Positions 1 through 64,000 of a DNA stretch of 64,000 nt are shown here, piece by piece. Position 1 is the stretch's first letter. Each line of letters opens with the position of its first letter. The position numbers and the translations under genes were made by a program. The stretch is from contig JAJRWF010000048.1 in the NCBI GenBank assembly GCA_024276905.1, positions 34,283 to 98,282 on the forward strand. Direction: 5' to 3'. The notes beneath the pieces are model-generated. The model saw only the letters and a program-made list of their open reading frames with translations. It was not told where the DNA came from and did no database searches. Source of the DNA: Deltaproteobacteria bacterium. Its GTDB lineage: Bacteria > Desulfobacterota > Desulfuromonadia > Desulfuromonadales > Geopsychrobacteraceae.

Positions 1-282
1 GTATTTGACCCGCAGTGGACTGTAGAGGTACCAGGAAAAAGAAATCCCGCGCTGGCAGCCACGCGGCTCGTAGGGAGGGATTCCCTCTTCCAGCTCGGGA
101 TAATCGGTCGCCTGCAGTTCCCAGCCGACGATCCCGTTCTTGACGTGAACGTTCCATGAACAGCTGCCGGTGCAGTTGACGCCGTGGGTACTGCGCACCA
201 CCTTATCGCACTGGTTGCGGTTACGGTAAAATTCCTCCCAGGCTCTCGACTTCGGGTCGACGATATCCTTGATCCAGCTCAT
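1..282 (-). CDS. narG: Respiratory nitrate reductase alpha subunit, N-terminal part (truncated by window edge)
   Basis: Reverse complement from ATG at 282 reads [107 protein letters not shown] and EPRGC..G.S.SWYLYS are NarG hallmarks. Confidence 0.9.
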
Positions 283-815
283 TGAATGACACCTCGCTCT
301 TTTCTGGCTTGTTCAACCAACGGCCGACGCGCTCCCTTGAAGCGGCGCAGTCCAGATAATCCTACCAGGGCAAATACGATGACGACCCCGAGCAGAATCA
401 AACCGGCCAGCGATGTTGTCGGCAGGGTCTGCGTTTCTGCGGTTCGGGCGAAAAAGGCGGTCAGGTCGAGGCGTTCCGTTTCGGTCAGGGGACGATTGGC
501 GTAGATCGCTTCCATGCTTGGAAAGGCCAGGGACTCAAGAACTGCTGCGACTCCTTCGGCTTCATAATCGGCATAAAGCTCCGAGAGATCGGGACCGTAA
601 CTGGCGCGGCCAGCGGTTCCGAGACCGGCCAGGGCGTGACAGGCGATGCAAGGGGATCCTCCATTGGTCATGGCCCGCGAACCGGTAAAAAGTTGCTCAC
701 CGCGAGCGTCATTGCCGGTGGCCGCCATGGCCGCCGTCCCCGGCAGGATAAGGGCCAGGAATGCCAGCGTCAGGGTGAGTCGGCAAAACTCCGCTCTCCA
801 GCCACTTGTTTCCAT
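279..815 (-). CDS. Membrane-anchored monoheme cytochrome c encoded with narG
   Basis: CIACH heme motif, N-terminal signal and C-terminal TM segment; stop overlaps narG start (ATGA); RBS AAGGAG before ATG at 815. Confidence 0.8.
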
Positions 816-1009
816 GTTTTCTCTCCTTGAAAGACAGCAGGTACGGGGGGTACCGAAATATCCAAACACAGGTGATCGCCTGTGTTTTTTGATTAGATTT
901 CAGTCTAATTATAACCAAAACAGGTTTTTTGAGACTGTCAAGTAAGGAGGAAGATGATTCCAGACTTAACCATTAAGGTAATAGATAGAACGCTTTTTGA
1001 TTGAGATCT

Positions 1010-1023
1010 TTGACGCAGGTCAA
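1010..1023. promoter_or_regulatory. FNR/DNR-type box TTGAC-GCAG-GTCAA
   Basis: Perfect inverted repeat TTGAC-N4-GTCAA in the divergent intergenic region between the nar operon and aceE. Confidence 0.55.
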
Positions 1024-1215
1024 GAAATGTTGACACCGGGGCAGACAGGGCCTCATTCCGCGATTTCATGAATCTGTCCGAGATAACGCTCGCAGGTTTG
1101 GCGGTGGCCAATCTTTCCAGATCTGCAGCTAAACCGGTTAAACCTGCTATAAATAAGGTTAACGACCATTTTGGTCAGCTTGAATTCTGTCGTTTTTGCA
1201 AAGGAGTCACAGGTT

Positions 1216-3912
1216 ATGTCCAGACCGCATACTCCTGATCTCGGCAACCAGATCGAGATCGAAAACCGCGAGTGGCGCGAGTCGTTGGATTACGTGCTGC
1301 AGACAGCTGGGCCGCAGCGGGTCCTGCAGTTACTGCGACTGCTGCAGGTGCGCGCACAGGAGCAGGGGGTGAGCATCCCCTTCACCGCCAATACTCCCTA
1401 CATCAACACCATTCCACGCCGCCAGCAGCCGGTTTTCCCCGGTGACCGTGAGCTTGAGCGCCGGATTAAATCGATTATCCGCTGGAACGCGATGGCGATG
1501 GTGGTGCGTGCCAACCAGGAATCTCCCGGCATCGGGGGCCATATTTCCACTTTCGCTTCAACTGCGACCCTGTGGGAGATCGGGTTCAATCATTTCTGGC
1601 GCGGGCGCACCGAAGACTTTCTCGGCGATATGGTCTATTTCCAGGGACACGCCGCACCGGGGATTTACGCCCGGGCCTTTCTGGAGGGACGGCTGACCGA
1701 GGACGATCTTAAGGGCTTCCGGCGGGAGCTGCGACCCACTAAGGGTGGGCTTTCTTCTTACCCGCATCCTTTCCTGATGCCAGATTTCTGGGAGTTTCCA
1801 ACCGTTTCGATGGGACTGACAGCTTTAAATGCGATTTACCAGGCACGTTTCAATCACTATCTGGTCGATCGTGGTTTGCGTAAGCGCAGTGGTCGCAAGG
1901 TCTGGGCAATGCTCGGCGACGGTGAGATGGATGAGCCTGAATCTCTGGGCGCGATCACCCTTGCCTCGCGGGAGAAGCTCGACAACCTGATTTTTGTTAT
2001 CAACTGCAACCTGCAGCGCCTCGATGGCCCGGTACGCGGCAACGGCAAGATTATTCAAGAGCTCGAAGCGGCATTCCGGGGCGCCGGCTGGAACGTGATC
2101 AAGGTGATCTGGGGCGATGACTGGGACCGGCTGCTCGAAGCCGACAGCTCAGGCAAGCTGGTGCAGCGTATGGATGAAGTGCTTGATGGCGAAATGCAGC
2201 ACTTTACCCTGGCGACTGGCGCCTATGTCCGTGAGCATTTCTTCGGCAAATACCCCGAACTTCTTGAGTTGGTCGCGGACTACACTGACGAGCAGCTGGG
2301 GCATCTGACACGTGGTGGACATGATCCCGACAAGGTTTATGCGGCCTACAAGGCGGCGATTGAACACCAGGGAGCACCAACGGTGATCCTCGCCCAGACC
2401 ATCAAGGGTTATGGCCTCGGTGAGGCGGGTGAGGGAAAAAATATCACTCATGCCCAAAAGAAGTTGAACGAAGATGAACTCAAGGCTTTTCGCACCCGCT
2501 TCAACATCCCGGTCAGCGACAAGGAGATTGCCGAGACCCCTTTCTACAAACCAGCTGACGACAGTCCCGAAATGGTCTACCTCAAAGAGCGGCGCAGCGT
2601 ACTGGGCGGCACCCTGCCGCGGCGCCAGGATGCCAGCTATCCGATGGCCTGTCAGACTGAAGAGGTGATTCGCGAATACTTTGACGGTTCAGGTGATCGT
2701 CCCTTGGCGACGACCATGGCTTACGTACATCTGCTGACCAAACTGCTGCGTGACCCGGAATTCGGCAAGCTGATTGTGCCGATTGTGCCCGATGAGGCAC
2801 GAACCTTCGGTATGGAGTCGCTCTTCCGTGAAGCGGGCATCTACAGTCACGCCGGGCAGCTTTACGAGCCGGTCGACAAGGGCAGCCTGCTGTTCTACAA
2901 CGAAAAAAAAGAGGGCGCGATTCTCGAAGAGGGTCTCAGCGAAGCCGGATCGATGGCCAGTTTTATCGCCGCCGGAACCGCGCATTCGAATAATGGTGTG
3001 CAGACCATCCCCTTCTATACCTTCTATTCGATGTTTGGTTTCCAGCGCGTCGGTGATCTGATCTGGGCGGCTTGCGATAGCCGGGCGCGTGGTTTTCTGA
3101 TCGGTGCGACCGCCGGACGCACCACCCTGGCCGGTGAAGGCTTACAGCATCAGGACGGTCACAGTCATGTGCTGGCCCTGACACCGCCCCGGGTCAAGGC
3201 TTACGACCCGGCCTTTGCTTATGAGCTGGCAATTATCATTCACGAGGGGCTGACGCGGATGTACTGCCATCAGGAGGATCTGATCTATTACTTGACGGTG
3301 ATGAACGAAACCTATCTGATGCCGCCGATGCCCAAAACGCCGAGCCGGGCAAAGATCCGCGAGGGGATTCTCAAGGGGATGTACCGCTTCCGTAAGTCGA
3401 CCCTTAAGGCGGACAAAGGCAAGGTTCATCTGCTGGGCAGCGGGGCGATTCTGAATGAAGTGTGCAAGGCGCGACAAATACTCGAAGAGGATTACGGCGT
3501 CGCCGCCGATGTCTGGAGTGTTACCAGCTACAAGGAACTTTATACCGATGCGGTCGCGTGTGAACGCTGGAACCTGCTGCACCCGGACAAAAAGGCGAAG
3601 GTGTCTTATGTTCAAAGTCTGCTTGCAAAAGAAGACGGAACCTTTGTTGCCGCCAGTGACTATATGAAGGTGTTGCCAGCTGTGGTTGCCAAGTGGTTGC
3701 CGGGGCCCTTGCACTGCCTGGGGACCGATGGTTTCGGCCGTAGCGATGATCGTACCCGGCTGCGGGATTTTTTTGAGGTTGATGCACGCTATATCGTGCT
3801 CGCCGCTTTGCGCCAGCAGGTTGAAGCAAAGCAGTTGCCGAAAAGTGTACTGGGTCAGGCGATCAAGGAAATGGATATTGATCCGGGTAAACTGAATCCG
3901 CAGGTGGACTAG
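1216..3912 (+). CDS. aceE: Pyruvate dehydrogenase E1 component, homodimeric type
   Basis: About 900 aa, AceE-like throughout (NCNLQRLDGPVRGNGKIIQELEAAFRGAGWNVIKV; TIKGYGLGEAGEGKNITHAQKK); RBS aaggag before ATG 1216. Confidence 0.93.
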   Translation: MSRPHTPDLGNQIEIENREWRESLDYVLQTAGPQRVLQLLRLLQVRAQEQGVSIPFTANTPYINTIPRRQQPVFPGDRELERRIKSIIRWNAMAMVVRANQESPGIGGHISTFASTATLWEIGFNHFWRGRTEDFLGDMVYFQGHAAPGIYARAFLEGRLTEDDLKGFRRELRPTKGGLSSYPHPFLMPDFWEFPTVSMGLTALNAIYQARFNHYLVDRGLRKRSGRKVWAMLGDGEMDEPESLGAITLASREKLDNLIFVINCNLQRLDGPVRGNGKIIQELEAAFRGAGWNVIKVIWGDDWDRLLEADSSGKLVQRMDEVLDGEMQHFTLATGAYVREHFFGKYPELLELVADYTDEQLGHLTRGGHDPDKVYAAYKAAIEHQGAPTVILAQTIKGYGLGEAGEGKNITHAQKKLNEDELKAFRTRFNIPVSDKEIAETPFYKPADDSPEMVYLKERRSVLGGTLPRRQDASYPMACQTEEVIREYFDGSGDRPLATTMAYVHLLTKLLRDPEFGKLIVPIVPDEARTFGMESLFREAGIYSHAGQLYEPVDKGSLLFYNEKKEGAILEEGLSEAGSMASFIAAGTAHSNNGVQTIPFYTFYSMFGFQRVGDLIWAACDSRARGFLIGATAGRTTLAGEGLQHQDGHSHVLALTPPRVKAYDPAFAYELAIIIHEGLTRMYCHQEDLIYYLTVMNETYLMPPMPKTPSRAKIREGILKGMYRFRKSTLKADKGKVHLLGSGAILNEVCKARQILEEDYGVAADVWSVTSYKELYTDAVACERWNLLHPDKKAKVSYVQSLLAKEDGTFVAASDYMKVLPAVVAKWLPGPLHCLGTDGFGRSDDRTRLRDFFEVDARYIVLAALRQQVEAKQLPKSVLGQAIKEMDIDPGKLNPQVD

Positions 3913-4060
3913 TGTCCCGTTTGGTTAGTTATGTCAATGAATTCTGAGTCAACAGGGCTTATGACTTTGGGGTTTTACAAAAAAGGGTTCAACCCCCGGG
4001 TCTTTATCCTGAGGAAATCCAGAAGCTGAAGAGGTTTTGGTCAGGCAAAAAGGGAAGGCT

Positions 4061-5383
4061 ATGAAGCAGGAAATCAAAATACCCGAGGTGGCCGAGGGGG
4101 TAACAGGCGGGACGGTGGTGGCGCTCAAAGTCGCGGTCGGGGATCAGGTTGTGTTTGACCAGACCTTGCTGGAATTGGAGACCGACAAGGCGGTGGTGGC
4201 GATTCCCAGCCCGCTTGAAGGGCAGATCAGCGAAATCCGGGTTGCTGAGGGGGCAGAGGTTGAGGTCGGCTCAGTGGTGATGCTACTTGAACCCTCGGCG
4301 GCTCCACAGGAACAGCCTGAGGTGGTTGCACCCTCTGCAGTGGACGCTGCTCCAGAGTCGTCAGATAGTGCCGGTGCTGAGGTTGCGACCGAACCTGAGA
4401 CGCCGTCATTCGGGGAAAAAGAACAGCCTGTAGCAGAATTACCGCTTGAGCAGAAGGATGGTCACCGCGGGCCTTTGGTCGCGGCGGCTGCGCCGTCGGT
4501 GCGCCATCTGGCGCGTGAACTCGGGGTCGATATCCATCAGGTGTCGGGGGCTGGACCCGGTGGACGGATCAATGCCGATGATATTAGACTCTATGTGAAC
4601 CACAAAATGCAGTCAGTCGCCAATCAGGGTTCGTCTGCGGCGAATGCGCATCATTCGCGGGCGCTACCCGATTTCAGCCGTTTCGGGCCAAGCCGCCGGG
4701 AACCGCTGTCGAAGGTGCGTCAATTAACCGCAGACGCCATGAGTTATGCCTGGTCGACCATCCCGATGGTGACCCAGTACGATAAAGCTGCAATCGACAG
4801 TGTTGAAAAATTCCGCAAAGAGTTCAATCGGAGCGCCGGGCCGGAAACCCGATTGACCATGACCGCATTTCTGGTCAAGGTCTGTGCTGCGGCCTTACGG
4901 GTTTTTCCGCAGGTTAACAGCGCTCTGGATCTGTCCCGTCGGGAGTTGATTCTTCATCATTTTATTAATATCGGCGTTGCGGTTGATACCCCCGGTGGTC
5001 TGCTGGTACCGGTAATCCGTGAGGCAGAGAGCAAAGGGGTCGAGAAGATCGCTGCCGAACTGACCGAACTGGCCGCTCGCGCCCGTGAGCGCCGCCTTGG
5101 TCCTGCGGAAATGGAAGGGGGAACTTTCACCATCAGCAATCTGGGCGGAATCGGCGGCAGTGCCTTCACGCCGATTGTCTATGCGCCGCAGGTAGCGATT
5201 CTCGGCGTCTCCACAGCGGAAATGCAGCCAAAGTGGAACGGCAGCGAATTCGAGCCGCAACTGATGCTGCCGCTCAGCTTGACCTATGATCACCGGGTCA
5301 TCGATGGCGCTGCCGGAGCGCGCTTTTTGCGCTGGATCTGCCGGGCGTTGGAGAATCCCCTGAACCTGGTGATGAAGGGGTAG
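4061..5383 (+). CDS. aceF: Dihydrolipoamide acetyltransferase (PDH E2)
   Basis: Lipoyl domain (ETDKAVV), E3-binding domain, catalytic C-terminus with TYDHRVIDGA; follows aceE. Confidence 0.92.
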   Translation: MKQEIKIPEVAEGVTGGTVVALKVAVGDQVVFDQTLLELETDKAVVAIPSPLEGQISEIRVAEGAEVEVGSVVMLLEPSAAPQEQPEVVAPSAVDAAPESSDSAGAEVATEPETPSFGEKEQPVAELPLEQKDGHRGPLVAAAAPSVRHLARELGVDIHQVSGAGPGGRINADDIRLYVNHKMQSVANQGSSAANAHHSRALPDFSRFGPSRREPLSKVRQLTADAMSYAWSTIPMVTQYDKAAIDSVEKFRKEFNRSAGPETRLTMTAFLVKVCAAALRVFPQVNSALDLSRRELILHHFINIGVAVDTPGGLLVPVIREAESKGVEKIAAELTELAARARERRLGPAEMEGGTFTISNLGGIGGSAFTPIVYAPQVAILGVSTAEMQPKWNGSEFEPQLMLPLSLTYDHRVIDGAAGARFLRWICRALENPLNLVMKG

Positions 5384-5389
5384 TGTCCC

Positions 5390-5420
5390 GTGCGGCGGAC
5401 CTTTTTCGGTCACGCCGCAC
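5390..5420. terminator. GC-rich hairpin after aceF
   Basis: GTGCGGCG-GACC-tttttc-GGTC-a-CGCCGCAC between convergent genes; no long U-run. Confidence 0.5.
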
Positions 5421-5453
5421 GTACAGGGTTTCTTCATGATGTAGAAGTCGTTC

Positions 5454-6008
5454 TCAGGCTGCCGCCTGACGTTCATATTCTTCAACCATTTCCCGGTAGC
5501 GGGTTTCGAGTCCGGGTGTTCTGGCGGCGGCATCCGTGTAGGCCTTAAGCATGCGTGGGCGCACTTCAGCGGGCAGAACCCGCTCGGACAAGGGATAGAG
5601 GATCGTATCCTCCTTGTCGATATGTCCGCGCAACAGTTCGGCATAGCCACGGGCATGCTCGACGATGACCGGGATCTGTCCGGTTTCGCCATCCAGGGCC
5701 TTTTGCGCGGCCTCTTCCATCTCTTTGACGTGGGCGCGGCCCTGGTCATGTTCCATCAGCATCGCTTCGATGGGTGACTGTTTCTCCGGCATGCCGTTTT
5801 GGACCAGTTCGACAAAGAGTACGTCCTCTTCCTTGACATGGTGAAAACGGTCGGCATAGTTGCGGATGAAATCGACCGCATCAAGATAAAATTTCCAGTT
5901 GCGGAACTTGCCGTCTGCCAGCAGCCCGGTATTGTTCTCGACCAGGGTGATCATGCGCAGAATCAGCTGGTGCTCGTCCTTCAGCATTTGGGTGACATCT
6001 TCAGCCAT
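5454..6008 (-). CDS. Hemerythrin (HHE) domain protein
   Basis: EHQLIL...FHHVKEEDVLF...EHDQGRAH...HIDKEDTILYP hemerythrin cation-binding motifs. Confidence 0.85.
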   Translation of the reverse strand: MAEDVTQMLKDEHQLILRMITLVENNTGLLADGKFRNWKFYLDAVDFIRNYADRFHHVKEEDVLFVELVQNGMPEKQSPIEAMLMEHDQGRAHVKEMEEAAQKALDGETGQIPVIVEHARGYAELLRGHIDKEDTILYPLSERVLPAEVRPRMLKAYTDAAARTPGLETRYREMVEEYERQAAA

Positions 6009-6009
6009 C

Positions 6010-6468
6010 TTAGGCTTTCCTTTCGCCGCCGACCCCGATCACGACGACCTCGAAGGGGATATCCTTGCCCGACTCTTTTAAGGCCTGCTCGGCCATCATC
6101 GCCATGCCGCGGCAGCAGGGGACTTCCATGATGGTGACAGTTAACGATTTGATCTCGTTTTCACGCAGCATCGTGGTCAGTTTCTCAACGTAGGAACTGG
6201 TGTCATCGAGCTTGGGGCAGGCATTGACCAGCACCTTGCCCTTGATGAAATCTCGGTGGAATTCAGCATAGGCGAAGGGGGCACAGTCGGCAGCAACCAG
6301 CAGGTGCGCGTCCTGCAACCAGGGGGCCGAAGGCGGAACCAGGTGCAGCTGGGTCGGCCACTGACGCAGTTCAGATTGCAGACGGCCGGTTGTTTCTTCG
6401 TTGCTGGTTTGCGGGGCTTCTACGGTACGGACCTGACTGCCGGGGCAGCCGCAAGCAAGTTTACTCAT
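6010..6468 (-). CDS. Cys-rich conserved protein, putative Fe-S binding
   Basis: CGCPGS N-terminus, DCAPFAY, NACPKLD, EVPCCRG motifs; operonic with the hemerythrin gene. Confidence 0.6.
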   Translation of the reverse strand: MSKLACGCPGSQVRTVEAPQTSNEETTGRLQSELRQWPTQLHLVPPSAPWLQDAHLLVAADCAPFAYAEFHRDFIKGKVLVNACPKLDDTSSYVEKLTTMLRENEIKSLTVTIMEVPCCRGMAMMAEQALKESGKDIPFEVVVIGVGGERKA

Positions 6469-6520
6469 GATGTTTCTCCATATAGTTTTTGGTTATCGAC
6501 GATTTGTCACTCGTTACCCG

Positions 6521-6742
6521 TTACTGTTCCTCAAGGTACGCGATTATATCCTGTTCGATTTTACTTTCGATCTCATCACCCAGAGCGTGAATTGCGACAA
6601 CATCCTTGACCAGGCAGATACCGACACCGCAGGTCACGCAGCCGATTTCATAGTTATCGAGAATTTCACCAATTCTCGGGTGTTGTTCGATGATTGTGTT
6701 GATGGCCTGTTCGCCGATCTCTGCAGGCAGATTCATGTCCAC
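6521..6742 (-). CDS. Small ScdA_N/DUF1858-like domain protein
   Basis: INTIIEQHPRIGEILDNYEIGCVTCGVGICLVKDVVAIHALG resembles the N-terminal domain of ScdA/RIC-type proteins. Confidence 0.6.
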   Translation of the reverse strand: MDMNLPAEIGEQAINTIIEQHPRIGEILDNYEIGCVTCGVGICLVKDVVAIHALGDEIESKIEQDIIAYLEEQ

Positions 6743-6799
6743 TCTCCTTTTTGTTTGCCTTTGATGGTGCCAGATTACGGGCTTTTATCGTCTTAAAAC

Positions 6800-6813
6800 A
6801 TGATCCAGGTCAA
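6800..6813. promoter_or_regulatory. FNR/DNR-type box ATGAT-CCAG-GTCAA
   Basis: Same geometry and similar core as the 1010-1023 box; about 60 bp upstream of the 6742 start codon. Confidence 0.45.
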
Positions 6814-6950
6814 AACCTGATAAAAATCGTCAGATTTGTTGCTGCAGGGTTTCTGTCATGCATTTGAATGTGTCAGAGAGGGGGGCTGCCTGAAGCGTTT
6901 TTGGGAGGCATCCGACTCCGCGAACAGGTTGGCGAAGCCGGATGCTGTTC

Positions 6951-7337
6951 TCAGAGGTTGTCAATGACGGTTTGCAACTTTTCCTTGACGATTTCGGCTA
7001 TTTCGCCGAGGGCAGGATTTTCAACCGCTTGCATCGAAGCAATCGGGTTGACGGCTCCGACCTCGACGCTGCCGTTGTCGAATTCCTGTACAATAACGTT
7101 GCAGGGCAACATGCTGCCGATCCAGGGTTCTGCCAGCAGGGCCTTATGGGCAAAGGTTGGATTGCAGGCCCCCAGAATCCGGTAGTTGCGGAAATCAGCA
7201 CCAATTTTTTGTTTGAGAGTTGCCTTGACGTCGATTTCGGTCAATATTCCGAAACCCTCTTTCTTCAGCTCTTCGCTCACGCGTAAAATGGCGTCTTCAA
7301 AAGAGAGGGCGAGTTTCTTTCTAAATACGTAACCCAT
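6951..7337 (-). CDS. DUF302 domain protein
   Basis: FGILTEIDVKATLKQKIGADFRNYRILGACNPTFAHKAL...GSMLPCNVIVQE is typical of DUF302. Confidence 0.85.
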   Translation of the reverse strand: MGYVFRKKLALSFEDAILRVSEELKKEGFGILTEIDVKATLKQKIGADFRNYRILGACNPTFAHKALLAEPWIGSMLPCNVIVQEFDNGSVEVGAVNPIASMQAVENPALGEIAEIVKEKLQTVIDNL

Positions 7338-7525
7338 TGTATAAGCTCCTTTTTCGGCGAAAATAGTTTTCCTGCGCTTTTGCGTTTCCAAGTCTAGCAG
7401 ATGCGATACGCTTGTCTACCCGATCTGTGCTGCGCGCGGATAGCGGGGTTGCCATACTTTCGGCTTGTCGAGACAACGTCTGTTGAGTGGGGACAGACGC
7501 AGGGAGATTGTGGAATTTTGTGCCC

Positions 7526-7554
7526 TTGACAAGGTCGGCCTTGCCGAGTATATT
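7526..7554 (+). promoter_or_regulatory. Sigma70-type promoter of the arsR-type operon
   Basis: TTGACA - 17 bp - TATATT. Confidence 0.65.
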
Positions 7555-7566
7555 TAATCAAACATG

Positions 7567-7580
7567 TGAGCAACTGTTCA
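7567..7580. promoter_or_regulatory. Candidate ArsR/SmtB operator
   Basis: Imperfect palindrome TGAGCA-AC-TGTTCA just downstream of the promoter -10. Confidence 0.5.
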
Positions 7581-7594
7581 ATTGAAAGGGTTTT

Positions 7595-7948
7595 ATGACT
7601 CAGGACATATGTCAGGTCACGATTATCAACCAGCAGCGGATTGCTCAGGCCAGGAAGCAGATGCCGGACGACACGACTCTGGTCGAGATCGCCGAAACCT
7701 TCAAGCTGTTGGGTGATCCAACCCGCGTGAAAATTCTTCAGGCGCTGGCTGTTACCGAGCTCTGTGTCTGTGACCTGGCGGCGTTGCTTGAAATGACCTC
7801 TTCGGCAATTTCGCACCAGTTGCGCCTGTTGCGCGCGCGCGGCATTGTGCGTTTTCGGAAGCAGGGCAAGATGGTCTACTACGCTCTGGATGACAGTCAT
7901 GTGCAGACCCTGGTTGAGGTCAGCCTGTGCCATGTGACAGAGTGTTGA
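7595..7948 (+). CDS. ArsR/SmtB-family transcriptional regulator
   Basis: ELCVCDLAALLEMTSSAISHQLRLLRARGIVRFRKQGKMVYYALDD, winged helix with ELCVCDL metal-site motif. Confidence 0.9.
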   Translation: MTQDICQVTIINQQRIAQARKQMPDDTTLVEIAETFKLLGDPTRVKILQALAVTELCVCDLAALLEMTSSAISHQLRLLRARGIVRFRKQGKMVYYALDDSHVQTLVEVSLCHVTEC

Positions 7949-7961
7949 GAGGAAGCTGTTA

Positions 7962-9053
7962 ATGCTGGAAATAATGATTGGAATACTGGCAGAGTGCTGG
8001 GAGATCCTTCTTGAATCCGCACCTTATGTGCTGTTTGGTTTTTTTGCTGCCGGGCTGCTCAAGGCTCTGGTTCCTGAAGAGGCGGTCGTTAGGCATCTGG
8101 GGAAAAGCAGCACCGGATCGGTGCTTAAGGCATCACTCTTTGGTGTCCCTTTGCCCCTTTGTTCCTGTGGCGTGATCCCGGCAGCAATCGGTCTGCGCAA
8201 ACAGGGTGCGAGCAAGGGCGCCTCGGCCTCTTTTCTGGTTTCGGTTCCTGAGACCGGAGTTGATTCCATCGCGATTACCTGGGCGCTGCTCGATCCGATC
8301 ATGACCCTGGTGCGACCGGTTTCGGCGTTTTTAACCGCGACGGTTACCGGTTTGCTGATCAATCTGCTGCCGGAGGAGTCCGGGGCGCCCGAGGAGATAA
8401 AAGAGGACAGTTGCGGTTGCGGCAGTTCCTGCAGTAGTGATGATTCGTCCTCGGCAGACAACCCGCCACTATTAAAACGGTTACGAGAGGGGATAAGCTA
8501 TGCGTTCGGTGACCTTCTTGGTGATATCGGCAAGTGGCTGTTGATCGGGATTGTCGTCGCGGGGGTGATCTCCTACCTGGTGCCGGATGACTTTTTTGTC
8601 CATTATCTGAGCAGTGAGTTTACGTCGCTACTGATTATGCTGGCGGTCGGAATACCCCTTTATATCTGTGCCAGTGCTTCAACGCCGATTGCCGCCGCTT
8701 TGGTACTTAAAGGGTTGTCTCCGGGAGCCGCACTGGTTTTTCTGCTTGCCGGACCTGCGACCAACGCCGCAACCCTGACGGTTGTTTATCGCTATTTCGG
8801 CCGGGCCGCGACTGGAATTTATCTGGCCTCAATCGCCGTCTGTTCCTTGGTTTTCGGTTATCTGCTGAACCGACTCTATGGCATGACCGGGATCGATATT
8901 ACCCGTTGGGTCGAGCAGGCCGAGTCGGCGACTTCTTCGCCGTTTGCTCTGATTTCGGCGCTGCTGCTGTTGATTCTGATCGCTAAAAACTTTCTGCCCG
9001 GCCGCCATGGATCATCCAGTGATTGCGGTTGCGGCGATTCCTGCTCATCCTGA
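7962..9053 (+). CDS. SO_0444-family Cu/Zn efflux permease
   Basis: Permease TMs, GVPLPLCSCGVIPAA, Cys-rich central (CGCGSSCSS) and terminal (CGCGDSCSS) segments. Confidence 0.85.
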   Translation: MLEIMIGILAECWEILLESAPYVLFGFFAAGLLKALVPEEAVVRHLGKSSTGSVLKASLFGVPLPLCSCGVIPAAIGLRKQGASKGASASFLVSVPETGVDSIAITWALLDPIMTLVRPVSAFLTATVTGLLINLLPEESGAPEEIKEDSCGCGSSCSSDDSSSADNPPLLKRLREGISYAFGDLLGDIGKWLLIGIVVAGVISYLVPDDFFVHYLSSEFTSLLIMLAVGIPLYICASASTPIAAALVLKGLSPGAALVFLLAGPATNAATLTVVYRYFGRAATGIYLASIAVCSLVFGYLLNRLYGMTGIDITRWVEQAESATSSPFALISALLLLILIAKNFLPGRHGSSSDCGCGDSCSS

Positions 9054-9121
9054 AGTAAGGCATCGTGCGGGCCGCAGCCTCGCGGTTCCATTTTAGACTC
9101 GGTTTCTGGAGTATGTACATG

Positions 9122-10405
9122 CAGCCTGACCATTCTGATTGGCTCACCTTCGACCGCCGGCACCTCTGGCATCCCTATACCTCAATGACCGATCCTTTGC
9201 CGGTTTTTCCGGTTGTCAGCGCCAGCGGAGTCCGCCTTAAACTGGAGGATGGTCGTGAGCTGATCGACGGCATGGCCAGCTGGTGGTCGGCAATCCACGG
9301 CTATAATCATCCGCGGCTCAATGCCGCCCTGCAGCGGCAGAGTGAAAAAATGACGCACGTCATGTTCGGCGGCCTGACCCATCCGGCGGCAGTTGAACTG
9401 GGACGGCGGCTGGTTGAGCTGACCCCCGAGCCGCTGCAGCATGTCTTCTTCAGTGATTCGGGCTCGGTGGCGGTCGAGGTCGCAATGAAGATGGCGATCC
9501 AGTTCTGGTACGGTACTGGTCGGCCGGAGAAGAAGCGCCTGCTGACACTGCGTAACGGTTACCATGGTGATACTTTCGGCGCCATGTCGGTTTGTGATCC
9601 CGACACCGGGATGCACCAGATCTGGTCCGGGCTGCTGCAACACCAGCTGTTCGCCGCTGCGCCGCAGTGCCGCTTTGACAGTGATTGGAATCCACAGGAT
9701 ATCGACGGTCTGCAACGGCTGGTCGAAAAGCATCATCAGGAGCTGGCGGCGATTATTCTCGAACCGATCGTGCAGGGCGCTGGCGGCATGCGCTTTTATC
9801 ATCCGCAGTATCTGTGCGAGGTGCGCAGTCTCTGTGATCGTTATGACCTGTTACTGATTGCCGACGAGATCGCCACAGGGTTCGGTCGTAGCGGTAAACT
9901 TTTCGCCTGCGAACATGCCGGGATCACACCCGATATCCTCTGTCTCGGCAAGGCGTTGACTGGCGGCACCATGACCCTGGCGGCGACCCTGGCGAGTGAA
10001 CGGGTCGCAACCGGGCTCTCCGGTGGGGAGCCGGGTGTTTTTATGCACGGGCCGACTTTTATGGGCAACCCATTGGCCTGTGCGGTGGCAGTTGCGAGTA
10101 TCGACCTGTTGTTCGAATCAGACTGGCAGTCGCAGGTGGCACAAATTTCCGCCGGTCTTGAAGCGGGTCTTGCTCCTTGCCGGGAGCTACCGCAGGTGGC
10201 CGATGTGCGGGTGCTTGGTGCTATCGGGGTGGTTGAAATGAAGGAGCCGGTGGTTATGGCGCAGGTTCAGCCGCAATTTGTCGAACAGGGGGTCTGGGTG
10301 CGTCCCTTCGGCAAGCTGGTCTACGTGATGCCGCCCTATGTGATGGACGGGCAGGATCTTGCCCGCCTGACCAGCGCGATCTGTCGCGTGGTGGCGATAA
10401 CCTGA
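9122..10405 (+). CDS. bioA: Adenosylmethionine-8-amino-7-oxononanoate aminotransferase
   Basis: [51 protein letters not shown]. Confidence 0.92.
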
Positions 10406-10435
10406 CGCTGATCAACCCTGTATTAAGGAGGAGGG

Positions 10436-10762
10436 GTGTCGATTCCAGAAAAGCAACCACAGCGTACGTCACTGATGGAGCGTCTGCAGCGTGCCTTCGG
10501 GCCGCTGGTCGGCGGGATGATTCTCGACCTGGTTGATCTGTCCACTTTCGGGCCTTACGGGATCGGGGGCTTTTTTGTCGGCAGCCTGGTGGGCTGGTGG
10601 ATCTGCTCGATTTACGAGTTGGCGATATCGACCCGACTGACCCTGTCCCTGCTTGCCGGAGTGTACTGTCTGCTGCCACTGACAGAGTTTATCCCGGTCG
10701 CCACGTTGATATCGGCTTTTGTCCGTTTTCGCGGTGCGGATTCTAGGGAAAAGAACAAGTAA
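10436..10762 (+). CDS. Small conserved membrane protein
   Basis: GTG start after aggaggagggg RBS; two predicted TM helices. Confidence 0.6.
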   Translation: MSIPEKQPQRTSLMERLQRAFGPLVGGMILDLVDLSTFGPYGIGGFFVGSLVGWWICSIYELAISTRLTLSLLAGVYCLLPLTEFIPVATLISAFVRFRGADSREKNK

Positions 10763-11121
10763 GTTCAGGCAGTCATCCCTGTCGCAGGTCGTGGCGAAAA
10801 CGGTGAAATGAAGCAGGGGTGGATCTCAACGACAGGGCTGAAAAGAACTTCCCGCGGCCTGAATATGTGAGTGCGTCCAGAGCTGTTTGTCCATTTTTAA
10901 TCCTTTGCCGCTATCTTTTCTCCCTGTCAGCAGTTAAGATGTTTAGAACAATCCGGCTGTCACCTCTTCCTTCTCGCGTGCAACCTCCTGCAGTGCGGCC
11001 TTGGTATGAGGTGGGGTCGGGTTTCTTTTTCGCCCCTGTCGAGCAAGCTGTAAAACCCGGGTTATCTCATGGTTGTTGCCTGGTCGGCTCTTGGCTATTT
11101 TCCAAAAAGGGAGTTCCACAG

Positions 11122-11544
11122 ATGAGTAGTACCCCGTTGTCGGCCGGTGATTACATTGAGGCCAAATGCAGCAAGTGCCGTGAGATGACCAACCACACAA
11201 TTGTTGCCATGGTTGAAGAAGCCCCGGTCAAGGTGCAGTGCAATATCTGCAACAGTGAACACAAGTATCGCAAACCTGCGGTCAAGAAAACGACGACTGC
11301 GCGCAAGCCGGCGACCAGACGGCCGAGAATTGACCCGAAAGCTGTCGAGCAGCAGCAATGGCAGGAGTTGCAGCCCTCCTTCGACGAGAATGCCGCCGTA
11401 GCCTATTCGATGGAGACATCGTATAAGTTGCGTGCCTTGATTAATCATCCGACCTTTGGTCTTGGGCAGGTACAGGAAGCGGCCGGTACCCGTAAGATCA
11501 GGGTTCTTTTTGCCGATGGTGCCAAGGTTCTGCGCTGTGGCTAA
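11122..11544 (+). CDS. Zinc-ribbon conserved hypothetical protein
   Basis: CSKCREMTNHTI...VQCNICNSEHKY (CxxC...CxxC) and C-terminal FGLGQV...IRVLFADGAK; RBS before ATG 11122. Confidence 0.7.
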   Translation: MSSTPLSAGDYIEAKCSKCREMTNHTIVAMVEEAPVKVQCNICNSEHKYRKPAVKKTTTARKPATRRPRIDPKAVEQQQWQELQPSFDENAAVAYSMETSYKLRALINHPTFGLGQVQEAAGTRKIRVLFADGAKVLRCG

Positions 11545-11606
11545 CTGATTTTTCAGAACGCTAGCGGCCAGATTTCAGTCAATGGTCGCGTCAGATTCTT
11601 GAGAAG

Positions 11607-11636
11607 GCCGGGCATTGTTTATGCCCGGCTTTTTTA
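11607..11636 (+). terminator. Intrinsic terminator
   Basis: GCCGGGCA-TTGTTTA-TGCCCGGC followed by TTTTTT. Confidence 0.85.
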
Positions 11637-12230
11637 GCTGGCGGGGAGACTTCCCAGATTGCGCAATTGGAGACGGGTGGTGCGTACGGCACGTCGGGAT
11701 GCAACATATTGAGGATGAAAGTTATTGATTTTGTCCCAGATTTCCAGCGCCTGTTCAAGTTCCCCATTGCGATAGGCGAGCAGACCTTGTTCCATCAGTT
11801 GGTCGGCGCATTGTTCCAGGCGGTTGTTGAGCTGCACCGGGTCGATTTTGGCATCAATCCTGACCGCACCGCGTTGTGACAATTGTCTACTCAGTAGGCG
11901 ATAGAGTTGACCTGCCTGAAAATAATTTCCTTGCACCAAGTTAAGATCCGCCTGGTTCAGCAGCCCATTCAGTGCCTTCGAATGAGACGGTGGTGGGTTT
12001 TTGTCCCGAGAGCGCTGTTTCTTTTGGGGCTGCAACAGGCTGAGTACGGCGTGGTTGTCCTTTTGTTGCTTGACTTTCTCAATCTGTGGAACTGTGCTGC
12101 GGGTCTCAGGACCCAGTGACAGAAGGCGAATTTTCTGCCGGGTTGCATCCAGCCAGGCTGTCAAGGTCGCCGGAGCGCATCCGCTTAATACCAGGCTCAG
12201 AGAGATAAAGAGTATAAGTTGCTTTTTCAT
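11634..12230 (-). CDS. Putative lipoprotein with TPR-like C-terminus
   Basis: Lipobox LSLVLSGCAP; ends with GELEQALEIWDKINNFHPQY, TPR-like. Confidence 0.6.
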   Translation of the reverse strand: MKKQLILFISLSLVLSGCAPATLTAWLDATRQKIRLLSLGPETRSTVPQIEKVKQQKDNHAVLSLLQPQKKQRSRDKNPPPSHSKALNGLLNQADLNLVQGNYFQAGQLYRLLSRQLSQRGAVRIDAKIDPVQLNNRLEQCADQLMEQGLLAYRNGELEQALEIWDKINNFHPQYVASRRAVRTTRLQLRNLGSLPAS

Positions 12231-13682
12231 TTAGGATCCTGACTCTTCAAGACATTCATCTTGAAATTCATGCAGGCCCTCGATAAAAAGATCGGTCAAT
12301 CGAGGGGAGAATTGTGTTCCGCGATGGCGTAAAATTTCGGCGACCGCAGCATCACGCGGGAGTCCCTGCCGATAGGGCCGTGATGTTGTCATGGCGTCGT
12401 AGGCATCGGCGATGGCAACAATCTGGGCACTTAAGGGGATTTTCTCTCCCTGCAGACTGGCTGGATAGCCCTGGCCGTTGTACCATTCGTGGTGGTGCTT
12501 TACGGTCGGAATATAGCGATGAAGAGAATCGGCCAGAGTGAGAATTTCCGCGCCGTGACGTGGATGCTCCTTGATCCGACAATGTTCTTTGTTGTTAAGC
12601 GGGGCCTGTTTATTGAGAATGCGGTCAGGAACCCGTATTTTGCCGATATCATGGAGCAGGCAGGACATCTCCAGGTCTTTCAGCTGTTGCTGATTCTGCC
12701 CGAGTTGTTTGCCGAGCATCACCGCCAGGCTTGCGACACGTGCGGAGTGACCATAGGTGTAGTTGTCGCGTGCATCCAGGGCTCCAGCCAGGATGCGCAC
12801 GATGTCGTGGTAGGATTTTTCCAGATTGGTCGAGTATTCATTGACGCGTTGTCGTTGCGCGGCTATTTCGGCGGCCATTGCGTTGAAATTGCGCGTCAGT
12901 TCACCGAGTTCATCCTCCGCCAGGATGGGCACGCTGACCTTGCCGGTTCCAGCCTTGAGTCGTTCAACCCCTTGTGATAGTTGTGTAATCGGCCGTGTAA
13001 AGAGCCGCGCCAGAAAAAGTGTTCCGATAATGCCGCCGAAGATTGCAAGACAGGCAATAAAGAGGATGCGCCAGCGTGCGGACGAACGTGCACTGAGCAA
13101 TGATTGCGGGTTGATACCGGTCACCACTTCACCGACCCGGTGTCCGGCAAAGTCGATCGGCAGACTGAATTCATAGACCACATGGCCATAGCGGAAAACC
13201 TGACTGACCCGCAGCGGGCCCGTGTTTGCGATCAGCTCACCACTCAGGCGGGAGAGTTTGCTGCCTGCCAGTTCGAGGCGACTGTGGGCCAGAATTTTGC
13301 GTGAACCATCGAGAATAGCAACATAAACCAGATCGTCCTGAGCCTTCTGTCCCTGAGCGGTCAGGTTGTCAAGCGCCAGGCGATCATCCGCCAGAATGCT
13401 GTAGCCGGCGGAACCGGCAATGGCATAGACACTGGCGGCACCACGCTTGACCATCGAGCGTAGCAGGACATCGTTCATGATGCCGATCACCAGAAATGCG
13501 GTACCGAAGGTCAAAAGTGCAATCAAACCGACAACCAGCAGGGTCAGTCTGTTGCCAATACTGTGGAGATGTTGTTTTATCTGCGAAGGAATGAGATTGG
13601 TGCAGGTTCTGCGTACGCGGGAGAAAGCCCCGAAAAACTTCTCGGGTCGGGATAGCCGACTGTAAGCGACATACTTGTTCAT
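12231..13682 (-). CDS. HAMP-domain membrane HD-GYP phosphohydrolase
   Basis: TM/HAMP segment, HSARVASLAVMLG, LLHDIGKIRVPDRIL, HPRHGAEIL, HHEWYNGQGYP. Confidence 0.88.
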   Translation of the reverse strand: MNKYVAYSRLSRPEKFFGAFSRVRRTCTNLIPSQIKQHLHSIGNRLTLLVVGLIALLTFGTAFLVIGIMNDVLLRSMVKRGAASVYAIAGSAGYSILADDRLALDNLTAQGQKAQDDLVYVAILDGSRKILAHSRLELAGSKLSRLSGELIANTGPLRVSQVFRYGHVVYEFSLPIDFAGHRVGEVVTGINPQSLLSARSSARWRILFIACLAIFGGIIGTLFLARLFTRPITQLSQGVERLKAGTGKVSVPILAEDELGELTRNFNAMAAEIAAQRQRVNEYSTNLEKSYHDIVRILAGALDARDNYTYGHSARVASLAVMLGKQLGQNQQQLKDLEMSCLLHDIGKIRVPDRILNKQAPLNNKEHCRIKEHPRHGAEILTLADSLHRYIPTVKHHHEWYNGQGYPASLQGEKIPLSAQIVAIADAYDAMTTSRPYRQGLPRDAAVAEILRHRGTQFSPRLTDLFIEGLHEFQDECLEESGS

Positions 13683-13693
13683 AACTGCAATGG

Positions 13694-13759
13694 AACTCCG
13701 TGCCCCCTCCAGTGGCAGGGCAGAGTTAGCTCCGAAGGCCTGTATACCTCAGGCAGGCC
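13694..13759 (-). other. Structured 5' leader of the HD-GYP gene (two hairpins)
   Basis: Hairpin AACTC..GCCC/GGGC..GAGTT (13694-13727) and hairpin GGCCTG/CAGGCC (13737-13759) directly upstream of the start codon. Confidence 0.35.
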
Positions 13760-13992
13760 CAGCGAGGCAAATAAAAAAGTTCTGAATCTCAACGGTTTGG
13801 CCCTTATCTTCTCGGCAAGTATTTATAATTGTTTATTGGTTTGATGAAATTAATTTTCACTTATAATGTTAGCTCGTACTGCTCCGTTGAATGGAGACCT
13901 CTCCGGAATCGGCGATGGAAATTCACGGGCTTGCGGCATGTGCTATCCTGTGCAAAGAACTCTCTACCCGGGCCTTGACGAAGGTACAAGTA

Positions 13993-15945
13993 ATGGGAAT
14001 TGCAGCTGATATTGTGATCATTGTTCTTGCCGCACTGGCTGGTGGGTTCTTGGCTCATGGGTTGAGACAACCGTTGATTCTCGGCTATATCCTCGCCGGT
14101 GTACTGATCGGACCCTTTACCGGTGGCGTCACCGTTTCCGGTGTTCATGAGATTGAAAAGCTGGCTGAAATCGGCGTTGCGCTGTTGTTGTTCGCCCTTG
14201 GTCTCGAGTTCTCGCTCAAGGAGTTGCGGCCGGTCAAGTATATTGCTCTGATCGGTGCTCCACTACAGATTCTCCTGACGATTGGTTTCGGTTATCTGAT
14301 CGGACAGTACCTGGGTTGGGGAGATGTGGCTTCGTTGTGGCTCGGCGGACTGGCGTCACTCTCGAGTACCATGGTGATTCTGAAAACCCTGATGTCTCAG
14401 GGAATGATGGGGACTCTCTCCAGCCGGATCATGATCGGTATTCTGATTGTGCAGGATCTGGCCGTGGTGCCGCTGATGATTCTGCTGCCGCAGATTTCGG
14501 ACCCGGCCGCCGGGCTACCGGTTCTTGGGGTGGCGTTATTGAAATCGGCGGGATTTCTTGTCGTTATGCTGGTGCTCGGAGTGCGACTGCTGCCCTGGCT
14601 GCTGGCGCATATCGCGCGCTGGAATTCACGCGAACTCTTTGTTCTGACCATCACTGCCATCGGGTTGGGGATCGGCTACGCGACCTATCAGCTCGGACTT
14701 TCCTTTGCCCTTGGCGCTTTTGTTGCCGGGATGGTGTTGAGTGAGTCCGACTATGGTCATCAGGCTCTCAGCGATATTATTCCGCTACGTGACCTGTTCA
14801 GTCTGCTCTTTTTTACCTCGGTCGGCATGTTACTCGATCCGCGTTTTTTGCTTCATAACTGGTTCGGTGTTTTGCAACTTGTGTTGTTGATTGCGCTGGG
14901 CAAAGGTTTGATTCTGGCGGTCAGCACCCGCTGTTTCGGCTATGGAAATATCGTCCCGCTGGCTGTCGGCCTGGGGATGTTTCAGATAGGTGAGTTTTCT
15001 TTTGTTCTTGGTCAGGTTGGTTTCGCGGGGGGATTTTTAAGTGGAGAACAACATTCATTTCTTCTTTCAGCAACGATCATCAGCATGTTGATGACACCGC
15101 TGGTCTCCGGGTTGACGGCCCCGCTCTATCGCTTGAAGCAGCGTTATTCACGTCGCGAACCCCTGACCATGGTCAATCTGCCGGAACGAGGACTGGTCGA
15201 TCATATTGTCATTGCCGGTGGGGGACGGGTCGGTCAGCATATCGCACGGTTGCTCAGCCAGCTGGAAGTTTCATTTGTGATTGTTGAAATGAATCACAAT
15301 TGTCTGGAGGAATGCAAACGGCAGGGGTTTCCGGCCATCTTCGGTGATGCCAGTCAGGAGGTCGTTCTGGCTGCCGCCAACCTGGGCGAAGCCCAGCAGC
15401 TGCTGGTTACGCTGCCGAACATTATCTCGGCCGAGGGAATCGTCCGCTATGCTCACGGCAGCTATCCTGATTTGAATATCGTTGTTCGGGCGGAAGGGGA
15501 CGAACAGATGAAGGCGCTCTACGAAGATGGTGTCTACATGGTGGTGCTGCCCGAACTGGAAGCCGGGCTCGAAATTGCGCGTCAGGCACTTTTGCATCTG
15601 CAGCTGCCGGTACCGGTGATTCAGCGCTATACCGATGCGTTACGACGCGACCACTACCATCCGACCACGGAGATAAGTAAGGAAAATCAGGAACTTCTTT
15701 TGCTGAAAAATGCCCGCGAACTTCTTGACCTCAACTGGGAACGGCTGGGTCCGGAAAGCCTGATGGCCGGGCACAGTCTTCGTGAGCTCGATATTCGTCG
15801 GGCAACCGGGGTCTCGATTGTCGGTGTGCTGCGTGCGGGGGACTTTATTCCCAATCCGGGCGCCGATTTTATTTTCGCCACCGGTGATCTGGTGGCGATT
15901 CTCGGCAGTGTCGACCAGTGTGCCGGTCTTGGTGAACTGGCCTGA
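13993..15945 (+). CDS. Kef/YbaL-type monovalent cation:proton antiporter with TrkA-N and TrkA-C domains
   Basis: CPA2 fold ([15 protein letters not shown]...FALGLEFSL), Rossmann [16 protein letters not shown], TrkA-C tail. Confidence 0.85.
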
Positions 15946-15977
15946 TACCGACGGCGTGACCAGCGTTTGCCGACAGA

Positions 15978-17675
15978 CTATCTTTTACGCTTAACCGGCC
16001 GTTTGAAGCCTCCGGCCGGTTTGCCGAAGCTTCTTCTTTTCGGGGCCGGTTTACGGCCCTGATCAACTTTGATATCCAGTTGCTGACCGCAGACCTGCGC
16101 TTTGGCCAGCTTGAACAACACACCTTCGGGCATCTCCCGGGGCAGATCGATCAGGCTGAAATCGTGCATGATGGTTATCTTGCCGATCATGCTTGAGGGA
16201 ATACCACCCTCATTGCTGATCGCTCCGACCAGATTGCCCGGTTCGACACGATGGCTGCGTCCAACCTCAACCCGGTACTGCTGACGTGCCTGATCGCCAC
16301 CGCGCTGATTAAAGCTGTTGCGGTTGTCGTTCTGCGAATATTTCGGTTCCTCGCGTTCAACCGGTTGCAGGGGACGATCCTTCTGCAGCAGATAAGCCAG
16401 GGTGGCGGCGATGCGGCGGAAGCTGACATCGGTATCGTTCTGGTAGCCGTCGATCAAATCCTCAAAAAATACCAGTTCCTGCGCTTCCATCGCCTCGGTG
16501 ACCTGATCCTTGAACAGACTCACACGCCGATCAGTAACCTGTTTGCGGCTCGGCAGACCCATCGGTTTGATCGTCTGACGGGTGGCGCGTTCGATGGCGG
16601 AGATCATCCGTCTTTCACGCGGCGCGGCAAACAGAATCGCTTTGCCGGACCGTCCGGCGCGACCGGTGCGGCCGATTCGGTGGATGTACGCTTCAATGTA
16701 GTTGGGAATGTCGTAGTTGACGACATGGCTGATGCGTTGAACATCAAGGCCGCGGGCGGCAACGTCAGTGGCGACCACGATGTCAAGTTTACCGGCCCGA
16801 AAGCGTTCGACTGTTTTCTCGCGCGCAACTTGCGTCATGTCGCCATTAAGCGGGGCACAGGAGAATCCACGCGCCTCGAGTTTTTCGCCCAGCTCCAGGG
16901 TTGCGACCTTGGTCCGGACGAAAATGATCATCGCTTCGATCTCTTCGACCTCAAGAATTCGGGTCAGGGCATCGAGCTTGTGCATTCCCTTAACCTGCCA
17001 GACATACTGGTCGATGGTGTCGGCGGTGCGGGTTTTGGCCTTGATCCTGATTTCAACCGGGTTTTTCAGATTGCGGCGTGCGACGCCGATCACCTCATGC
17101 GGCATGGTGGCGGAAAAGAGCGCCGTCTGACGTTCGGCCGGGGCATGGCCGAGGATCTGTTCAACCTCGTCGATGAAACCCATCTTCAGCATCTCGTCCG
17201 CTTCATCGACTACCACGGTACGGATCTGGTCCAGTTTCAGGGTGCCGCGTCGCAGGTGATCCTGGATGCGGCCCGGGGTACCGACCACGGCGTGAACACC
17301 GCGTTGCAACTGGCGTAGTTGCTGGCTCATGCTCTGGCCACCGTAAATTGGCAGCACACTGAATCCCTTGAGATGCCGGGCGTAGGTTTGCACTGCCTCG
17401 GAAACCTGCAGGGCCAGTTCGCGGGTCGGGGTCAGAATCAGAATCTGGGGGGCGCGTTTTTTTAAATCCAGGTGGCTGAGCAGCGGCAACGCGAAGGCTG
17501 CCGTCTTGCCGGTACCGGTCTGGGCCTGGCCGAGCAGGTCGCGACCTTCCAGCAACGGCGGGATACTCTGGGCCTGGATCGCCGAAGGAGCCTCATAGCC
17601 AACTTCTTTGATCACTTTCAAAACAGCTGGAGCCAGGTTGAGATCGTCAAAGCCAGGCAGTTGCGAATCAGTCAT
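15978..17675 (-). CDS. DEAD-box RNA helicase with DbpA-type RNA-binding domain
   Basis: AQTGTGKT, VVDEADEML, SATMP, HRIGRTGRAGRSG; C-terminal DbpA-like domain and basic tail. Confidence 0.92.
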   Translation of the reverse strand: MTDSQLPGFDDLNLAPAVLKVIKEVGYEAPSAIQAQSIPPLLEGRDLLGQAQTGTGKTAAFALPLLSHLDLKKRAPQILILTPTRELALQVSEAVQTYARHLKGFSVLPIYGGQSMSQQLRQLQRGVHAVVGTPGRIQDHLRRGTLKLDQIRTVVVDEADEMLKMGFIDEVEQILGHAPAERQTALFSATMPHEVIGVARRNLKNPVEIRIKAKTRTADTIDQYVWQVKGMHKLDALTRILEVEEIEAMIIFVRTKVATLELGEKLEARGFSCAPLNGDMTQVAREKTVERFRAGKLDIVVATDVAARGLDVQRISHVVNYDIPNYIEAYIHRIGRTGRAGRSGKAILFAAPRERRMISAIERATRQTIKPMGLPSRKQVTDRRVSLFKDQVTEAMEAQELVFFEDLIDGYQNDTDVSFRRIAATLAYLLQKDRPLQPVEREEPKYSQNDNRNSFNQRGGDQARQQYRVEVGRSHRVEPGNLVGAISNEGGIPSSMIGKITIMHDFSLIDLPREMPEGVLFKLAKAQVCGQQLDIKVDQGRKPAPKRRSFGKPAGGFKRPVKRKR

Positions 17676-17876
17676 GATGTTTCTTTCTTAAAATATAAAG
17701 GGCTGAAATACCCTGGAAGTGTAACGCAGATGGTATTTTGAGCAATGTGTGGAGGGCAAAAACACGAGGACCGTCCTGAAACTTCTGCCAATCCGAAGGG
17801 CGCAAGTATTACCGCGTCTGGAGGCAGGGAGCAAGAAATTTCTACTATTTTCCACAGATTTGCGTTTATTTTGAGG

Positions 17877-18440
17877 TTATTTACCATTTTTTGCGTAGCC
17901 ACTGCCGATTGCCGAAAAAGGCAGCGTTAACTTCAGCTCGGGAACCTTGCGTCCAATCCAGGCGATGAAGGTATTGCTGTTGGGGCCGGGGAAAACAGAA
18001 TACTCCTTTTTCCACGGGTAATTTCTGGCCGCCTGATCAACGGCAATAATCAGTTGATCGACTCCCGCTCCGCGTCGGTCAGCCAGCAGGCGCGGTTGTT
18101 TGCCGTACCAGTATCGGTCAGGCAAGTCCCGGGCAATTCTGACCACCGATCTGCCAGCGTGTAAACGCCAGCCGATGACCTCATAGACTCTATAGTGATC
18201 AGCGCCTCTCGGTTTGACCGCCAGCCAGGTATGAACAGCGAACCAGCCGCGCCAACTCCAGGCCGGGGCGCTGTAGACCTGCAGCACGGCCTCTTTAGTC
18301 GTGGCGGGGTCGGGGGCCAGCCCGGCCGATTCCCGGCTCGCGGCATGCCAGTCCTTATGGGTTGCACAGTTCGAGAGCATGATGGCCAGAACAGCCAGCG
18401 GCAGCAGCAGCTTCAGGGATCGTTTAGCGGCAGGACTCAT
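17877..18440 (-). CDS. DUF3750-like protein
   Basis: Signal/lipobox N-terminus; VYSAPAWSWRGWFAVHTWLAVKP...YRVYEVIGW...FPGPNSNTFIAW. Confidence 0.75.
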   Translation of the reverse strand: MSPAAKRSLKLLLPLAVLAIMLSNCATHKDWHAASRESAGLAPDPATTKEAVLQVYSAPAWSWRGWFAVHTWLAVKPRGADHYRVYEVIGWRLHAGRSVVRIARDLPDRYWYGKQPRLLADRRGAGVDQLIIAVDQAARNYPWKKEYSVFPGPNSNTFIAWIGRKVPELKLTLPFSAIGSGYAKNGK

Positions 18441-18823
18441 CGATCACACTCCCCATCTCTTCATTCTCCTCCTGCATGTCATGCCGGGTCAATAGGCGTA
18501 GAGTAGAAGTGCGGAATTTTTGCATAGAGTGTTCAGCGCTTTTTGAGTTTGTCGCCCCTGAATCAACAGGCAGCCGAAATTGAAACGGAGATTCTTGAAG
18601 GTGATCCGGTTCCGGACGAACCGCATCCCTGATGCCGAGGAATGGACTGAACCCAGGGGGGAATTGCCTGGATCCAAACCGGGGTGGTCCGAACCTGAGA
18701 GGGAACAGGCTGAAGCCGGGGAAACGCTAGCCGAACCTGAGGCCCCTTGAGCTCTCCCTGGCCCCTGTTTGCGGCGCTTGTCGTCTGCTCGAATCCATTC
18801 AGAAATGCAATTCCTCTCAAGTG

Positions 18824-20245
18824 TCAAAGCCATTTTTTGGCTAACTGACCTAACTTGCGGATTCCTTCTTCCATTTCGTCATTCCAGATACCGGTGCAGC
18901 TCAGGCGGATAAAATTGTTGTACTTGTCCTGAGTTGAAAAGATTGGTCCCGGTGCCAGGCCGATTCCCATCTCGCGTGCTTTGTAAAAGTAATCAACAGC
19001 ATCGATTTTATCGGGCAATTCAACCCAGACCGAAGCGCCGCCCTCAGGGAATCCTGCACGGGTTTCGGCCGGGAAGTGGCGGTGCAGACTGGGTAACAGG
19101 GCTTCGATCTGGTTGTGGATCGCGCTGCGCAAACGGCGCAGGTGACGTTCGTAATAGCCCTCACGTAAAAATGCGGCGATCGCCATCTGGTTGGGTGTTG
19201 CAGTGCAGATGTTGGTGGTGGTTTTCAGGTCGAGAGCCTTATCAAAGTGGCGTCCCGGAATCATCCAGCCGATCCGATAGCCCGGTGCAATGGTCTTGGA
19301 AAAGGATGAGCAGTAGATGACTTCACCGTTCCGGTCGTAAGTTTTGCAGGTTGACGGGCGCTTGTCCGTGAAAAAAAGATCGCCATAGACATCATCTTCC
19401 ACCAGCGGAATCCGGCGTTCTGCCAGGAGTCGGACAAGTTCATTTTTGGTTGAATCGGGGGAGAAACTGCTGTCTGGATTGTTAAAGTTGGGGACCAGGA
19501 TCGCAGCGCGAATATCGAAACGATCAATGGCTCGTTCAACATCCAGAGGGTCGATACCGCTGGTTGAAGAGGGGATTTCAATGGCGCGTAGGCCGCAGTT
19601 TTCCAGCAGTTGCAGAAAACAGAAATAGCTTGGCGATTGGATCAGCACATTGTCGCCAGGTTTGGTCAGGGCGCGCAATGCAATCGCCAGGCCTTCCATG
19701 GCGCCACTGGTGATCAGTATCTCCTCTGGAGTGACACTGATTCCTGCTTCGAGCGCGCGCAGCGCGATCTGACGGCGCAGTTCTGTGTCCCCGGCGACCG
19801 GCGCGTAATCGAGAGCCTGCGCCGGGTTGCTGCGCAGGCTGTTGTTGAGCAGGCGTGCCAGGGTTTTGGCCGGTAAGAGTTCTTTGGCCGGGCAGACCAC
19901 GCCGAAGGGCAGCAGTTCCTTGTTTCCCAGAGCTTTAAGGACCTGCTGAATCAAGCCGCTGCGGGTTCCGACCGTCGGTATCAGGGCCGGACGGGGCCGA
20001 CTGGGCGGGGCCGGTATCTGCAAGGCTCTGGGGGCCAGGAAAAAGCCGGAGCGCTCACGCGAGGCAATCACCCCCTTCTTTTCCAGTTCCAGATAGGCTT
20101 GACTGACAGTCGAGATGCTCACCGTCAGCTGCCGACTCAGGCGGCGCAACGATGGCAGTTTGTCGCCGGGACGGATCGCCTCGGCGGAAATCAGTGCCAT
20201 GATCTGTTTTTCAACCTGGCGATAACGGAATTCCTGCTCTTGCAT
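18824..20245 (-). CDS. MocR-type PLP-dependent transcriptional regulator (GntR + aminotransferase I)
   Basis: GntR wHTH (GDKLPSLRRLSRQLTVSISTVSQAYLELEKKG) fused to an aminotransferase domain (VYGDLFF, SSFSKTIAPGYRIGW). Confidence 0.9.
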   Translation of the reverse strand: MQEQEFRYRQVEKQIMALISAEAIRPGDKLPSLRRLSRQLTVSISTVSQAYLELEKKGVIASRERSGFFLAPRALQIPAPPSRPRPALIPTVGTRSGLIQQVLKALGNKELLPFGVVCPAKELLPAKTLARLLNNSLRSNPAQALDYAPVAGDTELRRQIALRALEAGISVTPEEILITSGAMEGLAIALRALTKPGDNVLIQSPSYFCFLQLLENCGLRAIEIPSSTSGIDPLDVERAIDRFDIRAAILVPNFNNPDSSFSPDSTKNELVRLLAERRIPLVEDDVYGDLFFTDKRPSTCKTYDRNGEVIYCSSFSKTIAPGYRIGWMIPGRHFDKALDLKTTTNICTATPNQMAIAAFLREGYYERHLRRLRSAIHNQIEALLPSLHRHFPAETRAGFPEGGASVWVELPDKIDAVDYFYKAREMGIGLAPGPIFSTQDKYNNFIRLSCTGIWNDEMEEGIRKLGQLAKKWL

Positions 20246-20288
20246 AAAATCTCCCTAAATCTGTTACGACCCACTTTTAGCAAAACTG

Positions 20289-20309
20289 TATCTGTTTTGC
20301 AAACAGATA
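20289..20309. promoter_or_regulatory. Palindromic operator candidate for the MocR regulator
   Basis: Perfect 9-bp inverted repeat TATCTGTTT-TGC-AAACAGATA in the divergent intergenic region. Confidence 0.55.
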
Positions 20310-20350
20310 GGCTTGTTTAATTGCGACATCAATCAAACGGGAGGTTGAAA

Positions 20351-21064
20351 ATGAAAACTATCGGGTTGCTTGGCGGGATGAGTTGGGAATCGACGCTGCT
20401 TTACTATCAGTTTCTTAATCAGGGGGTGCGGGAGCGTCTCGGCGGGTTGCATTCGGCAAAAATTCTGCTGCACAGTGTCGATTTTGCCGAAGTTGAAAAG
20501 TGTCAGGTTTGCGGTCACTGGGACAAAGCGGGTGCGATGCTTGGAGAAGCGGCGGCAGGGCTAGAGAATGCCGGTGCCGATCTGCTGCTGATCTGTACCA
20601 ATCTGATGCACAAGGTTGCTCCGCAGATCGCGGCACAGATCAAGGTCCCGTTACTGCATATTGCGGATGCCGTCGGGACGGCAATCGCTGCGCAGGGTTT
20701 GAAAACGGTCGGCTTGCTGGGTGCACGTTACACCATGGAAGAGGATTTCTATCGGCAGCGGCTGAAGGAGAAGTTTGGCATCGAGGTTGTGATTCCGGAC
20801 CGGGCCGAACGTGAGCTGGTGCACCGGGTGATTTTTAAAGAACTGTGCCGGGGTGACTTCCGCGAGGAGTCGCGGTTTGCCTATCTGTCAATCATCGATG
20901 AGCTGAAAGAGCAAGGTGCAGAAGGAGTCATCTTGGGTTGTACCGAGATTCCGTTACTGGTCAAACCGGAGCACACAGCGCTGCCTTTGTTCAATACGAC
21001 CGCACTCCATGCGGAATATGCCCTTGACGAGAGTTTTGCCGCCACGCCAGTTGCCGTCGCTTGA
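20351..21064 (+). CDS. Aspartate/glutamate racemase family protein
   Basis: GLLGGMSWEST, LICTNLMHK, VILGCTEIPLL. Confidence 0.9.
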   Translation: MKTIGLLGGMSWESTLLYYQFLNQGVRERLGGLHSAKILLHSVDFAEVEKCQVCGHWDKAGAMLGEAAAGLENAGADLLLICTNLMHKVAPQIAAQIKVPLLHIADAVGTAIAAQGLKTVGLLGARYTMEEDFYRQRLKEKFGIEVVIPDRAERELVHRVIFKELCRGDFREESRFAYLSIIDELKEQGAEGVILGCTEIPLLVKPEHTALPLFNTTALHAEYALDESFAATPVAVA

Positions 21065-21086
21065 TCTTCTGACAGACAGGAAATTT

Positions 21087-21123
21087 ATCAGCAGGCAGGC
21101 CTTTGTCGGGTCTGCCTGCTGAT
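21087..21123. terminator. Strong hairpin between convergent genes (terminator-like, no U-run)
   Basis: ATCAGCAGGCAG...CTGCCTGCTGAT, 12-bp perfect stem. Confidence 0.45.
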
Positions 21124-21142
21124 GGCGTGTGGCAGGTCGTGA

Positions 21143-21322
21143 TCAGATCTCTTTCGGCATACAGAGATTGGCTGCGTCGTGGACCTTGACCCCGCAGTTG
21201 GTGCAGGCAAAACGGGGGTTCTCAAACATCTTGTCAATTTCCGGACTGCGCTCCTTGCTGGTCAGTTGGCAGGCATGGAGATCGCAATGTTCTTCAGGAT
21301 TCTGGCAGCTGGCTTCGGTCAT
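21143..21322 (-). CDS. Small Cys-rich protein (59 aa, not in supplied ORF track)
   Basis: Reverse complement reads MTEASCQNPEEHCDLHACQLTSKERSPEIDKMFENPRFACTNCGVKVHDAANLCMPKEI*; AAGGAGAAACC RBS region upstream. Confidence 0.65.
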   Translation of the reverse strand: MTEASCQNPEEHCDLHACQLTSKERSPEIDKMFENPRFACTNCGVKVHDAANLCMPKEI

Positions 21323-21448
21323 ATGGTTTCTCCTTGTGCGATGTGGATGAGGACTGATTACCGTTCAAGTATACCTTGAAAAATGATTCAGCGGGAGAGC
21401 CGGCAGTTTCAACCCCTGTCTTTCAACTCTGGCACTGAAGCCTGTACC

Positions 21449-21931
21449 TCAACAGACATCAAGAATTTCATATTCCTGCAGTTTGTCGACTGGTCCGAAC
21501 TCGAGGGAATCTCCGGCCTGCCTGCCCAGCAACTCTTTCCCCAGTGGTGCGCCGGGAGTGACGATCATGACCTCCTCTTCGCCAAGGCGCAATTTCATTC
21601 CCCCGGCATCCGGGCCGATAAAAATTCGGCGCTGGCGGCCGTATTCATCTTCAAGCAGGACCAGTGCTCCAAGATGAACCTTGCTTTTCTCCGCCCAGAT
21701 TGATGGTTCAAGGTTGCGGTAATTTGCAATGGCCCGCTTGATTTCCTGTGCGCGGTTAGCCTGCCCCTGTGCAATATAGGAGGCTTCAAGGGCGAGGGTT
21801 TCGTATTTACTGTCAGGAATATTTTCGGTGTGTGTCGCCGCCGAGTGGGCAGACGTTGCGGCCTGCAGCAGGAGGTGGTGGTCATTTTCCAGCTGTTGGA
21901 CGATCAGGTCACGCAAATGCTGTTTGGTCAT
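21449..21931 (-). CDS. GreA/GreB-type transcription elongation factor family protein
   Basis: N-terminal coiled-coil and C-terminal GMKLRLGEEEVMIVTPGAPLGKELLGRQAGDSLEF; start taken at MTKQHLRDLIVQ. Confidence 0.75.
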   Translation of the reverse strand: MTKQHLRDLIVQQLENDHHLLLQAATSAHSAATHTENIPDSKYETLALEASYIAQGQANRAQEIKRAIANYRNLEPSIWAEKSKVHLGALVLLEDEYGRQRRIFIGPDAGGMKLRLGEEEVMIVTPGAPLGKELLGRQAGDSLEFGPVDKLQEYEILDVC

Positions 21932-22082
21932 GGGCTTATCGTTTGTTTGTGGAGGCGGTTTCGAATTGTCCTCAGATTGCGGGGCGAAGGGGGATTCTGA
22001 CACAAATAGCCGTTCAGCAGGAACCAAAATGATATACTTGCTCTTGTTACTGCGGATCAAGAAGACAGCGAAGGATACGGAA

Positions 22083-22328
22083 ATGAGCAGAATTAACACC
22101 GATGCCGAGATGCCGATTGCCATCACTCTGGAAGCGGGAACCTACTATCGCTGTACCTGCGGGAGTTCAAAAAACCTGCCCTTTTGTGACGGCAGTCATT
22201 CTGGCACGGAACGACCGATCCGTTTCGAGCTCGAAAAACGGCGCAAGGTTTATCTGTGTAGCTGCGGAAAAACGGTGGATCAACCGTTTTGCGACCAGAC
22301 CTGCGGGGTGAAGCTGCCGCAAGACTGA
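22083..22328 (+). CDS. CDGSH iron-sulfur domain protein
   Basis: YRCTCGSSKNLPFCDGSHSGT and YLCSCGKTVDQPFCDQTC. Confidence 0.9.
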   Translation: MSRINTDAEMPIAITLEAGTYYRCTCGSSKNLPFCDGSHSGTERPIRFELEKRRKVYLCSCGKTVDQPFCDQTCGVKLPQD

Positions 22329-22354
22329 TCGCTCCTGACGCGCCGGAGACTGTT

Positions 22355-23128
22355 TCAGCCCTTCGGTTGTTGCGGTGAATCGAGAAACGGCTTGATCAGT
22401 TCAATCGGCAGTGGGAAGAGGATTGTCGAGTTCTTCTCGCTGGCAATTTCCGTCAGGGTCTGCAGAAAACGCAATTGCAGAGCACCGGTTTCAGTTGAAA
22501 TCTGCCTGGCCGCCTTGGCCAGATTCTCCGAGGCTTGATATTCCCCTTCAGCATGGATGACCTTGGCGCGTCTTTCCCGTTCCGCTTCGGCCTGGCGGGC
22601 CATGGCCCGCTGCATCTCGACCGGCAGATCAACATGCTTGATCTCGACGTTGGAGATCTTGACCCCCCAGGGATCGGTCTGGCGGTCGAGCAGTTCCTGC
22701 AGATCTCGATTGATCTTGTCGCGCTGAGAAAGCAGTTCGTCGAGTTCGACCTGGCCGAGGATGCTGCGCAACGAGGTTTGTGCCAATTGGCTGGTGGCGT
22801 AGAGAAATTCTTCAACCTCGATCAGGGCCTTGTCGGGATGAACCACGCGAAAATAGAGCACCGCGTTGACCTTGACCGAAACATTGTCACGGGTGATGAC
22901 ATCCTGCGGCGGTACGTCCATGGCGATGGTCCGCATGCTGACCTTGACCATTTTGTCGACGATTGGAATGATGAATTTCAGCCCTGGTCCCTTGACGCTT
23001 GAGAAGCGTCCGAGGCGAAAGACCACGCCGCGTTCATATTCAAACAGAATGCGTACCGCAGAGGCGAAAATCACGATCAGAAAACCAAAAGCAACCGGCC
23101 AGAAAAAACTGAGTCCCAGACCGAACAT
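22355..23128 (-). CDS. Slipin / SPFH (stomatin-like) protein
   Basis: [36 protein letters not shown] family signature. Confidence 0.9.
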
Positions 23129-24463
23129 TTATATCTCCTTACGCTTGATATCTGTCTGGTCGTCGTCCGTTGCCCGCACTTCGAGCACCAGACCGGCCAG
23201 CAGTTGCACCACCTCAATTTCAGTATCAGCAGAAATTTCATACTCTGCCCGCGCCTGCCAGAGTTCTCCGTGAACAAAAACTCGACCTTCGCCATGGATG
23301 TCGCCGACCGCCTTGCCGCGCTCACCGATCATCCCTTCCTGGCCGGAAATCACCGGACGATTCTGGGCCCGAACCACCATCCAGCCTGCGAAGAGAATAA
23401 ATCCGGCACTGACTGCAATGGTTGCCGCAATCACCGCCCGTGAAATCTGCAAGTAGGGCTGACTGCTGTCGATCAGCATCAGTGAGCCGAACGCCATGGC
23501 GATGATTCCGCCAACCGTCAGCATGCCGAAAGATGGCACCTTGACCTCCAGAATGAACATCACCACCGCCAGCAGAATCAGCAGCAGCCCGACGTAGTTG
23601 ATCGGCAGGGTCGAAAAAGCAAAGAAGGCGAGCAGGATGGCGATGGTGCCGACCACGCCGGGAAGAATCGCCCCCGGTTGAGAAATTTCGAAGAAGATAC
23701 CGAGAATGCCGAGCATCATCAGCAGGTAGGCAAAGGTTGGGTTGCTCAGCGCACTGAGGATCTGCAGGCGCCAGTTCATGGCAAATGTCTGCAGTTGCAC
23801 ATTTTGGGTGTGCAGGATCTTTTCCTGCCCCTGACGCTGATAGGTCCGACCATCCAGTTTTTGCAGGAGTTGGGCGCTGTCTTCAGCGATCAGATCGATC
23901 ACCTTTTGTTCCAGCGCGTCCTGGGCCGAAGAAGAGATGCTGTCGCGCACAATTTTTTCGGCCCAGTCGAGGTTGCGGCCGCGTTGCTGGGCCAGGCTGC
24001 GGGCATAGGCGGCCGCGTCATTGACCAGTTTCTTCGCCATGGTCTCATCGGAGGTTCCTCCCGCACCGATCGCCACCGGATGCGCGGCACCGATATTGGT
24101 TCCCGGTGCCATCGCGGCAAAATCAGCCGCCAGGGTGATCAAGGCTCCGGCAGATGCCGCCCGTGCCCCGGCCGGTGCAACGTAAACAATCACCGGAATG
24201 GTCGAGCCGAGTTCGGCCTGAATAATCTGACGCATCGCAGTATCTAGACCGCCGGGGGTGTTGAGTTCGATCAGCAACGCGCGATCCCGCCGGTTGTTGG
24301 CTGCTGTGATCTGTTCGCTGACAAATTTGGCAACGATAGGGTTGATCGCGGAATTGATCGTCAGGCGGGCAAGAGAAGGTGCCGCGGCTGCTTGTTCTGC
24401 GCCGAGCTGGCCGCAGGTCAGCGCACTTAGAATGCTCAGTGTCAGCAAAAGGTTACGTATCAT
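23129..24463 (-). CDS. NfeD-family protein (ClpP-like serine protease domain plus NfeD C-terminal domain)
   Basis: LIELNTPGGLDTAMRQI, GARAASAGALITLAADFAAMAPGTNIGAAHPV; adjacent to slipin. Confidence 0.9.
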   Translation of the reverse strand: MIRNLLLTLSILSALTCGQLGAEQAAAAPSLARLTINSAINPIVAKFVSEQITAANNRRDRALLIELNTPGGLDTAMRQIIQAELGSTIPVIVYVAPAGARAASAGALITLAADFAAMAPGTNIGAAHPVAIGAGGTSDETMAKKLVNDAAAYARSLAQQRGRNLDWAEKIVRDSISSSAQDALEQKVIDLIAEDSAQLLQKLDGRTYQRQGQEKILHTQNVQLQTFAMNWRLQILSALSNPTFAYLLMMLGILGIFFEISQPGAILPGVVGTIAILLAFFAFSTLPINYVGLLLILLAVVMFILEVKVPSFGMLTVGGIIAMAFGSLMLIDSSQPYLQISRAVIAATIAVSAGFILFAGWMVVRAQNRPVISGQEGMIGERGKAVGDIHGEGRVFVHGELWQARAEYEISADTEIEVVQLLAGLVLEVRATDDDQTDIKRKEI

Positions 24464-24798
24464 TCTTTCGACCTTTCGGCAATAGAATGAAAAACGGACC
24501 CTCCTGCACAAACTGGGAACGGGAGCTGAAATTTCAGTGAATAACTACAGTTTACCCTGAAATCGAATGTTGTGCCGAGAACACACGGAATCTCTTTCGT
24601 CGTGCGACCTCTGGCCGTGATCGATTTCAACGGTCTGGTCGATTTTCTTGTCGATATTTCCGTCAGGACGCAGAAACAGTCTCGTCCCTCCGGGAGGAAA
24701 AATATTTTCGGGGCAAGAACTTTCCCGGAAAGCTGGACCTCGGACCTACGGACAGGTACTTTGGGCCTGATTTAACAATTCTGTTACGGAAGGTTGCC

Positions 24799-25230
24799 AT
24801 GGGGATGTCGCTTGTTGTGATTTCAATCGGCTGGGGATTGCTGGCCGGGTACCTCCTGCTGCGAGGAACCGACAGCGTGATCGGACTGCTTTTCTGCCTG
24901 CACGGTTTGTTTGACCGGCGTTGGAAAAAGCTGGCAGACAAAAATGCGACCGGCCTGATTCGGCCGCAGCTGATACTCAAGCTTGCCTTGCGGTTGGGGA
25001 TTTATGCGGCTATCTGCGCTTTTCTGCTCGAATCCGGGCAGAGTTTTGTGCAGCGTGAATACCGATTTTCCCACGCAGGGCTACCGGGAAATCTTTTCGG
25101 GGTTGCCGCCACTGTGGCCATCCTGACTCTTCTTCTGACCTCATTGCGTCGCTTGAAGCTGGTCTGGCGTATGGCCCACGAGTTTGACTTTGCCGAGCGG
25201 CGCGAACGGACGCGGTTACTGAAGAGATGA
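24799..25230 (+). CDS. Conserved hypothetical membrane protein
   Basis: Hydrophobic segments; ATG at start of ORF. Confidence 0.5.
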   Translation: MGMSLVVISIGWGLLAGYLLLRGTDSVIGLLFCLHGLFDRRWKKLADKNATGLIRPQLILKLALRLGIYAAICAFLLESGQSFVQREYRFSHAGLPGNLFGVAATVAILTLLLTSLRRLKLVWRMAHEFDFAERRERTRLLKR

Positions 25231-25290
25231 TCCGTTGTTTCTGCCACCAGAATCATGCTGCAGTTGGTTTACGCCAGACCTCATGTCCCC

Positions 25291-25761
25291 TCAGCGGATG
25301 ATTTTCCACGAGCCATCCGGCTGCCGGCAGGCGGTACCGTAGGCTTGTTGCTCTTCTCCACCGATCCAGACAGTCTGACGGTATTCCCGGCAGTAATCGC
25401 CGCTTTTGGCCTGATAGGTTTCGGTCGGTGTGATTTCTCCGCGGTTGCCGGAATCGGGATTGCGCCAGGGGGTTGACGTGTTGGTCGGAGCATGTTCCAG
25501 GGCATACTGGGCGTTGCGCTCCATGGCGATGCGATCAGCCCGGTCGAGGGAACGGCCAATGTTCTGTCCCATCAGGGCACCGGCCAAGGTGCCGATGGCA
25601 ACGGCGACCAGGGTGCCTTTCCCCTTGCCGACATGTGAGCCGAGCAGAGCACCGGCGCCAGCGCCGAGGAGGGTCCCGGTCTGTTCTTTGGGCCCGGTGT
25701 TCGGCGCGCAACCCGCAAGAATGAGAGTAAAGGCTGCGAAGAGAATAAACAGTTTTTTCAT
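25291..25761 (-). CDS. Glycine-zipper 2TM outer-membrane lipoprotein (17 kDa surface antigen-like)
   Basis: Lipobox LILAGCAP; GTLLGAGAGALLGSHVGKGKG...GTLAGALMGQNIG; C-terminal YCREYRQTV..GG. Confidence 0.8.
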   Translation of the reverse strand: MKKLFILFAAFTLILAGCAPNTGPKEQTGTLLGAGAGALLGSHVGKGKGTLVAVAIGTLAGALMGQNIGRSLDRADRIAMERNAQYALEHAPTNTSTPWRNPDSGNRGEITPTETYQAKSGDYCREYRQTVWIGGEEQQAYGTACRQPDGSWKIIR

Positions 25762-25821
25762 GCCTGATCTCCTGTTCAGATACCCTCCTGACGTTCTCAT
25801 ATAAGCATCAGATCTTACATC

Positions 25822-26235
25822 TCAGTGCAGTCGACAACGACCATCGGGGCAGTTTTGTGGCAGCAGATGGCGCAGGCGGGCAAAGGTTGCATAGCCGAGA
25901 TCGGCCCCCAGGCGGATGCCGGGAAGGGTGACAGAGTATTCAAGCAGGCGGTAGAGGGGGGATTCCGGAAAACTGCCCCAGATCCGGGCAAAGGCAGCAA
26001 TCCCGGTATGGAATTGACCGTCTGCATCCCGGACATGGAGCTCTTTCATCAGCTCTTTGGTGTTGCAATCGTATTCCGCGGCGTCGAAGCCGGGGTCACT
26101 GATATCAAAAAAAATCAGCCGCGCGCCAGAATCCTGATCGCGGTATATCTGCATTTCGCGACTGCAGATGCCACAGCTGCCGTCAAAGAAAATCTGCAGC
26201 GGAAATTTTGTGCCGGTTGCCATAAAGTGACTCAC
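25822..26235 (-). CDS. DCC-family thiol-disulfide oxidoreductase (DUF393)
   Basis: IFFDGSCGICSREM DxxCxxC motif, typical length. Confidence 0.85.
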   Translation of the reverse strand: MSHFMATGTKFPLQIFFDGSCGICSREMQIYRDQDSGARLIFFDISDPGFDAAEYDCNTKELMKELHVRDADGQFHTGIAAFARIWGSFPESPLYRLLEYSVTLPGIRLGADLGYATFARLRHLLPQNCPDGRCRLH

Positions 26236-26292
26236 TTTTCTGCCATCATAACAGAGCCTGATATTTGCTGCAGAGCGGTCCTTGGCGTAACT

Positions 26293-26877
26293 TCAACCTT
26301 CCTTCATCCACAAAATAGCAGCCGCGACCTCCCCCAGGCTCTTACGTTTGTTCATCGCCATTTTCTGCATTTGTCGATGCGCCTCAGGTTCGCTCAGCCC
26401 TTGGTTGATCAGCACTCCTTTGGCCTTCTCAATCTGTTGGCTGAGAGAGGAAATATCCTTGACGACGATCAGGGCTCCGATCACTTGCCCTTTATCCCGC
26501 AGTGGTGTGATGCGGCGCCGTTGGATAGAGTGCTTGCTGTGCCGACTGTAGTGTGACAGTCGCAGGTTATTCGCTGCTCCGGTGTTCAGGGCCTGCTGCA
26601 GGACATCGGCAAGGCCTTCTTGCTCCAATGATGGAAAGAGCTCCAGCAGCTTGTGCCCGAGAGCAGAGGTGGCAGCGATACCGCTGGTCTGCTCCATATA
26701 TGTGTTCCATGAAGTGATGTGAAGGTCGGTATCGATGGTGTAAATACCGAGATCGATCGTCTGCAGAATCTGGTCGATAATCTCGTCGCGTTCATGGCTG
26801 GAGGTGAGTTTGTTGCAAATTTCAATCAACGTCGGCAGCAACTGTCTGGGATAGTTGACGGTCTGAGAAGTTGTCAT
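26293..26877 (-). CDS. PAS-ANTAR domain regulator (RNA-binding antiterminator type)
   Basis: PAS-like YTIDTDLHITSWN and C-terminal ANTAR IEKAKGVLINQGLSEPEAHRQMQKMAMNKRKSLGEVAAAIL. Confidence 0.75.
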   Translation of the reverse strand: MTTSQTVNYPRQLLPTLIEICNKLTSSHERDEIIDQILQTIDLGIYTIDTDLHITSWNTYMEQTSGIAATSALGHKLLELFPSLEQEGLADVLQQALNTGAANNLRLSHYSRHSKHSIQRRRITPLRDKGQVIGALIVVKDISSLSQQIEKAKGVLINQGLSEPEAHRQMQKMAMNKRKSLGEVAAAILWMKEG

Positions 26878-27183
26878 CGGTTATCGCAGCTCCTCTGGTT
26901 TTTAACCCGGTAATTCAGCTTCTGAAGTTGGTTGACTTCGGGATGTATCAGAATGGAATCGCATAAGGCATGCCACAAACATGTGTATGCTCAACCTGCT
27001 GAAATTACACACAGAAATCCAGTGCCCGTAAAAGACTGGCCAGAGATTGACAGAAAATTCACCTGACGATGATGTTTTTTTGTGCAGTTTCTTCGGCTGA
27101 CATCACATGGCGTACTGAGGTAGAATCAGGGCGCCGTTCTGCACCTGTGCCCCCTGTTGTTGTCTTTTGTCGGTTGAGAATCG

Positions 27184-28011
27184 ATGCCAGTATTCGCCAT
27201 TGTCCGCACCTGTTTTCGGCAGCTGTTTCCCTGCCTGCTGCTGCTTTTCCTTGTCGCCTGTGGTGCGCTTTCCCCCGAACCGTCAGAGCACGCCGAACGT
27301 ACCTCCGGGGTGCCATCTGATCCGGTCGCCGGTTTGATCGGCAGGACTTCCGGGGCGCAGGGTTCCCTTGAAAAAATGGGGTTCAGTATTCAGGTCGGGG
27401 CCTTTTCTCAGGTTCAAAACGCTGCCCGGCTGGAACGTTTGCTCGATAACAAAGGCCTGGATACCTACTATTTCCGTGATTCGTCGGGGTTGTTCAAGGT
27501 TCGTTTCGGAAATCATCCAAATTATGCAGCAGCCCGACTGCAAGCCGAAGTCCTGCAGCGCCAGGGGGTGATCGGGCGTTTCTTTATCGTTATCCCAGAA
27601 AGCTACGCTGCGGCACGGATCAAACATAGCGGGCAGGGCAACTTGCGTGATGAACTGGTCCGGACTGCTCAAAAGTTTATCGGTGTCCCCTATCTCTGGG
27701 GGGGGGAGTCGCAGAAAGGTTTTGATTGCAGCGGGCTGACCATGGTCTGTTATCGAATTAACGGGCTTAATCTGCCGCGCAATTCACGCGCCCAATATGC
27801 CCGGGGGGTGCGGAGAGAAAGAGCACAACTGAAAAAAGGGGATCTGGTCTTTTTTGCTACCCAGGGTGGCAGGCGAGTGACCCATGTTGGTCTTTATCTC
27901 GGACAGGGGCGCTTTATTCATGCACCGCGCACCGGGAAGAAGGTGCGGGTGGCTGACCTTTCCTCCCGCTACTGGGCCAGGGTTTTTACTGGCGGTCGTA
28001 GCTATTTGTAG
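27184..28011 (+). CDS. Lipoprotein with SPOR and NlpC/P60 domains
   Basis: LFLVACGALS lipobox; FSIQVGAFSQVQNAARLERLL; GVPYLWGGESQKGFDCSGLT, THVGLYLGQGRFIHAP. Confidence 0.88.
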   Translation: MPVFAIVRTCFRQLFPCLLLLFLVACGALSPEPSEHAERTSGVPSDPVAGLIGRTSGAQGSLEKMGFSIQVGAFSQVQNAARLERLLDNKGLDTYYFRDSSGLFKVRFGNHPNYAAARLQAEVLQRQGVIGRFFIVIPESYAAARIKHSGQGNLRDELVRTAQKFIGVPYLWGGESQKGFDCSGLTMVCYRINGLNLPRNSRAQYARGVRRERAQLKKGDLVFFATQGGRRVTHVGLYLGQGRFIHAPRTGKKVRVADLSSRYWARVFTGGRSYL

Positions 28012-28136
28012 GTTGGATGCGTCCAGAGACCGTTCCCGAAAGCATAAAGTTGAAATTTTCAAATAGTTATTGACAGGCGGGAAAGTTTCTGGATAATATT
28101 AAATCCTATATATATTGATTCAATATGGGTGGAGTG

Positions 28137-29840
28137 ATGACACTTCCTTTTCTCTGTGACCGAAAGCTGTTCGACCAATTACCTCAGGCTGCTTTGCTGC
28201 TTGATTTACAGGGATTGGTGCTGGCCGCAAATTCTCAGGCTTGTCACCTGTTGCAGACTGACGAAACGGCGCTGTTGGGCCGTCATGCTGATAATGCGAC
28301 CGGCTTTTCGGTACTGGCGCAGAGCTGCCCTCTTGAAGATGTCGTCCAGCAGCGCGCCGGGCGGCGAAGTGTCGAGGTTGAGGGCCGAGGCAGCGGCTTG
28401 CCGCTGGTCGTTGAGTTGACGCCGTTGCTCGATGACTGCGGTCAATGTGTAGCACTGCTTGAGTCTTTTCGTGAAGCCCCGGTGATCCATGAAATGGCGA
28501 CGCGTCTGGAGCGCAAGCAGGCTATTTTGCAGACTGAAATGGAGCGTTCCCGGGCGCTGGTCAACTCGATTGCCGATGGCATATATACCGTCGATACTTC
28601 GATGAGGATCACGGCTTTCTCGCGCAGTCTGGAACGGATGACCGGTTACAACGAAGAGGAAGTTCTGGGCGCTCATTGTCGTGACGTCTTGCAGACCAAT
28701 GTCTGCGATACGGATTGTCCCCTGAGGTGGACGCTCGAGAATGAGAAGCCGATTCAGAATTGTCGTGCTTCGTTGGGCAGTCGACGCGGAGATAGTGTTC
28801 CGGCTTTTATTTCATCCGATCTGTTACGTGACTCAGATGGCAATGTCAGCGGTTGTATAGGAATTGTGCGTGATCGCACCGAGGTTGAAAAGCTGAAACA
28901 ACGCTTGGGTGACCGTCTTTCGTTCAGCGATTTTGTCGGCAAGAGTAAATCAATGATCGAATTGTTCGAACGTGCGGATACTGTCGCTGCGACTGATGCG
29001 ACGGTACTTATTCAGGGGGAGAGCGGCACCGGCAAGGAGATCATGGCCCGAGCCATTCACTATCGTTCAGGCCGCCGCAAAAAATCCTTTGTCCGGGTCA
29101 ATTGTGCTGCCTTGACGGATAGTCTGCTTGAAAGTGAACTGTTCGGGCACGACAAGGGCGCATTTACCGGGGCAATACGTGACAAGCCGGGTCGATTCGA
29201 ACTGGCCGATGGCGGAACCCTTTTCCTTGATGAAATTGGAGATACCTCGGTTGCCTTGCAGGCCAAGTTATTGCGGGCTCTGCAAGAGCGTGAATTTGAA
29301 CGGGTCGGCGGGGTCAGAACTATCAAGATAGATGTCAGGGTCATTGCTGCAACCAACAAGGACTTACGTAAAGAGGTCGCTGTTGGTAATTTTCGCGAGG
29401 ACCTCTACTACCGGCTTTGTGTTGTGCCCTTGCATCTGCCGCCGCTGCGGGAGCGAAAAGAGGATGTTCCGCTGCTGGTTGAGGCTTTTATTGAAAAATT
29501 CAATGCACGGGGAGAGCGAATTCAGGAGGTGTCGACCAGGGCCATGGCTCTGATGATGGCGTATGATTGGCCCGGGAATGTCCGCGAACTCGAAAATGCC
29601 ATCGAACATGCTTACGTTACCAGTACCTCTGGTCGTATCGAGCGATGTTTTCTGCCCACGGTGCTGCAGGGTGTTGTCGGTTCTGCCAGTTCCGATGAAG
29701 AGTCGTCTGGGGGAGGAGGGCGCGGAGAATTGTTGCAGGTTCTTGAGCGATGTCGCTGGCAGAAGAAGGCCGCAGCTCATCAGCTGGGGATCAGTCGAAC
29801 GACTCTCTGGCGGCGGATGAAAGAACTAGGGTTAACTTAA
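28137..29840 (+). CDS. PAS-containing sigma54-dependent Fis-family transcriptional activator
   Basis: [33 protein letters not shown], Fis HTH tail [22 protein letters not shown]; start codon uncertain (28125 or 28137). Confidence 0.92.
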
Positions 29841-29852
29841 GGGGTTACAGAT

Positions 29853-30452
29853 ATGCTCGAAATCGATCTGCGTCAGGACCTTTATGGCTTCTTTTCCCGG
29901 GTGTTCAGTTATCCGGACCAGGCTCTGCTCGAAACACTGGTGAAAGACATGACACTGGTGGCGAATTCCTTGTCGGCAGGGTCTCAGCAATTGTTGTCTG
30001 TCCCCTCACTGAGAGAACTTGAGGTCAGTTATACAGAGCTTTTCATCAGCCGGTTAGGAGGTGTTCCCGTTCCCCCCTATGGTTCAGTGTATCTTGAAGA
30101 CGAGAGGCAGTTGATGGGACAGACCAGCCTCTGCGTGCAACGTGCCTATGAAGATGAGGGTCTGAGCCACCCGGAAGGGGGGGAGCCTCCCGATTTTATT
30201 GCGACCGAGTTGGAGTTTCTTTATTATCTGGTCGGGCGCGAGATCGACGCTTTGGTACAGGAGGATCTGAACGCTGCCCGTATTGCCCATCAGCGGCAGG
30301 TCGATTTTTGTCACACTTTGTTGCAACCCTGGATAAAAAAATTCTGTCTACGGATATTGCAGGCTGCAGATGCTGCTCCATTGTACCGCTGGTCAGCGGA
30401 GATGCTGATGTTGTTCTGTTGCCTCGAGGAAGAACTTTACGGCGCTTCCTGA
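29853..30452 (+). CDS. TorD/DmsD-family molybdoenzyme chaperone
   Basis: YGFFSRVFSYPD, PVPPYGSVYLEDERQLMG, PPDFIATELEFLYYLV. Confidence 0.85.
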   Translation: MLEIDLRQDLYGFFSRVFSYPDQALLETLVKDMTLVANSLSAGSQQLLSVPSLRELEVSYTELFISRLGGVPVPPYGSVYLEDERQLMGQTSLCVQRAYEDEGLSHPEGGEPPDFIATELEFLYYLVGREIDALVQEDLNAARIAHQRQVDFCHTLLQPWIKKFCLRILQAADAAPLYRWSAEMLMLFCCLEEELYGAS

Positions 30453-30473
30453 CAGTTTCCACCGATTATAAGC

Positions 30474-30523
30474 AGAAACAAAACAAGGCATCGGGGATTT
30501 TCCTGGTGCCTTGTTTTGTTTCT
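30474..30523. terminator. Long perfect-stem terminator
   Basis: AGAAACAAAACAAGGCA / TGCCTTGTTTTGTTTCT, 17-bp perfect stem. Confidence 0.7.
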
Positions 30524-30546
30524 GTTTGGTCATAGAACCGATGGGT

Positions 30547-30580
30547 GTGAAACTTGACGTTTCACGAAACGAATTGTTTC
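30547..30580. promoter_or_regulatory. Two tandem upstream activator sites (GAAAC-N5-GTTTC)
   Basis: GTGAAAC-ttgac-GTTTCAC (30547-30565) and GAAAC-gaatt-GTTTC (30566-30580). Confidence 0.7.
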
Positions 30581-30648
30581 ATTTACTGTTATTTTTGATC
30601 AAATCGCCACACTGGCGAGGATTGTCCTGCCTTGAATCTGCAACATTA

Positions 30649-30663
30649 GAAACGTCTTGTTTC
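30649..30663. promoter_or_regulatory. Third upstream activator site (GAAAC-N5-GTTTC)
   Basis: GAAAC-gtctt-GTTTC. Confidence 0.65.
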
Positions 30664-30738
30664 ACTTGCAGGTAAGGCCAGTTCTCGCTTTCCCGCTAAT
30701 GACGCATAAATCCCTGTAGATTAAGAGTTTATTCTAAA

Positions 30739-30754
30739 TGGCATATATCTTGAT
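30739..30754 (+). promoter_or_regulatory. Candidate sigma54 (-24/-12) promoter
   Basis: TGGCATATATCTTGAT vs TGGCACRNNNNTTGCW; deviates in the -12 GC (GA) and at one further position. Confidence 0.5.
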
Positions 30755-30887
30755 AGTGTCATATCTGGAAATTCCAATATTCGGTAAGGCGTATTTGCGT
30801 GTGATGCAGCCGGGTTGGAGAGGTCCGAACGTAAATTATGCGCTGCTTTGAAAGCATCGAAATCTCAAAAATGAGAAGGAGTAGAAG

Positions 30888-31211
30888 ATGAAAATGATGA
30901 AGATTCTGATTGTGGCAATGGCGATGGTTTTTTCTTCAACCTTGGTATTGGCTGTCGATGGAGGTAATTCGCGCAAAGGAAAATATCTCTATAAAAAAAG
31001 CTGTAAGCCTTGCCATGTTGATGGTGCTGAAGGGGGTGAATTGACCCCGTTGTCAAAAACCCAGAAACAATGGGACCGCTTTTTCAATAAAAACAAACAC
31101 AAGAAAAGCCCCGATGCCTTGGGCAAGTTCACCGAAAAGGATCTCAAGGATATCAACCAGTTCTTGTTTGACCACGCTGTTGACTCCGATCAGCCGGAAA
31201 CCTGTGGTTGA
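30888..31211 (+). CDS. Periplasmic monoheme cytochrome c
   Basis: Signal peptide; YKKSCKPCHVDGAEGGELTPL CxxCH heme motif; good RBS. Confidence 0.85.
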   Translation: MKMMKILIVAMAMVFSSTLVLAVDGGNSRKGKYLYKKSCKPCHVDGAEGGELTPLSKTQKQWDRFFNKNKHKKSPDALGKFTEKDLKDINQFLFDHAVDSDQPETCG

Positions 31212-31249
31212 ACAAAGTGTTTAATCTTATCTTTCGGGAGGTATTATCG

Positions 31250-32713
31250 ATGCGAAAATTGCTGAGTCTGATGCTGGTCTTGCTGTTTCTGTCTCCTGCC
31301 ACGGTCATGGCAGCAAACATCGAAGATCTGCAGAAACAGCTGGCAGATCTGTCCACGGAACTGGAAGATCTTAATGACCGACTTGACTCTGCCGAGCGCC
31401 ATGCTGTTACTGACAGAATCAATTTTTATGGTGATATGCGGGTCCGGGCAAATAGTCTGCATTACGGAGATGTTCGTTTTCCGGCAATTGTCGGTAGCGG
31501 CGGGAATCCCGGGCCATATGATGTTGACAACGATCTGGTCTATACCACCCGGCTGCGAATCGGTATGAAGGCCAAGGTCTGGAAGAATGTTTCTTTTTCC
31601 GGCCGCTTAAGCATGTATAAGGCCTGGGGGGATTCCACCGGGGTGCAGCTGATGGATTCATTTGCGACGACCATGGATGGGACCAACAGCGGCAATACCA
31701 CCGGTGATTGGCTACACGTTGAGCGGGCCTACTTCAGTTGGAAGAAGATTGCCGGCAGCAATTTTTATCTGTCGATTGGTCGCCGACCCTCGACTTATGG
31801 CCCTCCCTCAGAAATCCGGGAGAATGAACTGCGCGGCGGAACACCCAGCGGTCATCTGGTGCAGTTTAACTTTGACGGTGCAACCCTTGGGTACCGCCTT
31901 GGAAAGATCACCGGAGTGGAGGGGCAGGTTGTCCGGTTCTGTTATGGGCAGGGTTATGATGCAGAATGGGGTAGTACAGAACTCTGGGGACCGAATGAAA
32001 CATATGATGTTGACGACATGCATCTTGCCGGTTTCAATATCGATGCCGTCAATGACGGAAGACATTTTCTGCAATTTACCCTGTTTAGAGCTTTTGATGT
32101 CACAGATGGTTTTCGTGGATTGGCGGTAATGCCGGCCCTGGATGGTGGGACAACACCGAATACAAATGGTTTGATCAGTCGTTTTGAGGCAACAGAAAAC
32201 ATCGGTGCCATCAATCTCGGGGGGGTTGGCTATATTTTGAGTCTGGACAACGGCGCCAAGGCTTTTGCTTCCTTCGGCTGGACGCAAAGTGATCCGAATG
32301 GTCGGACAGGGCCCTACGGCGGTCTTCTCAGTGATAGCGGGGAAACGACCAAACGGGATGGCTATTCGATATATATCGGCGGCAGAGTCCCGGCTCCTCT
32401 GGGCAAGTTAGGGCTTGAATATAATTGGGGCTCTCGATACTGGACACCCTTTGTTCAGGCTCAGGACGATATGATTGGACCCAAACTTGCGGCTCGGGGC
32501 CATGTTGGTGAGGCCTACTATATCTTTGAGATCAACCCGAAGATGTTTATCAAGCTTGATGGTCTCTATTATGACTACCAGTATACCGGCAGTGGTGTGC
32601 CAGTTGGAACACCGGTCAAGGTTGACGAGGTGGTGGCCACGAACATTCATGGTCAGATGCCGGTGGTGGATACGGCCTGGGATGCAAATATTTCAATGAC
32701 CATAAAGTTTTAA
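31250..32713 (+). CDS. Outer-membrane beta-barrel porin (DUF3373-like)
   Basis: Signal peptide, coiled-coil IEDLQKQLADLSTELEDLNDRLDSAE, alternating beta strands, C-terminal aromatic (MTIKF). Confidence 0.8.
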   Translation: MRKLLSLMLVLLFLSPATVMAANIEDLQKQLADLSTELEDLNDRLDSAERHAVTDRINFYGDMRVRANSLHYGDVRFPAIVGSGGNPGPYDVDNDLVYTTRLRIGMKAKVWKNVSFSGRLSMYKAWGDSTGVQLMDSFATTMDGTNSGNTTGDWLHVERAYFSWKKIAGSNFYLSIGRRPSTYGPPSEIRENELRGGTPSGHLVQFNFDGATLGYRLGKITGVEGQVVRFCYGQGYDAEWGSTELWGPNETYDVDDMHLAGFNIDAVNDGRHFLQFTLFRAFDVTDGFRGLAVMPALDGGTTPNTNGLISRFEATENIGAINLGGVGYILSLDNGAKAFASFGWTQSDPNGRTGPYGGLLSDSGETTKRDGYSIYIGGRVPAPLGKLGLEYNWGSRYWTPFVQAQDDMIGPKLAARGHVGEAYYIFEINPKMFIKLDGLYYDYQYTGSGVPVGTPVKVDEVVATNIHGQMPVVDTAWDANISMTIKF

Positions 32714-32718
32714 CCCCG

Positions 32719-32754
32719 AAAAAGGAGGAAGGAGTCCGCTCTTTCCTCCTTTTT
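32719..32754 (+). terminator. Intra-operon terminator/attenuator hairpin
   Basis: AAAAAGGAGGAAGGAG-tccg-CTCTTTCCTCCTTTTTT between the porin and molybdoenzyme genes. Confidence 0.6.
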
Positions 32755-32807
32755 TGGTAGGACAACATCCAAGTATTCATATTTTCAAGTCAAAAGAGGA
32801 GTCTGAC

Positions 32808-35009
32808 GTGTCAGGATTGATCAATAAAAAATTGAGTCGCCGGCGTTTTCTCGGAACTTCTACCTGTGCACTGGCTACCGCAACGGTAGGGTCACAGGCC
32901 AGAGTACTTAAGGCGTTGGCCGTGTCCGGGGAGGTTGCCGCGCCGAAACTGAACGGAGGCAAAGATGTTTTTACCGCCTGCGGCATGTGTGTCAACAAGT
33001 GTGGTGTTATCGCCCGGGTCCGGGATGGTCGAATTCACAAGCTTGATCCGAATCCCGAGTATATCAAGAGTCGCGGGATGCTCTGCGCGCGAGGCAATGC
33101 CGGTATCAAGGTGATTTATGATCCGGACCGCCTCAAGTATCCCCTGATTCGCGCCGGGAAGCGTGGTGAAGGGAAGTGGCGGCGCGCGAGCTGGGACGAA
33201 GCCCTTGATCTGGTCGGCAAGAAAATGAACGAGATTGCCGAAAAATATACCCGGGCCGGGATGATGTTCGCTTCGACCGAAGGAACCTTTCAGGAGCACT
33301 TCTTTCTGCAGTTGGCCGAGTGTTTCGGTTCGCCGAATACGGTACGTCATCCGACGCTCTGCCTGTCGTCTAATATTCAGGGATTCAGTGCGACTTTCGG
33401 TACAAACCCAACACCCGATGTGCTGAACGCTGATTACATTATTATGAGTGGTGCCAATCGCAGTGAAGCGTTGATTACCCCCGATTCGATTGATCAGCTC
33501 AAAGGCGACGGCGGTCGTCGCAAACTGGTCTATCTCGATCCACGTTTCACCAAAACAGCCTCCAAGGCTGATGAATGGTTCCCGATCAAGCCTGGGAGTG
33601 ACATGGCTTTTATTTTGGCGCTGACCAATGTGATCGTCAGTGAGGGGTTGTACGCTAAAGAATTCATCGAGGAGATGACGGTTGGTTTTGATCAACTTGT
33701 GCCACACATCAAGCCTTACACTCCGGAGTGGGCAGCCACAGAAACCGAAATCCCGGCAGAGGATATCCGCCGAATTGCTCGAGAGTTTGCCAACGCTGCG
33801 CCAAGGGCAGTTTATTACCAGGGACGGCGTTCGTCGTTTTTTGACAATGACACCCAAATGCGCCGTGCAATGGCGATCCTTAATGCTGTAATCGGCAACT
33901 GGGACACCGCAGGCGGTCTGGTGCCGAATACCAAGATCAAGCTTCAGAAGCACGATTACCTGGCACCCTGGTACGATGATGTCCCCGAACGTCTCGATAG
34001 TGGCAGTGTCACTTTTTTGTCAGAAAAAGATGGGTCATGGACTGCTTTTCGTGATCGGGTCCTTGCCGGTAAGCCCTATCCGGTCAAAGGGATGATGATC
34101 TATAAGCAGAACGTCGTGATGTCGGTGCCCAACCGAGCTAAAACCCTGAAAATGATGGAGCAGATGGATTTTATCTGCACAATCGATATCGCCATGAGTG
34201 ATACCGCCTGGTATTCAGATGTGGTCCTACCCGAGGCGACCTATCTCGAACGGCAGGATCCTCTTGAATCGCTGGCCGGGATATTGCCGGTGGTTGCTTT
34301 CCGTCAGCCCTGTGTTGAGCCATTGTTTGAAAGTAAGCCAAACCTCTGGATCATGCAGAATCTGGCCAGGCGTCTGGGTGATGAGGTGGCTGCAACGTTT
34401 GATTTCACTATCGATGAGCACATTCATCACCAGGTGAGCAAGAACCCCAAAATTCTTAAGGACCTCAAGAATAAGGGGGTTCACTATATGAAAGTTTTAC
34501 CGACCTATGGTTTAACCCGCGGGAAAAGGCTCAGAACAAAAACAGGTAAGATTGAACTCTATTCGGCCAACTATGCTCGAAAGGGCCTCGACCCTTTACC
34601 GGTTTATACCAGGCATGAAGACGTCCCTGCGGGTAAGTTTCGTTTGATCGTCGGACGTAGTGCTATTTTTACCCACGGAACCACCGCCAATAATGCCTAT
34701 CTGCATGACATCATGCCGGAAAACACTCTGTGGCTAAATACTCTCTCGGCCCAAAAGGCCGGTTTAAGCGACGGACAGTTGGTCAAGGTGAAAAGCCGGG
34801 TTGGAGAAGGAACTCTCAAACTTGAGGTCACGGACAAGATTCGTCCTGATTGTGTTTACATGGTGCATGGATTTGGGGTTCTCTCCAAGGGGCAGTCATT
34901 GATCCATGGCCGCGGCGCCTGTGATGCCGCCCTGATTGAAGACAAGATCGAGCCGATCTCCGGCAATGTCGCCATGCACCAGACCTTTGTCGAAGTCAGC
35001 CCCGCTTAA
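32808..35009 (+). CDS. Molybdopterin-dependent oxidoreductase catalytic subunit (PsrA/PhsA/SrrA-like), Tat-exported
   Basis: SRRRFLG Tat motif, CGMCVNKCGVIARVRDG...GMLCARGNAG Fe-S site, C-terminal molydopterin dinucleotide-binding domain; GTG start with RBS. Confidence 0.88.
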   Translation: MSGLINKKLSRRRFLGTSTCALATATVGSQARVLKALAVSGEVAAPKLNGGKDVFTACGMCVNKCGVIARVRDGRIHKLDPNPEYIKSRGMLCARGNAGIKVIYDPDRLKYPLIRAGKRGEGKWRRASWDEALDLVGKKMNEIAEKYTRAGMMFASTEGTFQEHFFLQLAECFGSPNTVRHPTLCLSSNIQGFSATFGTNPTPDVLNADYIIMSGANRSEALITPDSIDQLKGDGGRRKLVYLDPRFTKTASKADEWFPIKPGSDMAFILALTNVIVSEGLYAKEFIEEMTVGFDQLVPHIKPYTPEWAATETEIPAEDIRRIAREFANAAPRAVYYQGRRSSFFDNDTQMRRAMAILNAVIGNWDTAGGLVPNTKIKLQKHDYLAPWYDDVPERLDSGSVTFLSEKDGSWTAFRDRVLAGKPYPVKGMMIYKQNVVMSVPNRAKTLKMMEQMDFICTIDIAMSDTAWYSDVVLPEATYLERQDPLESLAGILPVVAFRQPCVEPLFESKPNLWIMQNLARRLGDEVAATFDFTIDEHIHHQVSKNPKILKDLKNKGVHYMKVLPTYGLTRGKRLRTKTGKIELYSANYARKGLDPLPVYTRHEDVPAGKFRLIVGRSAIFTHGTTANNAYLHDIMPENTLWLNTLSAQKAGLSDGQLVKVKSRVGEGTLKLEVTDKIRPDCVYMVHGFGVLSKGQSLIHGRGACDAALIEDKIEPISGNVAMHQTFVEVSPA

Positions 35010-35036
35010 AGAGGGTTGCTGTTAAGGAGTGGAAAA

Positions 35037-35591
35037 ATGAAAAACAAACGCTTCGCCATTGTTCTTGACACCCGGCGGTGCATCGACTGTAAGGCATGTA
35101 CCGTGGCCTGTAAGGCAGAAAATGATGTTCCGCTGGGGTCTGAGAACTATCGTAACTGGGTGGGTGAGGAAAAGCTGCGCGGCCGCTATCCAAACCTCGG
35201 ACAAAGCTATACCCCCAGCCAGTGTCAACATTGCGGGAATGCGCCCTGTGCCCATGTTTGCCCGACCGGAGCTACCGAAATCAACCCGGACGGGATCGTA
35301 CATGTTGTGGAAGAAAAGTGCATCGGGTGCAAGTATTGTATGACGGCCTGTCCCTACAACGCGCGCTATTACAACGAAGAGATTGAAGCAGTCGACAAGT
35401 GCACCTTCTGTACCCAGCGAGTTTATACCGGACGCGTGCCAGCTTGTGTTTAAACCTGTCCGACCAAGGTACGGGTTTTTGGTGATCTTAACGATCCTCA
35501 AAGCGAGGTTTCTAAACTGTTGGCTAAATATCCCACGCGGGTTCTTAAAAAATCCCAGGGAACTGAACCGTACCTGTTCTACATCATTTAG
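35037..35591 (+). pseudogene. PsrB-like four-cluster ferredoxin subunit interrupted by in-frame TAA at 35451-35453
   Basis: Frame continues after TAA as TCPTKVRVFGDLNDPQSEVSKLLAKYPTRVLKKSQGTEPYLFYII*, the expected C-terminus of this family; the next subunit has its RBS at the distal stop. Confidence 0.85.
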
Positions 35592-35602
35592 GAGGCAATC
35601 CA

Positions 35603-36751
35603 ATGACTGTATTAACGCATCGTCCGAGCTTTGGGATCTGGGTGGGACTGTTAGCCATCGGTGTCATCATCGGGATTGTCGGTGTCGGTAATGTGCTGCT
35701 CAACGGGCATTCTGCCGTCTATAATGTGACGCGTGAAATCCCTTGGGGTATCCTGATTGCGACCTACGTTTTCCTGGTGGTTTCAAGCACCGGTCTCTGC
35801 CTTGTCTCAAGCCTCGGGCACGTTTTCGGGATAGAGAAATTTGAATTTATCGGCAAGCGGGCCATCATTCTGGCGATCCTGACCTTGCTTTGCGGATTCG
35901 GTGCTATCGGCATGGAGTTGACTCATCCGATTCGCATGGGTATTTATGCGATTATAAGCCCCAATTTTTCCTCGGCAATCTGGTGGATGGGGACACTATA
36001 CGGTCTCTATCTGGTCCTGCTGTGTGGAGAATTTTATTTCCTGATGAAGGGCATGCACAGAGGTGCTTTTGCCCTGGGGATGATTGGGTTCATTGCGGCG
36101 GTCAGTGCACACTCCAATCTTGGTGCGGTCTTCGGGCTGCTGGAGGCCCGACCTTATTGGCACGGGTCTTTTCTGCCGATTTATTTTATCGTTTCGGCGT
36201 TGGTTTCAGGCGGAGCGATCGTCAGTATGATCGTTTATTTCAACCATAAGGCGAGCGGGGAACCCATGCCGCAGAGGTACGAGGATTTCATGGCGACCCT
36301 TGGTAAGTTACAGGCACTTTTTTTGATGATTCTGGTTTTCTTTGTTGTCTGGAAAGTTATTCCCGGAATATACGGACATCCTCCCGAGAAATATGAAGCG
36401 ACAGTTGCGGTTCTGAATGGTCCGCTGGCATTCAACTTCTGGTTTTTTGAGGTGCTGCTCGGGCTGGTTATTCCGGTCATACTGCTGCTGAACAAGAAGA
36501 CCCGAACCCCCTACGGGGTCATGATGGCCGGCTTATCATCGACGGTCGGGATTTTCTTTATGCGCTATGATCTGGTTATTGCGGGCCAGCTGGTGAGTAT
36601 GCGTGAAGGAACAGCAGATCTGTTGGGCGGCCTGTTACGGTATTCTCCTTCAATGACTGAAATAGCGATCGTTATTGGGGCTATCAGCACCTGCCTGTTG
36701 CTTTACACTATCGCCGAACGGATGCTGCCGCTGGCCGGACGGGAGCGCTGA
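35603..36751 (+). CDS. NrfD/PsrC-like polytopic membrane quinone-interacting subunit
   Basis: Multiple TM helices; follows Fe-S subunit; ...GIEKFEFIGKRAIILAILTLLCGFGAIGMELTHPIRMG. Confidence 0.85.
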   Translation: MTVLTHRPSFGIWVGLLAIGVIIGIVGVGNVLLNGHSAVYNVTREIPWGILIATYVFLVVSSTGLCLVSSLGHVFGIEKFEFIGKRAIILAILTLLCGFGAIGMELTHPIRMGIYAIISPNFSSAIWWMGTLYGLYLVLLCGEFYFLMKGMHRGAFALGMIGFIAAVSAHSNLGAVFGLLEARPYWHGSFLPIYFIVSALVSGGAIVSMIVYFNHKASGEPMPQRYEDFMATLGKLQALFLMILVFFVVWKVIPGIYGHPPEKYEATVAVLNGPLAFNFWFFEVLLGLVIPVILLLNKKTRTPYGVMMAGLSSTVGIFFMRYDLVIAGQLVSMREGTADLLGGLLRYSPSMTEIAIVIGAISTCLLLYTIAERMLPLAGRER

Positions 36752-36778
36752 GGAAGGAAGCGGACTTCAGGGGATTTC

Positions 36779-36813
36779 CCCACGAATTCGGTGGTAATTG
36801 CCGGATTCGTGGG
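36779..36813. terminator. Hairpin between convergent genes
   Basis: CCCACGAATTCGG...CCGGATTCGTGGG, 13-bp arms with one mismatch, no U-run. Confidence 0.4.
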
Positions 36814-36826
36814 TGCTCAGGTCGGT

Positions 36827-37375
36827 TTAAAACGATGGTGGAGTGCAGGCACTGACAATTTCACAGCGGTCTTTGCCGGTGTTGCGAAACCGGTGCGGCA
36901 GTCGGCTGTCAAAGGAATAGGCATCGCCAGCACCCAGGATAAACGTCTGGCCACCGACTGTCAGTTCAATCTGGCCACGGACCACGATACCGCCCTCCTC
37001 GGATTCGTGTCGCAGCATCTCCTTGCCGCTGTCGGCGCCGGGTTCGATCCGCTCATGGATGATCTGCATCGCTTTGCCCTTGAGGTTCGATCCAACCTGG
37101 CGAAAAGAAAATCCTTGTCCACCGATTTCTTGCAGTTCGTCGGCCCGGTAAACAATCTTGTCCTGAACGGGGGTGCCGAAAGTAAAAAACTCGGTGAGGG
37201 ACATGGGGATTCCATCGAGGATTTTTTTAAGGGTTGCGACCGAGGGGCTGCTGTGGTTTTGCTCGATCATGGAGATAATGCCATTGGTGACATCGGCTCG
37301 CCTGGCCAGGGCACGTTGAGAAAGACCGTAGAGTTCGCGAATGGTTCGTAGTCGCTCACCAATATTGATATCCAT
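36827..37375 (-). CDS. XRE-family regulator with C-terminal cupin domain
   Basis: GERLRTIRELYGLSQRALARRADVTNGIISMIEQNHSSPSVATLKKI plus cupin E.EEGGIVVRGQ...FDSRLPHRFRN. Confidence 0.88.
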   Translation of the reverse strand: MDINIGERLRTIRELYGLSQRALARRADVTNGIISMIEQNHSSPSVATLKKILDGIPMSLTEFFTFGTPVQDKIVYRADELQEIGGQGFSFRQVGSNLKGKAMQIIHERIEPGADSGKEMLRHESEEGGIVVRGQIELTVGGQTFILGAGDAYSFDSRLPHRFRNTGKDRCEIVSACTPPSF

Positions 37376-37435
37376 AATAAATTTCCTCTGAATTCCGGCG
37401 GGAAAGGGGGCGATTCTGAATGGCTTGACAGCCTT

Positions 37436-38065
37436 CTAGTTTTTTATTCCAATCCCTTTCAGGATTACGTGAGTGACAAATTTAGCCGCATCCTCAAAAT
37501 CTGAGGCCTCGAGTTTTGATCTGCCCAGGACAATTTCAATCTGCGAAGAGAAGTCAGCGTAGGTCTGGGTCGCGGCCCAGATCATAAAAAACAGGTGAGC
37601 CGGGTCGATCGGGTCCATCTGCCCTTCGGCAATCCAGACGTTTACCAGTTTTAAATCCGCTTCGAGATGTTGGAGCAGCCGTGCCTTCAGCTCGTTCGAT
37701 AGGTGTGGAGCGCCGCTGATGATTTCATTGGCGTAAACCTTAGAGCCGTTCGGTCGTGTTCTCGAAAATTCGATCTTGCCACGAATATAGTGTTCCAACT
37801 TGGTTGCGGGGTCTTTTCCCGGTTGATCAAGCAGGGCCATGAACTCCAGCCAGTTATCCAGAACACTTTCGAGAACTTTTTGATAGAGCAGTTTTTTTGA
37901 CGGGAAATAATAGAGCAGGTTTTGTTTCGACAGCCCGGCACGTTCCGCAATCAACTCCAGGGGGGCGCCGTTATAGCCGTGCTGGGCAAAAATTTCTTCA
38001 GCGGCACTCAGGATATGAAGCTCATTGTGTTGCCTCTTGGTCTCTTTTGTGCCGTTCCTGATCAT
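37436..38065 (-). CDS. TetR-family regulator, RutR/YcdC-like
   Basis: ILSAAEEIFAQHGYNGAPLELIAERAGLSKQNLLYYFPSKKLLYQKVL HTH; RutR-like C-terminal domain (MIWAATQTYADF). Confidence 0.85.
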   Translation of the reverse strand: MIRNGTKETKRQHNELHILSAAEEIFAQHGYNGAPLELIAERAGLSKQNLLYYFPSKKLLYQKVLESVLDNWLEFMALLDQPGKDPATKLEHYIRGKIEFSRTRPNGSKVYANEIISGAPHLSNELKARLLQHLEADLKLVNVWIAEGQMDPIDPAHLFFMIWAATQTYADFSSQIEIVLGRSKLEASDFEDAAKFVTHVILKGIGIKN

Positions 38066-38328
38066 CAGTAAATCCCGTTGTGCCTTATTTTGGAGAGGGG
38101 CCCGTTCGTGTTTTGCCGCTTTGCGGACTCTGGAGTAATAACATCGTTCGGCATTTTTGGCGATACCTTAAACATTTGCCGGGCCAAAGATCGTTCAGCT
38201 GTTGAAAATTATAAACGATTCTTCAGTTAAACTCACTATAAAATTATCGATATTCTTGGCATAAGATGGGCGTTTTCTTATCAAGTGGCGGAGGAAAACC
38301 CTTTGCTGTGGTTGTTTTGCGGGGGTAC

Positions 38329-38360
38329 ACTTATTTTTTACCAAAAGGTAAAAAATAAGT
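38329..38360. promoter_or_regulatory. Large perfect palindrome upstream of the pyrimidine operon promoter
   Basis: ACTTATTTTTTACC-AAAA-GGTAAAAAATAAGT, 14-bp arms. Confidence 0.65.
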
Positions 38361-38388
38361 TGACACTGTTCCTTGTCCGCTCTATTTA
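38360..38388 (+). promoter_or_regulatory. Sigma70-type promoter of the pyrimidine cluster
   Basis: TTGACA - 17 bp - TATTTA. Confidence 0.6.
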
Positions 38389-38405
38389 TTGACCGAACGA
38401 TAAAT
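38384..38405. promoter_or_regulatory. Candidate TetR operator overlapping -10
   Basis: ATTTAT-tgaccgaacg-ATAAAT inverted repeat. Confidence 0.45.
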
Positions 38406-38634
38406 CAAACATTGTTATTAATGGGCCATTGTGTGATCTGACCTCATCGGCTCTTTCAGGGTTGGCGGTGGTGGCTGTATTTGCGGAATAGACTAAGAAC
38501 GAAAGATTTCGCTGGTCTTTTACCACTGTCGTGGCGGCAGATCCATTCCCGCCGGAGCTTTGAGCTACATCCCCTCTTTCACAGGGAAGGAGGGTCGGCT
38601 TTGATTGCTAACTTGAGTTGCTATGGAGGAACAA

Positions 38635-40146
38635 ATGTCTGATCGAAGGCCTGATAATGCGCCATCAAAGATCGTCCAGGCAGGAGAATTTTTTGAACTG
38701 GAAGCGGGTCAGGATGTTACTGACAGCCCCCTCTACAATGAGGACATTGCCCCGGCCAAAATCGAGGAACGGAGCTGGAATACCTGGAACGTCGCGGCCC
38801 TCTGGGTCGGTATGGCGATCTGCGTGCCGACGTACACTTTGGGCGGCGTATTGACCGCTTATTTCGGTCTGAGTGTGGTTGAGGCGCTGCTCGCCATCTT
38901 CCTGGCTAACGTGATCGTACTGATTCCCCTTACCCTCAATGCTTTTCCCGGGACAAAATACGGAATCCCGTTTCCGGTCCTTCTGCGCTCTTCCTTCGGT
39001 CTGATCGGCTCCAATGTCCCGGCATTGGTCCGGGCATTGATTTCCTGCGGTTGGTTCGGCATTCAGACCATGTTCGGCGGCATGGCGATTCACCTGCTCT
39101 TCTCGGCACTCTCCAGTGGCTGGGCGAGCCTTGGTAATACTGGTATCGTCATCGGGTTCTTTATTTTCTGGACACTGAATATCTATGTGGTCATCCGGGG
39201 TGCGAATTCGATCAAACTGCTGGAGACCCTGGCCGCGCCCATGCTGCTGGCGGTTGGTGTCGGTCTGATTTTCTGGGCGGCACCGCAGACCGATCTGAGT
39301 GCGGTATTGAATACCCCGGCCAATCGACCTGAAGGGGCTTCGGTATGGAGCTATTTCTTCGGCGGGTTAACGGCGATGGTCGGCTTCTGGGCCACGCTTT
39401 CTCTCAATATCCCTGATTTCAGTCGCTATGTGAAATCGCAGAAAGATCAGATTGTCGGCCAGATCATCGGGCTGCCCTTGACCATGCTGCTGTTTGCTTC
39501 GCTGGGAGTTATCCTGACTGCAGCGTCAAAGACCCTGGTTGGTGAAACGGTAGCCGACCCGATCAGCCTGATCGGTAAAATTGACAGTCCTTTCTGGGTT
39601 GTTGTTTCGATGATTATCATCATTATTGCCACGATCTCCACCAATACCGCAGCCAATATTGTTTCCCCCACCAATGACTTCCAGAATGTTTTTCCGAAAT
39701 TGATCAATTCCAAGCGTGGGACCCTGCTGACCGGGTTGGTCGGGATTCTGCTGATGAGCTGGGAGTTGTTGATCAAGCTGGGTTGGGTTGTTTCGGATGT
39801 CAGCGTGGAGAGTATGTATTCCAACTGGTTGCTCGCTTACTCAAGTTTGCTCGGTCCGATTGCCGGAATCATGATTGTTGACTATTTCCTGGTGCGCAAA
39901 CAGGAGCTTGACCTGATCAGCCTGTACAAGAAGGGCGGTGTCTATCCATCCTTTAATCCTGCCGGGCTGATCGCGTTTTTCGTTCCGGTTGCCCTGACAG
40001 TGTTATCCATGAAGGTCGATGGGTTGAGTTGGTTCTACAGTTACGGTTGGTTCACCGGTTCGGCATTAGGTGGTGTCATTTATTACTTTGCGGCTTCGCA
40101 GTTGGGTACCGGGAAGCTTCCGGCTGCTGAATCTCAGGAGTGTTGA
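38635..40146 (+). CDS. NCS1-family nucleobase:cation symporter
   Basis: 12-TM NCS1 signature (NVAALWVGMAICVPTYTLGG...FGIQTMFGG...LNIPDFSRY...PTNDFQN); RBS ggagg before ATG 38635. Confidence 0.92.
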   Translation: MSDRRPDNAPSKIVQAGEFFELEAGQDVTDSPLYNEDIAPAKIEERSWNTWNVAALWVGMAICVPTYTLGGVLTAYFGLSVVEALLAIFLANVIVLIPLTLNAFPGTKYGIPFPVLLRSSFGLIGSNVPALVRALISCGWFGIQTMFGGMAIHLLFSALSSGWASLGNTGIVIGFFIFWTLNIYVVIRGANSIKLLETLAAPMLLAVGVGLIFWAAPQTDLSAVLNTPANRPEGASVWSYFFGGLTAMVGFWATLSLNIPDFSRYVKSQKDQIVGQIIGLPLTMLLFASLGVILTAASKTLVGETVADPISLIGKIDSPFWVVVSMIIIIIATISTNTAANIVSPTNDFQNVFPKLINSKRGTLLTGLVGILLMSWELLIKLGWVVSDVSVESMYSNWLLAYSSLLGPIAGIMIVDYFLVRKQELDLISLYKKGGVYPSFNPAGLIAFFVPVALTVLSMKVDGLSWFYSYGWFTGSALGGVIYYFAASQLGTGKLPAAESQEC

Positions 40147-40229
40147 CGGCTGTTTTTATACGGTAACCCGGTCACGGGAATTGTCCTGTGGCTGGATTTT
40201 AATGGATTAAAAGTACAGGAGGAAAAAAG

Positions 40230-40982
40230 ATGTATCACGCACTGATTAACAATCTCACCCGCCTGATTCTGGCGCTTATTGCCCTGGGTTTCTTGGCGGC
40301 CCCTGCTCTGGCCGGTTCGGCCACCTGGAGTACGACCAATATCCAGTACCTGTACGGGAGCAATTTTGAATTGGGGGACAAGGCCCGTTCGACCATTACC
40401 GTGGAACATGCGAACAACTGGAAGTATGGAGACAATTTCTTTTTCGTAGATATCACCAATCCGGAACGCGACGGGAATCAGACTAAAACCGATGCCTACG
40501 TGGAGTTTTCTCCCCGCTTCAGCCTGAACAAAATCCTGAACAAGGATCTGTCTTTCGGCCCGATCAGCGAGGTGTTGATCGCCACCGGTCTGGAAATGGG
40601 TGACGGCTTTCACAATTACACCTATGGCCTCGGACTCAGCCTCAAGGTGCCGAAATTCGCTTTTGTCCAACTGAACTTCTATGTTCGTGATAACCCGCAG
40701 CAGAGTGGCACTACCTACCAGATTACCCCGGCCTGGCGGATGCCGTTCTCCATTGGATCGGCCGATTTCGTTTTCAAGGGGTTTGCTGATATTGCCGGTT
40801 CTGAAGGAACGACAAAGTTCAATATCGATTTCCAGCCGGTGCTGCTGCTGGATCTCGGTAAGTTCGCCGGAGCGCCGAAGCAGTTCTATGGTGGTGTTGA
40901 ATACATCTACTGGCACAATAAGTTCGGTGTTGATGGCGTTGATGAGTATGCGCCACAGGCTATGCTGGAATGGTTGTTCTAG
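40230..40982 (+). CDS. Tsx-like outer-membrane nucleoside channel
   Basis: Signal peptide; TNIQYLYGSNF, TITVEHANNWKYGDNFFFVDITN, terminal aromatic; Tsx family pattern. Confidence 0.8.
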   Translation: MYHALINNLTRLILALIALGFLAAPALAGSATWSTTNIQYLYGSNFELGDKARSTITVEHANNWKYGDNFFFVDITNPERDGNQTKTDAYVEFSPRFSLNKILNKDLSFGPISEVLIATGLEMGDGFHNYTYGLGLSLKVPKFAFVQLNFYVRDNPQQSGTTYQITPAWRMPFSIGSADFVFKGFADIAGSEGTTKFNIDFQPVLLLDLGKFAGAPKQFYGGVEYIYWHNKFGVDGVDEYAPQAMLEWLF

Positions 40983-41099
40983 AGTGACATACGCCCCCTC
41001 CCGACGCCGGGAGGGGGGCACGCTTGTTTCGAGAAACGGCTGCCGGGAAATTTTCAGAAGAAGCCAAAAGGTCAGCCACGGCTTGGACCCAGTCAGGGA

Positions 41100-42446
41100 G
41101 TGTTGTACGTGAATAAATCCGCCAGTTTTAAAAGCATGACAAAAGGCTTCGGTCTGGATCAGGCCATGGCCGAGGCCGAGCGTTGTCTCCTTTGTTACGA
41201 TGCCCCCTGTTCCAAGGGCTGTCCTGCCGCGACCGACCCGGGAACATTTATCCGCAAACTGCGGCTCAAAAATATTACCGGAGCCATCCGGACGATCAAG
41301 GAAAACAATATTCTTGGAGGGGCTTGCGGGGTGCTCTGCCCCACTTCAAGGCTCTGTGAAAAGGAGTGCTGTGCAAGCGGAATTGACCGGCCGATTGAAA
41401 TCGGCAAGATTCAACGGGCTCTGGTCGAACATTCTTGGGCGCGAAATTTTCAGGTTTTTGAAACGCCTGAACTGCGCAAGGGGAAAGTCGCCGTTGTCGG
41501 GTCCGGTCCGGCCGGGCTCAGTTGTGCGGCGGAGTTAGCCCGGGAAGGGTGTCGGGTCACCATTTTAGAGGCACGGCCCGAAGCGGGTGGGGTTATCCGT
41601 TACGGTGTGCCCTCCTACCGGTTTGATCTGGATTTTCTGGCGCGTGAGCTGGCCGATCTCAAGACTCTGGGCGTTGAAATCCAGTGCAATGTTTCCATCG
41701 AAGGACAGGGCGGAGCGGAAAAGCTGCTGCAATCCGGCTACGATGCAGTATTCCTGGCGACCGGGCTCTGGGATACCCTGCGGTTGAAGCCGGACTCCGG
41801 AGAGCTTAAGGGGCTTATCTCTTCGATTGAGTTTCTGGCGTCATTGCGGGATCAACGATTCCAGCAGGTCAGTGAGAGTCTTGCCGGAAAAAGTGTGGCC
41901 GTAGTTGGTGGGGGTTCGGTTGCCATGGATTGCGCCGAGGCGGCAGCAAAGCTTGGCGCCAGAGATGTCAACCTTGTTTATCGGCGGTCCTTTTCCCTGA
42001 TGCCGGCGGAAAAAGAGGAGCGGATAGAGGTTCTGGACGCGGGTGTGCACTTCCATCTGCTGAATCAGCCGGTTGATTTTGTGAGCAATGCGGAGGGGCA
42101 GATTCAGGGGCTGAAGCTTGTGCGGACCCGCTTGGGCGAGCCTGACGCTTCCGGTCGCAGGTCGCCGGAGGCCATCCCGGATTCCTCATGGGTTCTGGAT
42201 GCCGATCTTGTTATCGAGGCGATCGGGAATCAGGCCAGAAGCGAGTCTCCTCACTGGTACCCGAATGTTCAGGTTGATAGCCTAAAACTTATTCAATCTG
42301 ATCCCTCTACCGGTCAGACTTCAGTGGCGGGAATTTTTGCCGGTGGCGATATTGTTCGGGGTCCGGCGCTGGTGGTTGAGGCCGTTCAGGACGGTAAGGT
42401 CGCTGCCAGGGGCATTGTGGAATATCTTGCGGGGAAGGACGTATAA
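41100..42446 (+). CDS. preT: NAD-dependent dihydropyrimidine dehydrogenase, FAD/Fe-S subunit
   Basis: AERCLLCYDAPCSKGCPA, GGACGVLCPTSRLCEKEC, VVGSGPAGLSCAAELAREG; GTG start at 41100 or 41109. Confidence 0.9.
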   Translation: MLYVNKSASFKSMTKGFGLDQAMAEAERCLLCYDAPCSKGCPAATDPGTFIRKLRLKNITGAIRTIKENNILGGACGVLCPTSRLCEKECCASGIDRPIEIGKIQRALVEHSWARNFQVFETPELRKGKVAVVGSGPAGLSCAAELAREGCRVTILEARPEAGGVIRYGVPSYRFDLDFLARELADLKTLGVEIQCNVSIEGQGGAEKLLQSGYDAVFLATGLWDTLRLKPDSGELKGLISSIEFLASLRDQRFQQVSESLAGKSVAVVGGGSVAMDCAEAAAKLGARDVNLVYRRSFSLMPAEKEERIEVLDAGVHFHLLNQPVDFVSNAEGQIQGLKLVRTRLGEPDASGRRSPEAIPDSSWVLDADLVIEAIGNQARSESPHWYPNVQVDSLKLIQSDPSTGQTSVAGIFAGGDIVRGPALVVEAVQDGKVAARGIVEYLAGKDV

Positions 42447-42448
42447 TC

Positions 42449-43735
42449 GTGACCAGAAAAAAAATCGATTTATCCGTAGATTTTTGCGGGGTGAAGTTTA
42501 ATAACCCCTTTCTTCTTTCTTCTTCGCCGGTTTCCAACAGTGCCGAGATGGTCGCCAATGCATTTGAGGCCGGCTGGAGCGGTGTGGCTTTTAAGACTTT
42601 AAATTCGGATCGGGTGCGGATTGTTCATCCCTCGCCGCGGATGAACCCTTATCATTATGGCAGCAAGCGTCTGGTTGGTCTGCAGAATGTCGAACAGATC
42701 TCCGATCGGCCCCTGAAAGACAATCTGCTCGATTTTCTCTATCTGAAAAAGAACTACCCGGATCGTGTCATCATCTCCAGCATCATGGGTTTTTCCAACG
42801 AAGAATGGGCGTATCTGGCCAAAGCTTCTGAGGATAACGGGGCCGATATGCTCGAACTGAACTTTTCCTGTCCGCATATGACGGTTGAGGGTTCCGGGCA
42901 TAAGGTGGGTCAGGCCAACCATCTGATCGAGAAATTTACCGAGACGGTCAAAAGGGCGGTTTCAATTCCGGTGCTGGCTAAAATGACGCCGAACATTACC
43001 GACATGACTGAACCTGCTCTTTATGCCAAGCAGGGCGGAGCGGATGGCATTGCCGCGATCAACACCGTCCGCGGGATCTCGCAGATCGGGCTCGATGACT
43101 GGACCGCAAGGCCCAAGGTCGCCGGTATTGGTGCAATCAGCGGGACCTCCGGCCCGGCAGTCAAGCCGATCGGTCTGCGTTTTATCGCGGATCTGGCCAA
43201 GTGCGAGCAGCTGGGCCTGCCTCTTTCGGGGCAGGGTGGTATCGAGACCTGGATCGACGCGCTGGAATACCTGCTGCTGGGTTCTACGACCCTGCAGGTG
43301 ACCACCGGGATCATCCACTATGGTTACCGCATCGTAGAAGATCTGATAGAGGGCCTTTCTGACTACATGGCAGAGCGTAACATTGAGCGGGTTGCCGATC
43401 TGGTCGGAAAAGCACTTCCCACCTTGCAGGAGACCGACAAGTTTGACCTCGATCGTCAGGGTACGGCTCACTACGACGTGGAGCGTTGTGTCGGCTGTGG
43501 GCAGTGTCTGGTGGTCTGTAACGATTCAGCCGGACAGGCCCTTGAATGGGATGCTGAAAAACGTCGTCCGCGTTTGATCGAGGACAAGTGCCTGAGCTGT
43601 ATGGTCTGCAGTTTCGTCTGTCCGGTGACCGACCTGATCACCTACAAAGAGCAGCCCAAAAACTGGCAGCGCCAGGAAACCGAAGTGATGGGCAAGGATC
43701 TGGAGGGTCAGCTCAAGCTGGAAGTGTGCAAGTAA
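42449..43735 (+). CDS. preA: NAD-dependent dihydropyrimidine dehydrogenase, FMN subunit
   Basis: SVDFCGVKFNNPFLLSSSPVSNSAEM, LELNFSCPHM, C-terminal 2x4Fe-4S ferredoxin motifs. Confidence 0.93.
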   Translation: MTRKKIDLSVDFCGVKFNNPFLLSSSPVSNSAEMVANAFEAGWSGVAFKTLNSDRVRIVHPSPRMNPYHYGSKRLVGLQNVEQISDRPLKDNLLDFLYLKKNYPDRVIISSIMGFSNEEWAYLAKASEDNGADMLELNFSCPHMTVEGSGHKVGQANHLIEKFTETVKRAVSIPVLAKMTPNITDMTEPALYAKQGGADGIAAINTVRGISQIGLDDWTARPKVAGIGAISGTSGPAVKPIGLRFIADLAKCEQLGLPLSGQGGIETWIDALEYLLLGSTTLQVTTGIIHYGYRIVEDLIEGLSDYMAERNIERVADLVGKALPTLQETDKFDLDRQGTAHYDVERCVGCGQCLVVCNDSAGQALEWDAEKRRPRLIEDKCLSCMVCSFVCPVTDLITYKEQPKNWQRQETEVMGKDLEGQLKLEVCK

Positions 43736-43757
43736 CCGAACCTGAAGGAGACCAGAA

Positions 43758-45149
43758 ATGAGTGTATTGATCAAGGGGGGGCTGATTGTCACCTCCACCG
43801 AAAGCTACAAGGCCGACGTCCTTGTTGAGGGAGAGAAGATCACGACCATCGGGACAAATTTGACCTGCGAGGCCGATGAAGTGATCGACGCCGGCGGCAA
43901 ATATATCCTTCCCGGAGCCATCGATCCCCACACTCATCTGTGCATGCCTTTTATGGGCACCTATGCCCAGGATGATTATAAGAGCGGCACCATCGCTGCC
44001 GCCTGCGGCGGCGTAACTACGGTGGTTGATTTCCAGATTCAGCAAAAGGGTGAATCGATCCTGCAGGGGCTGGAAAGAAAGAAGGCTCTGGCAGCAGGGA
44101 ATGTGGTTATTGACTACTCACTTCATCCGGCCATTACTGACCCTCGGCCCGAGGTCATCGAAGAAGTCAAGGCGGCAATTCAGGACTATGGCACCCCGAG
44201 TTTCAAAATCTTCATGGTCTACGATTTTCGGGTCGACGACGGGGTGATGGTCAAGCTTCTGGAGCAGACCAAAAAATACGGCGGGCTGGTTCAGGTCCAT
44301 GCCGAAAATCCGTTTATTATTCAACATATGAATGAGGTTCTGGCCGCAGAAGGGAAGCTCGATCCCTATTATCACGCCGTCAGTCGGCCGAATATCGCCG
44401 AGGAAGAAGCAATTACCCGGGCGGCCAAGCTGGTCGAGTTTACCGGTTCGCGGCTCTATGTTGTCCATCTTTCGTCCCGGGAGGGGCTCGAAAAGATCAG
44501 GGAATTCAGGAAAAATGGTGTCGAGATTTATGCCGAAACCTGCCCACAGTATTTACTCCTTGATGAGGAGCGTTACAAGGAGCCGGATTTTAACGGGGCC
44601 AAATATGTCATGTCTCCGCCGCTGCGGACCCGGGAGAGCAATGCCGCTCTTTGGGACGGTTTGGCAGACGGGAATGTTCAGGTTTTGTCGACCGACCACT
44701 GTCCCTTTGATTTCAAGGGCAAAAAGGACATGTTCGGCAAGGACGATTATAAGAAAATTCCCAATGGGGCACCAGGCATCGAGACCCTGATGACCCTTCT
44801 TCATTCTGAAGGTGTGGTCAAGGGCCGTATCAGTCTTGAGCGGATGGTCGATGTGCTGTCAACCAGTACCGCTAAAATGTTCGGCCTTGGGGACAAGGGT
44901 GCCATCGCGGTCGGCAAGGATGCGGATATCGTCATTTTTGATCCGACGCAGAAATTTACCATCACCCAGACCAGGCTGCACATGAACGTTGACTACAACC
45001 CCTACGAAGGGCTGGAAATTACCGGGATGCCCAGTCTGGTTTATTCGCGGGGTTTGAAGGTGGCCGAGTGGCGCAACGACCGGGTTGAATTTGTCGGTGA
45101 GGTCGGTCGTGGGCGCTTTATCAAAAGGGAGCCTTTCGTAGGGAGTTGA
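43758..45149 (+). CDS. hydA: Dihydropyrimidinase (D-hydantoinase)
   Basis: YILPGAIDPHTHLCMPFMGTYAQDDYKSGTIAAACGGVTTVVDF; STDHCPF. Confidence 0.93.
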   Translation: MSVLIKGGLIVTSTESYKADVLVEGEKITTIGTNLTCEADEVIDAGGKYILPGAIDPHTHLCMPFMGTYAQDDYKSGTIAAACGGVTTVVDFQIQQKGESILQGLERKKALAAGNVVIDYSLHPAITDPRPEVIEEVKAAIQDYGTPSFKIFMVYDFRVDDGVMVKLLEQTKKYGGLVQVHAENPFIIQHMNEVLAAEGKLDPYYHAVSRPNIAEEEAITRAAKLVEFTGSRLYVVHLSSREGLEKIREFRKNGVEIYAETCPQYLLLDEERYKEPDFNGAKYVMSPPLRTRESNAALWDGLADGNVQVLSTDHCPFDFKGKKDMFGKDDYKKIPNGAPGIETLMTLLHSEGVVKGRISLERMVDVLSTSTAKMFGLGDKGAIAVGKDADIVIFDPTQKFTITQTRLHMNVDYNPYEGLEITGMPSLVYSRGLKVAEWRNDRVEFVGEVGRGRFIKREPFVGS

Positions 45150-45292
45150 CAGGCAGCGCACGTTCGATGATCCGCGAAGAAATTAAGTCGCTTAATTTTG
45201 AACATGAGGAGAATTGTCTGTCTGTAAAAAGAGCATAGCAGGCGAGTTTTTGGGGATATGCCAGTAAAGAAAAAAAGATTCTCTTTTTTCTT

Positions 45293-45308
45293 GTTTAATT
45301 TATTAAAC
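45293..45308. promoter_or_regulatory. Perfect palindrome upstream of mmsA
   Basis: GTTTAAT-TT-ATTAAAC. Confidence 0.5.
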
Positions 45309-45427
45309 ATGCTAGCCTCTTGTTCAGGGATGGTGAAGCTGCCCCGCTGACGCAGATCAAGACCTTGAAGGGCATGTTCACTTCGAGACTGTCTGGTCGA
45401 AACCAATTCATTCAGGAGAAACAGCCG

Positions 45428-46948
45428 ATGACCAATGCAGAATCAGCAACGAGCAGAACGATCAATCATCACGTCAATGGCGAAGCAGTCACCGGGACCA
45501 GTGGACGCTACGCTCGTATTTACAACCCGGCGACCGGCGCGGTAACTGGCCAGGTCGCTCTTGCTGCTGCGCAGGAAGTTGAAGCGGCAATTGCCGCTGC
45601 CGAAGCAGCTTACCCCGCCTGGCGGGATACCCCCGCAGCAAAACGGGCGCAGGTCATGTACCGGCTCAAGATGTTGATGGAGCAGAATGCCGAGAAGATC
45701 TGTGAGTTGATCACCAACGAACACGGCAAGGTTCTCAACGATGCCATGGGTGAGCTGCAGCGCGGTATCGAGAATGTGGAATATGCCTGTGGGGTGCCGG
45801 AACTTCTTAAGGGGGAACACAGCAAGAACGTTGGTCCGGCTATCGATTCCTGGAGCGAATTTCAGCCTCTCGGGGTTGTCGCTGGCATTACTCCATTCAA
45901 TTTCCCGGCCATGGTTCCTCTGTGGATGTGGCCCATGGCGATCGCCTGCGGCAATACCTTTATCTTGAAACCCTCAGAGCGCGATCCCTCCTGCGTTATG
46001 TATATCTGCGAGCTGGCCCAAGAAGCCGGTTTGCCTGCCGGGGTTCTGAACCTGGTCAACGGTGACAAGGAGGCGGTTGATGTTCTTCTGACCGATGAGC
46101 GCATCAAGGCGGTCAGTTTTGTCGGTTCGACCCCGATTGCTGAATATATTTACCAGACGGCAAATAGCAATGGTAAACGGGTGCAGGCGCTTGGCGGCGC
46201 CAAAAACCATGCGATTGTGATGCCTGACGCCGATCTGGACAACGCAGTCAGTGCCTTGATGGGGGCGGCCTATGGCTCCTGCGGTGAGCGTTGTATGGCG
46301 ATTCCGGTGGTGGTTGCGGTCGGCAATGAAGTTGGCGACGCGGTTGTCGCCAAGTTGAGTGCTGAGCTGGCGACCATGAAGGTCGGTCCCGGCACCGATA
46401 ATACCAATGATGTGGGACCCTTGATCACCAAGGAGCATTTAGAAAAGGTCAGAGGTTATGTTGATCTGGGGGTGAAAGAGGGTGCCGAACTGGTTGTTGA
46501 TGGACGTAACCTTGTGGTCGCAGGTCATGAAGAGGGCTACTTTATCGGTGGTTGTCTGTTCGACAAGGTAGCACCGGAGATGAAGATCTACCGCGATGAA
46601 ATATTCGGCCCGGTTCTCTGCGTGGTGCGTGCCGAAAGTCTGCAGCAGGCGATGGATCTGATTGACGCCCATGAGTATGGCAACGGAACCTGCATCTTTA
46701 CCCGTGATGGAGAAGCTGCGCGATATTTCACCGACAATATCAAGGTCGGCATGGTCGGCGTCAATGTCCCGTTACCGGTTCCGGTTTCCTACCATAGCTT
46801 CGGGGGCTGGAAGCGCTCCCTCTTTGGTGATCTGCACGCCTACGGTCCGGATTCGGTCCGTTTTTACACCAAGCGCAAAACCATTACCCAGCGCTGGCCT
46901 TCAGGGGTACGTGAAACGGCAGTCTTTACCTTCCCGATCAATGACTGA
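45428..46948 (+). CDS. mmsA: (Methyl)malonate-semialdehyde dehydrogenase, CoA-acylating
   Basis: NHHVNGEAVTGTSGRYARIYNPATG, GITPFNFPAMVPLWMWPMA, GSCGERCMAI. Confidence 0.92.
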   Translation: MTNAESATSRTINHHVNGEAVTGTSGRYARIYNPATGAVTGQVALAAAQEVEAAIAAAEAAYPAWRDTPAAKRAQVMYRLKMLMEQNAEKICELITNEHGKVLNDAMGELQRGIENVEYACGVPELLKGEHSKNVGPAIDSWSEFQPLGVVAGITPFNFPAMVPLWMWPMAIACGNTFILKPSERDPSCVMYICELAQEAGLPAGVLNLVNGDKEAVDVLLTDERIKAVSFVGSTPIAEYIYQTANSNGKRVQALGGAKNHAIVMPDADLDNAVSALMGAAYGSCGERCMAIPVVVAVGNEVGDAVVAKLSAELATMKVGPGTDNTNDVGPLITKEHLEKVRGYVDLGVKEGAELVVDGRNLVVAGHEEGYFIGGCLFDKVAPEMKIYRDEIFGPVLCVVRAESLQQAMDLIDAHEYGNGTCIFTRDGEAARYFTDNIKVGMVGVNVPLPVPVSYHSFGGWKRSLFGDLHAYGPDSVRFYTKRKTITQRWPSGVRETAVFTFPIND

Positions 46949-47005
46949 TGATTTAGCGGGTTGGCAGCCTGCGGGACAATCCTTATCCACGGGAGTAGAG
47001 GGATC

Positions 47006-48238
47006 ATGACGAATTTGACCATAAATGGGGATCGGCTCTGGAAGTCGTTAATGGAGATGGCAAAAATCGGCACAACCGAAAAAGGAGGTTGTTGCCGTTT
47101 GACGCTGACCGATCTCGATAAAGAGGCCCGTGACCTGTTTGTTCACTGGTGCGAAGAGGCCGGATGCACGGTTACCGTCGATCAGATGGGCAATATTTTT
47201 GCCCGTCGTCCGGGGCGCAATAATGAACTTCACCCGATCATGACCGGCAGTCATCTGGATACCCAGCCGACCGGCGGCAAGTTCGATGGCGTCTACGGGG
47301 TTCTTGCCGGTCTTGAAGTGATGCGTACCCTGCAGGAGAATAAGATTGAAACCAAAGCACCGATTGAGATCAGCGTCTGGACCAACGAGGAAGGATCCCG
47401 TTTTGCTCCGGCGATGATGGGGTCTGGGGTTGTCGCGGGGCGTTTCACCCTCGAAGAAATCCTGGCCAAGACCGATATTGCGGGGAAGGTTTTCGGCGAA
47501 GAACTCAAGAGGATCGGTTATGCCGGTGAGATTCCCGCTGCCCAAAGACCGATCGGCGCTTTTTTTGAGGTGCATATCGAGCAGGGACCCTACCTTGAGG
47601 CGGAAGAAAAAACCATCGGCGTCGTCAACAAGGGGCAGGGCCAGCGCTGGTACGATGTGACTATCAGTGGTCGTGAGTCCCACGCCGGGACAACGCCGAT
47701 GCCTTTGCGTCATGATGCCCTGGCTGCGGCCGCAAAACTGATCAATGAGGTGGAGCGCATTGCCAATTCGCATCAGCCTCACGCCTGTGGCACCGTCGGC
47801 TTTTTACAGGTTCACCCGAATTCCCGCAATACCATCCCCGGACAGATCACAATGTCAGTCGATTTGCGAAATCCGGATGATGAGATTTTGAGCAAGATGG
47901 ACGAGCAAATTAAATCTTTCTGTGAACGGTTGTCCACCGAGGCTGGTGTTGAAGTGAGACTGGATCCGATCTGGTATTACGCGCCGGTAATTTTTGCCGA
48001 AGAGTGCATCAATGCAGTGCGTGAAGGGGCCAAAGCCCACGGTTACAGCCAGATGGATATCTTCGCCGGTGCCGGGCATGATGCTTGTTACATTGCCGAC
48101 TTCGCCCCCGCAAGTATGATTTTTATCCCCTGCGAAAACGGGATCAGCCATAACGAAATTGAAAATGTCGTACCCGCGGATGTTGTTGCCGGATGCAATG
48201 TTTTGCTCAGTGCAATGCTTGAACGGGCCAACGCCTGA
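47006..48238 (+). CDS. Zn-dependent amidase/hydrolase, likely N-carbamoyl-beta-alanine amidohydrolase
   Basis: M20-family: TGSHLDTQPTGGKFDGVYGVLAGLEV, WTNEEGSRFAPAMMGSGV, VHIEQGPYLE; position in pyrimidine cluster. Confidence 0.85.
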   Translation: MTNLTINGDRLWKSLMEMAKIGTTEKGGCCRLTLTDLDKEARDLFVHWCEEAGCTVTVDQMGNIFARRPGRNNELHPIMTGSHLDTQPTGGKFDGVYGVLAGLEVMRTLQENKIETKAPIEISVWTNEEGSRFAPAMMGSGVVAGRFTLEEILAKTDIAGKVFGEELKRIGYAGEIPAAQRPIGAFFEVHIEQGPYLEAEEKTIGVVNKGQGQRWYDVTISGRESHAGTTPMPLRHDALAAAAKLINEVERIANSHQPHACGTVGFLQVHPNSRNTIPGQITMSVDLRNPDDEILSKMDEQIKSFCERLSTEAGVEVRLDPIWYYAPVIFAEECINAVREGAKAHGYSQMDIFAGAGHDACYIADFAPASMIFIPCENGISHNEIENVVPADVVAGCNVLLSAMLERANA

Positions 48239-48276
48239 GAGTTTATCCTCCAACCTCTTATCAAGGAGATGGTGCC

Positions 48277-49623
48277 ATGACGACCGCTACGAAAGAGATG
48301 ACAGCCGACCAGATGGTCGAGCAATGTAAAAAATATACCTTCTGGTCCTGGTCCGCCCAGGCCGCCGTCAATCCGATCCCGATGGTTCGTGCCGAGGGGA
48401 TTTACTTCTGGGATGTCGACGGCAAGCGTTATATCGATATGAACTCCCAACTGATGTGTAGCAACATTGGTCACGGAGATCAGCGGGTGATTGATGCCAT
48501 CAAGGAGCAGGCCGAGGAGCTTGCCTATGCCGGTCCGGGGATGGCGACCCGGATTCGTGCCGAGATTGGTCCGCTGCTGGCAAAATACACTCCGGGTGAT
48601 CTGAACAAGTTTTTCTTCACCCTTGGCGGTGCCGAAGCGAACGAAAATGCCATCAAGCTGGCGCGGCAGTTTACTGGACGCCATAAAATTATTGCCCGCT
48701 ACCGTTCTTATCACGGGGCCTCCGCCGGGGCCATGACCCTGACCGGTGATCCGCGGCGCTGGGCCAATGAGCCGAGTATCCCCGGGGTGATCCGGGCCTT
48801 TGATCCCTACGAGTACCGTTGCAGTTTCGGTCGTGACAACTGTGATGACTGCGATCTGCTCTGCCTGAAAAATATGGAAGAGATCATGATGTACGAGGGG
48901 CCGCAGAATATCGCCGCGGTCTTTATCGAGCCGGTGACCGGAACCAACGGTCTGATTGTCCCCCCCGATGGTTATATGCAGGGTTTGCGTGAGCTGTGCG
49001 ACAAGTACGGCATTCTGTTGATCTGTGACGAGGTCATGGCCGGGCTTGGACGGACCGGTGAGTGGTTTGCGGTCGACAATTGGGATGTGGTCCCTGACAT
49101 CATTACCATGGCCAAGGGCCTGACCTCAGCGTACATGCCGCTCGGTTGTGTTGCCATGAGTGAACGTATCGCAGACTATTTCGCCGAGAATGTCTTTTTC
49201 GGCGGCCTGACCTACAACGCTCACCCGATGAGCCTGGCCGCTGCTGCGGCCACCCTGCGGGTGCTTGAAGAGGACGATCTGGTCGGTAATTCTAAAAGAA
49301 TGGGCCAGGTGATGGCGGGGCTGCATCAGGATCTCAAAGCCAGGCATCCTTCGGTCGGGGATGTCAGATCGATCGGTCTTTTCGGTATTATCGAGCTGGT
49401 CAAAAATCGTGAAACCCGTGAGCCGCTGGCACCGTTCAATGGCACCAGTCCGGAAATGACCCAGCTTGGAGCCTTCCTCAAAGACAACGGGCTGGCAACC
49501 TTTATCCACTGGAACAATCTTTTCACCAATCCGCCCCTGAATATTACCGAGGAACAGTTGCGCGAGTCCTTTGCGATTATTGATCAGGGCCTGGAGATTA
49601 CCGACAAGGCTGTTGTCGGCTAA
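48277..49623 (+). CDS. Class III aminotransferase, likely beta-alanine:pyruvate type
   Basis: GGAEANENAIKLARQFTGRHKIIARYRSYHGASAGAM, CDEVMAGLGRTGEWF, MAKGLTSAYMPLGCV. Confidence 0.88.
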   Translation: MTTATKEMTADQMVEQCKKYTFWSWSAQAAVNPIPMVRAEGIYFWDVDGKRYIDMNSQLMCSNIGHGDQRVIDAIKEQAEELAYAGPGMATRIRAEIGPLLAKYTPGDLNKFFFTLGGAEANENAIKLARQFTGRHKIIARYRSYHGASAGAMTLTGDPRRWANEPSIPGVIRAFDPYEYRCSFGRDNCDDCDLLCLKNMEEIMMYEGPQNIAAVFIEPVTGTNGLIVPPDGYMQGLRELCDKYGILLICDEVMAGLGRTGEWFAVDNWDVVPDIITMAKGLTSAYMPLGCVAMSERIADYFAENVFFGGLTYNAHPMSLAAAAATLRVLEEDDLVGNSKRMGQVMAGLHQDLKARHPSVGDVRSIGLFGIIELVKNRETREPLAPFNGTSPEMTQLGAFLKDNGLATFIHWNNLFTNPPLNITEEQLRESFAIIDQGLEITDKAVVG

Positions 49624-49653
49624 AAAAAGCGTTTGACGGTATTGTTGTGCTGC

Positions 49654-49691
49654 GGGGCAGGCACGCCATCCTGGCGGTCTGCCCCGTTTCT
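49654..49691 (+). terminator. Terminator of the pyrimidine cluster
   Basis: GGGGCAG-gcac-GCCatccTGGC-gGTCTGCCCC GTTTCTTT. Confidence 0.65.
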
Positions 49692-49761
49692 TTATGTACA
49701 GTACTCGCAATTGCCTGTTTGGCAAAGATGATTTATCCTGTAGATAAAAGGAGGATTGCGT

Positions 49762-49911
49762 ATGGACCTGCTCTGGTTTGTCGGCATTATCGTCGGCTGG
49801 ATCGTGCTGAACCGCTGGGTTTTGCCGCGGATGGGAGTGCAGACCTGAATGTCTGGTTCCTGCAGCCCTCCGGTGCGGAAGGCCGAAAGTAAGAGTGACG
49901 AAGAGTCATAA
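49762..49911 (+). CDS. Candidate small membrane selenoprotein (in-frame TGA at 49846-49848)
   Basis: RBS AAAGGAGG then MDLLWFVGIIVGWIVLNRWVLPRMGVQT-U-MSGSCSPPVRKAESKSDEES*; SECIS-like hairpin 49855-49884. Confidence 0.7.
49855..49884 (+). promoter_or_regulatory. Candidate bacterial SECIS hairpin
   Basis: UUCC-u-GCA-(GCCCUCCGG)-UGC-GGAA; apical loop starts 16 nt after UGA with G as first loop base; outer GG/CC pair with bulge. Confidence 0.55.
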
Positions 49912-49922
49912 AGAACAGTAAG

Positions 49923-49955
49923 GCAGGCCAGTCGCTGGACAGGCCTGCTTTTTTT
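49923..49955 (+). terminator. Intrinsic terminator
   Basis: GCAGGCC...GGCCTGC followed by TTTTTTT. Confidence 0.85.
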
Positions 49956-50022
49956 GCTAGACTTTTGCGAACGCGCTTAATGAGACGATGGATGACCGAC
50001 CTCGCCGCTTCCAGGAGTCACC

Positions 50023-51756
50023 GTGGTTCCAGCCTCATTCCTAGCAGACAACCGATCAGGACCGATCATCTTTGAACTTGATGCCGATTTTTACATCTCG
50101 GATGTAAAAATCATCGGGGAGATGCCTGCGCAACCAATCCTTTCCAACTTATGTGATCGTCCCTTTCTTGCTCTGGTTCCACCGGTTGCCCGCGGAGCCG
50201 CAGACGATTTTTTTGCCCGGCTACGCACCGGACAGGTTTGCAGTACAAATCAACTTTTTTTACAATATCCCGATCATCGCCCGGTGCCGGTCGATCTGCT
50301 TTGTCGTCAAGTTGCGGAGACCGGTCGCACCATCTGGGAGGTGGTGGTCTGGAACCGCGAAGGGTATAATCGCACCGAGCGTGAGCTGATGCTGCTTTAT
50401 GCTGTCAGTTCACGGATCAACCAGTCGACCAGCGAATTTGCCTTTGCCGGGGACGTGCTGTTCCAGATCCATAATATGATGGATGTCGATGCCAGCTGTC
50501 TGATGCATCTTCAGCATGGGCAACTCGAATTGACCGCTTCGCGCGGTCTTAATGCCAGCAGTCTGGCGATGATCAATGATCTGCCGTCTTTAAACGTGGA
50601 TCTCTATCTGCCGATTGACAGCAGTGACCCTCATGCCACCATGCCGGTCGGGACCATGGCGCAATTTGACCAGGTTTGTCTGGCGAGTGGTTGCCGTCCC
50701 TGGCTGGTGGTTCCGGTACGCACACCGATCCAGCTCTATGGTGTTCTGGGTGTCAGCAGACAGTCGAGTGAACTGTTCAGCGAACGCGAACGCCACCTTT
50801 TGATGTCGCTTGGGCGGAATCTGGCTAACGCCTGTGAGCAGGGACGGCTGTTCAGACGCATCAAGGAGCGCAACCACAATCTGGCTCGTTCGCGACATGA
50901 GTTACGTGACAGCCTTGATCGGCTGGGGCAGGCCCATCGTGAACTGCAACATCTCGATGAAATGAAAAAAAGCTTTGTCACTCTGGCCTCGCATGAACTG
51001 CAAACCCCGTTGACAACCATTATCGGCAATGCCGAGCTGTTGAAAAAGGATCAGGAGCAGCTGCCTGAGCGTGCCAGAGAGAGTCTGGCAGAGATGCTTG
51101 GTGGCGTTGACGACCTGCGTGCACGCGTCGAAGCCTTGCTGGCAGCCAACAAGGTCAGCAGTGGGCTGTTCGTGCCTCGCTTCAGTCGTTGTACGACCCG
51201 ACAGATTTTCTCAGAACTCGAACCGGAGTTCGTTGCCGCTGCAGCTGACCGCTTTCTGACCCTGAAGCGTTGTGCTGAGGATGAGTGCCCGGATGTTCTG
51301 CTCGATATTGAGCTGGTCAAACAGGCCTTGCGTCTGCAGCTTGACAATGCGATCCGGCACACCCTGCCGGGAGGGGAGATCTGTCTCGGTTGTGCTGAGC
51401 GCAGTGCCGTCGAGATGCTGCAACAGGCGGAAAAACTACGACTCTTCTATCCGGATATTGAAACGCGACTCGGACGTTTTAGAGAATATGTGCTGATGAC
51501 AGTTGAGGATAATGGTGAGGGGATTTCTGACGCTGAAAAAGTGAAAATTTTCACGCCCTTTTACGGCAGCGGGCTGGCACAACACCATTCAGCCCGCGGA
51601 CGGAATCACACCGGCAAGGGGTTCGGTCTTGGTTTGTCACTGGCCAGACGTATTATTGAGGCTCACAACGGTTTGCTGTGGGTCGAAGATTCTGTCGGCG
51701 GCGGGAGCCGTTTCTGCCAGTTACTGCCATTGGTGAATGAAGACGCTGAACACTGA
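50023..51756 (+). CDS. GAF-domain sensor histidine kinase
   Basis: GAF-like region, SFVTLASHELQTPLTTIIGNAELLKK (HisKA), HATPase DNAIRHTLPGG...VEDNGEGIS...GKGFGLGLSLARRIIEAHNG. Confidence 0.9.
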   Translation: MVPASFLADNRSGPIIFELDADFYISDVKIIGEMPAQPILSNLCDRPFLALVPPVARGAADDFFARLRTGQVCSTNQLFLQYPDHRPVPVDLLCRQVAETGRTIWEVVVWNREGYNRTERELMLLYAVSSRINQSTSEFAFAGDVLFQIHNMMDVDASCLMHLQHGQLELTASRGLNASSLAMINDLPSLNVDLYLPIDSSDPHATMPVGTMAQFDQVCLASGCRPWLVVPVRTPIQLYGVLGVSRQSSELFSERERHLLMSLGRNLANACEQGRLFRRIKERNHNLARSRHELRDSLDRLGQAHRELQHLDEMKKSFVTLASHELQTPLTTIIGNAELLKKDQEQLPERARESLAEMLGGVDDLRARVEALLAANKVSSGLFVPRFSRCTTRQIFSELEPEFVAAAADRFLTLKRCAEDECPDVLLDIELVKQALRLQLDNAIRHTLPGGEICLGCAERSAVEMLQQAEKLRLFYPDIETRLGRFREYVLMTVEDNGEGISDAEKVKIFTPFYGSGLAQHHSARGRNHTGKGFGLGLSLARRIIEAHNGLLWVEDSVGGGSRFCQLLPLVNEDAEH

Positions 51757-51765
51757 GACGTCCTG

Positions 51766-52101
51766 TCAGCGCAGGCCGGTGCCGCACCGTGGGCAGGTCA
51801 GGATGACGTTGGTAGAAATTCGGTCGCCACAGGTTGGGCAGTTGAACCAGTGGCGGCAGGAGCGGCACTGCTGTTCGGAAAGCCCCTGCTTTTTCTTGCA
51901 CTTCGGACAGCGACGGTACATCTTACGCTGGCTCAGGTAGTCGGCAAAGAAGAGTCCGCAGCGTGGGCAGTCCTCCGTTGCGGGTTTGGTGATTCGGGCC
52001 TCACAACCCGGTATCGGGCACTTAAAGACCATTTTACAGCTGTAACACCAGTATTCTCCCTTAAGCGCCGCCTTGCAGTGCGGACATGTTTTGCCTGCCA
52101 T
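51766..52101 (-). CDS. Multi-zinc-ribbon protein
   Basis: Repeated CPxC/CxxC pairs: CPHCKAALKGEYWCYSC, CPIPGC, CPRCGLF, CPKCKKK, CPTCGDR, CPRCGTG. Confidence 0.75.
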   Translation of the reverse strand: MAGKTCPHCKAALKGEYWCYSCKMVFKCPIPGCEARITKPATEDCPRCGLFFADYLSQRKMYRRCPKCKKKQGLSEQQCRSCRHWFNCPTCGDRISTNVILTCPRCGTGLR

Positions 52102-52240
52102 CAGCTGCTCCTTTTTTGCACCGAACCCATTCCGGGGGCGGGTTCTACCCACCTCACTGGATCATCATAGTCGATTTCTGCAGAAATTCAAAGAGAGCGA
52201 ACCCTCCCTGAGGTGTTGACGTTTTCCATGCCACGGGCAC

Positions 52241-52267
52241 AAAAAAACCGGCCTGGGTGGCCGGTTT
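52241..52267 (-). terminator. Intrinsic terminator for minus-strand gene
   Basis: AAAAAAACCGGCC-tgggt-GGCCGGTTT (U-run on the minus strand). Confidence 0.8.
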
Positions 52268-52295
52268 CGGATGCTGTGTGTATTGATCAGAAAAC

Positions 52296-52694
52296 TTACT
52301 TCTGCTCATCCTTGACGAGACTGGCAGTCATCTGAGCCGGAGTACGCTTCATGACGAACATGTAACTTTCTTTCAGCTTCTTGGTAAAGAATGTCCCGAG
52401 CCAGAGCGGACTCCAGACCAGACCGGCGGTTAACCAGCGTTTAAGGGCGTGAGAATCGGTCTTGTCGGCCTTGATTGTCATTGATACCGATTCGAATCCC
52501 TGCCGTTGCAGGGAAATGGCGTGTTGCTCACCAGTTGAAAGATTGTGACTGTAGTTAACCGGTGTCATGCCGATCTCTTTACCGTCGATCATCACCATTG
52601 CTCCTGGGGGCTCTGACTGGATCAAAGCACTGGTCGGCGCACAGGCGCTGGTAAAAGCAAGTAGCATAATCAGACCGGTTAGTTTTTTCAGCAC
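52296..52694 (-). CDS. PEGA-domain lipoprotein
   Basis: LAFTSACAP lipobox; IQSEPPGAMVMIDGKEIGMTPVNYSHNLSTGEQHAISLQRQGFES. Confidence 0.8.
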   Translation of the reverse strand: MLKKLTGLIMLLAFTSACAPTSALIQSEPPGAMVMIDGKEIGMTPVNYSHNLSTGEQHAISLQRQGFESVSMTIKADKTDSHALKRWLTAGLVWSPLWLGTFFTKKLKESYMFVMKRTPAQMTASLVKDEQK

Positions 52695-52996
52695 ATGATG
52701 CCCTTTCGGCTGGAGAAGTGTTCTCTATTCATGGCGTATACACTGCAAGGCTTGTTCCGGGAAATGGGGTTTCTTAGATTGCTCGGATTTTTTTGCAGAA
52801 ATTTTATGGGTCCCCTGAATCATCAGCTAGTTGCGAGTGTCTAACCGATCTCATGAAAGAATTTCTCGTTGATTACCGGGTTTGCGAAGATGACAATAAT
52901 TGTCGCAAAGTAAGAAAAAAACTGCACATTGACGTTATGTCTGTGGCGATATCGCTACGCTTAATCGCTGGCATACCGACTTTTGCCGGGACTGGA

Positions 52997-55813
52997 TCAG
53001 GATGTAGGAAAATAGCGTTTCAGGAACTGGCCGGTATGGGACTGCTCGCAGCCTGCGACCTGCTCCGGTGTTCCTGCGGCGATTACTCGGCCGCCGCCAC
53101 TGCCGCCTTCGGGCCCCAGGTCCAGCACATGGTCTGCGGTTTTGATCACATCGAGATTATGTTCGATGACCACGACCGTGTTGCCGCCGTCGACCAGCCG
53201 GTTGAGAACCTCAAGCAGTTTGTGGATATCGGCAAAATGCAGGCCGGTGGTCGGTTCATCGAGGATATAGATGGTGCGTCCGGTTGCGCGTTTGCCGAGT
53301 TCGCGGGCCAGTTTGACCCGTTGTGCTTCGCCGCCGGAGAGGGTCGTCGCACTCTGTCCCAGTTTGATGTAGCCCAGACCGACGTCGCGCAGAGTCCCCA
53401 GTTTATTACTGATGCGCGGCAGGTTCTCCATAAAGCGGCTGGCCTGGTTGACCGTCATGTCGAGTAGTTCCGCAATACTTTTCCCTTTGTATTTGACTTC
53501 GAGGGTTTCGCGATTGTAGCGAGCGCCCCGACAGACTTCACATTCGACATAGACGTCGGGCAGAAAGTGCATCTAGATGCGAATAATGCCGTCGCCGCGA
53601 CAAGCTTCGCAGCGGCCGCCCTTGACGTTGAAAGAGAAACGACCCGGTTTATAGCCACGGATCTTCGCTTCGGGAAGCCGGGCGTAGAGCTCACGGATAT
53701 CGGTAAAAACACCGGTATAGGTTGCCGGGTTTGAGCGCGGAGTGCGGCCGATCGGGGATTGATCGATATCGATCACTTTGTCGAGTTGTTCCAGGCCGAG
53801 AATCTGCTTGACCGGTCCGGCCTTTTCACGGTTGCGATGCAGTTTCTGGGCGAGGGTCTTGTACAGGGTTTCGATGACCAGCGAGGATTTCCCCGAACCG
53901 GAGACGCCGGTGACACAGCTCAAAACGCCGAGGGGTATTTCAACATCGATCTCCTGCAGATTGTTGGCGCGGGCTCCCTTCAGCACGATTTTTCGTGAAC
54001 TGGTGCGTCGGTTCGGCGGGATTTCTATCTCAAGAGCGCCTGACAGATATTGCCCGGTCAGCGATTCCGGGCAGTCGACAACCTGTTGCGGTTGACCGGC
54101 GACCACGACCTCACCACCGTGAACCCCGGCCGCCGGACCCATGTCGATCAGGTGATCGGCGGCCAGCATTGTTTCTTCGTCATGTTCGACCACCAGTACG
54201 GTATTGCCGAGGTCACGCAAATTTTTCAGGGTTTCAAGCAGGCGCTGATTGTCGCGTTGATGTAGCCCGATGGAGGGCTCGTCAAGGATATACAGAACTC
54301 CCATTAACGATGAGCCGATCTGGGTTGCCAGACGGATTCGCTGGCCCTCGCCACCTGACAGGGTGCCGGAGGCACGGTCGAGGGACAGATAGTCAAGACC
54401 GACATGGCTTAAAAATCCCAGCCGGTCGCGAATCTCTTTAAGGATTCGTTGTGCAATTTCAGCCTGTTTGGCAGGGAGTTCGAGATTCCTGAAAAAATCT
54501 CCAGCTTCTGAAATTGCCATCGCGCAGACTTGCTGGATGTTCTTCTGCGCAATCTTTACATGAAGTGATTCGGGCCGCAGCCGTGCTCCTTCACAGCTCG
54601 GGCAGGGAACAACACTCATATACTTTTCGAGGTTTTCCCGAACGGTGTCAGAGTCGGTCTCACGATAGCGTCGTTCCAGATTCGGCAGCACGCCTTCAAA
54701 GGGTTTTTCGTAGTAATGACGACGTTCACCCTGATCGAAAAAGAAACGGATCTTCTCCTGCCCCGAACCCTGTAACAGTTTTAAACGAGCATTCTCAGGC
54801 AGTTTGGAAAAGGGTGTGCGCATGCTGAAATGATAGTGTTCGGCCAGGGCTTCAAGCAGCGCCTGGTAGTAGTACCCGGTGCGGCTATCCCAGGGCAGGA
54901 TTGCCCCCTCCCGCAACGAAAGTCCGGGATCGGGGATCACCTGTTCCACGTCGAAATAGTTACGCGTTCCCAGACCGCTGCAATCAGGGCAGGCTCCATG
55001 TGGATTGTTGAAGGAGAACATTCGCGGCGTGATTTCGGGGTAGGAAAGGCCGCAATCAATACAGGCATGTTTGACCGAGTAGAGCTGACCGGCAGTGTCC
55101 GGCTCCTCGATTCGTACCAGGCCGTCCGCGAGCTTGAGCGCAGTTTCAATCGAATCGGCCAGTCGGCTTTCGATTCCCGGCTTGATGACCAGGCGGTCGA
55201 CGACCACTTCGATACTGTGTTTGCACTGTTTGTCGAGGACGATTTCTTCCCCCAACTCATGCATCACGCCGTCGATTCGCACCCGGACAAAACCGTCGGC
55301 TTGCAGTTGTCGCAGCTCTTTGCGGTATTCTCCCTTACGTTCACGCACGACAGGGGCCATGACCATAAAACGGGTTTTCTCCGCGGCCTGCATGACCTGA
55401 TCGACGATTTGCTGTACCGTTTGCGAACTGATCTCCTGGCCGCAACGGTGGCAGTGAATCTGTCCGGCGCGGGCAAATAACAGGCGCAGATAATCATGGA
55501 TCTCGGTGACGGTACCGACGGTCGAGCGCGGGTTGCGCGAGGTGGTTTTCTGTTCGATGGAGATCGCTGGTGACAGGCCGTCAATCTGATCGACGTCCGG
55601 TTTTTCCATCTGCTCAAGAAATTGGCGGGCGTAGGCCGACAGGCTGTCGACGTAGCGTCGTTGCCCCTCGGCATAAATTGTATCGAAGGCCAGAGTGCTC
55701 TTGCCCGAACCGGAAACGCCGGTGATGATCACCAGTTTGTCGCGCGGAATGTCGATATCGATATTTTTCAGATTGTGTTCACGGGCGCCGCGGATGCGGA
55801 TCTCTTCAATCAT
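52997..55813 (-). pseudogene. uvrA: UvrA excinuclease ATPase subunit, interrupted by in-frame TAG at 53573-53575
   Basis: Both halves in one frame: ...[56 protein letters not shown]...; normal UvrA reads GxI.[V/I]EMHFLP across this point. Confidence 0.9.
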
Positions 55814-56819
55814 TAGGACACTTGGCCTTCCGGAAGTTGTCGGCCATCTGGTCGGCCATGCGGATCGCAGCTTGTAAACTGGCGATGCTGGCCCGACCGG
55901 TACCAACTAGGTCGTAGGCGGTGCCGTGGTCAACACTGGTGCGGACAATCGGCAGACCGAGGGTAATATTGACGGCATCATTGAAATGGAGCAGTTTCAG
56001 TGGAATCAGCCCCTGATCATGATACATGCAGACCACGGCGTCATAATCGCCGCGCGCGGCGAAGTAAAAGAGGGTATCGGCACTGTGCGGCCCGCTGGCA
56101 GTAATCCCGTCACGCTGAGCTTGCGTGATCGCCGGCTGAATCAGGCGTTGTTCTTCGTCACCGAAGAGGCCCTGTTCGCCAGCATGCGGGTTGAGTGCCA
56201 GTACCGCAATCCTTGGATTTGGCAGGCCGAACTGCCGGCGCAGGCTCTGGTCAGTTATCTGGATGGTTGAAAGAATTTCTGTGTAGCTGAGGCGCCCGGG
56301 AACTGCGGACAGGGCAGTGTGGGTCGTCACCAGGGTGACCCGCAGGCGGCGCCCGGCCAGCATCATTACCACCCGCCCGGCCCGACAGCGTTCTTCTAAC
56401 AATTCGGTATTACCGGGGAAGTGACAACCGGCGGCGTTGATGGCAGCCTTGTTGATCGGACAGGTGACCATCGCTGCAGCGCGACCGGCGAGACATTCAG
56501 CTGTGGCCCATTCAATGTAATCAATCATTCCCCGTCCGCAGGCTGCGTCGGGTGCGCCGGGTTTCAGCTCTTTAGGGTTCAGTTGCGAAACGGGTTGCAG
56601 CTGCAACGCAGTAGCGGCAAAACGAAGAATTTTGCGCCCGTTGTCCGCTTCCTCCAGTTGTGGTTCCAGGCGCAACTGGGTCGCAGTTTCCAGCAGTACC
56701 TGTGTATCGCCGGCGATCAGTAGCGGTCTTTCGGGCAAGCGGCCTGCGGTAAGGGTGCGCAGAATCAATTCCGGCCCGATTCCTGTCGGGTCGCCCATGG
56801 TGATAACAAGAGGTTGCAC
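55806..56819 (-). CDS. pdxA: 4-hydroxythreonine-4-phosphate dehydrogenase
   Basis: [54 protein letters not shown]. Confidence 0.93.
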
Positions 56820-56909
56820 GCATCAGTCTCCTTCAGTTTCGATCAAACCGCCAGTATATCCGATCTGCGGGGCGGGCGACAATAAGGAGAATCGACATTG
56901 GGGATTAAA

Positions 56910-56941
56910 ACAGAAAGGACCGGTTTCGCGGCCCTTTCTGT
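56910..56941 (-). terminator. Terminator between surA-like gene and pdxA
   Basis: ACAGAAAGG-a-CCG...CGG-c-CCTTTCTGT, U-run (TTTT) on the minus strand. Confidence 0.65.
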
Positions 56942-56970
56942 ACGGCGGTCAGGAATAACAGGGTGAGGGG

Positions 56971-57912
56971 TCAGATCCGGATATCGATAACGGCATCCTT
57001 GCGCAGTTCTTTTTTCCATTCGGCAAAGCGCTTTTCGTTGTTTTTCTCGGCGAGAATTTTTTCAATTTTCTTGCTGAGGTCCTCATCCAGTTCCGCTATC
57101 GCCGGGGTCCGATCCAGAACCTGCAAGATATGGATGCTGCCGAGAGTCTCCATCGGTTCGCTGACCTGGCCGATCAGAAGTCCATTAACCATCTTGTGTA
57201 AGTGAGGGTTCAGCTCTTTTTCAACCATGGTCCCCATGTCGCCCCCTTCGGCCTCGCCTCCCAGAGATTTGAGTACCTCGTCAAAGGGCTTGCCGCCAAG
57301 CAGGAGTTGGCGGGTGATCTGGGCTTGCTGCATAAGCCGTTTTTTAGCTTCCGGATCGGCATCCTTTGCCAACGGAAAGCTGATTCGGCCGAGGCGCAGG
57401 GTCGGTTGGGACTTGTATTCGTCTTTGTGTTCTTTGAAGTAGGCACGAACCTGTGCATTGGTCACTTCGACTTTGCTGCGGACCTCGCGTGCTATCAGTT
57501 TGTAGCGCAGAATCTCCTTGCGCAGGTTCTGCTGATAGTTTGAAAAGGACATTCCCTGGGCCTGGAGTGCGGTTTTAAGCTGTTTCCTGGTCAGTTTATT
57601 CTGGCGTTGCACATCTTCAATTGCCGAGTTCAGATCCTGATCACTGACCGACAAACCGAGCTCCCTAATCCGCTGCTCAACCAACAGATCTTCGATCATG
57701 TCGTTCAGAACTTTCAGGCGCAGGGTCTGATGCTCGTCCTTGCTCAGCTGGTTTCTGCCGGTGTCAGCAGCCATGGCACTTGCCAGCTTCTTTTCCAGCT
57801 GGTAGCTGGTGACGGCGTCGTTGTTGACCATTGCAACCGTCTTGATCAGCGGTGTGGCACTGGCAACGGAGCTCCACAGCAGGAGCAGGGCTAACGGAAA
57901 CAATCTCTTCAT
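56971..57912 (-). CDS. SurA-like periplasmic peptidyl-prolyl isomerase/chaperone
   Basis: Signal peptide; MVNNDAVTSYQLEKKLA; parvulin domain GGEAEGGDMGTM. Confidence 0.85.
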   Translation of the reverse strand: MKRLFPLALLLLWSSVASATPLIKTVAMVNNDAVTSYQLEKKLASAMAADTGRNQLSKDEHQTLRLKVLNDMIEDLLVEQRIRELGLSVSDQDLNSAIEDVQRQNKLTRKQLKTALQAQGMSFSNYQQNLRKEILRYKLIAREVRSKVEVTNAQVRAYFKEHKDEYKSQPTLRLGRISFPLAKDADPEAKKRLMQQAQITRQLLLGGKPFDEVLKSLGGEAEGGDMGTMVEKELNPHLHKMVNGLLIGQVSEPMETLGSIHILQVLDRTPAIAELDEDLSKKIEKILAEKNNEKRFAEWKKELRKDAVIDIRI

Positions 57913-57955
57913 TGGCGGCTCTATCCTTTATCTTGTTTTTCAGTTTGTGAGGGAG

Positions 57956-58909
57956 CTATTCTGCCTTGTCGAAGTGCAGTTTGTCCAGCTGTTCCCAATT
58001 GATCTGCACATCGGTTAGCTTGCGCAGGTCTTGCAACCACTGTTGGTAAAGACGATTTTCTTCGCCAGATTGAAGTTGACGCCGGATTGTCGCTTCGACC
58101 TCCGGAAGGGGAAGAACCCCGGCCTTGAGGCGTTTTTCAACCAGAAACAGATGGATGCCGTAGCTGCTTTTAACCGGTTGGCTGACACGTCCCGGTGTGA
58201 GTTTAAACAGAATTTTGTCAAACTCGGGGGGCAATTGCCCCTGTGCAAACAGTCCGAGATCGCCGCCGTTTTCCCGATCGGGAGAGATTGAATAGCGGGC
58301 GGCCAGCTCGGCAAAAGGCTCACCGGCCAGCAGCCGGTTGCGCAGGGCAATCGCCTCTTCCTCTGTCTGCAACAATATCTGCCGTGCCCGTAACTGATCC
58401 GGGCGACGATAGTCCTCAAGGTGTTGCAGGTAATATTCTTCAACCTGTGGGTTGCTGATGACAATTTTGCCGCGGGTGATGCTGGTGGCGACCTTTTCGC
58501 TCAACAAGCGGATGCGCAGTTGCTGCAGCCAGTGTGCCGGGTCCTGCTCTGAACTGCGGAGGAGTTCCAGGTATTCCTCTTGGCTGTAATTGCCGCGCAG
58601 GTCGTTCAGCGCGTGTTGCATCTCCTGTTCGCTGATGGCAATCCCGCGTCGTTTTGCTTCGGCGAGCAGCAGTTCCTGGTCGATCAGTTGCGACAGTGCC
58701 TGACGTAGCAACAGGTTTTGCTGCTGCGCAGGAAGTTGAACCAGTTCGGCCCGCAGGGGTTGAATCTCCTGACGGAAATCAGCAAGGCTGATTTTACGTT
58801 CAGCGATTCTGATCAGCGGTGTCGGCTCATTCTGACAGGCGTTGAGGTTGAGGATTGTCAGCAGTAACAACAGCGGCAAGGAAAGTATCCTGGAGGAACA
58901 ATGTCTCAT
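57956..58909 (-). CDS. Lipoprotein peptidyl-prolyl isomerase (parvulin, PpiC/PrsA-like)
   Basis: LNLNACQNE lipobox; RARQILLQTEEEAIALRNRLLAGEPFAELAARYSISPDRENGGDLGLFAQGQLPPEF. Confidence 0.88.
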   Translation of the reverse strand: MRHCSSRILSLPLLLLLTILNLNACQNEPTPLIRIAERKISLADFRQEIQPLRAELVQLPAQQQNLLLRQALSQLIDQELLLAEAKRRGIAISEQEMQHALNDLRGNYSQEEYLELLRSSEQDPAHWLQQLRIRLLSEKVATSITRGKIVISNPQVEEYYLQHLEDYRRPDQLRARQILLQTEEEAIALRNRLLAGEPFAELAARYSISPDRENGGDLGLFAQGQLPPEFDKILFKLTPGRVSQPVKSSYGIHLFLVEKRLKAGVLPLPEVEATIRRQLQSGEENRLYQQWLQDLRKLTDVQINWEQLDKLHFDKAE

Positions 58910-61900
58910 GAAGCCCCCTCCTCAGGCAGGAGCTTTTGCAGTTCGCGCCGGGTTTCACGCACCAGTTCTTCCCCCTGCCAGCGGTCGGTACGAACGGTCA
59001 GACGGAAATCGGCCGACAGGCTGTAACGTTGCGGTTCATTTTCCAGCAGGCCGCGGATCAGATCGGGCGAGACCGTGGTTGCGGCATGAAAGCGCAGACT
59101 CAGACGGCGACCGTCATATTCAAGCAATTCAATCCGCAGTTGTTTGAGAATAACGCGCAGCCGCATGATCCCCAGCAGCAGCTCTCCCGCCTCCGGCAGT
59201 TTGCCGTAGCGGTCCTGAAGCTCATCGGCAATATCGAAGATCTGGCGATCATCTTCGGCCGCAGCCAAGCGCTGGTAGAATTGCAAGCGCTGGTTCGGAT
59301 CGGGCAGGTATTTTTCAGAAAGAAAAGCCGAGAGGCCGAGGCGGATCTCCGGATCGATCCGTTCTTCACGTTCCCGTCCACGCAGTTTCTCGATCGTCTC
59401 TTCGAGCAGTTCGGTGTAGAGTTCAAAGCCGATGGCCGCAATCGGTCCGGACTGTTTGGCCCCCAGCAGATCACCGGCTCCACGCAATTCGAGATCATGA
59501 CTGGCGATGCGAAAACCGGATCCGAGTTCGGTCAGTTCCTGCAGGACCTTGAGTCGTTCGCGGGCTTCGCGGGTCAGTGAGGCTTCACCGGGAATCAACA
59601 GGTAGGCATAGGCTCGCCGATCAGAACGTCCGACCCGTCCGCGCAGCTGATATAGCTGGGAGAGGCCGAAGCAGTCGGCCCGATTGATAATGATGGTATT
59701 GGCCGTCGGGATGTCAAGACCGTTCTCAATGATTGTCGAAGCCAACAACAGATTGCTGCGTCCTTCGATGAAGTCGAGCATGGTTTTTTCCAGCTCTTTT
59801 TCCGCCATCTGACCGTGGCCGACGGCAATTTTTGCCTCGGGTACCAGCTGCTGCAGATGCTCGGCCATCGCCTGGATGGTCTGCACCCGGTTGTGGACAA
59901 AGTAAACCTGGCCACCGCGACGCAGTTCACGCAGGATCGCCTGGCGGATCAGTTCATCATCGAAGCGGGTTACGTAGGTACGGATCGCCAGACGGTCGAC
60001 CGGTGGGGTTTCGATCACCGACAGGTCACGCATCCCGGCCATGCTCATGTGCAGGGTCCGCGGGATCGGGGTTGCGGTCAGGGTCAGGGTATCGACCTCG
60101 GCGCGCAGGTTTTTCAGCTTCTCCTTGTGGCTGACGCCGAAACGCTGCTCTTCGTCGATCACCAGCAGGCCCAGATCCTTGAAGCGGATGTCGCGCTGCA
60201 GCAGGCGGTGGGTGCCGATGACGATATCGACCTGGCCGCTGGCCATGCCAGCAAGGACTTTGCGAATTTCGGCCGGGGTGCGAAAACGTGAAATCATCTC
60301 GACCTGTACCGGAAACTCCTTGAGCCGGTTGCGAAAGCTCTGCCAGTGCTGCTGGGCGAGAATGGTGGTCGGTACCAGCAGCGCAACCTGCTTGCCGTCG
60401 AGGACTGCCTTGGCCGCCGCCCGTAGTGCCACCTCGGTTTTACCGTAGCCGACGTCGCCGCAGACCAGCCGGTCCATCGGCTTTGGCGAGCACATATCGT
60501 TCAGGGCATCGGTAATCGCGGCTGCCTGATCGCTGGTCTCCTCGTGGGGGAAGGTCGCTTCGAATTCACGGAACAGACGGTCGGGCGGACTGAAGGCAAA
60601 GCCTTCGCAGAGTTCACGCCGGGCATAGATTTCGAGCAGTTGGCGGGCCAGCTCTTCGATGGCAGCGCGGGCTTTGAGGCGGGCTTTCTCCCACCCCTGG
60701 CCGCCCATCTTGTCGAGGCGTGGCCGGGCGCCTTCGCCGCCGATATATTTCTGAACTTTTTCGATGCGCTCGATGGGCAGATAGAGCTTGTCGGCCCCGG
60801 CATATTCGAGATGAAGGTAGTCGCCCGCGACACCGCCGGTTGCCAGATGGATCAGTCCCAGGTAGCGTCCGACACCATGATCGGTATGGACGATAAAGTC
60901 GTTTTCACGCAGGTCGGCCAGGTTGGAGAAAAGCTTGAGTGCCGACTTGCGGCTCTTTTTTCGGTGATGACTGCGGTGACCGAATATTTCTTCTTCGGTA
61001 ATGATCGCCAGCTGGTCGTAGGGCATCCGGAAACCGGCCGAAAGGTCACCGACCTGCAGCTGCGGAACTCCGGGCGGCAGGCGATCGAGTGAGGACTGTC
61101 CCCGTTGTGGCAGATCCCAGCCATTCTCGCTCAGCAGTTCCTGCAGGCGCTGCGCCTGTCCCGGTTGACGGCAGATCAGCAGCACCCGCCAGTCTTCTTC
61201 GCTCCAGCGCTCAAGGTGTTCAAGCAGCGGCGTCAGGCCGTCCTGGCCTGGAGCGAGGCTGGCACGCAGGTCCGCATTACCGCTGATGTCGAAATGATAA
61301 CTCTGGCGCTGATCATCGAGCTGAAAGACACGCAGACGGCTGAAACTGATATGCCGGTAGCGGGCAAAAGCGGTTTCGAGTTCGTCAGCATCCAGGTAGA
61401 GGTCCTGACGCCGGGCATGGGGCTGGCGGTTTTCACGCTGGCGGCGTTCGCCGTCGCGAATCTCGCCGCTGAAAAGATCGCTCTCCTGTTCAATGGCCGG
61501 CGGATCGTTCAGGATCAGGTCGGCCTCAGGGAGATAGTCAAAGAGGGTTTCGAGGCCGGGGTAGTTCAGCGGCAGGAGAAAGGCGCGTCCCGGCGCAAGA
61601 ATCCCTTCTTTCAGCTCCTCGCTGATCCCTTCGCGCAGGGTGCGCGGCAGTTCCAGTTCGTCGCAGCGTTGCTTCAGCTTCTGCAGTAGATAATCGAGAT
61701 GGTTGCCGCTGAGACAGAGTTCGCGTGAGGGGATCAGGCGCAGCTGTTTGAGCTCGTCAGTCTGCGAACGTTGGGTCGCGGGGTCAAAGTAGCGCATCCG
61801 CTCAATGAAGTCGCCGTAGAAATCGAGGCGCAGCGGCTGTCGGGCATCGGCCGGGAAGATATCGATGATATCGCCGCGCACGGCAAAGGTGCCACGATCC

Positions 61901-62418
61901 TCGACCAGCGAAACTGCCTGGTATCCGAGGTTGTGCAGTTGCTGCAGCAATGCATCGCGTGGATATTCTTCGTCCTGTTCGAGGACCAGCGAGAGTTCTG
62001 CCAGGATCGGACGCGGGATAACTCGCTGCATCAGGGCGCGCAACGGGACCACCAGGGCGTCGAGTTCGCCCTTGAGCAGGCGGACCAGGGTCTCAAGGCG
62101 GGTGGCTTCGACTTCCGGGTGTGGAGTCAGCGGGTCGTAGGGGCCGAGTTCCCAGTGCGGGAAAAAGCCGATCCGTTGTGGATGCGGGGCAAAAAACTGC
62201 AGATCGGTGAAAAGGCGCTGCCCCTCTTTCTGGCTGGCACAGACGATCAGGAACGGACGGGTGCTCTGGCTGAGGGTTCCGGCAAGCAGCGCGGCATCAC
62301 TTGAGCCGGTCTGGCCGAGGACTTCAAGCTGGCGGCCGTGATCGGCAAAGCCGTCCAGCAGGCTCTGGGCCGTCGCATAGTTGATGTGCTGGGAGATCTC
62401 CTGATCCATGGCTGCCAA
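58906..62418 (-). CDS. mfd: Transcription-repair coupling factor
   Basis: 1170 aa; VHTDHGVGRYLGL, GDVGYGKTEVALRAAAKAV, DEEQRFGVSHKEKLK, TATPIPRTLHMSM. Confidence 0.95.
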   Translation of the reverse strand: MAAMDQEISQHINYATAQSLLDGFADHGRQLEVLGQTGSSDAALLAGTLSQSTRPFLIVCASQKEGQRLFTDLQFFAPHPQRIGFFPHWELGPYDPLTPHPEVEATRLETLVRLLKGELDALVVPLRALMQRVIPRPILAELSLVLEQDEEYPRDALLQQLHNLGYQAVSLVEDRGTFAVRGDIIDIFPADARQPLRLDFYGDFIERMRYFDPATQRSQTDELKQLRLIPSRELCLSGNHLDYLLQKLKQRCDELELPRTLREGISEELKEGILAPGRAFLLPLNYPGLETLFDYLPEADLILNDPPAIEQESDLFSGEIRDGERRQRENRQPHARRQDLYLDADELETAFARYRHISFSRLRVFQLDDQRQSYHFDISGNADLRASLAPGQDGLTPLLEHLERWSEEDWRVLLICRQPGQAQRLQELLSENGWDLPQRGQSSLDRLPPGVPQLQVGDLSAGFRMPYDQLAIITEEEIFGHRSHHRKKSRKSALKLFSNLADLRENDFIVHTDHGVGRYLGLIHLATGGVAGDYLHLEYAGADKLYLPIERIEKVQKYIGGEGARPRLDKMGGQGWEKARLKARAAIEELARQLLEIYARRELCEGFAFSPPDRLFREFEATFPHEETSDQAAAITDALNDMCSPKPMDRLVCGDVGYGKTEVALRAAAKAVLDGKQVALLVPTTILAQQHWQSFRNRLKEFPVQVEMISRFRTPAEIRKVLAGMASGQVDIVIGTHRLLQRDIRFKDLGLLVIDEEQRFGVSHKEKLKNLRAEVDTLTLTATPIPRTLHMSMAGMRDLSVIETPPVDRLAIRTYVTRFDDELIRQAILRELRRGGQVYFVHNRVQTIQAMAEHLQQLVPEAKIAVGHGQMAEKELEKTMLDFIEGRSNLLLASTIIENGLDIPTANTIIINRADCFGLSQLYQLRGRVGRSDRRAYAYLLIPGEASLTREARERLKVLQELTELGSGFRIASHDLELRGAGDLLGAKQSGPIAAIGFELYTELLEETIEKLRGREREERIDPEIRLGLSAFLSEKYLPDPNQRLQFYQRLAAAEDDRQIFDIADELQDRYGKLPEAGELLLGIMRLRVILKQLRIELLEYDGRRLSLRFHAATTVSPDLIRGLLENEPQRYSLSADFRLTVRTDRWQGEELVRETRRELQKLLPEEGAS

Positions 62419-62447
62419 TCTGCCGCGCTTAACAAGCTGCTACTGCG

Positions 62448-63362
62448 TCAGTCACGTGGGACCGCAAGCATTCGATCGAGAGTCAGTCGGGCTTTCTCGG
62501 CAGTTTGCGGATCAACACTGACAACCGGGCTCATGGTTTCGAGACATTCAAGCAGATCCTCAAGCGAGGTCAGCTTCATGTTCGGGCAGATCAGCCCTTC
62601 GCTCGGCAGGATGAAGGTTTTGTCGGGATTTTGAGTACGCAGGCGATAGAGGATACCCATTTCGGTCCCGACGATGAAGGTTGAGGCTTTACTGTCGGCA
62701 GCGTATTCGTACATGCCGCTGGTTGAACAGATATGATCCGCCAGGGCGAGGATTCCGGGGGCGCATTCAGGATGGGCCATGAAGACCGCATCGGGGTGTT
62801 CCTCCCGGGCTTTTTCGATTTCGGTGACCTGCAGGCGTTCGTGGGTCGGGCAATAGCCCTCCCAGACGTGGCAGGTCTTGTCGACCTGGTCGGCAATATA
62901 GCGGCCGAGGTTGCGGTCGGGGACCAGTAAAACTTCGTCGCTGTCGAGGGAACGCACCACGTTGACCGCATTCGAGCTGGTGCAGCAGATGTCACTTTCG
63001 GCCTTGACCGCCGCGCTTGAATTGACGTAGGTGACAACCGTGGCGTTGGGGTGCTGGCGTTTCATTTCACGCAGGCCCTCGGGGGTGACCATGTCAGCCA
63101 TCGGGCAGCCCGCATCATGGCGCGGCAGCAGTACCGTCTTCTGCGGGCTGAGCAGGGCCGCGCTTTCGGCCATGAAATGGACGCCGCAAAAGACGATCAC
63201 CTCTTTGTCGGTGCGCGCGGCCTCGATCGACAGGCCGAGAGAATCGCCGGTGATATGAGCGATCTCCTGGATTTCATCGCGCTGGTAATTGTGAGCCATC
63301 AGCAGGGCATTACGTTCCTCGGCCAGCTGAAGAATTCGGGCCTTGATCTGATCCTGATTCAT
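62448..63362 (-). CDS. nadA: Quinolinate synthase A
   Basis: [70 protein letters not shown]. Confidence 0.95.
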
Positions 63363-63602
63363 CTGCGCTATTTCCTTCTTGTTCAGTATACGGTGCCGGA
63401 GGCGAATGCTAGACCAAACCCCCTGATAAGTCAATTGTTTCACCCTCTGCATCTGCTTGACAGGCAAAGGTGCAAACCGCTATTCTCGCGCAGATTCGGA
63501 TGCGCAGATTCTGACGTCCGGTGATCTGTTCTCTATCTTCTGATTTGAATCTTTTTTCTTGAGTCACAGGTCAGATATTGCTTTGTCGTGAAAGGTGTTT
63601 CC

Positions 63603-63962
63603 ATGTTCGGAATCGGAATGACCGAACTTTTATTGATTGGCGCTTTGGCCCTGATGGTGCTCGGTCCGAAAAAGCTTCCCGATCTGGCCCGTGCTTTGGG
63701 GAAGGGTTTTGCTGAATTCAAGCGCGCCACAGATGAGTTCAAGAACACCCTGCAGGAAGAAACCCGGGTCGCGGAAACCAAGGACCGTCTTCTCAAGGAA
63801 GGCAAGCTGACTCCGCCGGGAGCAGAACACACCTTTAATCCTTATGTCGATGGTGAGATTGATCCCGAGACCGATGCGAGTGTCGCAAATAAAGCATCAG
63901 TGGCAGGGGAATCCGCTGAAGTGAAGAAAGAGCAGGATACCCAGGAGAAGGCGGATGTTTGA
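63603..63962 (+). CDS. tatB: Sec-independent translocase subunit TatB (TatA/B family)
   Basis: [45 protein letters not shown]. Confidence 0.85.
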
Positions 63963-64000
63963 CGAAATGCCGCTGACCTCGCATCTCGAAGAGTTGCGCA
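63955..64000 (+). CDS. tatC: Sec-independent translocase subunit TatC, N-terminus (truncated by window edge)
   Basis: [15 protein letters not shown], overlaps the tatB end by 8 nt. Confidence 0.85.

Follow-up and report, generated by a model that had tools for sequence, protein, structure and literature searches.

The closest described counterpart of the locus examined here is the polysulfide reductase PsrABC of Thermus thermophilus (PDB 2vpw-2vpz); the iron-sulfur subunit PsrB carries four [4Fe-4S] clusters (PMC8076601). The likeness lies in a near end-to-end alignment of PsrB, 16 cysteines arranged in four quartets, the gene order A-B-C and an NrfD-type membrane subunit, and the catalytic subunit matched Thermus PsrA (2vpw_A) better than any other PDB entry. 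The B subunits differ in a stop at codon 139, which belongs to the gene in this assembly. Thiosulfate reductase PhsABC is also similar, PhsA (NF012032) being the top NCBIfam match of the catalytic subunit with 536.6 bits, but this is under the curated cut-off of 694 bits and places the protein outside PhsA as defined there. Among solved structures, the arsenate respiratory reductase ArrAB (6cz7_B) ranked second for the B subunit, but the ArrA and ArrB scores were far under the NCBIfam cut-offs.

The window, meaning the whole stretch of 64,000 nucleotides that was analysed, is part of contig C175 of a draft assembly (G000; 3.08 Mb in 180 contigs, 92% complete). The relevant features are as follows.

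29853–30452, + strand: TorD/NarJ-type chaperone of molybdoenzymes (PF02613; TIGR03482 below cut-off)
30888–31211, + strand: small c-type cytochrome (PF13442)
32808–35009, + strand: PsrA/PhsA-type molybdopterin catalytic subunit with a twin-arginine-like leader and a probable GTG start (PF00384/PF01568/PF04879; best NCBIfam match PhsA, below cut-off; 2vpw_A, E = 1.7e-130)
35037–35453, + strand: PsrB-type 4x[4Fe-4S] subunit, truncated frame of 138 aa, up to the TAA (profile match, cysteine count, 2vpw_B alignment)
35451–35453, + strand: in-frame TAA; native codon Glu, GAA in the nearest relatives (orthologue codons)
35454–35591, + strand: rest of the PsrB-type gene, 45 codons with C141 (the 16th Cys) and the C-terminal extension, then TAG (frame intact)
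35603–36751, + strand: NrfD/PsrC-type membrane subunit (PF03916 NrfD, E = 5.2e-32)
53573–53575, − strand: in-frame TAG at a conserved Glu of uvrA (comparison with relatives)

The PsrB-type gene lies beside genes for a molybdenum catalytic subunit and an NrfD membrane subunit, the arrangement of a PsrABC-like operon, and its homology predicts an ordinary iron-sulfur subunit of a PsrABC-like molybdoenzyme. Upstream of the catalytic-subunit gene are genes for a sigma-54 activator, the TorD-like chaperone, the small cytochrome c and a DUF3373 protein. Downstream, at 36827–40146 of the window, is an apparently unrelated module made up of a PuuR-like regulator, a RutR-like TetR regulator and an NCS1 (allantoin/nucleobase) transporter.

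A preliminary description of this DNA had reported a PsrB-like frame interrupted by a TAA, with continued reading to a distal TAG, and the positions were confirmed. The frame begins with an ATG at 35037, meets the TAA at 35451–35453 (codon 139) and reaches the TAG at 35589–35591, giving 184 codons if read through. The ribosome-binding site said to abut the distal TAG is an AGGAGG that overlaps it and precedes the ATG of the NrfD/PsrC gene at 35603. The PsrB-like identity was borne out by the alignment of residues 5–183 of the read-through product with residues 3–178 of Thermus PsrB (2vpw_B; E = 8.5e-53), which covers almost the full length. The cysteines form the quartets 15, 18, 21, 25; 63, 66, 71, 75; 95, 98, 101, 105; and 122, 125, 137, 141. 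The spacing of the last, C122-x2-C125-x11-C137-x3-C141, is the C-x2-C-x11-C-x3-C pattern that had been proposed. As also proposed, the TAA removes the last ligand and the C-terminal extension: it falls between C137 and C141, C141 is the sole cluster cysteine lost, and the final 45 codons go with it. Sixteen cysteines are reached only with read-through of codon 139, and the frame as written has 15.

The native residue, which the preliminary description had left to an alignment of orthologues, is Glu. The two nearest relatives, at 90% and 88% identity, have GAA at codon 139, and a codon-level comparison of nine close orthologues gave GAA or GAG at this position throughout. CAA, GAA and AAA had been named as one-step sources of the TAA; a one-step origin stands, and among the three the orthologues show GAA. 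The residue aligned to codon 139 was Glu in 37 of the 80 most similar public loci and mainly Thr, Ser or Asn in the others, and none of the 80 had a stop there. The frame was never interrupted in the close relatives found, and none of the listed orthologues ends at codon 138. A search of 60 genomes with the PsrB-type protein returned, among the well-matching hits listed, one further stop, a TAA at a different position in a DsrO-like paralogue from another genus of the family (G021). In this iron-sulfur protein (L122, G021:C93, − strand) the TAA lies in the first cluster motif (CIDC*RC), and the homologue in G007 has GAG (Glu). Two other sources of the stop were considered and rejected. A difference between sequence collections was set aside because the whole-genome copies equal the public contigs for ten relatives over the stretches compared, and selenocysteine or pyrrolysine at codon 139 because the codon is TAA and the orthologues have no stop there.

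The codons downstream of the stop are intact, as first suggested. Compared with the nearest orthologue, the 45 codons after the stop had an amino acid identity of 0.87, dN of 0.079 and dS of 0.90, and the part before the stop had an identity of 0.91, dN of 0.044 and dS of 1.12. In the remaining orthologue comparisons too, dN was higher downstream than upstream. These values point to purifying selection on the codons past the stop and to an absence of decay. Because the downstream codons show no decay, the change from GAA to TAA appears to be either very recent or present in the assembly alone.

To place the stop in context, approximately 1.0 Mb of G000, about a third of the assembly, was surveyed for stops by comparison with the genes of two congeners, G003 (complete) and G007 (close), and with other loci. 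This comparison superseded a six-frame tblastn search with unfiltered ORFs, which gave mostly antisense frames. A reference-free scan for stops based on codon bias missed known sites and returned mainly gene boundaries, though it pointed to fliG, rhlE and aspS. In 303 homology-covered stretches (100,751 aa) there were six in-frame stops with near-identical flanks, five TAA and one TAG, all at Glu. Besides the PsrB-type gene itself, these stops at Glu were found in uvrA, in an oppD-like ABC-transporter ATPase (L223; at the Walker-B Glu, LLIAD*PTT), and in a further ABC ATPase (L183), a cytochrome-like protein (L185) and a binding-protein-like gene (L187), where the liv-type assignment of the ATPase and the names of the other two come from the appearance of the sequence. 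Two further stops, in an ABC ATPase (LSGG*LQRV) and in fliG (both in L224), align to Glu in solved homologues. Weaker or different cases were a TAG at L187 2452 where G003 has Gln, a TAA at L224 16966 where G003 has Ser and G006 likewise has a TAA in the corresponding stretch, and a TAG at a variable position of an rhlE-like gene. Matches to ABC_tran contained a TAA in 3 of 56 cases in G000 versus 0 of 144 in G003 and G007 together, and stops were absent among the response-regulator matches listed. A single candidate frameshift was found in the approximately 1.0 Mb surveyed. The stop in the PsrB-type gene represents more than chance yet is not unique. The earlier treatment of the stop as a property of one gene did not hold, as similar stops lie in uvrA, ABC ATPases, fliG and the essential aspS of the same assembly.

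The sole full-length copy of aspS found in G000 (L219 4580, + strand; G000:C150:3497-5245) is interrupted by an in-frame TGA, and three congeners show no stop over the matching stretch. A short aspS-like fragment with an in-frame TGA is also present (G000:C138:13617-13781, − strand). Aspartyl-tRNA synthetase is indispensable to the cell, and since it cannot be lost the simplest view of these stops is that some of them, at the least, are sequence errors. Among the 60 genomes, aspS has an in-frame stop in G000, G005 and G045 (TAA in the latter two), and uvrA, which is free of stops in nearly all relatives, has one in G000 and a TAA in G014. In-frame stops are therefore found in several assemblies, an essential gene included, at roughly one per 10,000–25,000 codons.

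We consider that the TAA in the PsrB-type gene is probably a G to T error at one base, made in the assembly or consensus of a fragmented draft. Similar stray stops hit other conserved genes of this draft genome, the essential aspS among them, so an error of sequence rather than a mutation of the living cell is the most likely reading of these stops. Recent nonsense mutation, readthrough and base-call error had all been put forward initially; the stops in uvrA, the ABC ATPases, fliG and aspS favour the last and leave the other two with less support. A G to T error in the consensus would have turned GAA into TAA at codon 139, as one among several in-frame stops of the assembly. The codon of the organism would then be GAA, and the subunit would be made at its full length of 184 aa with four [4Fe-4S] clusters. 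By analogy with its relatives, it would pass electrons between the quinone pool of the membrane and the molybdenum subunit.

The GAA or GAG of the close orthologues, the undecayed downstream codons and an excess of D>Y changes all support an error. D>Y (GAY to TAY) is the matched sibling of the change at codon 139, and it was seen 8 times versus 2 in reverse, as a G>T process would give. By arithmetic on codon counts, Glu codons account for about 22% of the one-base routes to a stop at equal rates and about 57% if only G:C to T:A changes are allowed, and among codons that a single G>T step turns into a stop they form the largest class. All 8 of the 8 well-resolved stop sites are at Glu, which exceeds either share and favours a G>T process or a Glu-specific cause. 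Sequencing artefacts of the G>T type that arise from 8-oxoguanine are documented (PMC12390751). The base change is the same as that proposed here, and this route to a consensus error would additionally need low depth.

Against an error, substitution errors at such a frequency with almost no frameshifts are unusual. A general excess of G>T missense changes was also looked for in three tests with small numbers, and the outcome was mixed: D>Y fits, but the wider comparisons do not. G>T missense changes specific to G000 numbered 46 versus 48 specific to G007 at codon position 1, and 9 versus 10 at position 2, and radical G>T missense changes numbered 23 versus 33 in reverse. As there is no excess apart from D>Y, random error does not fully explain the preference for Glu.

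The main rival to a sequence error, ranked second, is a real nonsense mutation that arose very recently in the population sampled. At 138 aa, the product would lack one [4Fe-4S] ligand and the C-terminal extension, and the PsrABC-like enzyme would probably be inactive. GAA to TAA is a single step, the operon is otherwise intact and the codons past the stop have not decayed. An organism with other reductases could do without one respiratory module, and the genome holds more iron-sulfur subunits of this superfamily. However, many simultaneous recent nonsense mutations would be needed, one of them in the only full-length copy found of the essential aspS. A mutator arising from loss of MutY or MutM was rejected because mutY and mutM are both present and intact, and the usual causes of G:C to T:A mutation were thus not seen. 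We regard a recent mutation as less likely than an error.

Decoding of UAA and UAG as Glu on some occasions, by natural suppression or partial reassignment, would also give a full-length protein. It would account for the eight stops of G000 with conserved flanks, at which the native residue taken from congeners or solved homologues is always Glu, for the TAA in the DsrO-like gene of G021 where G007 has GAG, and for the lack of a general G>T missense excess. However, no UUA or CUA anticodon was seen among the tRNAs read of the 35 located (in a genome that is 92% complete), and TAA and TAG end 25% and 17% of 823 genes, so neither is avoided as a terminator. The aspS stop is a TGA, one TAG site is Gln and one TAA site is Ser in the reference, and Glu codons are in any case the class most readily turned into stops by G>T. 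We therefore regard such decoding at this codon as improbable. More improbable still is the broader form, in which this bacterium, and perhaps other members of the family, translates intragenic UAA and UAG as Glu at a low rate but keeps both codons as terminators in other places. Should reads of one isolate uphold the preference for Glu, they would indicate decoding of UAA/UAG as Glu, which to our knowledge would be new for bacteria. Least probable of all is a 138-aa subunit that functions despite the truncation, one cluster having three ligands or a replacement for the fourth, since orthologues never end there and the 45 downstream codons are conserved and under selection, even though some related subunits, such as ActB, carry a [3Fe-4S] cluster (PMC8076601).

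Returning to a sequence error as the preferred reading, the stop in the PsrB-type gene holds little interest unless the T is confirmed in raw reads. More generally, a lone clean in-frame stop in a conserved gene of such drafts speaks only weakly for gene loss, given that conserved and essential genes in these assemblies are broken by stops at the rate given above.

One TGA in the assembly is of a different kind. An AhpD/carboxymuconolactone-decarboxylase-like protein (L228 7685, + strand) has a TGA at the second Cys of a CxxC motif (CEP*MEHYL). It is probably a selenoprotein, because the stretch matching this protein contains one TGA in each of G003, G006 and G007.
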